The notes beneath the pieces are model-generated. The model did not search any database. It was not told the origin of the DNA and saw only the letters and a list, made by a program, of their open reading frames with translations. From Candidatus Komeilibacteria bacterium CG11_big_fil_rev_8_21_14_0_20_36_20 (lineage in GTDB: Bacteria > Patescibacteriota > Patescibacteriia > UBA1558 > GWA2-36-10): a DNA stretch of 54,850 nucleotides. The DNA is taken from assembly GCA_002787405.1 (NCBI GenBank), contig PCWQ01000014.1, forward strand, positions 1-54,850, given 5' to 3'. Position numbers and translations under genes: made by a program. Position 1 is the stretch's first letter. Each line of letters opens with the position of its first letter. This document shows, piece after piece, positions 1-54,850 of this stretch.

Positions 1-117
1 TTTGATGTTTAATTGTTATTTCTACATAACCAATTATATCATCTGTCTATGTCGCATTTTTAATTAGAATAATACGGGAAAGAGGCAGTTTATACTAGAT
101 TGACATCTTTTCTAGTT

Positions 118-146
118 CGCCTAAAATTTAATTTTAGGCGCTTTTT
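118..146 (+). terminator. Rho-independent terminator of a gene upstream of the window
   Basis: CGCCTAAAATTTAATTTTAGGCG hairpin followed by CTTTTT. Confidence 0.7.
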
Positions 147-233
147 GTGATATTTATCAAGAAAATAATTGCCCAGCAAGAGCAAATATTTCCGATATTT
201 AATTTTATATTTCCTTGGTATGCACATAACTTT

Positions 234-833
234 TTAAATAAAAGTTCTTAAGATAGCCCGGACAATGCCTTGAATGGAAGGATTTTGAGCATAAATTGGC
301 TTCATGGTTTTATTAGCTGGCTGCAGTCGAATGCGGTCTTTTTCCCGATAATATTTTTTCAGGGTAGCATAAGTATTATCTAAAAGAGCTACCACCACGT
401 CACCATTTTTAGGATAGAAATTTCTTTCCACAATCACATAATCGCCATCTAAAATACCTTCTTCAATCATTGATTCGCCCCTGACCTTAAGAACATAGCT
501 ATTTTCATCCTTTACTAGAGTAGAGGGCACAGCGATCATTTCATTGTCTTGGATAGCTTCTATGGGCTCGCCAGCTGTAATTAGTCCGGCTAAAGGCAAT
601 TCAATTGATTGGCCAAAGCGATGCTTAATTATTTCTAGAGAACGAGCCATATTATGGCCACTCGTGATTAGACCTTTGTCTTCCAGAGCTTTAATATGTT
701 CGTGGACAGTGGCTGTAGAGGAGAGTCCAAAATAATCAGCAATTTCCCGATAGCTAGGAGCATAATCATTTGTTTGAATAAACTGGGTAATAAAGTCTAA
801 AATTTCTTTTTGTTTTTTAGTTAAATTTGGCAT
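234..833 (-). CDS. lexA: LexA repressor (S24 family)
   Basis: N-terminal LexA winged HTH (TKKQKEILDFI..SYREIADYFGLSS) and C-terminal S24 autoprotease domain with Ala-Gly site (LPLAGLITAGEPIEA) and GESMIEEGILDGD motif. Confidence 0.97.
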   Translation of the reverse strand: MPNLTKKQKEILDFITQFIQTNDYAPSYREIADYFGLSSTATVHEHIKALEDKGLITSGHNMARSLEIIKHRFGQSIELPLAGLITAGEPIEAIQDNEMIAVPSTLVKDENSYVLKVRGESMIEEGILDGDYVIVERNFYPKNGDVVVALLDNTYATLKKYYREKDRIRLQPANKTMKPIYAQNPSIQGIVRAILRTFI

Positions 834-860
834 ATATTTTTGTTAAAAACTTATACTTAT

Positions 861-890
861 ATTATATACCGAACAAAAACCGAAAGTCAA
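861..890 (-). promoter_or_regulatory. lexA promoter with candidate LexA operator
   Basis: Minus strand: TTGACT -18 nt- TATAAT; the spacer contains the direct repeat TTCGGT-N5-TTCGGT. Confidence 0.65.
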
Positions 891-1056
891 GGATAATCCT
901 GTGGATAAGTAAAATTATCATATTTAAATAAGATTTTTATTTAAAATGAAGTCAGACCTTCCTGCCCGCTGAAGCTCTGAGTGTTGGCGAGAAGCAAAGA
1001 AGGGTGGACAACGCAACCTTTCTTCGGAGTTTAAAAACAACTCCTAAGTAAATTAT

Positions 1057-1100
1057 AAAATCCCCGCTAATCTAGATAGATCGGCGGGGTGTTTTCTTTT
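1057..1100 (-). terminator. Terminator of the PEGA-domain gene
   Basis: CCCCGC...GCGGGG hairpin flanked by A/T tracts. Confidence 0.6.
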
Positions 1101-1112
1101 TGATTTATTATT

Positions 1113-2405
1113 TTATTGTATAGTTAAATAAAAATTTTCTTCAGGAGTTAAGATAAAAAGCTTGTCTCCTTTTTTGTTAAATAAATACATTTTTTTCCAA
1201 GGATCATCTAAAAGTTCTACTGAATTACGTTGGTCTCGACCGTCAACTTCAGTGATTTTGGTTTTTTCATTGACTTCGCTGATAAAATAACTGCCATTGG
1301 GGTGCCACAAAATATCAGAGACGATTTGCGAAGAGCGATCAATCAACTGCTGTTGACTTTCTTTATAATTATAGAGAACAATTTCATAGCCATTAGTTAA
1401 CAAAAGATTATTATCATGAAGATCGGCTTTGGTAATAGGAATCAAAACTGGTTCTTGATAAATATTTTGAATATATAATGTTGAGCCAATGGTAAAGAGC
1501 AGGTGCCGTTCATCAGCCATTAGGACGTCTAGTTTGCCCAGATTAACATCAGAAATAGTTTGAACAGGGGATAGATTATTTTTATTTAATTGTTCGACGT
1601 AATTGTTTTTATTGTTGGTGTATTGAATAATTAAATAATCATTAAATAAGGCAAAATCATTAATTGTTTTCTCGCTGTCAAAATCAATTGGCTGGGGTTG
1701 GTGATTGACAATTTGGGTGTTGTAGCGAAATATTTTTTCATCTTTGGTATACCAAATAATATTCGATTCTTTATTATCCCAGATAATTTTTTCTATAGCA
1801 GAAAGAGGGAGCCATTGGATTTCTTTTTGGTTAAGGTCAAAAGTATAATAGAGCTCTTCTTTTTTGATTAATAGAAATTGGTTATCAAGCGACCAGTCAA
1901 CTAAATTATAAGCTTGTCCAAGAGTAAAAATAAGGAAATTTTTATCCTGGTTGACATCAGTAATAAACAGTCGGTTTTGTTCATCCAAATAAGCATATTT
2001 ATCCTTATTTTTATTAATTAAAAATTCAACACTACCTGAACCAAGTTCGGTTTTTTCTTGATTTTCTAAAAATAAAACAACATCTTCCACAAAAGTTGTT
2101 TCACCTGAGTAAACAGATAGTTTTTTCTGCCAGGGGGTATAGTTATTTTTAGTTATTTTAAGCGTATAGGTGCCGGGGGCAAGATTAGTTATTTGTTTAG
2201 GAGTTTTATGTTTTGATTTGAGGTCATTAATGTAAATTTCAGCGTTGCGAGGATAAGATTTAATATAAAAAGCACCTGTTTTTTCTATCATGCCAATATC
2301 AAAATTATATCTAAAGCCGGAAGCATAGAGGATTAATAGTGGTGTGACAATAAAAAACAATAGTAGAAAGAATGAATATGTAACTCTTCTGAGGGCTATT
2401 CCCAT
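1113..2405 (-). CDS. Membrane-anchored PEGA-domain protein
   Basis: N-terminal TM helix, then PEGA-like repeat (GAFYIKSYPRNAEIYINDLKSKHKTPKQITNLAPGTYTLKITKNNYTPW), then beta-propeller-like region. Confidence 0.75.
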   Translation of the reverse strand: MGIALRRVTYSFFLLLFFIVTPLLILYASGFRYNFDIGMIEKTGAFYIKSYPRNAEIYINDLKSKHKTPKQITNLAPGTYTLKITKNNYTPWQKKLSVYSGETTFVEDVVLFLENQEKTELGSGSVEFLINKNKDKYAYLDEQNRLFITDVNQDKNFLIFTLGQAYNLVDWSLDNQFLLIKKEELYYTFDLNQKEIQWLPLSAIEKIIWDNKESNIIWYTKDEKIFRYNTQIVNHQPQPIDFDSEKTINDFALFNDYLIIQYTNNKNNYVEQLNKNNLSPVQTISDVNLGKLDVLMADERHLLFTIGSTLYIQNIYQEPVLIPITKADLHDNNLLLTNGYEIVLYNYKESQQQLIDRSSQIVSDILWHPNGSYFISEVNEKTKITEVDGRDQRNSVELLDDPWKKMYLFNKKGDKLFILTPEENFYLTIQ

Positions 2406-2463
2406 CTTGTTAGAAATTTAATTTTGCGGTATCATTTAGGATGTAGTTTATTATCACTATACT

Positions 2464-3762
2464 ATGTCTGAATTTATTATTCAAGGCGGTAATACCTTGC
2501 ACGGTAATATCAAAGTGGCTGGTTTTAAAAATGCAGCTACGCCTATTATTGCTGCTAGTATTTTAACTAAAGAGGAAATAATTTTGCATAACGTTCCTTT
2601 AATTGAGGATGTTAAAAAGATGTTGCAGATAATTGTCTCAATGGGCGCTAAAGTCAATTGGTTAGATAAAAACAGCGTTAAAATTGATAATTCCCAATTG
2701 AATCCGGATAAGATAGATATGACGGTCGTTAGTTGTCTGCGTTCTTCAATTTTATTAATGGGGGCACTTTTAGCCCGTTTTGGTAAGGTTAGAATCAAAG
2801 AGCCAGGTGGCTGTCAGATCGGAGCTCGTTCCATGGACGTGCATTTCAGGGCTTTGGAACAATTGGGTGTTGAGATTAAGTCAGATGATAATCAATATAT
2901 TTTGAAGAAAGTTAAACCGGCCCAAGAAGAGATAGTTATGACCGAGATATCTGTGACAGCCACGGAAAATATTATTTTGGCGGCTGCTTTAAATCAAGGT
3001 ACGGTTTCAATTCGATTAGCCGCTAGTGAACCGCATGTGCAGGATCTTTGTTGGTTTTTAGAAAGTTTAGGGGTTGAAATTAAGGGAATTGGCAGTCATG
3101 ATTTGATAATCAAGGGAGCTACTATATTACACGGCGGAGAATATACTATTATTCCTGATTTGATAGAAACCGGCACTTTTATTAGTTTGGCCGGAGCAAC
3201 CCGTTCTAAAATTACCATTGAAAATACAGCCCCGCAGTTTATAGCTTTAGAATTAGAAAAATATAAAGAAGTTGGCTTAAAGTTGGAGATTGAGTATCTT
3301 AATCAAGATCCTCAAGGACATTATAAATTAGCCAACATCAAGGTTGACGGCAAAGTTAATTTAAAAGCTATCAAAAAATTGCATGATATGCCTTATCCCG
3401 GTTTTGCGGCTGATTTAATTCAGCCGTTTGCAGTTTTAATGACTCAAGCTAAGGGTACTTCTTTAATTCATGATTGGATGTATGATGGGCGTTTAAAATA
3501 TATCTCCGAGTTAAAGAAGATGGGGGCCAATATTGTTGTTTCTGATCCTCATCGAGTAGTGGTTATTGGACCGTCGCCTCTTTTTGGTAAAGAAATCAAT
3601 AGTTTTGATCTACGGGCCGGGGCCACTTTAATTATTGCCGCTTTAGCTGCTTCAGGCACCAGTACGGTGACTAATATTTATCAGGTTGATCGGGGTTATG
3701 AGCAATTGGATTTGCGTTTAGCAAATTTAGGAGCTAGAATTAAACGCATTAATGATCAATAA
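2464..3762 (+). CDS. murA: UDP-N-acetylglucosamine 1-carboxyvinyltransferase
   Basis: MurA/EPSP family; catalytic GGCQIGARSMDVH loop; full length. Confidence 0.95.
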   Translation: MSEFIIQGGNTLHGNIKVAGFKNAATPIIAASILTKEEIILHNVPLIEDVKKMLQIIVSMGAKVNWLDKNSVKIDNSQLNPDKIDMTVVSCLRSSILLMGALLARFGKVRIKEPGGCQIGARSMDVHFRALEQLGVEIKSDDNQYILKKVKPAQEEIVMTEISVTATENIILAAALNQGTVSIRLAASEPHVQDLCWFLESLGVEIKGIGSHDLIIKGATILHGGEYTIIPDLIETGTFISLAGATRSKITIENTAPQFIALELEKYKEVGLKLEIEYLNQDPQGHYKLANIKVDGKVNLKAIKKLHDMPYPGFAADLIQPFAVLMTQAKGTSLIHDWMYDGRLKYISELKKMGANIVVSDPHRVVVIGPSPLFGKEINSFDLRAGATLIIAALAASGTSTVTNIYQVDRGYEQLDLRLANLGARIKRINDQ

Positions 3763-3776
3763 TAGAAAAATTTAAA

Positions 3777-5045
3777 ATGGATCAATTTCAAACTGATATA
3801 ACTACTTCTGTAGAGAAAAAAAATCCTTGGTGGAAAAAGATTGCCAAGGTTTATGCTTTAGTTTTTGTTTTAGCCATTATTTTTATAATTGGAGTGGCTG
3901 TGGGGAGCACCCCTTCTTATCCTCAAACTTCTCAAGAAGTGTTAGAACAAACTAGTAACGAGTTAGCTGATATTTTTTCCGGCAATGATCAAATTAAAGT
4001 TGGTTTATTTGGTGAAGTCTGGGATATTATTCATGAAGATTATCTATACAAGAGTAGTGTCAGCGACCGCGATTTGTTTTATGGGGCTGTTTCGGGCATG
4101 GTTTACGCTTTAGGCGATTCCCACTCTGTTTTTTTGAATCCGGAGATTACAGATGAGTTCACTCGAGAGTTAAATGGTAGTTTTTATGGTATCGGCATTG
4201 AAATTGGCAAAAGAAAGGGTTATTTAGTCGTTATCTCTCCTTTAGCTGATTCTCCGGCAGAAAGAGCTGGTTTAAAGCCCGGTGATAAAATCTTAGCAGT
4301 AGATAATTATGATCTAACAGATGCATCTGTAGATGAAGCAGTAACTTTAATTAGAGGTGATAGAGGCAGCGACGTCACTCTGATGATTTTGTCAAAAAAT
4401 GAGACTTCCACCAAAGAAGTGACTATTACTCGTGATAAAATAGATATACCAAGCGTTGAATATAATTTGGAAGATGATATCGCTATTATTAAAATTACTG
4501 ATTTTAATAATGACACCGGTGATCGTTTTATTAAAGCGGCTCAAAAGGTGCTGCGGGATAATCCAAGGGGCATTATTCTTGATTTACGCAATAATCCTGG
4601 CGGTTATTTAAGTACAGCCGTGGAGATAGCCAGTAGTTGGCTCGAGCCCGGTCAAGTAGTAGTCAGGGAGTCTTTTAGCGATAAGCATAAAGATAAAAGT
4701 TATGAGGCCCTAGTAAAGGACAGTTTAGCTAATTTTAAGACAATTGTGTTAGTTAATGATGGATCTGCTTCTGCTTCAGAGATTGTAGCTGGTGCTTTAC
4801 AGGATTATGGTCAGGCCACGATTGTCGGCGAAACAACTTTTGGTAAAGGTTCAGTTCAACAATTAATTTCTTTAGAAGATGGTTCCTCTGTAAAATTAAC
4901 CACAGCTGATTGGTTAACTCCCAATGGTCGGACTATTGAAAATCAGGGCATCACTCCAGATATTGAAATTAATTTAACAATAGAGGATTATGAAAATGAT
5001 TTAGATCCGCAAATGGACAAAGCAAAAGAACTAATTTTTGAATAA
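3777..5045 (+). CDS. S41 family C-terminal processing peptidase (CtpA-like) with PDZ domain
   Basis: PDZ GIGIEIGKRKGYLVVISPLADSPAERAGLKPGDKI; S41 motifs NPGGYL, GSASASEIVAGALQD, GKGSVQ. Confidence 0.95.
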   Translation: MDQFQTDITTSVEKKNPWWKKIAKVYALVFVLAIIFIIGVAVGSTPSYPQTSQEVLEQTSNELADIFSGNDQIKVGLFGEVWDIIHEDYLYKSSVSDRDLFYGAVSGMVYALGDSHSVFLNPEITDEFTRELNGSFYGIGIEIGKRKGYLVVISPLADSPAERAGLKPGDKILAVDNYDLTDASVDEAVTLIRGDRGSDVTLMILSKNETSTKEVTITRDKIDIPSVEYNLEDDIAIIKITDFNNDTGDRFIKAAQKVLRDNPRGIILDLRNNPGGYLSTAVEIASSWLEPGQVVVRESFSDKHKDKSYEALVKDSLANFKTIVLVNDGSASASEIVAGALQDYGQATIVGETTFGKGSVQQLISLEDGSSVKLTTADWLTPNGRTIENQGITPDIEINLTIEDYENDLDPQMDKAKELIFE

Positions 5046-5058
5046 TCAATTAGTATGA

Positions 5059-5141
5059 ATCCCGTTAGAAATTCCCGAATTTTAGCGGGTGCATAAATTA
5101 AATTTTATTTAATTAGTTGTTACTATAATTTCTAACGGGAT
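5059..5141. repeat. Palindromic element copy 1, 15-bp perfect terminal inverted repeat ATCCCGTTAGAAATT
   Basis: ATCCCGTTAGAAATT 5059-5073 and reverse complement AATTTCTAACGGGAT 5127-5141; second copy at 31971-32040. Confidence 0.8.
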
Positions 5142-6750
5142 GAAACAAACAAAATTTATTTTTATAACTGGAGGAGTTTGTTCCGGCTTGGGCAAAGGAA
5201 TTGCTTCAGCATCAGTCGGAGCGATTTTAAGGGCCTCTGGTTATTCTGTTTTTACTTTAAAATTAGATCCTTATTTAAATGTTGATCCGGGAACCATGAG
5301 CCCTTATCAGCACGGCGAAGTTTATGTTACTGATGACGGAGCAGAAACTGATTTAGATTTAGGTCATTATGAAAGATTTATTGACACTAATTTATCAGAA
5401 TTGTCTAATTTAACCACCGGGCAGATTTATGAAAAAGTTTTAAAAGGTGAGCGTGCTGGGCATTATTTAGGAAAAACAATTCAAATTATTCCTCATATTA
5501 CTGATGAAATTAAAAATTATATTAAAAAGGCGGCGGTTGAAAGTAAAGCGGATTTTTTATTGTTAGAATTAGGAGGTACGGTTGGTGATATTGAAGGCGA
5601 ACCATATCTGGAAGCAGCTCGTCAGTTCCAACGGGAAGTTGGCCGAGAAAATGTGATGTTGATTCATTTGACTTTATTGCCGTTCCTGAAGGCATCCAGC
5701 GAATTAAAAACCAAACCCACACAAGCGTCAGTCAGGGAGTTATACCGCCGTGGTTTGCAGCCGGATATTATTTTAGCTCGTAGTGATAAAAAATTAACCA
5801 AAGAAGTAATTAGTAAAATTGCTCTCTTTGCCGATGTCAAGGAAGAGGCGGTGATTCCGGCCCAGACCGTCAAAACTATCTATGAAGTTCCTTTGTCTTT
5901 TGAGAAAAAGTATAAAATTTCCAGAATTATTTTTAATCGTTTGAATTTGCCGACCAGAAAACCAAAACTTGATGAATGGGAGAAGTTTATTAAGAAAATT
6001 AAAAGTACTAAGAAAAAATTGTCTATTGCCTTAGTTGGCAAATACAATGAAAATATTGACGCTTATATTAGTGTGGTGGAAGCCATTAAGTCAGCTTGTT
6101 ATCACAATAATGTTGATTTAAATTTGGTTTGGGTTAGTTCAATTAAATTGGAGAAGAAAGATAAAGCAGAGTTAAGAAAATTAGATAAAGTTGCTGGTAT
6201 TGTCGTGCCGGGTGGTTTTGGCTATCGGGGTATTGAAGGTAAAATTATGGCCGCTAAATATGCCCGCGAGCATAAGAAGCCATATCTGGGCTTATGTTTG
6301 GGTATGCAAGTGGCTACAATTGAATTTACCAGGCATGTGTTAAATACTAAAGATGTCAATTCTACTGAATTTGATCCCAAGACTGCTAATCCGGTTATTC
6401 ATATCTTGCCGGGGCATACTGCAGATGAAGATAAGGGTGGTACTTTAAGATTAGGCGCCTATCCTTGTGTCTTGGATAAAAATTCCCTTAGCTACAAAGC
6501 ATATGGGCAGCCCAAAATAGAGGAAAGACACCGCCATCGCTATGAATTTAATATGGATTATTATCAGCCATTGGAAGAAGCAGGCATGCGTTTTGCCGGA
6601 CTTTCACCGAATAAAAAATTAGTGGAAATCATTGAATTAAGAGACCATCCGTTTTTTGTCGCTTCTCAATTTCATCCGGAATTCAAATCTCGGCCACTTA
6701 GACCCCATCCATTATTTAGAGATTTTATTAAAGCCAGTTTGAAAGTTTAG
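5140..6750 (+). CDS. pyrG: CTP synthase
   Basis: FITGGVCSGLGKGIASAS start, glutaminase GLCLGMQ, full length 536 aa. Confidence 0.98.
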   Translation: MKQTKFIFITGGVCSGLGKGIASASVGAILRASGYSVFTLKLDPYLNVDPGTMSPYQHGEVYVTDDGAETDLDLGHYERFIDTNLSELSNLTTGQIYEKVLKGERAGHYLGKTIQIIPHITDEIKNYIKKAAVESKADFLLLELGGTVGDIEGEPYLEAARQFQREVGRENVMLIHLTLLPFLKASSELKTKPTQASVRELYRRGLQPDIILARSDKKLTKEVISKIALFADVKEEAVIPAQTVKTIYEVPLSFEKKYKISRIIFNRLNLPTRKPKLDEWEKFIKKIKSTKKKLSIALVGKYNENIDAYISVVEAIKSACYHNNVDLNLVWVSSIKLEKKDKAELRKLDKVAGIVVPGGFGYRGIEGKIMAAKYAREHKKPYLGLCLGMQVATIEFTRHVLNTKDVNSTEFDPKTANPVIHILPGHTADEDKGGTLRLGAYPCVLDKNSLSYKAYGQPKIEERHRHRYEFNMDYYQPLEEAGMRFAGLSPNKKLVEIIELRDHPFFVASQFHPEFKSRPLRPHPLFRDFIKASLKV

Positions 6751-6759
6751 AGATAATAA

Positions 6760-6787
6760 AATAACCCCTTTTCTAAAGGGGTATTTA
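6760..6787 (+). terminator. pyrG terminator
   Basis: ACCCCTTttctaAAGGGGT followed by T-rich tract. Confidence 0.65.
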
Positions 6788-6987
6788 TTTTTAATAAAAA
6801 TAAAAAGGGATCAGCCGAAGCCAATCCCTATGGGTGCCTGCATATTTTATGGAGGCAGTATTATAAGGCTCGGTGTCTTATTTACAGACACCATTTGCTT
6901 GGGTAGAGGGGGGCTGGAACTACCCGAAGCGGGGAGGCATTTGTGTAAGAGCACCGAACCATTTTAATTTAATCAAAGGACTGTTAC
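6780..6987 (-). ncRNA. Structured non-coding RNA, family not recognised
   Basis: Minus-strand promoter (TTGACA at 7017-7022, TAAGAT at 6994-6999, 17-nt spacer), multi-branch structure (GGTTCG/CGAGCC, GCTT-C-GGGTAG/CTACCCAAGC, GGTGTC/GACACC) and terminator AGGGATTGGCTTCGGCTGATCCCTTTTT; no ORF. Confidence 0.75.
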
Positions 6988-7135
6988 TTGAGTATCTTAT
7001 ATTATTTTTAAATAGATGTCAACCACTTTAGAGGATTTACCTCTAACGGAGTCAGGTTTTTAAAAACTTGCTTCTAATAAATTTTAATAATATAATCTAG
7101 TTGAAAATAAAAGTACTTTACAAAGGAGATAGAAA

Positions 7136-8548
7136 GTGAAAAAAACACTAATGTTTGTTGTCCTCTTCGGCCTCTTAATTACTAATTTAAGTTGGGCTGA
7201 TTGGCCAATGTTTCAGAGAGATACTCGACATACTGGTCGGGCCAATATTATAGCCGCTCAAACCAATAATCTGAAATGGCAGCTTGATTTAGGAGTGAAT
7301 ATTTCACCCTATGGCGGACCTAGTGTGGGCCTGTATAATGGTTCTCGACGCATTGTGGTAGGAACTGATGATGGCGTTTACGTCATTGATACTAGTGGTT
7401 TTATTTTTGAGCATATTTCTACCGGTTTCCCTGTAGAGACAGTGGTGGCTATTTACAATAATACTCTTTACTTCGGAGCTGGTGATACTCTCTATGCTTA
7501 TCAGCCAAGTGGGCTATATTGGAGTCAACCCTTAGACGATAATGATCTTACTCATGTCACTATTCAGGGTGACACAATTTATGTCTGCGACGAAGATCGG
7601 CTCTGGTCGTTTAGCTTAAGTGGCGATTTTTACTGGATGAGTGACAACTTGAGCGGCAATATCATCTATGCCGCTCCAGCTGTAGACCAAGAAGGTAATG
7701 TTTATGTGGTTAGTAGTCAGGCCCTTTGGGACGACTATGTGCTCTATGCTTATCGTTCAAACGGCAATTTATGGTGGTCTTATGACTACCTTGCCTTTGA
7801 AGGAAATGGAGTGCAGATGACGCCTACTCTTGATAGAGAAGGTAATGTTTATCTGGCTACCTATTGGTCCAGTTTTTGGCCCAGTAGCATCCAGTCACTC
7901 AAAGATGGCGATCGCAATTGGAAACATAGTGCAGAAGCGTTGCATTCCTCGCCAGCTTATCATAACGGGGTGATCTATTACGGCACCACTGAAGGACTAG
8001 AAGCGCGTTCTTCTGACGGAACTCTACTTTGGGCCTATTATACGCCGAGCGCTGTTAAATATTCCTCACCGGCTATTGGTAGAGATGGAACTATTTATAT
8101 TGGCACTGAAGGAGGTAGATTTTTAGCCATTACTAATAGCGGCGGTGCTAAATGGAGTTCAGATGTTTTGCAGTCGGCTGCTAGTTCACCAGCGATTGAT
8201 GAAAATGGCGTGGTTTATGTGGCGGCCGGACAATCTTTATTTGCCTTTGCCGATTCTACAACCGATTTGCCACCTGACAATAGTAATCTAGCTGCTCCCA
8301 CTCATATTTTTATTTATCCCAATCCTTTTAATTCATCTGCTAAGATCAGTTATTATCTTACTGAAGCAGGATGGGTAAAAATAGACTTATATGATATTAG
8401 GGGGAGTCACATCAAAGCTTTAGCTAACCAGCCACAAGACAAAGGTCAACATCAGGTTTCTTTATCCGGTTTAAGTAGCGGGATTTACTTTGTTCGTTTC
8501 AAGACTAATAATTATTCGCATACCAAGCGGGCAACAGTGATTAAGTGA
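7136..8548 (+). CDS. Secreted PQQ-like beta-propeller protein with T9SS type A-like C-terminal sorting domain
   Basis: GTG start after AAAGGAGAT; signal peptide; WPMFQRDTRHTGR; PQQ-like repeats; C-terminus IYPNPFNSSAKISYYLTEAGWVKIDLYDIRGSHIKAL..GIYFVRFKTN. Confidence 0.88.
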   Translation: MKKTLMFVVLFGLLITNLSWADWPMFQRDTRHTGRANIIAAQTNNLKWQLDLGVNISPYGGPSVGLYNGSRRIVVGTDDGVYVIDTSGFIFEHISTGFPVETVVAIYNNTLYFGAGDTLYAYQPSGLYWSQPLDDNDLTHVTIQGDTIYVCDEDRLWSFSLSGDFYWMSDNLSGNIIYAAPAVDQEGNVYVVSSQALWDDYVLYAYRSNGNLWWSYDYLAFEGNGVQMTPTLDREGNVYLATYWSSFWPSSIQSLKDGDRNWKHSAEALHSSPAYHNGVIYYGTTEGLEARSSDGTLLWAYYTPSAVKYSSPAIGRDGTIYIGTEGGRFLAITNSGGAKWSSDVLQSAASSPAIDENGVVYVAAGQSLFAFADSTTDLPPDNSNLAAPTHIFIYPNPFNSSAKISYYLTEAGWVKIDLYDIRGSHIKALANQPQDKGQHQVSLSGLSSGIYFVRFKTNNYSHTKRATVIK

Positions 8549-8553
8549 TTGTC

Positions 8554-8609
8554 AAAAAACACCCTTTAACTTTTCGAGCTAAAATTCGATTTGCTGAGGG
8601 TGTTTTTTA
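8554..8609 (+). terminator. Terminator with extended structured loop (copy A)
   Basis: AAAAAACACCC/GGGTGTTTTTT stem; loop similar to 10408-10462. Confidence 0.8.
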
Positions 8610-8629
8610 TTTAAATAATTTTTAAATTA

Positions 8630-8658
8630 TTGACATTTTATTAGAAAAATATTATGAT
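8630..8658 (+). promoter_or_regulatory. Promoter of tRNA-Gln(TTG)
   Basis: TTGACA - 17 nt - TATGAT, 22 nt upstream of tRNA. Confidence 0.7.
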
Positions 8659-8680
8659 TAGTCGCGTATTATATTTATAT

Positions 8681-8754
8681 TCGGGGATCGTCTAATGGTA
8701 GGACACCTGGTTTTGGTCCAGGCAATCGGGGTTCGAGCCCCTGTCCCCGAGCCA
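8681..8754 (+). tRNA. tRNA-Gln (anticodon TTG), CCA encoded
   Basis: Complete cloverleaf: TCGGGGA/TCCCCGA acceptor, CCTGG-TTTTGGT-CCAGG anticodon arm, GGTTCGAGC T-arm, GCCA end. Confidence 0.96.
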
Positions 8755-8821
8755 CGCATAGCGTGGCGGAGGGGTTTGCACCCAGACGAAGCCCAAAGGG
8801 CGGAGTCGGGTCCCCGAGCCA
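8743..8821 (+). repeat. 12-bp direct repeat of the tRNA-Gln 3' end (GTCCCCGAGCCA) bracketing a 55-bp GC-rich insert
   Basis: GTCCCCGAGCCA at 8743-8754 and 8810-8821. Confidence 0.85.
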
Positions 8822-8850
8822 ATGAATTTTATTATATTTATTAGTTCTAA

Positions 8851-8878
8851 AAATTTGCTTTGGATGAAGCATTTTTTT
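8851..8878 (+). terminator. Terminator downstream of tRNA-Gln
   Basis: TGCTTtggatgAAGCA followed by TTTTTT. Confidence 0.65.
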
Positions 8879-8882
8879 GATC

Positions 8883-8911
8883 TTGACATTTTATTGATAA
8901 TATGCTTAAAT
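8883..8911 (+). promoter_or_regulatory. Promoter of the SPFH-like gene pair
   Basis: TTGACA - 17 nt - TTAAAT. Confidence 0.55.
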
Positions 8912-8981
8912 GGAGCATTAATTTACATAACTTTTGTAAACGTACCTATAAATAAACATCCTAATTAAAGGAGACATTGTA

Positions 8982-9494
8982 ATGATAGACCTGAAAAAAT
9001 GGCCGATTGTACTAGCCGTAATCATAATCCTGCTGTTTGTAGGCTTGATTATTTTTCATGCAGCTTTTGTCTCGTTTGTAGACAATTACGAACTGGGATT
9101 AGTCTACAATCGATTCAGTGGTGAAATTACGCCATTGGAGCGCACAGGATACTTTATCTTTCCGCCTTTTAAGTACTCAGTACACTCGATTGATTTGCGA
9201 CCATATCAATTATCTATTACCGCCAGTTTTGGAAATGAATTTTCTTCGCGCGGCGGTTCCGGTATTCCTTCCCGTGTCTTAAATGCTAAATTGGTAAGGT
9301 TTAACCCCGAGGGACTGGAAACCTTTGTGGAATGGCACGGACGCGATGCTGGTGACGATCTTGGTAATCTCAAAGAAATCATGAAGTGTTATGCCTTTGA
9401 CAAGGAAGGCGGGAAAGATTGTCCATTCATCATTGTCTTGAGCGAGATAAATCCGAGCCAAAGCCCCGATGATACGGAAACGGATGGAGAATAA
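8982..9494 (+). CDS. Single-TM protein with short SPFH/band-7-like domain (paralog 1)
   Basis: AAAGGAG RBS; N-terminal TM; VDNYELGLVYNRFSGEITPLERTGYFIFPPFKYSVHSIDLRPYQL resembles SPFH N-terminus. Confidence 0.65.
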   Translation: MIDLKKWPIVLAVIIILLFVGLIIFHAAFVSFVDNYELGLVYNRFSGEITPLERTGYFIFPPFKYSVHSIDLRPYQLSITASFGNEFSSRGGSGIPSRVLNAKLVRFNPEGLETFVEWHGRDAGDDLGNLKEIMKCYAFDKEGGKDCPFIIVLSEINPSQSPDDTETDGE

Positions 9495-9946
9495 TGAAAA
9501 GCAAAAATAAATGGTTAGTTGGGATTTCCACTACTATTTTTGCTATACTTCTCCTGTCTTATTTTATCTTCCTCAATTACACAGAACCTACCGAGATTGG
9601 AATTGCCAGGAATATTTTTACTGGTAAAATGTGGATGCAGGAAGGCGGAGGATGGCACAGAACAGCACCATGGGTCTTAGTAGCAAAGATAGATACCCGA
9701 CCAATGCGGGTAGCCATAACTACTGCTGGGCATGGCTTTAATGCCAGACTAGTTCAGTTTAATTGCAAAGAATGGAGAAGTTTTGTAGAAACTGAAGGGT
9801 TTCGCTACTGGTGGTGGACAAATCGTATTTCCTACAACTTTGGTTATGACGAAGAATACCGAGGTATGAAGGACATAATGAGAGGGTATGCTTTTGCTAC
9901 AAAAGAATATCCTTTCATAAAAATTCTCGAGCAATATACACAATAA
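9494..9946 (+). CDS. Single-TM protein with short SPFH/band-7-like domain (paralog 2)
   Basis: Translationally coupled (TAATG); N-terminal TM; TEIGIARNIFTGKMWMQEGGGWHRTAPWVLVAKIDTRPMRV; shares ARLVQF/AKLVRF and FVE motifs with the upstream ORF. Confidence 0.65.
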   Translation: MKSKNKWLVGISTTIFAILLLSYFIFLNYTEPTEIGIARNIFTGKMWMQEGGGWHRTAPWVLVAKIDTRPMRVAITTAGHGFNARLVQFNCKEWRSFVETEGFRYWWWTNRISYNFGYDEEYRGMKDIMRGYAFATKEYPFIKILEQYTQ

Positions 9947-9952
9947 TGTGTT

Positions 9953-9998
9953 AAATGGCGTATTAATTCTCACAGGGGAAGATACGCCATTTTGTTTT
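9953..9998 (+). terminator. Terminator
   Basis: AAATGGCGTAT...ATACGCCATTT then GTTTTTC. Confidence 0.75.
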
Positions 9999-10049
9999 TC
10001 TATTTTTTATTTTATGTTATAATAGATCTGATTTATAAAAAAATTATCT

Positions 10050-10400
10050 ATGAAGAAAGCAAAGTATTTATTTTTAGTATTATTACTTCTGCCGGGAACG
10101 GCTTTAGCCCAAACTGATCCTTTTGGGTTAAATGAGTTAAGCGAGACAGAATTAGGAACTAAGGATTTGAATGATACCATTGCCGGGGTCATTAATATCG
10201 TTTTGGGTTTTTTGGGCATCCTAGCTATACTCGGCATTATCTACGGCGGTTTTAAAATGATGACCTCCGGAGGTAACAGTCAAGACACTGACGCTGGTAA
10301 ACAGGCAGTGGTGGCCGGAGCGATTGGCTTACTGATAGTTTTTGCCGCTTATGCCATTTCCCGATTTGTCCTTAATTCTCTAGTTAACGAAACAATATAA
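10050..10400 (+). CDS. TrbC/VirB2-like pilin protein
   Basis: Signal peptide ending ALA, two hydrophobic helices with GGFKMMTSGGNSQDTDAGKQAV between them. Confidence 0.75.
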   Translation: MKKAKYLFLVLLLLPGTALAQTDPFGLNELSETELGTKDLNDTIAGVINIVLGFLGILAILGIIYGGFKMMTSGGNSQDTDAGKQAVVAGAIGLLIVFAAYAISRFVLNSLVNETI

Positions 10401-10407
10401 ACAAAGC

Positions 10408-10462
10408 AAAAAACCACCTTGTAACTTTTTGAATTTAGCTCAATTAGCTTAAGGTGGTTTTT
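10408..10462 (+). terminator. Terminator with extended structured loop (copy B)
   Basis: AAAAACCACCTT/AAGGTGGTTTTT; loop resembles copy A. Confidence 0.8.
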
Positions 10463-10475
10463 AGGATAAATTTTT

Positions 10476-10649
10476 CTAAGACTGTTTTTTTAACTTTTTT
10501 TCTTTCCTCTTCTTTGCGGCTGCTATTTTAGCTGTAGTAACGGCCTGATTGATTATCTCCTCGGGGTAATATTGAAAGATTGTAGTTAGGATATCGGTAA
10601 GATATTCAACGTTCTCTTCAGGCGGAATTTTTTTATCTTGACCATTCAT
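10476..10649 (-). CDS. Small Lys-rich hypothetical protein (57 aa, below the ORF-track cut-off)
   Basis: Uninterrupted ORF MNGQDKKIPPEENVEYLTDILTTIFQYYPEEIINQAVTTAKIAAAKKRKEKKLKKQS. Confidence 0.5.
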   Translation of the reverse strand: MNGQDKKIPPEENVEYLTDILTTIFQYYPEEIINQAVTTAKIAAAKKRKEKKLKKQS

Positions 10650-10794
10650 AGGTTGCTTCCTAGGGTTGATTTAATTTGAGTTTACAAAATATTATTTTAA
10701 TTTAGGAGTTTTAATAAGTTTTGTCAAGTTTATTTTTGATTGAAAAAATCTTGAATTTATGGTATTTTTAATTCATCTAATTTAGCAATAAAAT

Positions 10795-12396
10795 ATGAAG
10801 ATTTCAGAGGAAATTGTACTGTTGTATAAAAAACTGGATCGGATTTACCACAGGAGAGAATTAATCAGCCAGGAAGAAAACAAGATAGAAGTTGAGGACA
10901 TTACCAGTCACTTGGCTTCTCTTTACGAAAAATTAAGGAATAGTATTGATTTTAAAGATGCACATCTGTTACGTCGTTTTGCTATTGAAAGAAACCTAAA
11001 GCGGCGTTTTATTTTAGAAATGCTTAAGCCGCAAATAGCTAAGAGTTTACTGGAGGAATTAATTCGGGCTCATTATTTGCCGAATAATTCTGTGCCGGAG
11101 AGTTATATTAAACAAGTTGAAAAAATCATTGAAAAATATAATGATTTTTTTCTCTTGATGAATGACATGTACCACGGCGACGATATTAAGGATTATTTTG
11201 AATGGTTGATCGGTATTGAGGCCTGCGAAATTGATATGCTTCTACAGCCGGAAGATATTGAGGATGCAGTCATTGAGGCCATGTATCAGGTAACCAAGAC
11301 TCGCATCAAACTTAAAGGTGACGAGATAAATATTGAGGAAAAAAACATTCAGCTTTACATTGCTATTCACAAGTCTTTGGTTAAATCTGATGATACAATT
11401 ATTTCTTATCATTTATTGAATCTATATTTTAATAACTGGCTTAAAGCTGATGATCGTTTAATTAAGTTAATGGCTAGCAAGTTGCCGGCTATTTACAATA
11501 CTATTCAGTATCATCTTAGGCACCCCTACCAAAGAAAAATCTTGCAGTCCATTAAGGAGCCGGTGGTGACCTTTCAAATTTTATATGAATTGATTTTGAG
11601 CAAAGGCCAGGATATTGAGAGTTTACTAGTGGATCCTGAATCGTTGGAATCAGAAGCAAAATTGTTAATTAACCAGAAGTATAAAAAAATTCGCGGACGT
11701 ATTCGCCGGAGTTCATTGCGGGCTATTATATATATCTTTGTTACTAAAGTTCTTTTAGCTTTAATTTTGGAATTTCCTTATGAGGTTTATATAATTAAAC
11801 ATATTAATTATTTTAATTTAGGCATTAATGTTGTTTTTCCTCCTTTACTTATGTTTTTGATTACACTGACCATTGTGCCGCCGAATAAGGAAAATACAAA
11901 ACTTATTTTGGAAAATTTGCATAATTTAGTTTATAATCGTCCCTCCCAATCAATTCTCTGCAAATTAAGCACTAAATTTCGCAAGAGTTTAAGGGCTCAC
12001 ATGTTTTATTATTTTATGTACACACTCCTATACGTCGCTGTCTTTGGTCTAATTATTTACATGTTGCGTCGGCTGGAGTTTAATATTTTGAGTGGTGGTC
12101 TATTTTTATTCTTCTTATCAGCTGTCAGTTTTTTTGCCATAAAAATACGCTCTACAGCCAAAGAGTTGATGGTTTTGAAAAGAAAAGAAAGCATTATTTC
12201 ATTCTTTATGAACTTTTTTTCTTTACCTATTTTAGCCGTTGGTCGTTGGATGTCAGTTAGATTTAAAAAGATAAATATTTTCGCTTTTGTTATGGATTTT
12301 ATTATTGAAGCTCCCTTTAAAATGTTTATTTCCGCTTTTGAAGACTGGTTAGGTTTTATGAAAGAAAAGAAAGAGGAGATTTATCACGAGAAATAA
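10795..12396 (+). CDS. Large hypothetical membrane protein (helical N-domain, C-terminal TM helices)
   Basis: 533-aa ORF, several hydrophobic segments in C-terminal half. Confidence 0.8.
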   Translation: MKISEEIVLLYKKLDRIYHRRELISQEENKIEVEDITSHLASLYEKLRNSIDFKDAHLLRRFAIERNLKRRFILEMLKPQIAKSLLEELIRAHYLPNNSVPESYIKQVEKIIEKYNDFFLLMNDMYHGDDIKDYFEWLIGIEACEIDMLLQPEDIEDAVIEAMYQVTKTRIKLKGDEINIEEKNIQLYIAIHKSLVKSDDTIISYHLLNLYFNNWLKADDRLIKLMASKLPAIYNTIQYHLRHPYQRKILQSIKEPVVTFQILYELILSKGQDIESLLVDPESLESEAKLLINQKYKKIRGRIRRSSLRAIIYIFVTKVLLALILEFPYEVYIIKHINYFNLGINVVFPPLLMFLITLTIVPPNKENTKLILENLHNLVYNRPSQSILCKLSTKFRKSLRAHMFYYFMYTLLYVAVFGLIIYMLRRLEFNILSGGLFLFFLSAVSFFAIKIRSTAKELMVLKRKESIISFFMNFFSLPILAVGRWMSVRFKKINIFAFVMDFIIEAPFKMFISAFEDWLGFMKEKKEEIYHEK

Positions 12397-12471
12397 AATG
12401 GTTGATAGCCTATGGTGTACATAATAGTAGTCTACTATTAGCTATACGTTATCAGCTATAAGCAAAAAAAT

Positions 12472-12699
12472 ATGCCTTTACACAAAATTGCGGAATTAGT
12501 TTTTACTTTAGTGATGCTTTTATTTGTTTCAACAGTAGCTCTAGGAGTTTTGGTAGGAGTTACTATTTTGCAGGAACTATCTACCTTTGAAGTTAGTTTT
12601 AATATCCAGATGATTTTTGTGGCGGGCATGGGCGGAACTTTTTTATATATCATGAAAATGATAATTGATAAAATAAAAGATTATAATCGTTATATTTAA
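12472..12699 (+). CDS. Small two-TM membrane protein
   Basis: 75-aa ORF abutting the downstream kinase gene. Confidence 0.6.
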   Translation: MPLHKIAELVFTLVMLLFVSTVALGVLVGVTILQELSTFEVSFNIQMIFVAGMGGTFLYIMKMIIDKIKDYNRYI

Positions 12700-13688
12700 T
12701 GACTACAAACAAAGTCACGACCATTGGCGGAGCAACTCGCGATATTATGTTTTATACAGATGAAGCGCTTTTGCTCGATAATAAAGAGGATTTGCTTCGA
12801 CAGAAGCTGATTGCTGTTGAATACGGCGCTAAAATTTACAGTCAGGACGTTTTTTTTACTTATGGCGGCGGTGGAGCCAATACGGCAGTTAATTTCGCTT
12901 CTTTAGGTATTAAAACCCAAACCATTTTGTCTGTGGGGGATGATTTTGTCGGACAAAATATAATTAAGTACCTCAAAAGTAAAAAAATAAACACAAATTT
13001 AATTCAAAAACATCCCCAATTAAAAACAGCTACTTCTTTTATTGTTAATGTTGGTCAGTATAAAGAACATGTTATTTTTGTCTATCGCGGCGCTAATGAT
13101 GCTTTGCGTTTAAATAATCAATTAATTAGAAAAATTAATACTCCTTGGGTTTATTTAGCTTCGCCTTCATTTAAGATGATGGGAGATTTTAAAAAACTAT
13201 TTGATCATTGTCGTCGGAAAAAAATTAAGGTGGTTTGGAATCCCGGAGCCGATCAGTTAAAGCTTGGTTTAAAAAAGTTGGCTAAATTTATGAAACAGAC
13301 AGTGGTTTTTGATGTAAATCGCGATGAGGCCTTGGAGCTTTTGGTTTCCTTAAAAAAAGATAAGGTTAAAAATAGTGTTAATTATATTTTAAAGAATTTG
13401 CATCAATATGGACAAAAATTGACAGTGGTGACGGATGGCCATAGGGGAGCTTATATTTATGACGGTCAAAAAATATATTTTCGTCCAGCTTCAAAACGAA
13501 AGGGTATTAATACTACTGGAGCAGGCGATGTTTTTGGTTCCAGTTTAGTGGCTGGTTTAATCAAGTATCATTGGGATTTAGAAAAAGCTTTAAAGTTAGC
13601 CATTATTAACAGTACGGCGGTTATTATGAAAATTGGCGCCCAAGAAGGATTATTAACACAAAAAGATTTAAAAAAATATAAATTATGA
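12699..13688 (+). CDS. PfkB-family carbohydrate kinase
   Basis: GGGGANTAVNFASLG and C-terminal NTTGAGDVFGSSLVAGL signature. Confidence 0.92.
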   Translation: MTTNKVTTIGGATRDIMFYTDEALLLDNKEDLLRQKLIAVEYGAKIYSQDVFFTYGGGGANTAVNFASLGIKTQTILSVGDDFVGQNIIKYLKSKKINTNLIQKHPQLKTATSFIVNVGQYKEHVIFVYRGANDALRLNNQLIRKINTPWVYLASPSFKMMGDFKKLFDHCRRKKIKVVWNPGADQLKLGLKKLAKFMKQTVVFDVNRDEALELLVSLKKDKVKNSVNYILKNLHQYGQKLTVVTDGHRGAYIYDGQKIYFRPASKRKGINTTGAGDVFGSSLVAGLIKYHWDLEKALKLAIINSTAVIMKIGAQEGLLTQKDLKKYKL

Positions 13689-14251
13689 AAAAAGCAATTG
13701 CTGAAATTTCAGCGCGACATTTACATATTTCGCCACAGCATTTAGCCAAACTTTTTGGTCCTAATTTTAAATTAAAAAAACAGCATAAACTTTCCCAGCC
13801 AGGTGAATTTGCTTCCAAACAGACTTTGGAAATAATCGGCTTGAAGAATAAACTTGAAAAAGTTCGAATTGTCGGTCCGGTCAGAAAAAAGACTCAGATT
13901 GAATTGTCTTTAACGGATTGTATCTTTTTGGGTATTAGACCTGTTTTAAGATTATCAGGTGATGTTAAAAACTCACCGGGAGTGATCTTGAAAGGGCCGA
14001 AAGGAAAATTAAAAATAAGAGAAGGAGTGATTATTCCTAAGAGACATCTGCATCTTCCAGAAAAGCAAGCCAAAAGTTGGGGTCTTAAGAACAAGCAAAA
14101 AATTAAAGTTTCATTTAAAGGTCCGCGAGCAGCGATTTTAAAAGAAGTAATGGTCAGAGTGGGCGATTATAAAACCCGAGTGCATTTAGACACTGATGAG
14201 GCCAATGCCATTGGCATAAAAAATAATGCCACTGTGGAGTTATCTTTTTAA
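13685..14251 (+). CDS. pduL: PduL-type phosphotransacylase (phosphate acyltransferase)
   Basis: Two PduL-like repeats with ISARHLHIS and PKRHLHLPEKQAKSWGL; overlaps PfkB gene. Confidence 0.9.
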   Translation: MKKAIAEISARHLHISPQHLAKLFGPNFKLKKQHKLSQPGEFASKQTLEIIGLKNKLEKVRIVGPVRKKTQIELSLTDCIFLGIRPVLRLSGDVKNSPGVILKGPKGKLKIREGVIIPKRHLHLPEKQAKSWGLKNKQKIKVSFKGPRAAILKEVMVRVGDYKTRVHLDTDEANAIGIKNNATVELSF

Positions 14252-14267
14252 ATAAAGTATAATTTAC

Positions 14268-14343
14268 TGTCTTTGCGAGGAGCCCAGAAGGGCGACGCGG
14301 CAAACTAAAATTATAGATTGCTTCGCTACGCTCGCAATGACGA
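14268..14343. repeat. REP-like palindromic element of the GTCATTGCGAGCGTAGCGAAGCAATCT family
   Basis: CTTTGCGAGGAGCCCAGAAGGGCGACGCGGCAA ... AGATTGCTTCGCTACGCTCGCAATGACG; translates to the typical spurious HCERSEAI peptide. Confidence 0.85.
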
Positions 14344-14353
14344 TAATTAAGTT

Positions 14354-15517
14354 GTGATGAATAAAAAATATTTATTAATTTTAAACAACGGCAGCAGCAG
14401 TTTAAAATTTGCTCTTTTTGAGTTAAAGAAGAAAATTCTGGGGCGAGAAATATTAGCAGGTTCGGTGACTGGTAATTCACAGCAAAGTGTTTTGCATTAT
14501 TATTTAAAAGGAAAATTAAAAAAAATTAATTATTCCGAACCACATGATTTAAAGAATGCTTGGCAGTATATTTATAGTTTAGTGGAGGAATATAATGTCG
14601 GCTATGTTGGTTTTAGGATGGTTCATGGAGGAGAGGAATTTGTTAAAACAGCTAGGGTTAATAAGCAGTTTCTCAGAAAGATTGTCAAATATAATAAATT
14701 GGCTCCTTTGCATAATCCTTGGACAGTCGAGTTGATGAAATTAGTCAAATTATATTTACCCAAAGTAAAAGTAGCGGCTAGTTTTGATACGGCCTGGTAC
14801 CAGAATCTAGAGCCGGAGGCCTATCTTTATTCTTTACCACTTAAGTATTATGAGCAATATCAGATTCGTAAATATGGTTTTCATGGCTTAAGCCATGAAA
14901 TGGCTACAAAATATGCGGCCAAAAGATTGAATAGAAAACTGAATAAATTGGCTGTCATTACTTGTCATTTAGGTTCAGGCGGCAGTATTACTTTATTCGA
15001 GAGAGGAAAAGTCAAAGACACAACCATGGGGTTTTCACCAAATGAGGGTTTGACTATGGCTACACGTAGTGGTGATTTGCCAGCTAGTATTGTTTTTTAT
15101 CTGGGATCAGAATTAAAGATGTCAAATAATCAGATCAAAAATTTGCTAAATAAAGAAGCTGGTTTATTCGGTCTTTCCGGCATGTCTGATTTGCGGGAGA
15201 TTTTAAGAGCTGCTGGCTATAGAGTGACCAACTATAAATCAAAGAAAAAATTCAGTATTCAGCAAAAAAAAGTAGCCCGACTGGCCTTAGCCGTTTATAT
15301 TTATGATATTAAGCGCTATTTGGCTTCCTATATTAGTTTAAGTAAAAAACTAGAAGCAATTGTTTTTACCGGCGCAGTGGGAGTTAATAGTTCTGTTATT
15401 AGAAAATTAGCGCTCAAGGATTTAGCGGTGCCAAATAAATGTAAAATTTTAATTGCTCCGGAAGGAGAGATAATTAATTTAGTTGATAAAACTATCAAAT
15501 GTCTGATTTCCAAGTAA
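14354..15517 (+). CDS. ackA: Acetate kinase
   Basis: LILNNGSSSLKFALFE; FGFHGLSHEMA-type motif; HLGSGGSITLF; TRSGDLP. Confidence 0.95.
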   Translation: MMNKKYLLILNNGSSSLKFALFELKKKILGREILAGSVTGNSQQSVLHYYLKGKLKKINYSEPHDLKNAWQYIYSLVEEYNVGYVGFRMVHGGEEFVKTARVNKQFLRKIVKYNKLAPLHNPWTVELMKLVKLYLPKVKVAASFDTAWYQNLEPEAYLYSLPLKYYEQYQIRKYGFHGLSHEMATKYAAKRLNRKLNKLAVITCHLGSGGSITLFERGKVKDTTMGFSPNEGLTMATRSGDLPASIVFYLGSELKMSNNQIKNLLNKEAGLFGLSGMSDLREILRAAGYRVTNYKSKKKFSIQQKKVARLALAVYIYDIKRYLASYISLSKKLEAIVFTGAVGVNSSVIRKLALKDLAVPNKCKILIAPEGEIINLVDKTIKCLISK

Positions 15518-15876
15518 TTAAATTAGCTCAAGAATCTGATATTTTGGAGAATTTAGTAGAGTCAGAAGAGAAGCTACAGGATTTAAATGACCGGGCTAAT
15601 ATTATTATTGATAAATATAATTCCATGACTGCGGGCGTAGAACATTCATCATTTTTTAATTTTAACAATATTTATTTTTGGTTGGTTTTAGTTGGTTTAC
15701 TACTATTAGCTTTTGGGTTATTATTTTTATTGGCGGCATTAAAAAATCCGACACCTAAAATCAAAAAAGAAATAGTTAAGCCCCTAAGACCAGTATTAAC
15801 AGTTAAAACTAGCGAAACTTTTCAACCTAAGATAAAAAAACATGCGGTTAAAATCAAAGTGCAGAAAGTTAAATAG
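15499..15876 (+). CDS. Hypothetical single-TM protein with basic C-terminus
   Basis: ORF overlapping end of ackA; one strong TM segment. Confidence 0.6.
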   Translation: MSDFQVIKLAQESDILENLVESEEKLQDLNDRANIIIDKYNSMTAGVEHSSFFNFNNIYFWLVLVGLLLLAFGLLFLLAALKNPTPKIKKEIVKPLRPVLTVKTSETFQPKIKKHAVKIKVQKVK

Positions 15877-15880
15877 AATA

Positions 15881-15976
15881 TACCCCTCTGTCCTGCGCCT
15901 GCCTGCCGGCAGACAGGAACATCTCCCCCTAATTTAGGGGGAGAAAAACCCGGCAAATGCCGGGTAGAGGGGGTAT
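15881..15976. repeat. Nested palindromic repeat (outer TACCCC.TCT/AGAGGGGGTA enclosing three hairpins)
   Basis: CTGCCTGCCGGCAGaCAGG, TCTCCCCCTAatttAGGGGGAGA, ACCCGGCAaaTGCCGGGT within an outer inverted repeat. Confidence 0.75.
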
Positions 15977-16003
15977 GAAATAGAATTTATAATAAAAAAA
16001 CAA

Positions 16004-16030
16004 AATAGACTCGCTTGCGGCGAGTCTATT
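16004..16030. terminator. Bidirectional terminator between convergent genes
   Basis: AATAGACTCGC TTGCG GCGAGTCTATT, perfect 11-bp stem. Confidence 0.8.
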
Positions 16031-16058
16031 AATTTTAGGAGTAAATAATTGAGCTATT

Positions 16059-16448
16059 TTAAGCTTTCGCATGCTTAATTAAATAAGTCAAGCAAAAAAC
16101 AATAGAATATAAAACCAGAAAATACATGTAGTAAAACATATAAGCACTAGTCTCCATCACTGAACCAGCATATAATTTTGGCACTCCGGCATTTATTATA
16201 ATACTCATAGCGGTTATAATAACTCCTGTTGCTATTCCTATTATTATAGGTTTAGGTAGTCTACTGGAGGCTAATATTGCCCCTATTGTTGTTCCTGTAA
16301 GAATTCCTATAACTGTGAAGATGATCAAGCCAAATCCTACAATGTCTTGTTTTTCTAATATTGAAGGATAGAAAAATAAGAAAGCTGAAGTAAGGATTAG
16401 AAGGCAGATTATATAAACAGTCCAACCTTTTTTTGTGAATTTACTCAT
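16059..16448 (-). CDS. Hypothetical four-TM membrane protein
   Basis: 129-aa ORF, RBS-like AAGAGGT upstream. Confidence 0.65.
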   Translation of the reverse strand: MSKFTKKGWTVYIICLLILTSAFLFFYPSILEKQDIVGFGLIIFTVIGILTGTTIGAILASSRLPKPIIIGIATGVIITAMSIIINAGVPKLYAGSVMETSAYMFYYMYFLVLYSIVFCLTYLIKHAKA

Positions 16449-16591
16449 AATATTACCTCTTAATAAAAAGAACTATTATAAATATTAACTTCAGTATATT
16501 ATATTTATAATTTTTATTCAATAACAAGAATTAATTAGCCAAAAACAGAAAATATTGCTACAATAAATGGCGTTATTAAAGCTATTTTTTT

Positions 16592-18298
16592 ATGTCATAT
16601 CTTTGGAACTTACCGCAGAAAATTGATCCAACTATCTTTGATAAATTCCCGGAATTACATCCCATTGTTGCCCAGTTACTTTATCATCGCGGATTAACTA
16701 CCCAGGAAAAAATTGATGAGTTTTTATACCCTGATTACAGTCAGGATATTCATGATCCCTGTTTATTTAAGGACATGGACAAGGCCTGCGACCGCATTTT
16801 TCAAGCCATAGACCAGCAAGAATTAATTACTATTTTTGGAGACTATGATGCTGATGGAGTTAGTGCGGCCGTGATTTTATGGTCTATTTTAAAAAATTTA
16901 GGAGCTAAAGTAGATGTTTATCTGCCTCATCGGGAAAAAGAGGGTTATGGTTTAAATAAAAACGCAATTAAAGAATTAGCTCAAAAACAAACAAAATTAT
17001 TAATTACCTGTGATTGCGGAATTAGTAATGCCGAAGAAGTTGATTTGGCTAACAGCCAGAAAATTGATGTCATTATTACTGATCACCATAGTATTCCTGA
17101 AGAAGTTCCCAAAGTATTAGCGATTATCCATCCGCAGATGAAAGACGAAAAATATCCTTTTAAATTTTTATCTGGTGGGGGAGTGGCTTTTAAATTAACT
17201 CAAGCTTTGATTAAACATTCAGGTAATAAAATTTCTGATCCGGAAAAAGAAATTCAGGAAAAGTGGCTTTTGGATATGGTGGCTATTTCTACAGTAGCTG
17301 ATATGGTGCCCTTGCTTGGTGAAAATAGGACTCTATTAAAATACGGCTTGATAGTTTTAAAAAAAACACAGCGTCTTGGTTTGCGAAAAATGATTGAAGT
17401 AGCTAGTATTGATTTTAATAAAATAGACGCTCGAGCAATTAGCTTTGGCTTGGCGCCACGGATTAATGCTGCCGGTCGCATGGATCATGCTAATTTAGCT
17501 TTTTATTTATTAACTGAGGAGAATGAAGATAAAGCTTTAAAATTAGCTACGGAATTAAATCAATCAAATCTAGAAAGGCAGCGACTTACTGAACAGATTT
17601 TTAATCAAGCCCAAAAATTAGATATTGACTTAAAAGAAAGTCTTTTAATTTTTTATCAGTCAGACTGGCCGGCTGGTTTAACTGGCTTAGTTGCTTCACG
17701 ATTAGCTAGAAAATACTCTCGACCTTGTTTGGTGGTTACTGACAGTTCAGATGGTTTGGTTGGCTCTGGACGAAGTATTGAGAATTTTAATATTACAGAC
17801 GCTTTAGAAAAAAATAATCAACTATTAATAAAATTTGGTGGCCATCCGCAAGCTTGTGGTTTTTCTTTAGTAAAAGAAAATTTTGAAAAATTGAGTATTA
17901 GTATGAAAGAAATTGCCAACCAGCAATTAAAAGATATTGTTTTTCAAAAGAAGCTAAATATTGAAATAATGATTGATTTTGAGGAGATTAATTGGGAAAT
18001 TGTTGATATCTTAGAAAAATTTAAGCCCTTTGGCAAAGATAATCCTGAACCGCTGTTTATGTCAAAAGACGTGGCCATTACCAGCGCCAGAAAAGTTGGC
18101 AGAGACGGCAGCCATTGGAAATTAGAATTAATAAAAGGCAGCAAAAAACGGGGAGCCATTGGCTTTGGTTTAAGCAACATTAATTTGGAAATAGGTCATC
18201 AAGTTGATCTGGTTTATAATTTAAGCATTAATGAATGGAATGGCAATCGGGAAATTCAATTAATTATTAAAGATATTAAGCATCATGATAAAGGGTAA
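16592..18298 (+). CDS. recJ: Single-stranded-DNA-specific exonuclease RecJ
   Basis: DHH motifs: FGDYDADGVSAA, TCDCGISN, VIITDHH; DHHA1 FGGHPQACGFSL. Confidence 0.96.
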   Translation: MSYLWNLPQKIDPTIFDKFPELHPIVAQLLYHRGLTTQEKIDEFLYPDYSQDIHDPCLFKDMDKACDRIFQAIDQQELITIFGDYDADGVSAAVILWSILKNLGAKVDVYLPHREKEGYGLNKNAIKELAQKQTKLLITCDCGISNAEEVDLANSQKIDVIITDHHSIPEEVPKVLAIIHPQMKDEKYPFKFLSGGGVAFKLTQALIKHSGNKISDPEKEIQEKWLLDMVAISTVADMVPLLGENRTLLKYGLIVLKKTQRLGLRKMIEVASIDFNKIDARAISFGLAPRINAAGRMDHANLAFYLLTEENEDKALKLATELNQSNLERQRLTEQIFNQAQKLDIDLKESLLIFYQSDWPAGLTGLVASRLARKYSRPCLVVTDSSDGLVGSGRSIENFNITDALEKNNQLLIKFGGHPQACGFSLVKENFEKLSISMKEIANQQLKDIVFQKKLNIEIMIDFEEINWEIVDILEKFKPFGKDNPEPLFMSKDVAITSARKVGRDGSHWKLELIKGSKKRGAIGFGLSNINLEIGHQVDLVYNLSINEWNGNREIQLIIKDIKHHDKG

Positions 18299-18689
18299 AC
18301 TTTTTACAGATGGGGGAGCCAGAGGTAATCCCGGGCCATCAGCCATTGGTGGAGTTTTATATTCTGAAGATAAATTAATAGACAGTTTTTCTGAATATTT
18401 AGATCATGGCACTAATAATCAAGCCGAGTATCAAGCGTTGATTTTTGGTTTAAATATAGCTTTAAAAAATAAAATTACAGAGTTAGAATGTTTTTTAGAC
18501 AGTGAATTAATCGTTAATCAGCTTAATCAAGAATATAAAGTTAAAGATAAAATTTTGGCTAAATTATTTGTCAAAGTTTGGAATTTAAGTCAATTATTTA
18601 AAAAAATATCTTTTACGCATATTGAACGCTCTAAAAATAAAGAAGCTGATGCTTTGGTCAATAAAGCTTTGGATGAGTATTTAAAATAA
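18285..18689 (+). CDS. RNase HI family protein
   Basis: LFTDGGARGNPGPSAIGGVL, NNQAEYQALI, SELIVNQLNQEYKVKD, NKEADALVNKALD. Confidence 0.92.
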   Translation: MIKGKLFTDGGARGNPGPSAIGGVLYSEDKLIDSFSEYLDHGTNNQAEYQALIFGLNIALKNKITELECFLDSELIVNQLNQEYKVKDKILAKLFVKVWNLSQLFKKISFTHIERSKNKEADALVNKALDEYLK

Positions 18690-18761
18690 TACCCCCTCTA
18701 AATCCGCCTAACAGCGAATTTTTTCTCCCCCTTGATAAGGGGGAGATATAGTGGGGGTATT
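18688..18761. repeat. Nested palindromic repeat related to 15881-15976
   Basis: AATACCCCC...GGGGGTATT enclosing CTCCCCCTTgatAAGGGGGAG. Confidence 0.75.
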
Positions 18762-18776
18762 ATTTGATTAATCTTA

Positions 18777-18804
18777 AAAGCCTTTGGTGTTCACCAAAGG
18801 CTTT
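18777..18804. terminator. Bidirectional terminator hairpin
   Basis: AAAGCCTTTGGTG TT CACCAAAGGCTTT. Confidence 0.75.
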
Positions 18805-18833
18805 GTTGATGTAGCTATTTATTTTATGACATT

Positions 18834-19049
18834 TTAAGCCCATTTGTTTTTGTAAAATTTGTCAACCGCTGCGTTAGCAGCTAAAACAGCTTTATTGTAA
18901 GAATCAAATTTTTCAAGTGGCACTTTTGGTAATATTTGTTTGCTCGTACTTATAGCTGGTTTAAATTGCACGGAAAAACTACCTGAATTATTTTTGATAA
19001 TAATTTTAACAAAACGATAATTCAATGTTTCAATAACTGGTTGAGTCAT
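18834..19049 (-). CDS. Small orphan protein (71 aa)
   Basis: ORF with strong RBS (AAGGAG) upstream on the minus strand and terminator downstream. Confidence 0.6.
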   Translation of the reverse strand: MTQPVIETLNYRFVKIIIKNNSGSFSVQFKPAISTSKQILPKVPLEKFDSYNKAVLAANAAVDKFYKNKWA

Positions 19050-19181
19050 AGTTAATCTCCTTGATTATATATTTTAAAACAACATTTTTTCATTTTTTAT
19101 GAATAAGTTATTTTTATAATATTATTTAAATTATGTCGAGATTAGGTTGTTTTTTTATTGGAAAAATGGTATTTTATTAAC

Positions 19182-20186
19182 ATGGCTTATCAGTTTAATT
19201 GGTCAATTTTTGGCCATAAAAATCAGCTTAAATTTTTACAAAACATAGTCAATTCAGGCAATCTGGCTAATACTTATTTGTTTTATGGCTCTCGCGGTTT
19301 AGGTAAAAAGTATACGGTCAACTATTTTGTCCAATCAATATTTTGCCAGGATGATAAGATACGGCCTTGTCAAAAATGTCATCATTGCCGTTTAGTTAAA
19401 AAAAACACTTTTTTGGATTTATACCGACTTGGTAAGCAAGGGCAGAGTTTAAGTGCGGATGAACTGCGTTATTTTTTGCACAAATTATCTTTGTCTAATG
19501 TCAGTGGCGACCGTAAGATTGCCATTATTTGTGGAGGAGAAAATATTAATTTGTTTGCCGCCAATGCTTTATTAAAAACTCTGGAAGAGCCACCACGCCA
19601 GACAACTATTATTTTAATTAGTGATGATATTAATAGCTTGCCAGCCACGGTTATTTCCCGCTGTCAGTTAATTAAATTCAAATCGCTTAACACTAATGAT
19701 ATGGAAAAATGGCTGAAACATTTTGATTTTAGCGAGCAGGAGAAAGAAACGATTATTAATTTATCTTTTGGTAAGCCGGGTCGGGCTTTAAAACTTATGG
19801 AAGATAAGCTAGAAAAATTTAAGCAAAGTTGTGACTTTATAATTAAATTACTATCCGGTAGTACTTTTTATTATATGCAGACTATTGATAAGTGGTTTGA
19901 TGTTTTAAAGAAAGAATACCCTAATTTTAAAGTTTATGAATTGGGTGATTTAACTAAAGAATATCTTGATCTATTTGAGTTGTTTCTGAGAGATCTATTA
20001 TGGATCAAATTGGACCGTCCAATCACTAATGTTTTATATGTTGATCAGTTAAAAAGAATAGCCCCTCAATTTACTAAAGATGATTTATTGAATAATCTTT
20101 TGTCTTTGAATGAAATGCGACAAAAATTAAAATATAATGTTTCGCCACAGCTATTGTGGGAGAATTTATTTTTAAACGTTAAATAA
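19182..20186 (+). CDS. holB: DNA polymerase III delta-prime subunit
   Basis: MAYQFNWSIFGHKNQLKFLQN...YLFYGSRGLGKKY, zinc CQKCHHCRL, LLKTLEEPPRQT. Start placed at 19182 rather than the 19158 of the ORF track because TGGTATTTT lies at -10 spacing. Confidence 0.9.
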   Translation: MAYQFNWSIFGHKNQLKFLQNIVNSGNLANTYLFYGSRGLGKKYTVNYFVQSIFCQDDKIRPCQKCHHCRLVKKNTFLDLYRLGKQGQSLSADELRYFLHKLSLSNVSGDRKIAIICGGENINLFAANALLKTLEEPPRQTTIILISDDINSLPATVISRCQLIKFKSLNTNDMEKWLKHFDFSEQEKETIINLSFGKPGRALKLMEDKLEKFKQSCDFIIKLLSGSTFYYMQTIDKWFDVLKKEYPNFKVYELGDLTKEYLDLFELFLRDLLWIKLDRPITNVLYVDQLKRIAPQFTKDDLLNNLLSLNEMRQKLKYNVSPQLLWENLFLNVK

Positions 20187-20191
20187 AATAT

Positions 20192-21433
20192 ATGGTAAAA
20201 CAAAAAGTAATTTTATTGTTAATTTTGCCGCTAATTTTATCTGGCTGTATTATTAGCAAAAAAAAAGAAAATACGGTTACTGTTAATTCAGGAGGAATTT
20301 ATAGAAGCGCAGATGTCGGTAAGACTTGGCAACACACTACTCAAATTTATACAGTTGGAGCCACTCAAGCGGATTTTAATACGGCCAATATCACAACTTT
20401 GGCTTTAGATAATCGAGACGTCGCTGCTATTTATGTAGGCACTCAAGCTAAAGGCATATTTTATAGTTATGATTACGGCAAGGGCTGGTTTAATACTTTA
20501 ACTGGTCAGGGCGTAGTTAATGATATAGCGGTTGATTCTAAATACAATTGTACAATTTTCGCTGCCGTCCATAATACTATTTATAAAAGCATTGATTGTT
20601 CACGCACTTGGGAACCCACTTATTTTGAAACCCGCTCAGGACAGTTTATTACGGCTTTAGCCATAGACAAAAACGATAGTCGTTTTGTTTTTGCCGGCAC
20701 CGTAGAAGGTTCTTTTCTGATTAGTGAAGACTATGGATATTCTTGGGATGTCATTAAACGTTTTGATAAACGGATAAATGATATAATTATTCAGGATCAT
20801 ACTAATAGTAACATTTTGTATGTAGCTACTGAAGATACCGGTGTTTTTAAAACAAGCGATCGCGGCAAGAATTGGGAGGATTTGATGTTAATAGATGTTG
20901 ATGAAGCGGAAGTTGATGAAGAGGCATTATACCAGGAAGCAGTAGTTGAGTTGAGGCAAAAAAATAAAATTGATGAAATGTCAGAAGAAGAATACAATGA
21001 ATTTATAAATTCAAGTAAATTTAAAAAATACGAGGACGGTATGATATATTTAGAAGAAAATAAATATAAACCATTTAAAAAAATAAGCGGTTCCGGCACA
21101 TCATTTGCCCTAAGCCAAGATCAGAGCAAACCTGATGCCATAATTTATGCCAATAAAGTTGGAATTTTTAGATTAACAGTAGGACAGGATGAAATGTGGC
21201 AGCAAATAAAATTATTAACTCCGGAGAAAAAAGAAAACATCCATTCTCTAATTGTTAATAAACAAGACGGTAATGAAATTTTTTATGGCACAGCTAAAGC
21301 CATTTATCATTCTGTTGATAATGGTGAGAATTGGTCCATTAGTGAATTACCGACTGCTTATACCGCTAAAGTTCTACAATTTTCTTTAGATAATAAATTT
21401 TTATATTTAGGAGCTTATAATATTGCGAAATAA
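20192..21433 (+). CDS. Lipoprotein with BNR/sortilin-type beta-propeller repeats
   Basis: Lipobox LSGC; repeats IYRSADVGKTWQH, YDYGKGWFN, KTSDRGKNWED, HSVDNGENWS. Confidence 0.85.
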   Translation: MVKQKVILLLILPLILSGCIISKKKENTVTVNSGGIYRSADVGKTWQHTTQIYTVGATQADFNTANITTLALDNRDVAAIYVGTQAKGIFYSYDYGKGWFNTLTGQGVVNDIAVDSKYNCTIFAAVHNTIYKSIDCSRTWEPTYFETRSGQFITALAIDKNDSRFVFAGTVEGSFLISEDYGYSWDVIKRFDKRINDIIIQDHTNSNILYVATEDTGVFKTSDRGKNWEDLMLIDVDEAEVDEEALYQEAVVELRQKNKIDEMSEEEYNEFINSSKFKKYEDGMIYLEENKYKPFKKISGSGTSFALSQDQSKPDAIIYANKVGIFRLTVGQDEMWQQIKLLTPEKKENIHSLIVNKQDGNEIFYGTAKAIYHSVDNGENWSISELPTAYTAKVLQFSLDNKFLYLGAYNIAK

Positions 21434-21446
21434 TTAAAATAATTTT

Positions 21447-22001
21447 ATGAATAGTATTATAGAAAAAGATAAACCACAATTTGAGAAGGTTTTAGAGTTT
21501 TTTAAAAAGGATATTACTTCTTTGCGAACTGGTCGGGCCGCTCCCAGTTTGGTAGAAGCGGTTAAGGTGGAATGTTACGGCACCAAATCTGATTTGATGC
21601 AACTGGCTTCCATTACCGCTCCAGAGCCACAAACGATTACCATTAAGCCATGGGATAAAAATATACTCAAAGACATTGAAAGAGCTTTGCAGAGTTCTGA
21701 TTTAAATATCAATCCGGTGGTTGACAGTGATTTAATTAGAATTAATTTTCCTTCTTTAACTGAAGAAAGCCGCAAAGAATTAGTTAAAATTTTACATAAA
21801 AAACTGGAAGAAGCTCGTGTTTCTCTTCGTTCCCAGCGGGAAAAGACAAGAGAAGAGGTTATCACTCTGGAAAAAGAAAAAAATATCTCTGAAGATGAAA
21901 AATTTCAAGCTCTGAAGGATTTAGAGATTATTACCAAAGAGTATAATGATAAACTTAAGGAAGTAAGCGATGCTAAAGAAAAAGAAATTATAACAATTTA
22001 A
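21447..22001 (+). CDS. frr: Ribosome recycling factor
   Basis: TSLRTGRAAPSLVEAVKVECYG; INFPSLTEESRKELVKI. Confidence 0.97.
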   Translation: MNSIIEKDKPQFEKVLEFFKKDITSLRTGRAAPSLVEAVKVECYGTKSDLMQLASITAPEPQTITIKPWDKNILKDIERALQSSDLNINPVVDSDLIRINFPSLTEESRKELVKILHKKLEEARVSLRSQREKTREEVITLEKEKNISEDEKFQALKDLEIITKEYNDKLKEVSDAKEKEIITI

Positions 22002-22004
22002 ATT

Positions 22005-23108
22005 ATGGCCACAATTATTTCATTTATATTAATTTTAGCTTTATTAATCTTAGTTCATGAACTAGGTCATTTTGTCACGGCCATTAAGCTTGGTGTTGAT
22101 GTAGAGGAATTTGGTATTGGTTTTCCACCTCGTCTTTTTTCTTTTAAGAAAGGCAAGGTGATTTATTCGGTGAATTTGATACCCTTAGGCGGTTTTGTTA
22201 AAATTAAGGGTGAAGCAGGAGATCACGGCGATGATCCACACAGCTTTGTTAATCAAAAATTTTGGAAAAGAGCTTCAATCATCTCAGCCGGAGTTTTAAT
22301 GAATTTTGTGGTGGCTTTTGTGCTGTTGGCGGTTAGTTTTTATTTTGGTTTACCTCAAGCTTTAGATGGCACCGAAGATGTTAGTCAAGTCAGAGATCGG
22401 CACACTGTTATTGCCGAAATTCTAGAGGACAGTCCAGCTCAAGGAGTCGGATTGGAAGTGGGTGATATTATTGTGTTGATTAATAATCAACTAGTGATAG
22501 ATGCCGAAATGGTTTCAAATCAAATCACAGAAAGTCAAGGACAGGAGATTAATTTAGTAGTTGATCGACAAGGACAAGAATATCAGTTTGAAATTCAACC
22601 TCAATCAATAACAGATAGCCAAGGACCCATTATTGGAGTTGGCATGGTAGAAACTGGGGTGATTGATTATGGTTTTTTTGCCAGTATTTGGCAGGGCATA
22701 AAAATAGGTTTTCTAATAATGATTATGACTGTCAAAGCTTTTTATAATTTGATTGTTAATTTAATTAGCCACGGCCAATTAGACGCTCGTTTATCCGGTC
22801 CGGTAGGGGTGGCTGTTTTAACTGGAGAGATGGTCAAATTGGGTTGGATTTATGTTTTGCAGTTTATGGCGATTTTATCCATCAATTTAGGAATAATCAA
22901 TTTTTTGCCTTTTCCCGCTTTAGACGGAGGAAGAATTTTATTTTTAATGATTGAAAAAATTCGCGGACGAAGTTTGAATATGAAGTTAGAAAATTGGCTT
23001 CATAACAGCGGCTTTATTATTTTAATAGTCTTGATAATTTTTATAACTTTTCGCGACATTAATCGTTACAGCAATAACATTATGGATTTTTTTAAAAATT
23101 TATTTTAG
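22005..23108 (+). CDS. rseP: RIP zinc metalloprotease (site-2 protease)
   Basis: HELGH near N-terminus, PDZ domain, NFLPFPALDGGRILF. Confidence 0.95.
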   Translation: MATIISFILILALLILVHELGHFVTAIKLGVDVEEFGIGFPPRLFSFKKGKVIYSVNLIPLGGFVKIKGEAGDHGDDPHSFVNQKFWKRASIISAGVLMNFVVAFVLLAVSFYFGLPQALDGTEDVSQVRDRHTVIAEILEDSPAQGVGLEVGDIIVLINNQLVIDAEMVSNQITESQGQEINLVVDRQGQEYQFEIQPQSITDSQGPIIGVGMVETGVIDYGFFASIWQGIKIGFLIMIMTVKAFYNLIVNLISHGQLDARLSGPVGVAVLTGEMVKLGWIYVLQFMAILSINLGIINFLPFPALDGGRILFLMIEKIRGRSLNMKLENWLHNSGFIILIVLIIFITFRDINRYSNNIMDFFKNLF

Positions 23109-23114
23109 TGGCTT

Positions 23115-23396
23115 ATGAAGTTTTTGGTAAAAGACTCAAAATATAATCCCGTCGCTTTGATGAGATTTTTAGGTTATCATCAAGAAAGAAACGGAAGTTT
23201 TGCCCGTCGCTTGAGCTCAGCACGATTTCCAAGACTACATGTTTATTTAAATGAAAAGAATAAAGTTCTAGAAATATCACTTCATTTAGATCAAAAAGGG
23301 GCTTGCTATGGAGGGCAAACTGCTCATAGTGGAGATTATGAAGGTAACATTTTAGAACAGGAAAAGAAACGAATCAATAAATTATTAGAAAATTAA
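23115..23396 (+). CDS. Small conserved-looking hypothetical protein
   Basis: 93-aa ORF tightly packed between rseP and proS. Confidence 0.65.
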   Translation: MKFLVKDSKYNPVALMRFLGYHQERNGSFARRLSSARFPRLHVYLNEKNKVLEISLHLDQKGACYGGQTAHSGDYEGNILEQEKKRINKLLEN

Positions 23397-23397
23397 T

Positions 23398-24642
23398 ATG
23401 AAACAATCAAAATTATTTGGTAAAACTCGCAAAGATATCAGTCAGGATGAAAAAAGCATTAATGCCGAGCTTTTAACTAAAGCTGGTTTTGTGGAAAAAC
23501 AGATGGCAGGAGTTTATGATTATTTACCTTTAGGTTTGCGGGTTTTGCGCAAAATAGAGAACATTATTCGTGAGGAAATGGAAGCCATTGGCGGTCAGGA
23601 AATACTAATGACTGCTCTGCAAGCTAAAGAATTGTGGCATCAAACCGGACGCTGGCAGGAGCTAGAGCCGATTATGTATCAATTTCAGGATCATCATGGC
23701 AGTCAAATTGGGCTGGCTACAACTCACGAGGAAGTGATTACAGATATTGTGAAAAAGCATCTGAGTTCATATAAGGATTTACCTCTTTATCTTTATCAAA
23801 TTCAAAATAAATTTCGAGATGAAAAAAGGGTTAAATCAGGACTGTTACGCGGTCGTGAATTTTTAATGAAAGATTTGTATAGTTTTCATATTGATCAAAA
23901 GGATTTGGATGAATATTATCAAGTGGTTTATCAGGCCTATTTGAAGATTTTTAAGAGATTAGGGTTGGAAGCTTTTGCTGTAGAAGCTTCGGGTGGAGCA
24001 ATGAGTAAACAGTTTTCTCATGAATTTATGGTTAAAACAGAGGCCGGAGAAGATGAGACTGTTTTATGTGAAAAATGTGGCTGGGCCCAAAACGCTGAAA
24101 TTGCTAAGGTGAAATCAGGTGAACAATGCCCTCAATGCCAAACGATAGTCAAGAAATTTAAAACTGTGGAAGCGGGTAATATATTTCGTTTAGGTGATAA
24201 GTACTCCCGACCTTTAAAATTACAGTTTACCAATCAAAAAGGGAAATTGCAGGAGGTTGTAATGGGTTCTTATGGTATTGGTCTAGGCAGAGTAATGGGG
24301 ACTATTGTTGAAGCCAGCCATGATCAGGATGGAATTATTTGGACAGAAACAACTAGTCCTTATCAAGTACATTTGCTAAATTTGGCAAAAAATGATAAGA
24401 CACAAGGGAAAGCAGAGCAAATTTATAAGGAATTACACCAGCAAGGACTGGAGGTATTATATGATGATCGAGATATCTCTTTTGCCCGAAAATTAAAAGA
24501 CGCCGATTTAATTGGTGTCTATTGGCAGTTAATAGTCAGTGATAAACAGACAGAATTGGAATTAGTTAAACGTAAAGATCATCAAAAAATTTTAGGAGAT
24601 CTGAATAAGGTTTTATCAACTATTAAAAAGAGTGTGAGATAA
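23398..24642 (+). CDS. proS: Prolyl-tRNA synthetase, short form without the large inserted editing domain
   Basis: GVYDYLPLGLRVLRKIENIIREEM, TTHEEVIT, class II motifs, GSYGIGLGRVMG; 414 aa. Confidence 0.94.
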   Translation: MKQSKLFGKTRKDISQDEKSINAELLTKAGFVEKQMAGVYDYLPLGLRVLRKIENIIREEMEAIGGQEILMTALQAKELWHQTGRWQELEPIMYQFQDHHGSQIGLATTHEEVITDIVKKHLSSYKDLPLYLYQIQNKFRDEKRVKSGLLRGREFLMKDLYSFHIDQKDLDEYYQVVYQAYLKIFKRLGLEAFAVEASGGAMSKQFSHEFMVKTEAGEDETVLCEKCGWAQNAEIAKVKSGEQCPQCQTIVKKFKTVEAGNIFRLGDKYSRPLKLQFTNQKGKLQEVVMGSYGIGLGRVMGTIVEASHDQDGIIWTETTSPYQVHLLNLAKNDKTQGKAEQIYKELHQQGLEVLYDDRDISFARKLKDADLIGVYWQLIVSDKQTELELVKRKDHQKILGDLNKVLSTIKKSVR

Positions 24643-25694
24643 TGTTTAGAAATCTTTTTAAAAATTTTTCCAAGGACCTCGGCATTGACCTAGGCACCGC
24701 TAATACTCTGGTTTATGTAAAAGATCAGGGTATTGTTATCAATGAGCCCTCAGTAGTAGCTATCAACAACAGAAATGAAAAAATTATTGCTATTGGTGAG
24801 GATGCTAAAATCATGTTGGGAAAAACACCAATGCATATTACAGTTATTCGTCCTTTGGTTGATGGAGTGATTTCTGATTTTGAAGTTTCTGAAAAAATGA
24901 TTAAGCATTTTATTGGAAAAATTCACCGTGAATCTTTTACTTTTATGCCTCGACCAAGAGTTTTAATTGCTATTCCTCTAGACGTTACGGAAGTGGAACG
25001 AAAAGCGGTTGAAGATGCAGTTATTGGCGCCGGAGCAGCTGAAGTGCTATTGGTGGAAGAAGCGCTGGCCGGAGCGATTGGCGCCGGTTTGCCGATTCAG
25101 GAAGCTTCTGGCAGCATGATTGTTGACATTGGGGGTGGTACTACAGAGATTGCCGTTATTTCATTAGGAGGAGTAGTTTCCTGGAAATCTTTAAAATTGG
25201 CCGGTGATAAATTAAATGATGCTATTATTCAATATGCTCGCGATAAATTTAATATCATTCTCGGCGAAAGAACAGCTGAAAGAATTAAAGTACAAATAGC
25301 TTCGGTTACACCTTTAGAAGAGAGTTTAGAGGCAACCATGCGTGGTCGTGATTTATTAACTGGTTTACCTAAAGAAATCAAAATCACCGACGCTAATATT
25401 AGGGAGGCAATTATTAAGCCAATTAAATTAATAGTAGATAATATTAAAACAACTATTGAGAATACTCCGCCGGAATTAGTAGCTGATCTCTATGAGCGGG
25501 GAATGGTTTTGTCTGGTGGGGGAGCTTTGTTAAGAGGCTTGGATGATTTGATTACCCAAGAGACAAAAATTCCTGTTTATATTACTGATGATCCATTAAC
25601 AACGGTGGTGCGGGGCACAGGTAAAATATTGGACGACATTGATAATTTAAAAGAAATACTTTTGCCTTCAACTAAAGATATTGGTTTAGGATAA
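24642..25694 (+). CDS. mreB: Rod shape-determining protein MreB (paralog 1)
   Basis: DLGTANTLVYVKDQGIVINEPSVVAI; DIGGGTTEIAVISLGGVV. Confidence 0.97.
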   Translation: MFRNLFKNFSKDLGIDLGTANTLVYVKDQGIVINEPSVVAINNRNEKIIAIGEDAKIMLGKTPMHITVIRPLVDGVISDFEVSEKMIKHFIGKIHRESFTFMPRPRVLIAIPLDVTEVERKAVEDAVIGAGAAEVLLVEEALAGAIGAGLPIQEASGSMIVDIGGGTTEIAVISLGGVVSWKSLKLAGDKLNDAIIQYARDKFNIILGERTAERIKVQIASVTPLEESLEATMRGRDLLTGLPKEIKITDANIREAIIKPIKLIVDNIKTTIENTPPELVADLYERGMVLSGGGALLRGLDDLITQETKIPVYITDDPLTTVVRGTGKILDDIDNLKEILLPSTKDIGLG

Positions 25695-25703
25695 AGATTA
25701 TTT

Positions 25704-26441
25704 ATGTTAAAGTCTAATCTAAAGACTTTCCTACTTTTTTTGATTATTATTATATTTTTTATTTTATTAAAAAATAGTGATCTTTTTGATATAGGGATTA
25801 TTTTCCGCGGTTGGCTAATACCGCAAAAATCAATTAACACTTTATTCAATCCGCCAGATAATTTAACGGAAGAATATCAAAATTTGTTAGCTGAGAACAG
25901 TCGTTTGCAGACTTTGACAGCGGAGAATCAACAACTGAAAGAATTATTGGATTTAAAAAAGGATAAAAATTATACTTTGCAGGTGGCTCATATTTTAAGT
26001 CGAGACTCTATTAATAATAATATTTTGATTATTGATGTTGGTCGTAATCAAAATATTGAAGAAGGGCAAGCCGTGGTTATTAACAACGGGATCATTGTCG
26101 GTAAAATTATCGATGTTAATGTTGATTCAGCTAAAGTTAGACTTTTGACGGATAGATTGACTAAGCTGGCGGTGAGAATTGGCGATGAGCAGAATATTTC
26201 TGGTCTGTTGACTGGGGCTTTGGGTTTGGGTATGGATTTGGATTATGTGCCTCAAAATCAAGATATTAAAGAAAATGATTTAGTCGTTACTGCTGATATT
26301 GATGTAAAAATTCCAGCAGGACTAGTTGTGGGGCAGATAGAAAAGGTTGAATTTTCTGAAGAAGAAGTATTTAAAAAAGCGGTGGTTTCTCCTTTAGTGG
26401 ATTATAGTAGCTTAGTGCTGGTGGCGGTTATTACCTCCTAA
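25704..26441 (+). CDS. mreC: Rod shape-determining protein MreC
   Basis: N-terminal TM, coiled coil, beta domain; follows mreB. Confidence 0.93.
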   Translation: MLKSNLKTFLLFLIIIIFFILLKNSDLFDIGIIFRGWLIPQKSINTLFNPPDNLTEEYQNLLAENSRLQTLTAENQQLKELLDLKKDKNYTLQVAHILSRDSINNNILIIDVGRNQNIEEGQAVVINNGIIVGKIIDVNVDSAKVRLLTDRLTKLAVRIGDEQNISGLLTGALGLGMDLDYVPQNQDIKENDLVVTADIDVKIPAGLVVGQIEKVEFSEEEVFKKAVVSPLVDYSSLVLVAVITS

Positions 26442-26448
26442 ATTTATT

Positions 26449-26943
26449 ATGAAATATTTATTTATTATTTTATTTTTTTTAATAGCAATTTACGCTTTCA
26501 CTCTTTTGAATTTCTACAGCGATCATTGGCTTTATGTGCAGCCAATGTTAATTGCTGTTCTGTTAGTTTATTATAACATCAGCCAAAGTTGGTTATATTA
26601 TTCTTTTGCCTCTTTAGCCGGTTTGTTCGTGGATTCTTTAAATGGTATTTTTGGCCTACAAGCTATTATTTTTGTGATTATTATTTTTATATTAAGGAGT
26701 CTACAGTTGACCCTTTTTACTTCCAAAAATATTCTAACTATTATTTTATTGACCATTTTAGCTTTTATCATCTTTTGGCTTCTATTATGGAGTACTAGTT
26801 TTATTTTTAATTTTCAATTATATTTTTTAACTAAAGAAATATTTATTATGATCTTAAGGGGGCTAGTGGTTAATACTTTTATGACCATTTTTCTGCACAT
26901 TTTATTCTTTAATTTCTGGCTTAAGAAACAAGAGCGGCATTAA
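26449..26943 (+). CDS. mreD: Rod shape-determining protein MreD
   Basis: Multi-TM, position between mreC and PBP2. Confidence 0.85.
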   Translation: MKYLFIILFFLIAIYAFTLLNFYSDHWLYVQPMLIAVLLVYYNISQSWLYYSFASLAGLFVDSLNGIFGLQAIIFVIIIFILRSLQLTLFTSKNILTIILLTILAFIIFWLLLWSTSFIFNFQLYFLTKEIFIMILRGLVVNTFMTIFLHILFFNFWLKKQERH

Positions 26944-26948
26944 ACACT

Positions 26949-28850
26949 ATGAAAAGTAACCCTTTTAAAATACAGGAAGGTTCAGTCGGTGATGCTAAAG
27001 TGGCTGGTTTTGTTAGTGATCGAGACAGTGGTAATTATTTGGATTTAGAAGCAGCCGGTAAGTCTCAATATTTAGGTAAATTTTTTGACAGTCGCCGAAG
27101 CGTCAATTTAAGTATGGTTTTTTTGTTTCTATTATTGACTTTGTTTATTAGGGCAGTTTATTTGCAAGTAATTAGAGGTGATAATTTTCGCAACATTGCG
27201 GAAGGTAATCGTATTCGTTCGGATATTATTCCCAGTAATCGTGGTTTAATTTACGACCGGTTTGGTAATCTTTTAGTTAAAAATGAGTCTTACTTCTTTC
27301 TTTACCTGACTTCGGATTTATTACCGGAAGATGAATTAACAAAAGAGAAGTTGTTTGACGATTTAGCCAACGTTTTAAAAATTAATAAAGATGAAATTAA
27401 AGAAAGAATTAACACTAACAATGTAAACGGAGAGGTTTTAATTTATGAAAACTTAGAATATGAGCAAGCTATTCAATTGATGATAATGTCAGAAGACAAT
27501 CTGAGTATTAAAGTGACTCATGAACCCCGTCGACAATATTTTGCAGAATTAGGATTATCTCATATTTTAGGTTATCTTGGCGCAGTGACAGAGGATGATT
27601 TAGAGGATGGTAAATATCAGTCGCATGATCGTTTAGGTAAGAGTGGTATAGAATTAATTTACGAAGATGTTTTAAAGGGTCGGGATGGAATCAGGCACGT
27701 AGAAGTGGATGCTTTATATAGAGATAAAAATATTGTTTCAATGACAGAGCCCATAGATGGTAGTGATATAGTTTTAACTATTGATGCCCAAGCGCAAAAA
27801 AAATTGGCTGAAATAATGGATGATAATTCGGTGAGATATAATAAGCCGAAAATGGCGGCAGTAGTTTTAGATGCTAAAGATGGGGGAGTATTAGCCATGA
27901 ATAGTTTGCCTACTTTTGATAATAATATTTTTACGACAGTCTTAAATCAGGATGATTACCAGAAGATTATCAGCGATCCAAATGCTCCTTTATTAAATAG
28001 AGCAATGTCAGGCACTTACCCTCTCGGATCTATTTTTAAAACAGTAGTAGGTAGTGCCGCCTTGGAAGAAGGATTGATTAATGCTAGTTTTACAGTTCGT
28101 AGTACTGGTGGAGTAACTGTTGGCAATAATTTTTTTCCCGACTGGAGACCGGGCGGACACGGTTTAACTAATATTTATTGGGCGATTGCCGATTCTGTTA
28201 ATACTTTTTTCTATTCTATTGGTGGTGGAAATAACCAGTGGTTGAACGTTGGTTTAGGTGTTGATAAGATGATGGACTATGCCAAAAAATTCGGTTTAGG
28301 CAAAGAAACAGGGATCGATTTAAACATGGAATCTGCCGGATTTTTACCAAGTAAAGAATGGAAAGAGAAGACTTATGGGGAAAGATGGTATTTAGGCGAT
28401 ACTTATAATCTATCCATTGGTCAAGGGTATTTATTAGCTACACCTTTGCAAGCGGCCGTCTTAATGTCTTATTTTGCCAACAATGGCCAGGTTTATCAAC
28501 CGCACTTGATTAGACAGACTGAAGAGGATAAAATAATTGAAGATTTTGATCCTCAGCTGGCTTTGACGAATATTATTTCATCTGATAATTTAAATATTAT
28601 TAGGCAGGGCTTAAGGGAGACAGTAGCGCGAGGAACAGCCCAAAGTTTGCAGTCAGTGCCAGTCAAAGTAGCGGCTAAAACCGGCACAGCCCAGTTTAAC
28701 AACAATAAATCACCTCATTCTTGGTTAGCAGCTTTTGCCCCTTATGATGATGCAAAAATTGTCATAACTGTCATGGTAGAGGAAGGCGGAGATATTGGAT
28801 TAGCGGTGACTATAGCCCGGGAATTTATGGAGTGGTATTTTTCCCAATAA
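26949..28850 (+). CDS. mrdA: Penicillin-binding protein 2
   Basis: PSNRGLIYDRFGN; transpeptidase SGTYPLGSIFK, KTGTAQ. Confidence 0.95.
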   Translation: MKSNPFKIQEGSVGDAKVAGFVSDRDSGNYLDLEAAGKSQYLGKFFDSRRSVNLSMVFLFLLLTLFIRAVYLQVIRGDNFRNIAEGNRIRSDIIPSNRGLIYDRFGNLLVKNESYFFLYLTSDLLPEDELTKEKLFDDLANVLKINKDEIKERINTNNVNGEVLIYENLEYEQAIQLMIMSEDNLSIKVTHEPRRQYFAELGLSHILGYLGAVTEDDLEDGKYQSHDRLGKSGIELIYEDVLKGRDGIRHVEVDALYRDKNIVSMTEPIDGSDIVLTIDAQAQKKLAEIMDDNSVRYNKPKMAAVVLDAKDGGVLAMNSLPTFDNNIFTTVLNQDDYQKIISDPNAPLLNRAMSGTYPLGSIFKTVVGSAALEEGLINASFTVRSTGGVTVGNNFFPDWRPGGHGLTNIYWAIADSVNTFFYSIGGGNNQWLNVGLGVDKMMDYAKKFGLGKETGIDLNMESAGFLPSKEWKEKTYGERWYLGDTYNLSIGQGYLLATPLQAAVLMSYFANNGQVYQPHLIRQTEEDKIIEDFDPQLALTNIISSDNLNIIRQGLRETVARGTAQSLQSVPVKVAAKTGTAQFNNNKSPHSWLAAFAPYDDAKIVITVMVEEGGDIGLAVTIAREFMEWYFSQ

Positions 28851-28889
28851 TTTGCTAATATTTAACTGACAAACAATATAAAAAATTTT

Positions 28890-29348
28890 ATGGAAAAAAA
28901 GGTATTAACTCAAGAAGGATTAAATAAATTAAAAAAAGAGTTAGATTATCTATCTAACACCAAAAGGCAGCAGGTGGCTGAGCGCATTAAACAAGCCAAG
29001 GAGTTCGGTGATTTATCAGAAAATGCCGAATATCAAGATGCGAAAGAAGAACAGAGTTTTGTGGCAGGCCGCGTGCATGAATTAGAGTATTTAATCAAAA
29101 CATCTGAAGTGGCCGACAGTAGTGATAATAAAGATTTGGTATCAGTTGGTTCGCAAGTAACAGTGGAGAAAAATGGACAAGTCACCACTTTTACCATTGT
29201 TGGTAGTACTGAAGCAGATCCTATTAATAATAAAATTTCTTTAGAGTCTCCCATGGGAGGAGCTTTATTAAATAGAAAAGTTGGTGAGGAGGTAGAAGTG
29301 GAATCACCGGTTGGAAAAATGATGTATAAAATTTTAGAAATAAACTAA
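28890..29348 (+). CDS. greA: Transcription elongation factor GreA
   Basis: LTQEGLNKLKKELDYL...AKEFGDLSENAEYQDAKEEQSF. Confidence 0.97.
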   Translation: MEKKVLTQEGLNKLKKELDYLSNTKRQQVAERIKQAKEFGDLSENAEYQDAKEEQSFVAGRVHELEYLIKTSEVADSSDNKDLVSVGSQVTVEKNGQVTTFTIVGSTEADPINNKISLESPMGGALLNRKVGEEVEVESPVGKMMYKILEIN

Positions 29349-30361
29349 TGTTTATTAAAAAGATTGGAATTGATTTAGGGACAACCTACACTTTGGTTTA
29401 TATTCCTAAAAGGGGGATTGTTATTCATGAGCCATCAGTAGTGGCTATTTCAGTATTTGATAAAAAAGTAATGGCCGTAGGTGATGAAGCAAAAGAGATG
29501 ATTGGCCGTACACCTGATTCAATTGTAGCTGCTCGGCCGCTTAAGAGTGGAGTTATTGCTGACTATAAAACAACAGAAAGCATGTTAAAATATTTTATTA
29601 ACAAAGCAGTTGGTGGTATAAGAATTTTTCGACCAGAAGTGATGATTGCTGTGCCAGCTGGGATTACTTCTACAGAAAGAAGAGCGGTTATTGATGCTAC
29701 TTTAAATGCCGGCGCTAAAGCGGCTTATATTATTAAAGAGCCGATCGCTGCTGCTATTGGAGCGGATATTCCCATTGGTTCTGCTTCTGGGCATATGATT
29801 GTGGATATGGGCGGTGGAACCAGTGAAATTGCTGTTATTTCTTTAGGGGGCATTGTAGCCAATACTTCTGTAAGAATCGGCGGCAATCGTTATGATGCGG
29901 CTATTAGCGAACATATTAAAAAGAAATATAATTTAGCCATTGGCGAAAGAACAGCTGAAGATATTAAAATTAAAATTGGCTCAGCCCAATTTTTACCAAA
30001 AGAGGAAAAATTGTTTTTAGATATTAGAGGCAGAGATATGGTTACCGGTTTGCCTCGTACCGTTTCTGTCAACTCTGATGATGTCACCGAATCTCTACAA
30101 AATGAACTGCAAGGTTTGATTTCAGCTGTGAAGTCGGTTTTGTATAAAACTCCACCTGAATTGTCAGCTGATATTATGGATAAAGGTATGGTTTTGTCAG
30201 GTGGAACGGCTTTATTGCGTAATATGGATAAACTACTAGCGCAAGCTATTGGTGTGCCTGCCTATGTGGCTGATGATGCTTTACTATGTGTTGCTCGTGG
30301 TACGGGCATTGCTTTAGAAAATTTAGAATCTTATAAACGCAGTATTTTATCTGCTAAATAA
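29348..30361 (+). CDS. MreB/Mbl-family actin-like protein (paralog 2)
   Basis: DLGTTYTLVYIPKRGIVIHEPSVVAI; DMGGGTSEIAVISLGGIV. Confidence 0.95.
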   Translation: MFIKKIGIDLGTTYTLVYIPKRGIVIHEPSVVAISVFDKKVMAVGDEAKEMIGRTPDSIVAARPLKSGVIADYKTTESMLKYFINKAVGGIRIFRPEVMIAVPAGITSTERRAVIDATLNAGAKAAYIIKEPIAAAIGADIPIGSASGHMIVDMGGGTSEIAVISLGGIVANTSVRIGGNRYDAAISEHIKKKYNLAIGERTAEDIKIKIGSAQFLPKEEKLFLDIRGRDMVTGLPRTVSVNSDDVTESLQNELQGLISAVKSVLYKTPPELSADIMDKGMVLSGGTALLRNMDKLLAQAIGVPAYVADDALLCVARGTGIALENLESYKRSILSAK

Positions 30362-30368
30362 TTAAATT

Positions 30369-31487
30369 ATGGCTACTATTGGTTTAGAAGCCACCCGGGC
30401 TAATAAAAAACATAAAACCGGTACTGAATGGTACGCCTGGCATTTGCTCCAGCAATTTAAAGAATTGGCTAACCTGCATAATAATAAGTTTATAGTTTAT
30501 TATAATCAGCCGTTAGATCAGGAGTTATCATCTGTGGCGGCTAATTTTTATTTTAAACAATTAAATTGGCCCTTTAGAAAATTCTGGACTCATTACCGAT
30601 TGGTGTGGGAATTGCTCTGGCATCCCGTAGATAAATTCTTTGCCAGCAATGCCGTACCCTTATTTATTCGCGGTGAAGTGATTTTAACCGTTCATGATCT
30701 GGGATTTTTAAAAAACCCAGAATTATATCATCCTTTAGAAAGAATTTATCAAAAAATATCCCACTGGTTAGCTATTAAAAGAGCTAATAAAATTATTACT
30801 ATCTCAAAAACAACTAAAAAAGACATTATTAAATATTTTCCTGAGTCTAAAAATAAAATTAAAGTTATTTATCTTGGCTATAATCAAGATGAATTTAAAC
30901 CAACGGTAAAGGAAGATAAGCAAAAGATTAAAAATAAATATCAGCTAGCAGAGAAATTTATTTTATATATTGGTCGTTTGGAAACTAAAAAAAATATTCA
31001 GAATTTAATCAAAGCGTATAAATTACTGCTAGATAAAAATTATAATTTAGTCTTGGCTGGTCGGCCTGGTAATTATGGTTATGATCAGATTTTAGATCTA
31101 GTTAAAGATCATCAAGATAATATAAAAATTTTAGGTTATATTAATCAAGTAGATTATCCTAAATTATTGGCGGCGGCTGATTTATTTGTTTTTCCTTCAA
31201 AGTTTGAAGGTTTTGGTTTGCCGGTTTTGGAAGCTATGGCCTCTGGCGTGCCGGTGGCTTGTTCGGATATTCCCGTTTTGCATGAAATTGCTGATCAGGA
31301 AGTTTTATTTTTTAATCCTGATGATTCTCAAGACATGGCTCAAAAAATTCAGCAATTAATTGAAGATAAGAATTTACAGTCAGATTTAATCAATAAAGGA
31401 TTACAAAAAGCCCATAATTTTTCTTGGCAAAAATGCGCTCAACAGACTTTAGAGTATATTGACCTGCCAAAGCCTAGCGAATGCTAG
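30369..31487 (+). CDS. Glycosyltransferase family 4 (group 1)
   Basis: LYIGRLETKKNIQNLIKAY; FPSKFEGFGLPVLEAMASGVPVACSD. Confidence 0.93.
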   Translation: MATIGLEATRANKKHKTGTEWYAWHLLQQFKELANLHNNKFIVYYNQPLDQELSSVAANFYFKQLNWPFRKFWTHYRLVWELLWHPVDKFFASNAVPLFIRGEVILTVHDLGFLKNPELYHPLERIYQKISHWLAIKRANKIITISKTTKKDIIKYFPESKNKIKVIYLGYNQDEFKPTVKEDKQKIKNKYQLAEKFILYIGRLETKKNIQNLIKAYKLLLDKNYNLVLAGRPGNYGYDQILDLVKDHQDNIKILGYINQVDYPKLLAAADLFVFPSKFEGFGLPVLEAMASGVPVACSDIPVLHEIADQEVLFFNPDDSQDMAQKIQQLIEDKNLQSDLINKGLQKAHNFSWQKCAQQTLEYIDLPKPSEC

Positions 31488-31530
31488 GCTTTGGATGGTA
31501 GGCAAATACAGTGATTAAATTTTTAAATTA

Positions 31531-31561
31531 TTGACAAAATTACTATTATATGTTATATAAT
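31531..31561 (+). promoter_or_regulatory. rnpB promoter
   Basis: TTGACA at 31531-31536, TATATAAT around 31554-31561. Confidence 0.75.
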
Positions 31562-31566
31562 AGAAA

Positions 31567-31953
31567 AGGCTTAAATTGATTGAGATGATCGCTTTGATGT
31601 AAAAATCGGAGAGGAAAGTCCGAACACCTTAAAAAGAGTAGTTGGTAACACCAACCGTTTTAGATAGCAATATCTAAAACAGGACAAGTACAACAGAAAA
31701 TATTCCTATTCCGCTTTGCGGGGTTAAGGGTGAAATGATTAGCTAATAAGCTAATCCGTTCTGTTGGTGACAACAGAAATGAGGCAAACTCTACTTGGTG
31801 CAACTTTGAGTAGGCCGAGCTCAGTCAAGCTTAGCTTGATCAGTTCGGCGGGTTGAAGGCTTGATCTTGACGGCAACGTCAAGACTAGATAGATGATCGT
31901 CGCCCTTGCTTAGCAAGGGAACAGAATTCGGCTTATGATATCAATTTAGGCCT
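31567..31953 (+). ncRNA. rnpB: RNase P RNA (bacterial type)
   Basis: GAGAGGAAAGTCCGAACACC 5' core and ACAGAATTCGGCTTA 3' core; terminal pairing AGGCTTAAATTGAT/ATCAATTTAGGCCT. Confidence 0.95.
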
Positions 31954-31970
31954 TTTTTAATTGTCTTTTT

Positions 31971-32040
31971 TATCCCGTTAGAAATTATTTATAAAGTTGT
32001 TGTTATTTTGGTTAAATTGCGTGAATTTCTAAACGGGATA
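31971..32040. repeat. Palindromic element copy 2 (TATCCCGTTAGAAATT...AATTTCTAAACGGGATA)
   Basis: 16-nt left arm, right arm with a single A insertion; same arms as 5059-5141. Confidence 0.8.
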
Positions 32041-32089
32041 AATATTTACTAAAAAGCTATCAAGTGATATTATAATGATAGCAGATTAT

Positions 32090-33481
32090 ATGAAAAAAGC
32101 TGATTTTATTATGAATATTGCCTTGATGCCGATTGATTTCGTTGTTTTATTTTTGGCGTCTATTTCTGCCTATTATTTAAGATTTTCTGATAGTATCACT
32201 CAACTTCGTCCGGTTTTATATGAAATGCCTAGTCATGATTATTTAATTTTGACTTTACAAATGGCTATTTTTGGCATTTTTATTTTTGCTTTATCCGGTT
32301 TTTATACCATGACCAGTAAAAAATTAACTACGGAATTACCGAAGATTTTTACAGGTGTTTCAATGATTGTTATTTTCTTAGTGCTGGCTATTTTTTTACA
32401 ACGAGAGTTATTTTCCTCTCGTTTTATTATAATTTTTGGCTGGGCGCTAGCTATTGTTTATTTATCTATTATTCGTCTGATTATCTTTTCTATTAGAGAT
32501 TATTTTTTTAAAAAAGGATACGGTTTAGCTAAAGTTATCGCTTTAGGTGAAGCTAACAATCGCCAGATCATTATCGATGCTTATAAAAAAAATCCTCGCC
32601 TAGGTTATCAGGTGGTTGGTGAGATTGATGATGTTAAAGAGTTGATGAAGTCTTCAGTGGCTAGAGATTTAATCAAGGAGAAACAAATTGACAGCATTAT
32701 TCAAACTGATTCTTCAATGTCTAAAGATGAAACATTGGATCTTTTGACTTTTTGTCAGGAGAATCACATTGCCTTAAAGTATGTGGCCAGTCTTTTTCAA
32801 ACACAAAATATTAATTTAAATTTAAGCAGTGTTGGTGGTTGGCCAATTGTAGAAATTAAAGCGTCACCTTTAGATGGTTGGCGTCGAGTCATCAAAAGAA
32901 TTTTTGATTTAATTGTCGCTCTTTTTTTACTGATTATTTTATCCCCTTTGTTTTTAATTTTAGCAATTGTTATTAAATCAACTTCCCTTGGTCCGATTTT
33001 TGTTAGTTTAGACAGAGTGGGTAGTAAAGATCAAAAATTTAAGCTTTATAAATTTCGTTCTATGATTAAAGAAGCGCATAAATTGAAAAAGGAAATGATG
33101 GTTTATAATGAAAGAAGTGATGGACCTTTATTCAAAATTAAAGATGATCCACGAGTTACTAAGTTTGGACGTTGGTTACGACGTACCAGTCTCGATGAAT
33201 TACCTCAACTATTTAATGTAGTTAAAGGGGAAATGAGTTTAGTAGGGCCTCGCCCTCATGAGCCAGAGGAAGTTTCTAGATATCAGCGTGGTTATAAAAA
33301 ATTACTGGCGATTAAACCAGGTATGACCGGCATGGCTCAAGTATCAGGCCGATCGAGCTTGCCTTTTTCCGAAGAAGCAAAACTAGATATTTTTTATGTG
33401 GAAAACTGGTCTATTTTGTTGGATTTAATAATTTTGATAAAAACCACAAAAGTATTTTTGAAGAACGATGAAGCTTGCTAA
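32090..33481 (+). CDS. Undecaprenyl-phosphate sugar phosphotransferase (WcaJ/WbaP-like)
   Basis: C-terminal bacterial sugar transferase domain: KRIFDLIVALFLLIILSPLF, FRSMI, RRTSLDELPQLFNVVKGEMSLVGPRP. Start moved to 32090 because ATG 32075 overlaps TATAAT 32071-32076. Confidence 0.93.
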   Translation: MKKADFIMNIALMPIDFVVLFLASISAYYLRFSDSITQLRPVLYEMPSHDYLILTLQMAIFGIFIFALSGFYTMTSKKLTTELPKIFTGVSMIVIFLVLAIFLQRELFSSRFIIIFGWALAIVYLSIIRLIIFSIRDYFFKKGYGLAKVIALGEANNRQIIIDAYKKNPRLGYQVVGEIDDVKELMKSSVARDLIKEKQIDSIIQTDSSMSKDETLDLLTFCQENHIALKYVASLFQTQNINLNLSSVGGWPIVEIKASPLDGWRRVIKRIFDLIVALFLLIILSPLFLILAIVIKSTSLGPIFVSLDRVGSKDQKFKLYKFRSMIKEAHKLKKEMMVYNERSDGPLFKIKDDPRVTKFGRWLRRTSLDELPQLFNVVKGEMSLVGPRPHEPEEVSRYQRGYKKLLAIKPGMTGMAQVSGRSSLPFSEEAKLDIFYVENWSILLDLIILIKTTKVFLKNDEAC

Positions 33482-33490
33482 TTTTGATTT

Positions 33491-34579
33491 ATGAAAAAGA
33501 TTGCTTTAGCTCATGATCATTTATTTCAGATAGGAGGCGCTGAAAAAGTTCTGGCCGCTTTAGCTAGCTTGGATGAAGAAGCGCCTATTTTTACATTAGT
33601 TAATAATACTAGAATTACGCAAAATATTTTAAAGCAGAGTCGTATCATAACTTCTAGTTTGCAAAAAATTCCCGGTACCAGTATTTTTAAAATTTTTAAA
33701 TATTTCTTAGTTTTTATGCCCAAAGTTTGGGAAAAAACAGACTTATCAGCTTATGATTTAATAATCAGTTCTTCATCAGCTTTTGTTAAAGGAGTTAAAA
33801 TCGGGAATAATTCTAGACATATTTGCTATTGCTATGCGCCAACCAGATATTTATGGGATGATAAAGAGGAATACATCGGTAATTTACCGGAAGGTAAAAT
33901 TTTAAAAATATTTTTGCCAAAAGTTTTAAATCGCTTACAAATTTGGGATTTTAATAAAGCCCAACAAATTGATTATTTTATTGCCACTTCCAAGTTTATT
34001 GCCGATAAGATTTTAAAACACTATAAAAAGAGAGCGATCATTATTTATCCGCCGGTAAAAATTGATGATTTTACCATCGTTGACCAAGTGGAGGATTATT
34101 ATTTGATTGTCAGTCGTTTACGTCCTTATAAAAAAGTTGACCTAGCGATTAAGGCCTTTAATAACCTAAAGCTACCTTTGAAAATTATCGGCGGCGGTTC
34201 TGAACTACGACGTTTAAAAAGAATGGCCCATAATAATATAGAGTTTTTGGGAGAATTAAATGATCAGGATCGAAATTATTATCTATCGCGCTGTAAAGCT
34301 TTTATTTATCCGCAAATAGAAGATTTTGGCATCACGGCCATTGAGGCCATGGCTTCCGGACGGCCAGTGATTGCTTATGCGGAAGGAGGAGCTTTAGAAA
34401 CAGTGGTGGAAGGAGTAACCGGAACGTTTTTTTATGATCAGACTTGGGAATCTTTGGCTCATAAAATTTTGCATTTTGATGACCGGAAATTTAATTCACA
34501 AATTTTACGCTCTCATGCGGCCCAATTTGATGAAGTAATTTTTAAACAAAAAATATTAAATTTTATCAATAGTTTATGA
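33491..34579 (+). CDS. Glycosyltransferase family 4
   Basis: IALAHDHLFQIGGAEKVL; IYPQIEDFGITAIEAMASGRPVIAY. Confidence 0.93.
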   Translation: MKKIALAHDHLFQIGGAEKVLAALASLDEEAPIFTLVNNTRITQNILKQSRIITSSLQKIPGTSIFKIFKYFLVFMPKVWEKTDLSAYDLIISSSSAFVKGVKIGNNSRHICYCYAPTRYLWDDKEEYIGNLPEGKILKIFLPKVLNRLQIWDFNKAQQIDYFIATSKFIADKILKHYKKRAIIIYPPVKIDDFTIVDQVEDYYLIVSRLRPYKKVDLAIKAFNNLKLPLKIIGGGSELRRLKRMAHNNIEFLGELNDQDRNYYLSRCKAFIYPQIEDFGITAIEAMASGRPVIAYAEGGALETVVEGVTGTFFYDQTWESLAHKILHFDDRKFNSQILRSHAAQFDEVIFKQKILNFINSL

Positions 34580-35703
34580 ACATCGGAATAGATATTAGAG
34601 CTCTAGGGCAGAAGAAAGTTACCGGCATTGGCAATTATATTGTTAATTCATTAAAGTATATTTTTGAGTTGGATAAAGTAAACAATTATTATTTGTTAAG
34701 TTCTGGTTTAAGAAGTAAAATTGATCCAGATATTAAGTTTAAACAAGAAAATGTTTCTTATATTCATGTCTCTATTCCAAATAAAATATTAAATCTTAGT
34801 CTAAAGGTAGGATTTTGTCGGAGCTTAAACAAATTTTTTCCAGAAAAAATTGATTTACTTTGGCTACCCAATATTAATTTTTATAAATTTGATCAGACTG
34901 TACCCACCATTCTCACTATTCATGATTTGTCCTTTTTACACAGTCGAGAATTTTACTCTCTCAAAAGAAGAATATGGCATAGATTTATCAATGTTGATCA
35001 GCTGGCTTCTGAAGTTGATAAAATTATTGCTGTTTCAGAAAATACGAGAAGAGATATTATTAGATTTTTAAACATACCTAAAGAAAAAATTTCTATGATT
35101 TATCCCGGGGTGGAAGTCAATAAGATGGACAGAGAGAAAGCTGCACAGCTAATTGCTCCCTTTAATCTGAAGAGAAAATATTTTATTTTTGTCGGTACTT
35201 TGGAACCAAGAAAAAACATCTCAGGTTTAATTAAAGCTTTTGATAGATATCGGGCTAAATATGAAGATACGGATTTAGTAATCGTTGGCAGTAAAGGATG
35301 GATTTATAGAAGTTTGATTAATAAAATTAATAAACGTCAATATATTCACTATTTAGGCTATATTAACGGTCCAACGAAGGATGCCTTATATTATTTGAGT
35401 CAGGGTTTGATTTGGCCTTCTTTTTATGAAGGTTTTGGCTTTCCGCCATTGGAGGCAGCTTATCATGGAGTACCGGTGATTGTCAGTTATAAAACATCTT
35501 TGCCAGAAGTTATGAAACAACAGGCCCTTTATATTGATCCTTATAACTCTTCCGATATTTACCAAGCTTTGAAGCAGTTGACTGTTGATAGGGCTTTAAG
35601 AGAACAGTTTAAGGTATCTGGAAAACATTTTTCAGTGCCTAATTGGACTAGGGAAGCCAAAAAGATTATCAGACTATTTGAATCGTTTAATAAGAATAAA
35701 TGA
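34576..35703 (+). CDS. Glycosyltransferase family 4
   Basis: FVGTLEPRKNISGLIKAFD; WPSFYEGFGFPPLEAAYHGVPVIVS. Confidence 0.93.
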   Translation: MNIGIDIRALGQKKVTGIGNYIVNSLKYIFELDKVNNYYLLSSGLRSKIDPDIKFKQENVSYIHVSIPNKILNLSLKVGFCRSLNKFFPEKIDLLWLPNINFYKFDQTVPTILTIHDLSFLHSREFYSLKRRIWHRFINVDQLASEVDKIIAVSENTRRDIIRFLNIPKEKISMIYPGVEVNKMDREKAAQLIAPFNLKRKYFIFVGTLEPRKNISGLIKAFDRYRAKYEDTDLVIVGSKGWIYRSLINKINKRQYIHYLGYINGPTKDALYYLSQGLIWPSFYEGFGFPPLEAAYHGVPVIVSYKTSLPEVMKQQALYIDPYNSSDIYQALKQLTVDRALREQFKVSGKHFSVPNWTREAKKIIRLFESFNKNK

Positions 35704-36791
35704 AGATAGTTATTGATTTAAGAATATTTGGACTTGAGTCAGGCGGCCTGGGTCGCTATAATCAGAAATTGTTTGAAAATCTGATTGTTCTGGATGATAG
35801 GAATAATCAATATATTTTATTATTTAAAGAAAAGCCGGATGATCTTCCGCCACTACCGGATAATTTTAAAATTAAAGTCTGTAATTGTCATTGGTATACT
35901 TTAAAAGAACAAATAATTTTACCTTTTGTTTTATCAAAATTAAAGCCGGATTTAGTTCATTTTACTCACTTTAATGTGCCGTTATTTTATAAAGGAAAAT
36001 TTATTGTTACTATTCATGATTTAATTATGAGCCGTTTCCCTAGTCGGGGAGCTAGCACTTTGAATAGAGTTCTATTTTTTTTAAAATATCGTCTTTATAA
36101 TCAAATAATCAAACATGCAGTTAAAAAATCAATAAAGATCATTGCTGTTTCAAAATTTACAGCCCAAGATATTAAAGATTATTTTAAATTAAGTGAACAG
36201 GAAGCCAAAAAAATAAAAGTAATTTATGAAGGAGTGACTATTCCTCAAGCCACAGAAACCAAAATTGACCTGCTGGAAAGATTTTTTCTATATATTGGTA
36301 ATGCTTATCCTCATAAGAATTTAAAATTTTTAATTAAAGCTTTTCAAGAATTTTTAAAAAAGCATCCGGATTTTTATTTAATTTTAGTAGGTAATAAAGA
36401 TTATTTTTATCAGAGATTAATTAAAAAAATAAGTAATAAAAATATAATCTTTACCGGCTTTGTGCCGGACAATCAGCTGTCTAATTATTATCAACAGGCC
36501 ACGGCTTATATTTTCCCTTCTTTGTATGAAGGTTTTGGTTTGCCACCTTTGGAAGCCATGGCTTATAATTTGCCAGTTTTGTCCAGTAAAGCAGCTAGTT
36601 TGCCAGAAGTTTTAGGGCAAGCGGCTTTGTATTTTGATCCCGGCGACGAGCGTGATCTATTAAATAAAATGGAATTAATTGTCGATGATCAAAATTTGAG
36701 AGATAAATTAAAATCAGCTGGACAAGAACAGATTAAAAAATATTCTTGGCAAAAAATGGCTCAAAAAATAATAGAGTTTTATAGAAAATAA
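35700..36791 (+). CDS. Glycosyltransferase family 4
   Basis: LYIGNAYPHKNLKFLIKAF; FPSLYEGFGLPPLEAMAYNLPVLSS. Confidence 0.93.
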   Translation: MKIVIDLRIFGLESGGLGRYNQKLFENLIVLDDRNNQYILLFKEKPDDLPPLPDNFKIKVCNCHWYTLKEQIILPFVLSKLKPDLVHFTHFNVPLFYKGKFIVTIHDLIMSRFPSRGASTLNRVLFFLKYRLYNQIIKHAVKKSIKIIAVSKFTAQDIKDYFKLSEQEAKKIKVIYEGVTIPQATETKIDLLERFFLYIGNAYPHKNLKFLIKAFQEFLKKHPDFYLILVGNKDYFYQRLIKKISNKNIIFTGFVPDNQLSNYYQQATAYIFPSLYEGFGLPPLEAMAYNLPVLSSKAASLPEVLGQAALYFDPGDERDLLNKMELIVDDQNLRDKLKSAGQEQIKKYSWQKMAQKIIEFYRK

Positions 36792-36801
36792 TTTTTAAAC
36801 C

Positions 36802-36839
36802 AAACATAAAAACTATCTGTAAAGATAGTTTTTATGTTT
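36802..36839. terminator. Bidirectional terminator
   Basis: Perfect 16-bp stem AAACATAAAAACTATC/GATAGTTTTTATGTTT. Confidence 0.85.
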
Positions 36840-36854
36840 AATAAAGAGAGAAAT

Positions 36855-37526
36855 TTAGGCCGCTTGCCTTATATCGTTTATATTTATTACTTTATCATCT
36901 TTACCTTCATCTGTTTCAAGTGTTTTTAACACATTTTGGACAAGTTCATAGGTCTTATTATCTCCGGCTTCCATTGCTGCCTCACCGAACTCTTTAAGTG
37001 TAGTTTTAGCTTCTTTTATCCGTAATTCATAATTTTCTTTTTTACCCTTAAAGTTATGATAAGGCCAATTTTCAGCAGTAAGATTATAATCATTACCGTC
37101 AACACTTGAAGTATAATAAAAATTTTTTTTTATCATTTCTTCAATTTCTTCTGGTTTTATTGGATCGGCTTTGGCAACATCTTCTTGACTTTGCTCGATA
37201 AATTTTTTAAAAGCGTCAATGTATTCCGTTGGGTGATTCACCGGATTTTCCGGTTTAAAATTAGTATGTCCGAAGTATAAAGCGCCATGCTTTACTGTGT
37301 TTTCTAAATGAGGATATTTAATTCCGTCCTCATCATTAGTTAATTCTGCATAAGCGCTACGGCCGCAATCTCCAGAAAAGTCAAAATAGTCTTTCCTTTC
37401 TTGCTCCATACGCTCTGCTTCAGATAGCTCAGTTTTCTTTTCTTTACTACCTTCTAAAATTCTAATACCCACTTTACCTCTTCTATCTATTGGAGGTTGA
37501 TCAGGTATAAATTTTCTGATTTCCAT
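36855..37526 (-). CDS. Hypothetical soluble protein (223 aa)
   Basis: ORF only; no recognised domain. Confidence 0.6.
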   Translation of the reverse strand: MEIRKFIPDQPPIDRRGKVGIRILEGSKEKKTELSEAERMEQERKDYFDFSGDCGRSAYAELTNDEDGIKYPHLENTVKHGALYFGHTNFKPENPVNHPTEYIDAFKKFIEQSQEDVAKADPIKPEEIEEMIKKNFYYTSSVDGNDYNLTAENWPYHNFKGKKENYELRIKEAKTTLKEFGEAAMEAGDNKTYELVQNVLKTLETDEGKDDKVININDIRQAA

Positions 37527-37652
37527 AATTTTATAATTTTAATTATTGTCTAATTATATAGATAACATATCATATTATCTACTATTTATCAAATTGTTTT
37601 TAGAAGGCCGAGGTAAGTAAGGTGTTTTTTATTTTGTCTTTTTATTTAAATC

Positions 37653-37661
37653 TGTTATAAT
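37653..37661 (+). promoter_or_regulatory. Extended -10 promoter of the DUF4012 gene, near-leaderless
   Basis: TGTTATAAT ending 7 nt before the ATG at 37669. Confidence 0.6.
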
Positions 37662-37668
37662 ATAGTCA

Positions 37669-40164
37669 ATGCCAATTAAGAAAAAAACAACTAAAACTAC
37701 TAGAAAAACTGTTTCTAAAAAAATTGACTTCAAGGCTTTAAAGAAAGACCTGCTTGATGATTTAGACCAATTTCTTTTAGAAGAAACCGACATTAGTCGT
37801 CAGCAAAGGCAAACAGAGAAACAAAAAGCTTTAGCTGAATTGGATCGTCTGATTAAGCAGGATTTATCTGAGCGGGAGTTATTGTACCGTTTACAAGAAA
37901 TAAAGAATAATAAGAAGGAAGACCTTCTAAAAAAAGAAAATATTCAAAATATTGATGTGGTTAATCATTCTCACTATGTTTTGGATTTAAGACAGTCAAG
38001 AGAAGATAAAAAACCAACTAGAACCAAATTAAAAACTTACAAAAACAGCTGGACAAAACTTAAAGAAAAATTTGATCAGCCAAAAGTTACTGAGAAACGG
38101 GAATTTCATTATCCTCAAGAGGAAAAGAAATTTTTTGATTTCAACGGAACTTTGAGTTTAGCAGTTAAACCTCTGAAACTACAGAGTATTGGCAGTCGGG
38201 TGATTGTTTTTGCTTTGGTTATGGGTGTAATTTTGATGCCAATTAGAGGATTATTTTGGCTAGGACAAATTCAAAGCGATAAAGATGAAATTTTGAACTT
38301 TGGTAAACAGGGGATTATTAATTTACAGACCGGTGTAATTTCTGCTTCAGAAAATTCTTATCAAAATGCTCAGGCCGATTTTGAAAAAGCGTTAGAGCAA
38401 TTTAATCAAGCCCAAGATGTCTTAGATGAGTATCATCAATGGATGTTAAAAACAGCTTCTTTAATGCCGGTAATTGGTAAGCCAATATCTTTAAGTCAAA
38501 ATATGCTGGCTATTGCCACTAATATCTCTGAAGCAGCCGCCGTTTTAAACCAAAAATTACAAAAAGAGCAGACTTTAACCGAAAATTTAGTTTTTATTAA
38601 TCAACAAATAGAGAAAACACTACCTTATCTAACTAAGGCCCAGAAAGATTTAAACGGCATTTCTGCCTCTGCTTTGCCTAATGATCTTAGACCATATTTT
38701 AACGGTTTAAAAGACTATCTACCATCAACACTTGATAATTTACATAGTGTTCATGAAATATTCACTATTTTGGAAGAAGTGCTTGGTCATGATACTGAAA
38801 AAAGATATATAGTTTTATTTCAAAATAATAATGAGTTGAGAGCCACCGGCGGATTTATTGGCAGTTTTGCTTTATTTGATGTTTATCAGGGAGAAATTGT
38901 TAATTTGGAAATACCGCAGGGCGGGATGTATGATCTGGAAGCTGGGTTAACAGTAAAATATCAAGCGCCTCAAGCATTATCTTTGATTAATTCTCACTTT
39001 AATATTTGGGATGCTAATTGGTGGCCTGATTTTCCCACTTCAGCTGAAAAAATTACTTCTTTATATGAACAAAGCGGGGGGTCTTCAGTGGATGGGTTGA
39101 TTGCTATTAATGCAGATGTTTTAAAAAAATTACTAGAAATTTTAGGACCGATCACGATGGATGATTATGGTGTCACTATTACAGCCAATAATTTATTCTC
39201 CGTTATTCAAGAAGAAGTGGAATTTAATTATGACAAAGAAGCCAACACACCTAAGGCAATTATTGCTGATTTGGTACCGCGAGTCTTGGAAAAATTACTA
39301 AGCTTTAAGGAGAATCAAAAAGAGGTAGTTACTGCCTTTGCTAAAATATTATCCACCAAAGATATTCAAATTTATCTACATGATGATAATTTGCAGAAAA
39401 AAATAGACGGTTTTGGTTGGTCAGGCAGAATGTATGCTACGGATCGGGATTATTTAAATATAATTAGCACTAATATTGCTGGTGGTAAGACTGACAATGA
39501 CCTTTATCAGACCATTGATCATCAGGCCGAAATTCAACCAAATGGTGAAATTATTAATACCCTTAGAATCACCAGAACTAATAAAGGTCAGGAGGACAAT
39601 CCCTTGGCTGGCATAGAAGGCGGTAATGTTTCTTATCTAAGAATCTATGTGCCTCTTAATAGTCAATTTATTGAGGCCGTAGGTTTTGATAAAATTCCTA
39701 ATGCTTATTTCCATCCAGCTGATGATAATGCTCAAATTGATCCAGATATTGCTCAAGAGGAAAATAAAATGATAGATAATGTTTCTAATACCGAAATTTA
39801 TAATAGTTTAGGTAAAACAGTGTTCGCCAATTGGACAGCTCTTAAGCCAGGTGAAACAAAAACTGTTTCTGTTAAATATAAACTACCTTTTAATTTAAAT
39901 TTAGGCGATCCTCTAGTTAATAATTGGTGGCAGAAACTTTTTCAATCTAATTGGCGTTTAGATAATTATAGTTTATTAGTTCAATCACAATCTGGCAGTA
40001 AAAGGACTATTTTTAATTCTTCTATTTTATTGTCAGATAACATAAAGGTTGTCTGGAATAATGCTTCAGAAAAAGAAAAAATGAGCATTACGGATGATTT
40101 GGTCGCTTATAGTCAAGATTTGATTTATGATCAATATTTTGGTTTTATAGTGGCGACAAAGTAA
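37669..40164 (+). CDS. DUF4012 domain-containing membrane protein
   Basis: RYIVLFQNNNELRATGGFIGSFALFDVYQGEI; single TM after a charged N-terminal region. Confidence 0.9.
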   Translation: MPIKKKTTKTTRKTVSKKIDFKALKKDLLDDLDQFLLEETDISRQQRQTEKQKALAELDRLIKQDLSERELLYRLQEIKNNKKEDLLKKENIQNIDVVNHSHYVLDLRQSREDKKPTRTKLKTYKNSWTKLKEKFDQPKVTEKREFHYPQEEKKFFDFNGTLSLAVKPLKLQSIGSRVIVFALVMGVILMPIRGLFWLGQIQSDKDEILNFGKQGIINLQTGVISASENSYQNAQADFEKALEQFNQAQDVLDEYHQWMLKTASLMPVIGKPISLSQNMLAIATNISEAAAVLNQKLQKEQTLTENLVFINQQIEKTLPYLTKAQKDLNGISASALPNDLRPYFNGLKDYLPSTLDNLHSVHEIFTILEEVLGHDTEKRYIVLFQNNNELRATGGFIGSFALFDVYQGEIVNLEIPQGGMYDLEAGLTVKYQAPQALSLINSHFNIWDANWWPDFPTSAEKITSLYEQSGGSSVDGLIAINADVLKKLLEILGPITMDDYGVTITANNLFSVIQEEVEFNYDKEANTPKAIIADLVPRVLEKLLSFKENQKEVVTAFAKILSTKDIQIYLHDDNLQKKIDGFGWSGRMYATDRDYLNIISTNIAGGKTDNDLYQTIDHQAEIQPNGEIINTLRITRTNKGQEDNPLAGIEGGNVSYLRIYVPLNSQFIEAVGFDKIPNAYFHPADDNAQIDPDIAQEENKMIDNVSNTEIYNSLGKTVFANWTALKPGETKTVSVKYKLPFNLNLGDPLVNNWWQKLFQSNWRLDNYSLLVQSQSGSKRTIFNSSILLSDNIKVVWNNASEKEKMSITDDLVAYSQDLIYDQYFGFIVATK

Positions 40165-40170
40165 TACATC

Positions 40171-41757
40171 ATGTGGCATAAATTGTGGTTTAAAATCAAC
40201 AACACAGTCACTGGGGGCGCTTTCTTAATCGCCTTTTTTTCTCTACTTTCAAAATTATTTGGCTTGCTTAGAGAAAGATTAATTGCTCATAATTTTGGAG
40301 CTAGTGAGTTATCGGATATTTATTATGCGGCTTTTCGTTTGCCTGATTTGATTTTTAATACCTTAGTTTTAGGAGCCTTAACTTCCGCTTTTATTCCTGT
40401 TTTTCAAAAAGTTTGGCTGAAAAACAAAAAAGAAGGATTATTGCTGGCAAATTCAGTTTTAAATCTTTTTCTATTGTTAATCGGTTTCCTAGTAGTTATT
40501 GCTGTGATTTTTACACCACAGATTGTGCCTTTAATTACACCGGGTTTTGCTGATTGGCAATTGGAGCAGACTGTTAAACTGACTAGAATTATGCTCTTAG
40601 CTATAATATTTTTTGTAGGTTCCAATCTTATTGGTGGTATTTTAAATTCATGGAAAAGATTTTTTAGTTTTTCTTTAGCAGCTAGTTTTTATAACATTGG
40701 CATTATTATTGGTATTATCTTCTTTTATCCAAAATTCGGCTTAATTGGTTTGGCTTGGGGAGTATTTCTAGGTGCTTTTTTACATTTAATTGTACAATTG
40801 CCAGAAGTTTTTAAATGCGGTTGGCGTTATCAATTTTTTTTAAAGTGGACTAGTGATCTAAAAAAAATATTAAAACTTATGCTCCCGCGAACTATTGGCT
40901 TAGCAGCCGGGCAAATTAACTTAGTGGTCATTACCATGATTGCTTCAACTCTGTCCGCGGGAAGTATTGCAGTTTTTAATTTAGCTAATAATTTACAGAG
41001 TTTACCGGTCAGTCTTTTTGCAGTGTCTTTAGCAGTAGCGGTATTTCCTACTTTTACCCAAGCGGTTACAGAAAAAAATCAGGAATTATTTAAAAAAAAT
41101 TTTTCGGTTAGCTTAAGGCGTATTTTATTTTTACTGATCCCTATTTCAGTGCTTTTGGTGATTTTACGAGCTCAAATTGTTAGAATTATTTTAGGCACTG
41201 GCGCCTTTGATTGGAACAATACTTATTATACTGCTCAAACTTTAGGATTTTTTGCTCTATCTCTTTTTGCCCAAGGCCTTATTCCTCTTTTAGCCCGTTC
41301 TTTTTATGCTTTTGAAGATACTAAAACGCCAATGACCATCAGTATTTTAAGTATTTTATTAAATATTGTGCTTTCTTGGTTTTTGTCCCATGCTTTAGGA
41401 GTGATGGGTCTGGCTCTGGCTTTCTCTTTCTCTAGCATCGTTAATATGTTACTTTTATATATTGTGTTACATTTCCGAATTGAACATATTAATGACACCT
41501 TAATTTTTAATTCTTTAATTAAAATTTCATTTAACTCTTTAATAGCTGGAATTACCACCTATGGCTCTTTGCATTTACTTGCTCCTTTGGTTAATATGCA
41601 CAGTTTTTTAGGAGTGTTTATTCAAGGTTGCGGAGCCGGGCTGATAGGATTGCTAACTTATTTGATTTTGAGTATATTATTTAAACTTGATGAAGTGCAA
41701 ATTATCAAAAAATTGTTAAAAAAATTTATTTTATTTTTCAAAAATGGCCAACATTAG
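40171..41757 (+). CDS. murJ: Lipid II flippase MurJ
   Basis: KLFGLLRERLIAHNFGASELSDIYYAAFRLPDLIFNTLVLGALTSAFIPVF; multi-TM. Confidence 0.95.
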   Translation: MWHKLWFKINNTVTGGAFLIAFFSLLSKLFGLLRERLIAHNFGASELSDIYYAAFRLPDLIFNTLVLGALTSAFIPVFQKVWLKNKKEGLLLANSVLNLFLLLIGFLVVIAVIFTPQIVPLITPGFADWQLEQTVKLTRIMLLAIIFFVGSNLIGGILNSWKRFFSFSLAASFYNIGIIIGIIFFYPKFGLIGLAWGVFLGAFLHLIVQLPEVFKCGWRYQFFLKWTSDLKKILKLMLPRTIGLAAGQINLVVITMIASTLSAGSIAVFNLANNLQSLPVSLFAVSLAVAVFPTFTQAVTEKNQELFKKNFSVSLRRILFLLIPISVLLVILRAQIVRIILGTGAFDWNNTYYTAQTLGFFALSLFAQGLIPLLARSFYAFEDTKTPMTISILSILLNIVLSWFLSHALGVMGLALAFSFSSIVNMLLLYIVLHFRIEHINDTLIFNSLIKISFNSLIAGITTYGSLHLLAPLVNMHSFLGVFIQGCGAGLIGLLTYLILSILFKLDEVQIIKKLLKKFILFFKNGQH

Positions 41758-43510
41758 AAATTTTTGTATTATTGCTCATATAGATCATGGTAAATCTACT
41801 TTAGCTGACCGAATGCTGGAAATAACCGGCACCGTGGATAAGCGGAAAATGAAGAATCAACTCTTAGACCAAATGGAACTAGAGAGAGAAAGGGGAATTA
41901 CCATTAAATTACAACCAGCCCGAATGGAGTGGGATGGTTTTATTTTAAACTTAATTGATACCCCTGGTCATGTTGATTTTACTTATGAAGTTTCCCGTTC
42001 TCTGGCGGCTGTAGAAAGCGCTGTCTTACTGGTTGACGCCACCCAAGGCGTAGAAGCGCAAACTCTAGCTAATTTATATTTAGCTGTAGAACAAAATTTA
42101 GAGATAATTCCAGTGATGAATAAAATTGATCTGCCGGCAGCTAATGTCGAAAAAGTCAGCCAGGAAATTATCAATCTCCTAGGGTGCAATAAAGAAGATA
42201 TTTTACTTATTTCTGCTAAAACCGGTCAAGGAGTAACAGAAGTTTTAAAAGCCATCTGTCAAAAAACACCCGCTCCTATAGAAGAAAACAAAGAACTGCA
42301 AGCTTTAATTTTTGATTCCAATTATGATGAATATAAAGGAGTAGTGATTTATATTAGAGTTTTTGGCGGTCAAATAAACAAAGGGGATAGAATAAAATTT
42401 TGCGCCACCGGAGAAATTAGCGAAGTTTTAGATTTGGGCTATTTTAAACCGCATTGGGTCAGTGCTAAGGAATTAAATTCAGGAGAAATCGGTTACTTAG
42501 TCACCGGACTTAAAGATTTAGAAAAAGCACAAGTGGGAGATACAATCATTTCTCCAAAAAGCCAAGTTAAGCCCTTGCCCGGTTACAAAAAAGTTAAACC
42601 AATGGTTTATGCTGGTATTTTTCCGCAAGAAGGAAATGATTATCACAAATTAAGAGAGGCCATTTTAAAATTAAAATTAAGTGACGCTAGTTTAGAATTT
42701 GAACCAACCAATTCATCGGCCTTGGGTTTTGGCTTCCGCTGTGGATTTTTAGGGCTCCTTCATTTAGAAATTTTTCAGGAACGGTTAAAAAGAGAATTTG
42801 ATTTAAGCCTAGTTGTTACCACACCAACCGTAGCTTATAAACTTCACTTAAGAAATAAATCTGAGATGATTCTAACCACTCCAACAGAAATGCCAGATCC
42901 TAGTCATATTGATTACATTGAAGAGCCGTATATGAGCATAGAAGTTTTAACACCTCAAGAATATCTGGGTAGCTTAATGTCATATATCACCGAAAAAAAT
43001 GGATCACATAAGGATACCAAATATTTGAATGAAAATCGGGTAATTTTAAGTTATGCCATCCCCTTGTCCAGTATTCTAGTGGATTTCTACGATAATATTA
43101 AAAGTATTTCTTCGGGCTATGCTTCCTTAAATTATGAATTTTTTGATTATCGCCGTTGTGAATTAGTGAGGATGGATATTTTAGTGGCTGAGCATCCAGT
43201 CGAAGCTTTAACTAGTTTAGTTTATAAAAATCGGGCTCATCATGTCGGTAAAAGCATAATTAAGAAATTAAAAGACGTTTTGCCACGCGCTCAATTTGCC
43301 ATTAAACTACAGGCAGCCGTAGGCGGAAAAATCGTAGCCGCTGAAAAAATTTCCGCTATGAGAAAAGATGTTACCGCTAAACTTTATGGCGGAGATGTTA
43401 CTCGTAAACGTAAACTTTTGGAAAAGCAAAAAAAAGGTAAAAAAAGAATGGCCCAGCAGGGCAAAATTGATATCCCCCAAGAGGCCTACTTGGCTGTTTT
43501 AAAACGTTAG
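41744..43510 (+). CDS. lepA: Elongation factor 4
   Basis: IAHIDHGKSTLADRMLE; MELERERGITIKLQPARM; LepA C-terminal domain. Confidence 0.97.
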   Translation: MANIRNFCIIAHIDHGKSTLADRMLEITGTVDKRKMKNQLLDQMELERERGITIKLQPARMEWDGFILNLIDTPGHVDFTYEVSRSLAAVESAVLLVDATQGVEAQTLANLYLAVEQNLEIIPVMNKIDLPAANVEKVSQEIINLLGCNKEDILLISAKTGQGVTEVLKAICQKTPAPIEENKELQALIFDSNYDEYKGVVIYIRVFGGQINKGDRIKFCATGEISEVLDLGYFKPHWVSAKELNSGEIGYLVTGLKDLEKAQVGDTIISPKSQVKPLPGYKKVKPMVYAGIFPQEGNDYHKLREAILKLKLSDASLEFEPTNSSALGFGFRCGFLGLLHLEIFQERLKREFDLSLVVTTPTVAYKLHLRNKSEMILTTPTEMPDPSHIDYIEEPYMSIEVLTPQEYLGSLMSYITEKNGSHKDTKYLNENRVILSYAIPLSSILVDFYDNIKSISSGYASLNYEFFDYRRCELVRMDILVAEHPVEALTSLVYKNRAHHVGKSIIKKLKDVLPRAQFAIKLQAAVGGKIVAAEKISAMRKDVTAKLYGGDVTRKRKLLEKQKKGKKRMAQQGKIDIPQEAYLAVLKR

Positions 43511-43602
43511 AAATAAGAAGCGCCAAAAGTCCAAAGAATCATGGAAAGGATTATAAAAGTAGATAAGATAATCCAAATAATTTTTTGAGTTTTTCTATTC
43601 AT
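43507..43602 (-). CDS. Small single-TM protein (31 aa), below the ORF-track cut-off
   Basis: ORF MNRKTQKIIWIILSTFIILSMILWTFGASYF; Lys/Arg N-terminus then TM; fills the lepA to 43604 gap on the opposite strand. Confidence 0.55.
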   Translation of the reverse strand: MNRKTQKIIWIILSTFIILSMILWTFGASYF

Positions 43603-43603
43603 T

Positions 43604-44044
43604 ATGAATAAGTTTAGCAAATTTTTAAAAACAAGGGAAGGTTTGCTTTTAGTAATTAGATCCAGAGACAAAAGTCATAAGCCATTTTTTATATTTATTT
43701 TACTCTTGACCACTTTTTTTCTTTTATTTCCTATGTGGCAGGCCGGACGATTAGGAGTGATCTTGTGGGTAATTTTAGCAATTTTCCTGATTTTCATCTT
43801 TACCACTTATCTTTTAGAACAGCATAATTATTATCTTTTAACTAATCAAAGAATTATCTATTTGCAAGCTCTCAATAAAAAAACCTACACTATGCAGGGA
43901 GCAGTACAATTGCGTAATATTAGTCAAATCAAGAAAAAGGGCCGGCACGATATTTGTTTGCTAATTAATCAAAAAACATATTATTTAGTTAATATAGAAA
44001 AAAGAGATATAGTTTATAAAAAAATTAAGAATTATATTATCTAG
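43604..44044 (+). CDS. Two-TM protein with bacterial PH-like domain
   Basis: TM hairpin then YYLLTNQRIIYLQALNKKTYTMQGAVQLRNISQI. Confidence 0.7.
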   Translation: MNKFSKFLKTREGLLLVIRSRDKSHKPFFIFILLLTTFFLLFPMWQAGRLGVILWVILAIFLIFIFTTYLLEQHNYYLLTNQRIIYLQALNKKTYTMQGAVQLRNISQIKKKGRHDICLLINQKTYYLVNIEKRDIVYKKIKNYII

Positions 44045-44047
44045 TTC

Positions 44048-44076
44048 TTGACATAATATCTGTTATATATTATTTT
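44048..44076 (+). promoter_or_regulatory. Promoter of the 44112 gene
   Basis: TTGACA - 17 nt - TATTTT. Confidence 0.6.
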
Positions 44077-44111
44077 TTATTAGATCTTAGAACTTTGAAA
44101 GGAGTATAGTT

Positions 44112-44507
44112 ATGCAGAAAAAAGAGCGAGAATGTTTGATAACTTTCAGTGCTGTTATCCTGATAAATATCGTGTTATTTATCGTTTTTCAAGACCAATT
44201 GCCAAGATGGTATAATGAGCTTAAAAACAATCTTTCCAAGGATATTCTTTTAATAATGACCTACAGCGGTGCGTTTATCGGTTTTGTTTATTATTTCTTA
44301 TCCAGAATGGATGTGAAAATAAAATTTACATTCCATGTAGGCACTTTTTTAGGATCTATGAGTGTCATAGGTTTATGGTTTATACAGGGTGCTCCTGTAG
44401 GAACATTAATAATCTATGAGTTCTGTTGTTTATTTTCTTATAGCTTAGTTTTCTACGGGCTATCTGGAATAATAAAAAACAACTCAATGATTTTAGTCTT
44501 GGAATAA
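44112..44507 (+). CDS. Hypothetical four-TM membrane protein
   Basis: Strong RBS AAAGGAG, four hydrophobic helices, own promoter and terminator. Confidence 0.7.
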   Translation: MQKKERECLITFSAVILINIVLFIVFQDQLPRWYNELKNNLSKDILLIMTYSGAFIGFVYYFLSRMDVKIKFTFHVGTFLGSMSVIGLWFIQGAPVGTLIIYEFCCLFSYSLVFYGLSGIIKNNSMILVLE

Positions 44508-44525
44508 GCGCCGATTCTAATCTTA

Positions 44526-44555
44526 AAACCGTCGAGCTCAGCTCAACGGTTTTTT
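44526..44555 (+). terminator. Terminator
   Basis: AAACCGTCGAGCTCAGCTCAACGGTTTTTTT. Confidence 0.85.
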
Positions 44556-44620
44556 TGTTTTGCCTTACCTAAAAACCTCAAATCTGTTATAATATATTTA
44601 TCTAATTATCAATAAAAAAT

Positions 44621-45097
44621 ATGCCTGATTTAGTAAATATAGAAAAAACACCAATTAGTCCTGAACAGTCAGTAGAATCAGCTGAACAAAAAACTGCTCC
44701 AGAAAAATCGCCTGAACAGTTTACTGAAAAAAAAGCCGAGCAAGATGCGTCAGCCCAATCGGTGGTCTTGCCAGATGATTCAGATTCACAGGATAAAACC
44801 AAAATTTCGACCAGCACTGTTACTTTGCGTAAAGTAGAAAGTATTTTGTCCCGGGACATGGACAAAGTATTTTTGTCAATGGATGCGGCTACTCAACAAA
44901 AATTTAAAATTAAAGGCGAAGAAACAGCCCGTCAAATTACTACCATTTTACAAAAAGGTAAATTTAAAGTTAAACAAATTATTAATTTAATTGTTGGCTG
45001 GCTGCGTATTATTCCGCGAGTTAATAAACATTATATAGAACAGGAAGCAAAAATCAAAGCTGATTTGATAATAAAAATGCATCAAAACAAAAAATAA
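44621..45097 (+). CDS. Hypothetical protein, Pro/Glu/Ser-rich N-terminus
   Basis: 158-aa ORF adjacent to the T4SS-type ATPase gene. Confidence 0.7.
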   Translation: MPDLVNIEKTPISPEQSVESAEQKTAPEKSPEQFTEKKAEQDASAQSVVLPDDSDSQDKTKISTSTVTLRKVESILSRDMDKVFLSMDAATQQKFKIKGEETARQITTILQKGKFKVKQIINLIVGWLRIIPRVNKHYIEQEAKIKADLIIKMHQNKK

Positions 45098-47553
45098 TGT
45101 CTTTAGATCTAACAACTTTAATCATCTTAGCCGGATTTATTTTAGTAATCATTATTGCTATCTGGTTGGTCTTAAAATCTTTCAAGAATAAATCCAATAA
45201 AAATTTAGATTTGGATATTTTATTAATTAAAATTCCCAAATATACCAAACAGGAAAAAGAGGAGCTAAACAAAGAATATATTGTCAGCACTCTTGGTAAA
45301 ATTGAAAATTTCTTTGCTTCTTTAGCTGCTCTAAAAGCGGAAAAAAAAGTAGTCGGCACTCGGACTGATATCTTTTCTTTAGAGTTAGTCTCTCACAATG
45401 GCCAAATCAGTTTTTATGCCGCTGTAGCTCATCGCTTCCGTGATTTTTTTATTCAACAGCTCCAGGCGGTTTACGGAAAGATTTATTTTGAAGAAATTTC
45501 TGATTATAATATTTTTGAAGCCAATAGCCAAATCGCAGGCGGCAGTTTAAGATTAGCTAATGATTTTTCTTTACCGATTAAAACTTATCGGACTTTTGAA
45601 AACGATCCTTTAGAGGGGATTACTAACAGCTTAAGCAAATTAAACGATAATGAATCAGCTGTTGTGCAGTATATTTTTAGATCAGCGCCAAAAAAATGGC
45701 ATAGGCGGGGAAGAAAAATAGCTAGAAATATGTATCAAGGCATGTCTTTTCATGAGGCCCTAAGTAAAGAGGGTGGCGGAGGATTTTTCGGAATTGTCGA
45801 AAAAATAATAAATTTTTCCACTAGTATGTTTTTTACCACCCGTCAGAAAGATGAAGAAAAACTTACAAAGCCAGAAGAAAAAGAGCAATTATCCAGCATG
45901 GAGCAGGAAAGAGCTAAGGGATTAGAAGAAAAGACTTCTAAGCCAGGCATGGACGTTAATATTAGAGTTGTTGTCTCTGCCCCAGATAAAACTAGATCAA
46001 ACGCTATTTTATCTGACATTTTAAACAGCTACAGCCAGTATAATATTTATGAATTTGGTAATAGTTTTAAAGCCCAAATACCTCGTCATCCTGATTCTAT
46101 TATTAATAATTTTATCTACCGAAATTTTATATCTAATCATAATGTTCTTTTAAATGCTGAAGAAATGGTTTCTGTGGTCCATTTGCCGTTACCAACCACT
46201 GAAACTCCTAATATTGACTGGCTGGATGCTGCTAAAGCTCCACCGCCTAATAATATGCCACGCGAAGGTATTATTTTAGGTAAAAATGAGTATCGCAGCA
46301 AAGAAACACTAGTTAGAATAAAACAGGAAGATCGGCGTCGCCATATGTACGTCATTGGTCAAACTGGTGTGGGAAAATCCGTATTCATGGAAAGTTTGCT
46401 TATTCAGGATATTAAAGAAGGACGAGGGGTGTGCGTAGTTGATCCGCACGGTGATTTAGTGGAAAAAATTCTGACTCATGTGCCTAAGGAAAGAGCAGAA
46501 GAGGTTATTCTATTTGATCCGGCTGATATAGAACGACCAATGGGTATGAATATGTTGGAATACGAAAACGGTGAGCAGAAAACTTTTGTTATTAACGAAA
46601 TGATTGCCATTTTTGACAAGCTTTATGATCTTAAAGCCACTGGCGGACCAATGTTTGAACAATATATGAGAAACGCCATGCTCTTGATTATGGATGATAA
46701 AGATTCAGGGGCGACTCTTTTGGAAATTCCCAAAGTACTAGCTGATGAATCATATCGCCGTTATAAATTATCAAAAGTGCAAAATCGTTTTGTTAAAGAT
46801 TTTTGGGAAAAAGAAGCGCAAAAAGCCGGTGGTGAAGCTGCCCTAGCCAATATGGTCCCTTACATCACTAGCAAATTAACTCCTTTTATTTCCAACGACA
46901 CTATTCGTCCAATTATTGCTCAAGAAAAAAGTGCTTTTAATTTTAGAAAAGCCATGGACGAAAACAAAATTATTTTACTCAATTTATCCAAAGGAAAAAT
47001 CGGCGAGATGAACAGCAATTTATTAGGTATGATTGTTATCGGGAAATTGCTTTTTGCTGCCATGAGTCGAGTTAATATCTCTGAAGAACAGCGAAATGAT
47101 TTTTATTTATATATTGATGAGTTCCAAAATTTTATCACCGATACTATTTCTGTTATTTTATCAGAAGCAAGAAAATACAAATTAAATTTAATTTTAGCCC
47201 ATCAATTTATCGCTCAATTGACCAAAAATAATAATACCAGCATCAGAGATGCTATCTTTGGCAATGTCGGCACTATTATTTCATACCGCATTGGTGTGGA
47301 AGATTCCGAAATAATCGCTAAGCAAATGGCCCCAATAGTCTCAGAATATGACTTGATTAATATGCCGAAATATACCTGTTACATTAAATTATTAATTGAC
47401 AATGCTAATCCACCAGCTTTTAATTTTCAGCCAATTTATCCGGAAAAAGGAAATTTTGAACTAGCTCAAGCTATTAAAGAGTTATCGCGCTTGAAATACG
47501 GCCGCGAGCGTACTATGGTGGAAGAGGAGATTAGCCGGAGAACTAATGTCTGA
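45097..47553 (+). CDS. Type IV secretion / DNA-translocation ATPase (VirD4/TraG/TraC-like)
   Basis: N-terminal TM; Walker A VIGQTGVGKSVFMESLL; VVDPHGDLVEKIL; LYIDEFQNF; NVGTIISYRIG. Confidence 0.92.
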   Translation: MSLDLTTLIILAGFILVIIIAIWLVLKSFKNKSNKNLDLDILLIKIPKYTKQEKEELNKEYIVSTLGKIENFFASLAALKAEKKVVGTRTDIFSLELVSHNGQISFYAAVAHRFRDFFIQQLQAVYGKIYFEEISDYNIFEANSQIAGGSLRLANDFSLPIKTYRTFENDPLEGITNSLSKLNDNESAVVQYIFRSAPKKWHRRGRKIARNMYQGMSFHEALSKEGGGGFFGIVEKIINFSTSMFFTTRQKDEEKLTKPEEKEQLSSMEQERAKGLEEKTSKPGMDVNIRVVVSAPDKTRSNAILSDILNSYSQYNIYEFGNSFKAQIPRHPDSIINNFIYRNFISNHNVLLNAEEMVSVVHLPLPTTETPNIDWLDAAKAPPPNNMPREGIILGKNEYRSKETLVRIKQEDRRRHMYVIGQTGVGKSVFMESLLIQDIKEGRGVCVVDPHGDLVEKILTHVPKERAEEVILFDPADIERPMGMNMLEYENGEQKTFVINEMIAIFDKLYDLKATGGPMFEQYMRNAMLLIMDDKDSGATLLEIPKVLADESYRRYKLSKVQNRFVKDFWEKEAQKAGGEAALANMVPYITSKLTPFISNDTIRPIIAQEKSAFNFRKAMDENKIILLNLSKGKIGEMNSNLLGMIVIGKLLFAAMSRVNISEEQRNDFYLYIDEFQNFITDTISVILSEARKYKLNLILAHQFIAQLTKNNNTSIRDAIFGNVGTIISYRIGVEDSEIIAKQMAPIVSEYDLINMPKYTCYIKLLIDNANPPAFNFQPIYPEKGNFELAQAIKELSRLKYGRERTMVEEEISRRTNV

Positions 47554-47586
47554 TTTTACGATAAATTAGTGTTTAGTTGGCCAAAA

Positions 47587-47617
47587 ACATCGGATTGCCA
47601 AAACCGGTGTTTTATGA
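47587..47617 (+). terminator. Terminator
   Basis: AAAACATCGG...CCGGTGTTTT. Confidence 0.65.
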
Positions 47618-47667
47618 TAAATTTAAGTCAAACATCTTGACTTCGCTCAAGATAAACAAAAATAAAA

Positions 47668-48267
47668 ATGTCAAAATCAAAAAAAATAAAAGAGTTAGAA
47701 TCTTTCATATATAATTTGGAACTAGAGCTAAAAAAAGCCAAAGTAACTTTAGGAGAAATATTAGGTAAGAGTTCTACGGAAGCGGTTGATTATAGTTTAA
47801 AAGCGGCTCAAGAAGGCCAAGAACACCAAGGCGAAGAAGGTTTAGTGATCGAAGGTGTTTTTAATGGCCAATTAATGATCGGACCTGACGGTAAAAAATA
47901 TTCAGTGCCAGCCAACTATGCTTCAAAATCAAAACTGGTGGAAGGGGATATATTGAAATTAACTATTGATTCAAGCGGATCATTCATTTTTAAACAAATA
48001 TCTCCGGTAGAAAGAAAAAGACTGGTCGGACATTTAGTTAAAGATAAAAAATCAGACGAATTTGTCATCATAGCCGGAGATAAGATTTATAAAGTTTTAT
48101 TGGCCAGCATCACTTATTTTAGAGGGGAAGAAGGAGATGAAGTTGTTATCTTAGTGCCTAAAGATAATGATAGTAATTGGGCAGCGGTAGAAAATGTTAT
48201 TAAAAAAAATTATAGCAGTGGTCCGGTTGACAGCAACTCTATGGACGATCTTGATATCACTTTATAA
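47668..48267 (+). CDS. Hypothetical protein with N-terminal coiled coil and OB-like beta domains
   Basis: 199-aa ORF; GLVIEGVFNGQLMIGPDGKKYSVPANYASKSKLVEGDILKL. Confidence 0.65.
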   Translation: MSKSKKIKELESFIYNLELELKKAKVTLGEILGKSSTEAVDYSLKAAQEGQEHQGEEGLVIEGVFNGQLMIGPDGKKYSVPANYASKSKLVEGDILKLTIDSSGSFIFKQISPVERKRLVGHLVKDKKSDEFVIIAGDKIYKVLLASITYFRGEEGDEVVILVPKDNDSNWAAVENVIKKNYSSGPVDSNSMDDLDITL

Positions 48268-48276
48268 ATCATTAAT

Positions 48277-49773
48277 ATGCCAGAAGTCATTTATCGTAAA
48301 TATAGGCCAAAGACCTTTAAGGAGGTTGTTGGCCAAAAACCAATCAAACTTACTCTGCAAAATGAAATTGTTTCTAAACAAATAGCTCATGCATATTTGT
48401 TTGTTGGTCCGCGTGGGACTGGTAAAACAACTCTAGCCAGATTGTTTGCCCGTTCTTTAAATTGTCTAGATCGCTCAGTTGATCAATCTGAACCTTGTAA
48501 TAAATGCGAAATTTGTCAGCTCATCTTAAACAACCGATCAATGGACATTATTGAGATTGACGCTGCTTCTCATACTGGTGTTGATAATGTAAGAGAAAAT
48601 ATTATTGCTAACGCTCAAATCCCTCCTTTTAATAATAAGGGTTGTAAGGTTTTTGTGATTGATGAAGTGCATATGCTTTCTAAATCCGCCTTTAATGCCC
48701 TGCTAAAAACATTAGAGGAGCCGCCTAAACACGTTATTTTTATTTTAGCGACCACTGAAATTCATAAAGTGCCGGAAACTATTATTTCCCGCTGTCAGAG
48801 GTTTGATTTTAAAAAAATTCCTCAACAGGATATTATCAAAAGATTGACGGAAATTATTGAATGGGAAAAAATTGAAGTACCAGAGCATATCTTAGCTGAG
48901 ATCTCTAGAAAATCAGAGGGTTGTTTAAGAGATGCGGAATCATTGCTTGGTCAGATTATTTCTTTAGACCAAACTAAAATCACTGATGAATTGGCTTCTT
49001 TAGTTCTGCCGCGCAGTAATTGGCAAGAAATCAATAATTTAGTAGAAGGTTTGCGTCTTAATAATTTGGCCACTACTTTAAACCAGATTAATAAATTAGT
49101 GGAAGAGGGGATTGATTTAAAAATTTTTATAGATGACTTAATAGATTATCTGCGGCAAATAATGCTCTATCAAATTATTGGTCCTAGCTTTAATTTAGAT
49201 TTCGCCGATGACATAGTCGAAAATCTTAAAGAACATGCTCAAGAATTTCCTTTAGACGATTTATCGCGACTGTTAAACATTCTCTTGGATAAATTATCAA
49301 TAAAAGAATCAATAATAGATCAGTTGCCTTTAGAACTGGGCTGTGTAGAATTTTTAACAGATAAAAAATTAGACCAAGACTATCAGATCCCCAAAATTGA
49401 TTCATCCGATCTGCCAGAACATCAACCCTCCAATGACGATTTTAAAAAAGTCCAAGATCATTGGTCTTTAATAATCAAAGAAACCAAACCCTTTAATCAT
49501 TCTTTATCGGCTATTCTGCAGACTAGCCATCCTTTATCAATTGATCAGCAAAAATTGATTATTGGTTTAGAATACGGTTTTCATTTGGAGCAACTAGATA
49601 AACCGAAAGTTAAAAATCATTTATCCGGAATTTTAAGTAGAATTTTAGGTCATAAAATAAATGTTGGTTTTCAAGTAGATGAAGATTATAAAAAAAGTCA
49701 TCAGAAATTTAAAGGTGGTCATGAAAAAGAAGTAGAGGAGGCCATTGACACTTTTGGCGGAGAAATAGTATAA
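48277..49773 (+). CDS. dnaX: DNA polymerase III gamma/tau subunit
   Basis: YRKYRPKTFKEVVGQ; GPRGTGKTTLARLFARSLNC; Zn C-x8-CNKCEIC; IDEVHMLSKSAFNALLKTLEEPP. Confidence 0.95.
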   Translation: MPEVIYRKYRPKTFKEVVGQKPIKLTLQNEIVSKQIAHAYLFVGPRGTGKTTLARLFARSLNCLDRSVDQSEPCNKCEICQLILNNRSMDIIEIDAASHTGVDNVRENIIANAQIPPFNNKGCKVFVIDEVHMLSKSAFNALLKTLEEPPKHVIFILATTEIHKVPETIISRCQRFDFKKIPQQDIIKRLTEIIEWEKIEVPEHILAEISRKSEGCLRDAESLLGQIISLDQTKITDELASLVLPRSNWQEINNLVEGLRLNNLATTLNQINKLVEEGIDLKIFIDDLIDYLRQIMLYQIIGPSFNLDFADDIVENLKEHAQEFPLDDLSRLLNILLDKLSIKESIIDQLPLELGCVEFLTDKKLDQDYQIPKIDSSDLPEHQPSNDDFKKVQDHWSLIIKETKPFNHSLSAILQTSHPLSIDQQKLIIGLEYGFHLEQLDKPKVKNHLSGILSRILGHKINVGFQVDEDYKKSHQKFKGGHEKEVEEAIDTFGGEIV

Positions 49774-49774
49774 A
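49745..49774 (+). promoter_or_regulatory. Candidate promoter of the tRNA-Gln array, inside the dnaX 3' end
   Basis: TTGACA - 18 nt - TATAAA, TSS expected just before 49793. Confidence 0.6.
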
Positions 49775-49792
49775 GAAGTTTGTTCCAAATAT

Positions 49793-49846
49793 TCGGGGAT
49801 CGCCCGCCTGCAACGCTTCGCGTAGCGATGCGGGCAGGTAGAACAC
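49793..49846 (+). pseudogene. tRNA-Gln 5' fragment interrupted by a REP-like palindrome
   Basis: TCGGGGATCG (identical to the functional tRNA 5' end), then CCCGCCTGCAACGCTTCGCGTAGCGATGCGGGCAGG, then TAGAACAC resembling the D-arm 3' side. Confidence 0.75.
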
Positions 49847-49914
49847 TTATTAAAACTTATATGAAGACTGATTTTGGAAGAACATACTTGAATAAAAGAA
49901 TCAGTAAAACATAA
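49843..49914 (+). pseudogene. C-terminal remnant of a GIY-YIG nuclease-like ORF
   Basis: ..TLIKTYMKTDFGRTYLNKRISKT*, resembling YLKTGxGRxYLKxRL ends of small GIY-YIG proteins. Confidence 0.55.
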
Positions 49915-49926
49915 TTTATATTTTAT

Positions 49927-49987
49927 TCGGGGATCGTCTAATGGTAGGACACTAGGTTCTCCTGCCTGCCGGCAGGTAAGGGTCCTG
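49927..49987 (+). pseudogene. tRNA-Gln 5' half interrupted in the anticodon loop by a REP-like palindrome
   Basis: TCGGGGATCGTCTAATGGTAGGACACTAGGTTCT + CCTGCCTGCCGGCAGGTAAG + GGTCCTG; no T-arm follows. Confidence 0.82.
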
Positions 49988-50015
49988 TCCAAAACTATAA
50001 ATAAGAAGAGTGATT

Positions 50016-50150
50016 ATGAAACATTTTGTTTATATTTTAATCAGTCAAAAAAGATCTAATTGGTCATATGAACGTGAAATTTATTTAAAATCCGGAATAG
50101 GTCGAGAAGAAAAAGACAAAATTATTAAAAAATATTTCGGGATCGTCTAA
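50016..50150 (+). pseudogene. Internally deleted GIY-YIG-like ORF running into the tRNA gene
   Basis: MKHFVYILISQKRSNWSY-EREIYLKSGIGREEKDKIIKKYFGIV*: N-terminal GIY-YIG start joined to a C-terminal motif; TAA stop supplied by tRNA sequence GTCTAATGG. Confidence 0.6.
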
Positions 50151-50209
50151 TGGTAGGACATCAGGTTCTGGTCCTGAGAATCTAGGTTCGAGTCCTAGTC
50201 CCGAAGCCA
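50136..50209 (+). tRNA. tRNA-Gln (anticodon CTG), CCA encoded
   Basis: TTCGGGA/TCCCGAA acceptor, TCAGG-TTCTGGT-CCTGA anticodon arm, AGGTTCGAGTCCT T-arm, GCCA end. Confidence 0.95.
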
Positions 50210-50244
50210 AAACAAAAAACGAAAATTATTAATATAAATAAATT

Positions 50245-50736
50245 ATGAAAAATTTTAATCGAGGTAATAGATTTAATGATAGAAGAGGAGGAGGCGATTT
50301 TGCTGGAAGAGATCAAAAACGTGGTTTTAATCGAGGGGGCGGTAGACCAGTTATGCATCAAGCTATTTGTGACGCTTGCAAACAAAATTGTGAGGTGCCA
50401 TTTAAACCAAGTGGTGATAAACCAATATTTTGTAATACTTGTTTTTCCAAACAAGGTGGTGGTGCTTCCAGATCACATAGATTTAACAGTGATAGAAGAG
50501 AAAGCCAAAGACCTCGTTTTGAAGATAGAGGTGGTAGCCAGTCAAATCAAGATTCTCAAGAAATCCTAAAAGGTATTAAGACTTTAAATTATAAACTTGA
50601 TGAGCTGATAAAAGCATTGGGTTCTAAAGCTCCAGCCAAAGGTACGGAAAAGACTAAAGAAGTGAAAACTACTTCTAAAAAGAAAGTAGCAAAGAAAAAA
50701 ACTGTCAAAAAATCTGCCAAAAATAAAAAGAAATAG
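50245..50736 (+). CDS. RGG-rich protein with CxxC zinc ribbon and Lys-rich tail
   Basis: N-terminal RGG/GGG repeats; CDACKQNCEVPFKPSGDKPIFCNTCF; C-terminal KKKVAKKKTVKKSAKNKKK. Confidence 0.85.
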   Translation: MKNFNRGNRFNDRRGGGDFAGRDQKRGFNRGGGRPVMHQAICDACKQNCEVPFKPSGDKPIFCNTCFSKQGGGASRSHRFNSDRRESQRPRFEDRGGSQSNQDSQEILKGIKTLNYKLDELIKALGSKAPAKGTEKTKEVKTTSKKKVAKKKTVKKSAKNKKK

Positions 50737-50754
50737 TTTTTTGATTATAAAAAC

Positions 50755-50789
50755 AAAAAGCCGTTAATTAAATAATTAAACGGTTTTTT
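50755..50789 (+). terminator. Terminator
   Basis: AAAGCCGTTaATTaaataAATTAAACGGTTTTTT. Confidence 0.75.
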
Positions 50790-50852
50790 GATTAAAATGA
50801 TCTCACTACTACCCCTTGCTAAAAATTAATATTTTTAGTAGTATTAGAGCTT

Positions 50853-52643
50853 ATGGAGATTAGAAACATTGCCATCATTGCTCACGTTGACCATGGTAAA
50901 ACAGCTTTAACTGACGCCATACTTAAACAAACCGGTATGGTTTCGGATGAAAATGCCACTATGGATTCAAACGCTTTGGAAAAAGAGCGGGGTATTACGA
51001 TTTATTCAAAAAATGCTTCCGTATTTTATAAAGACACTAAGATTAACATTGTTGATACTCCTGGACATGCAGATTTTGGTTCAGAAGTTGAAAGAGTCTT
51101 GCGCTCCATTGATAGTGTCTTGTTAGTAGTTGACGCTCAAGAAGGACCAATGCCGCAAACCAGATTTGTTTTAAAAAAATCTTTAGAATTGGGCCACAAA
51201 CCAATCTTAGTCCTAAATAAAATTGATAAAACAGCTGCTGATCCTCATCGAGCTCACGAGCAAGTTCTGGAATTATTTATGGATCTCGGAGCAACTGATG
51301 AACAATTGGATTTTACAACCATCTATAGTATTGCTAAAAATGGTATTGCTAAACGATATTTAACTGATGAATCATTAGATATAACACCATTGCTAGATAT
51401 GATTCTAGAAAAAGTTGACCCCGCGCAATCACAAGTTGATTTACCTTTACGATTTCAATCATTTAATCTTGGCTATGACAATTTTTTGGGTCGTTTAGCA
51501 ATCGGTCGAGTTTATGAAGGAACAATTTCTATTAAAGATAATTTAATTCTCAAAAAAACTAATGGCCAGAATATTAAAGGCAAGGCCACGAAATTATTTA
51601 CTTTTCATGGTTTAGAAAGAAAAGAAATAGACCAAGCTATCGCTGGTGATATTGTTATGATTGCTGGTTTTCCAGACATTGATATTGGTGAGACTATTTG
51701 TGTCTCTCTTGAGCAGCCACCTTTACCAGCTATTATGGTAGATGAACCAACTATTTCTTTAAATTTTTTAGTAAATAATTCTCCCTTTGCTGGTCGCGAA
51801 GGTAAATATGTAACTAACAAACAACTTAAAGAAAGACTAGAAAAAGAATTAGAAATCAATGTTGGAATGAAGATTGATTTTTCCAGCGATACTTTCAAAG
51901 TATATAGCAGAGGAGAGTTACATGTTGCTATATTGATTGAAACTATGCGTCGGGAGGGTTATGAACTACAAGTATCTCAACCACAAGTCATTATAGAAGA
52001 AAGAGAGGGTAAAAAATTTGAACCCTTTGAAGAAGTAACTATTGATGTTCCAGAAGTTAGTTCTGGTATTGTTATGGAAAAAATGGGCAAACGAAAAGGA
52101 GTTGTTACTGCTATGAAAAACGACAACGGTCAAATGCGTCTCATATTTGAAATACCAACTAGAGGTCTGCTTGGTTATCGTGGTGAATTTACTATCGATA
52201 CCCGTGGCGAAGGTATTTTATGTTCTCGGGTGCTTGATTATCGTCCTTATACTGGCACCATAAAAAAACGCGATGTTGGCTCTATGATTTCAATGGCTAC
52301 TGGCAAAGCTTTAGGATTTTCTTTATTCAATCTTCAAGACCGCGGCACACTCTATATTGGACCAAACATAGAAGTCTATGAGGGTATGGTTATCGGTAAC
52401 ACTGCCAAAGGATTTGATATGATGGTCAACCCCATTAAGGGTAAACAACTAAGCAATATGCGTAGCTCAGGGGCTGATGAGGCTATTACTTTGACTCCAC
52501 CAAATATCTTAACCATTGAAAAAGGATTAGAGATTATTTCTGAAGATGAATACTTGGAAGTAACCCCAAAATCCATTCGTTTACGTAAACAAGGTTTGAC
52601 TGAAAATGAACGACGTAAATCTCAGCGTCAGCCAGCAAAGTAA
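50853..52643 (+). CDS. typA: Ribosome-associated GTPase TypA/BipA
   Basis: IAHVDHGKTALTDAILKQTG; LEKERGITIYSKNA; GEFTIDTRGEGI C-terminal domain. Confidence 0.97.
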   Translation: MEIRNIAIIAHVDHGKTALTDAILKQTGMVSDENATMDSNALEKERGITIYSKNASVFYKDTKINIVDTPGHADFGSEVERVLRSIDSVLLVVDAQEGPMPQTRFVLKKSLELGHKPILVLNKIDKTAADPHRAHEQVLELFMDLGATDEQLDFTTIYSIAKNGIAKRYLTDESLDITPLLDMILEKVDPAQSQVDLPLRFQSFNLGYDNFLGRLAIGRVYEGTISIKDNLILKKTNGQNIKGKATKLFTFHGLERKEIDQAIAGDIVMIAGFPDIDIGETICVSLEQPPLPAIMVDEPTISLNFLVNNSPFAGREGKYVTNKQLKERLEKELEINVGMKIDFSSDTFKVYSRGELHVAILIETMRREGYELQVSQPQVIIEEREGKKFEPFEEVTIDVPEVSSGIVMEKMGKRKGVVTAMKNDNGQMRLIFEIPTRGLLGYRGEFTIDTRGEGILCSRVLDYRPYTGTIKKRDVGSMISMATGKALGFSLFNLQDRGTLYIGPNIEVYEGMVIGNTAKGFDMMVNPIKGKQLSNMRSSGADEAITLTPPNILTIEKGLEIISEDEYLEVTPKSIRLRKQGLTENERRKSQRQPAK

Positions 52644-52660
52644 TAAAAATAAACTTATGA

Positions 52661-52666
52661 TATAAT
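52661..52666 (+). promoter_or_regulatory. -10 box of a near-leaderless promoter
   Basis: TATAAT ending 6 nt before ATG 52673. Confidence 0.55.
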
Positions 52667-52672
52667 TTAGGT

Positions 52673-53683
52673 ATGCAAAAAGATAGAGATAATACCATAG
52701 ATCAAGCTTTTAAAAACAATAAAGTCAGCGGGCTTTTAGAAATCGGTCATCAACCAGAACATATTGAATCACTGATTTCCCATCTTTATCTTTATCCCCA
52801 GACAGTCTATAAAATATATAAAAGAAATAATCAGGATTTTAATCAGAAATTTGTTAATCTTGCTGATGATAAATTAAGAAAAAAATTTATTAGGCAGGAC
52901 TTTTTTTGGAATAATTATTTTAATAAAGAGGTTTATCAAAGATTATTTGGTTTTAATGTTACGGATGGAACTGTAGAAATCGTGACTGACCCAGAATTAG
53001 CAGAGGATTTAGTTATTCAAATGTCGCGCATTAATGCTCAACATAATCTGACCTCTGTTTTAAAACAAGGCCAATTAAAAAAAGATGACTTACGGACTAT
53101 TGGTTATAAAATGACCAAACAAATAGCGGAATTTCCCCAACAGCCAGATCAAAATTTTGACTATTTTGTCAACTTTATGCAACGGCTCCATGATTTAAGA
53201 GAATGGGGATATTTAGCAGCCCCTCATATTTATAAAGAAAATATTGATCAATCCATCAATAGCTTAATTGCCTTCACTGAAAAAAGGAAACAAAAGTTTA
53301 TTCCCATCACAAACCAGGCTCCAGTAATCTCTATAGATAGCCACTCAGATAATGTTGTTTATAAAAACAACCAGCTTCAGTTTATAGATGTAATGCTACC
53401 AAAAGAAGCTTGGCAAGCATCAGAACCAATCCATAATATCGCTCGTTTATCATTGGATATACTTATCTGGCTGGGTCAGAAAGAAGCTGATACTTTTATT
53501 CAGGGATACAAAGATTATTATAAAATTAGCAAAATTGAAGAAGATGTTTTGCTGTTTCATCAATTATACAGTGCCCTAGTCAAAGCACCTTATATTTTTA
53601 TGCTGCCTGCTGATAAAGAGGATCGGACAAAAGAAGCTAATCAATATAAAAAATTTATTTTAGAAAATTATCAAAGACTATAA
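52673..53683 (+). CDS. Hypothetical protein (possible kinase/phosphotransferase-like fold)
   Basis: 336-aa ORF; SHSDNVVYKNNQLQFIDVMLP weakly resembles APH-type catalytic loop. Confidence 0.6.
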   Translation: MQKDRDNTIDQAFKNNKVSGLLEIGHQPEHIESLISHLYLYPQTVYKIYKRNNQDFNQKFVNLADDKLRKKFIRQDFFWNNYFNKEVYQRLFGFNVTDGTVEIVTDPELAEDLVIQMSRINAQHNLTSVLKQGQLKKDDLRTIGYKMTKQIAEFPQQPDQNFDYFVNFMQRLHDLREWGYLAAPHIYKENIDQSINSLIAFTEKRKQKFIPITNQAPVISIDSHSDNVVYKNNQLQFIDVMLPKEAWQASEPIHNIARLSLDILIWLGQKEADTFIQGYKDYYKISKIEEDVLLFHQLYSALVKAPYIFMLPADKEDRTKEANQYKKFILENYQRL

Positions 53684-53692
53684 AATTTAAAA

Positions 53693-53725
53693 AACACCCT
53701 GAGCGTAGTCGAAAGGTGTTTTTTA
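53693..53725 (+). terminator. Terminator
   Basis: AAAAAACACCCTGAGCGTAGTCGAAAGGTGTTTTTT. Confidence 0.8.
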
Positions 53726-53732
53726 AATAAGA

Positions 53733-54200
53733 TTATTTCAATAACTTTGGCATTCTCATACTACTAGCAAAACTACTACTAGAAGCTAGCTGACCTCCAG
53801 AATAATTTGGGCTTAAAGGATTATTAAGAGAATCGTTTGGTTTATAAAGTTGAGTGCGGGGAAGGTCTTTTTTTGGTTTTGGCAATTCTTTTTTCACTGC
53901 CTTGGGGATTGATTTTGGCGAAGCTAGTTTTTGCGATTGAGTACCCCAAGTATTTAATAATTTTTTAACATCTTTTTTATTTCTATCAGTCAAGCTTGAG
54001 TCTGCTTTTAAGATTCTCTGATAATCTCCTCTTTGCCGTGAAGTATCATATTCGCCTCTGCGAATAGCTTGCGTCCTTTCTTTAATAACGCTATCTATAG
54101 CCTCTACTTTATTATGCAAACCCTTAAATTCACCCTGTCTGGTAAACTCCTGAATCTTTTTTGGGTCATATTTTTTTACTTGATTATCTGAATCACTCAT
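53733..54200 (-). CDS. Hypothetical basic, low-complexity protein
   Basis: 155-aa ORF; Lys/Pro/Ser-rich. Confidence 0.55.
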   Translation of the reverse strand: MSDSDNQVKKYDPKKIQEFTRQGEFKGLHNKVEAIDSVIKERTQAIRRGEYDTSRQRGDYQRILKADSSLTDRNKKDVKKLLNTWGTQSQKLASPKSIPKAVKKELPKPKKDLPRTQLYKPNDSLNNPLSPNYSGGQLASSSSFASSMRMPKLLK

Positions 54201-54298
54201 ATAATTTTATAATAATTAACTCTTAAAATATAGCATATTTATGATATATTGACAAAAATTAAAGATAAAATAAACTTTTAATATTATAGTTCTCTTAA

Positions 54299-54395
54299 CC
54301 GCACATAGGAGAAACATTCACAGTCCTAGCTCCCTCTCCTATCCAGCGGATGTCCCGGGTTGTTTATGTGCCTCCTTACCCGGGACTATTTTTAT
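54299..54395 (+). ncRNA. Small structured RNA ending in a rho-independent terminator
   Basis: CCGC..ATAGGAGA/TCTCCTAT..GCGG hairpin, then GTCCCGGGT/ACCCGGGAC hairpin and TATTTTTATT; loop-to-5' complementarity GCACATA/TATGTGC. Confidence 0.6.
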
Positions 54396-54401
54396 TGACA
54401 A

Positions 54402-54423
54402 AAACTAACTTTTGTGTTAGTTT
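54402..54423. promoter_or_regulatory. Perfect inverted repeat AAACTAAC-N6-GTTAGTTT, candidate operator
   Basis: 8-bp arms, directly after a TTGACA box, upstream of an efflux-adaptor-like gene. Confidence 0.5.
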
Positions 54424-54487
54424 GACCTAACTATATTTTCATGTTAATTTATACATTCGAATATTTAACTTTAATTTAATTAACCAT

Positions 54488-54787
54488 ATGTTATCAAGAA
54501 GAATAAATAAAATTAGCATTTTATCCCTTTTATTAATCATTACTGTTATTTTTAGTGGTTGTAGTGTTAAAAGTGACGCCAGCGAGGGAAATGCTCCTAA
54601 AAAACAAGTACAAGTACAGAAAATTGCTAGACAAAATCAAGTCACTACCGATTTAGTTGTCAGCGGCACTGTCATTCCTAAAGAATACAGCTTGATACGC
54701 AGTTTAACGCCTGGCACTATTGAATATTTAGCTCCGGTTGGCTCTCAAGTTTATCTTGGTCAGCCTGGTGGGTACCCATTTCTTTAG
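54488..54787 (+). pseudogene. RND/MacA-type efflux adaptor lipoprotein, 5' part only
   Basis: Lipobox FSGC; VQVQKIARQNQVTTDLVVSGTVIPKEYSLIRSLTPGTIEYLAPVGSQVYLGQP matches adaptor N-terminus, then abrupt divergence and stop. Confidence 0.7.
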
Positions 54788-54850
54788 ACAATCTGTCTAT
54801 ACTCTAATTGGCACATAATTAGTTAATAATCTTTGCTTCCTAGCATATAT
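54766..54850. mobile_element. Possible insertion-sequence terminus at the window edge
   Basis: TGGTGGGTACCCATTTCTTTAGACA resembles IS3-family type ends; breaks the adaptor ORF; no coding sequence after it. Confidence 0.4.

Follow-up and report, generated by a model that had tools for sequence, protein, structure and literature searches.

An order of Patescibacteria very probably holds a genuine, resident and lineage-wide set of secreted proteins that carry a type A C-terminal sorting domain (CTD) in genomes without a detectable T9SS. In existing descriptions, type A CTDs are the signals of a machine that only outer-membrane bacteria possess, and no paper in the one literature collection searched discussed them in Patescibacteria. 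One such protein is encoded in the stretch of DNA analysed here (the window; 54,850 nucleotides), which is contig C7 of G000, a genome of 977,836 bp that is 97.4% complete. The T4SS pilin and DUF4012 proteins encoded in the window, together with the small genomes of the phylum sample, appear to fit Patescibacteria (CPR).

The window protein and its C-terminal domain

The first-pass annotation described the open reading frame at 7136-8548 as a propeller protein ending in a type A sorting domain (Table 1). Its coordinates, GTG start, stop and protein were all exact, and both parts of the description held. The CTD matched PF18962 (50.8 bits, E = 2e-13, cut-off 27; 54.6 bits in the genome search) and TIGR04183 (46.5 bits, E = 3e-12, cut-off 23) far over the curated cut-offs, and the repeats 5' of it matched PF13360 at more than twice its cut-off. 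PF13570 gave 60.7 bits, which is below its own cut-off. Neither FlgD_ig (PF13860) nor the type B domain (CHU_C) matched the protein at E ≤ 1. Propeller repeats are also found in BamB, but TIGR03300 scored 36.8 bits against a cut-off of 285, and no Omp85 match accompanies the protein here.

Table 1. Features of the window around the CTD gene
Feature	Position	Strand	Basis or remark
pyrG, left landmark of the variable interval	5140..6750	+	PF06418; conserved position
Shine-Dalgarno AAAGGAG, 7 nt 5' of the GTG start	7122..7128	+	read from the sequence
CTD-tagged secreted PQQ-propeller protein, 470 aa, GTG start	7136..8548	+	ORF; Pfam and NCBIfam matches
Predicted Sec signal peptide MKKTLMFVVLFGLLITNLSWA, probable cleavage after A21, no lipobox cysteine	7136..7198	+	sequence reading; heuristic N-terminal hydrophobic segment
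PQQ_2 / beta-propeller repeats, aa 104-360	7445..8215	+	PF13360, 59.8 bits (cut-off 27.6)
Type A C-terminal sorting domain (Por_Secre_tail), residues 393-466	8312..8533	+	PF18962, TIGR04183, predicted seven strands
Arg465 at the motif-E lysine column (PorV contact in T9SS structures)	8528..8530	+	alignment; PMC10994853
tRNA-Gln, conserved locus landmark	8681..8751	+	Rfam RF00005, 57.1 bits; same interval in most relatives
memb, conserved membrane protein of unknown function, right landmark	10795..12396	+	homologues in 62/91 genomes

When folded alone and without an alignment (AF2), the CTD gave a confident seven-stranded β-sandwich (pLDDT 85); the model of the whole protein was unusable (pLDDT 46). 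Foldseek with the CTD model returned T9SS CTDs (8glk_D, TMt 0.73) along with many generic Ig-like domains, with no match below E = 0.001, and the fold is therefore consistent with, rather than specific to, T9SS CTDs. A PDB search with a profile of 50 CTDs, from the window protein and its relatives, found FlgD first, followed by 8glj_D (E = 1.3e-5) and 8glk_D (E = 1.9e-4), which are CTDs solved within the Flavobacterium T9SS translocon. The FlgD Ig-like domain is a related sandwich, and PF13860 is also matched by 50 of the 79 CTD proteins that we collected, but the PDB FlgD matches stop before the terminal basic motif. The likeness to T9SS type A cargo of Bacteroidota (PF18962/TIGR04183; RgpB, RemA, NucA) takes in the Sec signal peptide, the variable body, the seven-stranded Ig-like CTD at the C-terminus, the YPNPFN, G.Y and basic E motifs, and the match to 8glj_D and 8glk_D.

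CTD proteins across the order and the search for their machinery

CTDs were found in 32 of 91 genomes, G000 included, with up to seven per genome. By rank, they occur in 9/21 genomes of the family and 12/15 of the rest of the order (21/36 for the order as a whole), and in 11/55 of the remaining genomes of the class. In the phylum beyond this class, about 3 of 222 genomes have one (p = 2.5e-18 against the order); the phylum sample held 240 genomes from many families, those listed being 0.6-1.3 Mb in size. An uncultivated lineage has been reported to have multi-copy type A CTD proteins, but it has outer-membrane transport functions, whereas the CPR genomes have no Omp85 match.

The 79 CTD proteins, 67 of them complete, share a common architecture. 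The CTD lies within 2-12 residues of the C-terminus in all 79, is never internal and has no hydrophobic tail; the last residue is Lys in 71 and Arg in 5. By a heuristic, 66 of the 67 complete proteins begin with a signal-peptide-like hydrophobic segment. Between the two ends lie M23 (11 proteins), C25 (4), dockerin, LVIVD, PKD, CBM and PQQ domains. The CTD genes are inherited vertically in several families: a number of body families are common to different genera with the CTD retained, and G023, G026 and G028 have two CTD families in common with conserved neighbours; a CTD M23 gene has the same neighbours in all three. Some homologous M23 proteins in the family lack the CTD, and some homologues end in other β-domains. 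The genes beside the CTD genes are housekeeping genes only, with no conserved partner among them.

G000 itself has two further CTD genes (G000:C16:106361 and G000:C18:39396). One follows dnaN directly on a 148-kb contig (271 aa), and the other is near a GAPDH-like gene on a 70-kb contig (308 aa). The three contigs with CTD genes are 55-148 kb long and carry CPR-type genes around them. A chimeric join was a concern of the first-pass annotation. In favour of a chimeric contig, or of misbinned FCB sequence, some relatives have their CTD genes on contigs of <10 kb. That explanation is strongly disfavoured by these three contigs, by a positional homologue in another genus (G004, below) and by CTD genes in two genomes that each consist of a single contig, G027 (four copies in 947 kb) and G016 (1.04 Mb), for which binning error is excluded.

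None of the known machinery was found over cut-off. SprA and PorU were missing from all 91 genomes, and PorV, GldM and Omp85 from all 31 CTD-bearing genomes searched. Positive controls worked only for Omp85, which was matched in 7 of 14 control genomes; no T9SS-bearing control genome was included for SprA, PorU or PorV, nothing matched GldM in the controls either, and these four absences rest on curated profiles. The weak PorU matches were mostly fragments of the CTD region and included one C25 domain, in a protein of G033. As this protein also has a C25 propeptide, it looks like gingipain-type cargo. It is encoded on contig 9 (L056:5789-9610) and has 1273 aa, comprising the C25 propeptide, the C25 peptidase, a β-helix and the CTD.

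As Omp85 was absent from 31/31 genomes with its controls positive, nothing points to an outer membrane that the proteins would have to cross. The earlier proposal of a lineage without T9SS or outer-membrane assembly is supported, in that neither was detected, with control backing for Omp85. The contrast with the type A cargo of Bacteroidota lies in this undetected machinery (SprA, PorV, PorU, GldM and Omp85). For the window protein itself, a Sec-type signal segment was found (by the heuristic), and the SprA/Sov translocon, PorV, PorU and an outer membrane were not. A CTD match alone is no proof of a T9SS in a genome. It is very unlikely that a T9SS has diverged beyond recognition or lies in the 2-3% by which this genome (97.4% complete) falls short: the lack of a T9SS-bearing control for SprA, PorU, PorV and GldM leaves some room for this, but nothing was over cut-off in up to 91 genomes, single-contig ones included, and the control-backed absence of Omp85 weighs against it.

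Locus, composition and translation initiation

The first-pass annotation took the lower AT content of the gene, its strong Shine-Dalgarno (SD) sequence and its GTG start as signs of recent horizontal transfer. The composition was confirmed, with a GC content of 0.427 for 7136-8548 compared to 0.346 ± 0.027, but it is not evidence of transfer. The excess falls mostly on codon positions 1 (0.488) and 2 (0.442), and is due mainly to amino-acid content. GC3 was 0.350 compared to 0.278 ± 0.030, and codon bias was mild (z = -3.5). The class-conserved neighbour memb has the same deviations (GC3 0.352, z = -3.2), which rules out GC as a sign of foreign origin. We also considered memb as a cognate receptor for the CTD and rejected it: it is present in its 62 genomes regardless of CTDs, and is missing from the CTD-rich families f4 and f5.

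The gene order pyrG - tRNA-Gln - memb - rbsK - pduL - ackA - recJ is kept in part or whole across the family, and the CTD gene of the window is placed between pyrG and the remainder of this series. In G004, which belongs to another genus of the same family, the contig starts inside a PQQ and CTD gene, which is followed by tRNA-Gln and memb-rbsK-pduL-ackA-recJ. Its product is 37-44% identical to the window protein (37% over 154 residues), and memb is 70% identical. The gene is absent at this place in four relatives with a complete interval (G009, G011, G016 and G020), and a search for viral relatives found none. The counterpart in G004 is a positional homologue, so transfer was not recent; independent arrival of the two genes at a hot spot is less likely. 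The shared gene order, the G004 homologue with its own CTD, the two further CTD genes of G000 and the recurrence of CTDs through the order all speak against recent transfer.

The SD sequence and GTG start are real, and such a signal is rare in the window: a 7-nt match (AAAGGAG) precedes 3 of 46 open reading frames (at 7136, 8982 and 44112), and most window genes have no SD. It is not peculiar to this gene, however. AAAGGAG precedes all three CTD genes of G000, and across the class an SD match of at least 5 nt was found for 54/67 CTD genes compared to 61/371 neighbouring open reading frames (p = 1e-24), with candidate starts scanned under similar rules in both. Other signal-peptide-like open reading frames had such a match in 20 of 116 cases. 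This sets the CTD genes apart as a class with distinct initiation, which may mean either that they are strongly expressed or that they keep a donor's style.

The pyrG-memb interval (6750-10795 in the window; loci L133 and L139-L157) is variable in the family, from ~0.3 kb and near-empty in G021 to >9 kb in G016. It holds mostly different genes in each genome, including different lipoproteins and secreted proteins. A 12-nt direct repeat, GTCCCCGAGCCA, lies at 8743-8754 and 8810-8821, where the 3' end of tRNA-Gln recurs 67 nt downstream, past a GC-rich stretch; the pattern resembles that left by integration into the 3' end of a tRNA gene. A candidate structured non-coding RNA lies on the minus strand at 6994-6806, in the gap that separates pyrG from the CTD gene. 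It has a promoter-like TTGACA-17-TAAGAT, a GC-rich body of ~185 nt with a fold z-score of -6.4, and an intrinsic terminator at its end; it matched no Rfam family and had no convincing sequence relative among the compared loci.

Selection on the CTD and its possible role

The CTDs are under purifying selection. Only one orthologous pair, G008/G017, had an unsaturated dS (0.52); its dN/dS was 0.36 for the CTD and 0.20 for the body. Two paralogues in G024 with unrelated bodies have CTDs that are 89% identical, with a dN/dS of 0.08, which indicates that the tag was shuffled or homogenised. As the faster-evolving part of the protein, and one that some M23 homologues do without, the CTD is optional. 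CTDs on unrelated bodies were more alike within genomes (0.420) than between them (0.363; 0/2000 permutations), and this likeness persisted at matched GC3. The nearest CTD was in the same genome for 21 of 66, compared to 2.7 expected. In G000 alone the effect was slight (0.39 compared to 0.37).

What might the selection act on? According to the structural study of the T9SS translocon, the conserved CTD residues serve to specify the fold, except for a near-invariant lysine in the C-terminal region; the loops of PorV bind the CTD extracellularly and hydrogen-bond this lysine (PMC10994853). In an earlier review the remaining conserved motifs were regarded as exposed and possibly binding too (PMC10202324), and the two sources thus disagree on the role of the rest of the motif. 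The lysine column, in motif E, was placed by PDB alignment to 8glj and 8glk and not from coordinates; among the 78 CTDs in which it was read, it holds Lys in 66, Arg in 11 and Gln in 1. It stays Lys in the G023, G026 and G028 orthologues at dS of at least 1, while adjoining columns vary. A neutral Lys codon at high or saturated dS would be expected to stay Lys about 7% of the time.

The explanation we tentatively favour is that the window protein is an accessory extracellular protein, probably exported by the Sec pathway, whose tag is kept for a T9SS-independent role. The CTD is a true T9SS type A domain of probable FCB ancestry, which would have entered the order long ago, probably several times; it is now inherited, moved between bodies and maintained by selection. 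We propose that the T9SS translocon is not needed because there is no outer membrane. The tag would most likely act as a terminal docking or retention module: a folded sandwich of seven strands, basic and conserved at its C-terminal edge, that binds a partner on the cell surface or beyond it. We infer such a role from the terminal position, the selection and the conserved basic residue. Against it count the Arg in the window protein, the optional and faster-evolving nature of the CTD, and neighbours that are only housekeeping genes; moreover, repeated uptake from FCB bacteria would also yield genome-specific CTD similarity.

The main rival, passive retention after repeated uptake, is a possible explanation that we hold more doubtful. 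It supposes that genes for FCB-type secreted proteins are taken up continually, and that the CTD persists in these cells without a partner of its own, as an Ig-like end domain with a stabilising effect. The bodies are indeed typical of FCB cargo (gingipain-like C25, M23, PKD, LVIVD, dockerin), and Patescibacteria are reported to have received genes from Bacteroidota and Omnitrophota (PMC12455944). The genes are patchy, and that of the window lies in a variable interval beside tRNA-Gln; the homologues ending in other β-domains fit as well, and the strong SDs, unlike those of neighbours, could be donor relics. However, passive retention does not readily account for a CTD that is always terminal, or for the persistence of a lysine that the fold can dispense with at a dS where neutrality would rarely preserve it. 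In addition, the positional homologue and the orthologue families indicate long residence.

A monoderm-type order in which selection preserves the signal, although no machinery was detected, implies either that the domain has a second receptor or that the receptor of a host is used. The latter would make the CTD a host-directed address: the cell would live as an epibiont on an FCB bacterium, and the CTD proteins that it secretes by Sec would dock on the host's PorV or attachment complex, so that the epibiont decorates or attacks its host via the host's own cargo receptor. We consider this unlikely. The extracellular contact between PorV and the lysine is in its favour, as this column is K/R in 77/78 CTDs here although no PorV was over cut-off, and genome-specific CTD similarity would suit adaptation to one host lineage. 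Against this, PorV would be expected to bind CTDs more loosely outside the translocon (PMC10994853). The M23 and C25 peptidases, propellers and PKD adhesin-like proteins form a concrete extracellular set, with which uncultivated Patescibacteria may affect other cells.

On contig 18 of G000, RHS-core-like proteins are encoded directly downstream of the second CTD gene (L055:7574-8497 and 9745-10452), with CHAP-type ends apparent by eye.
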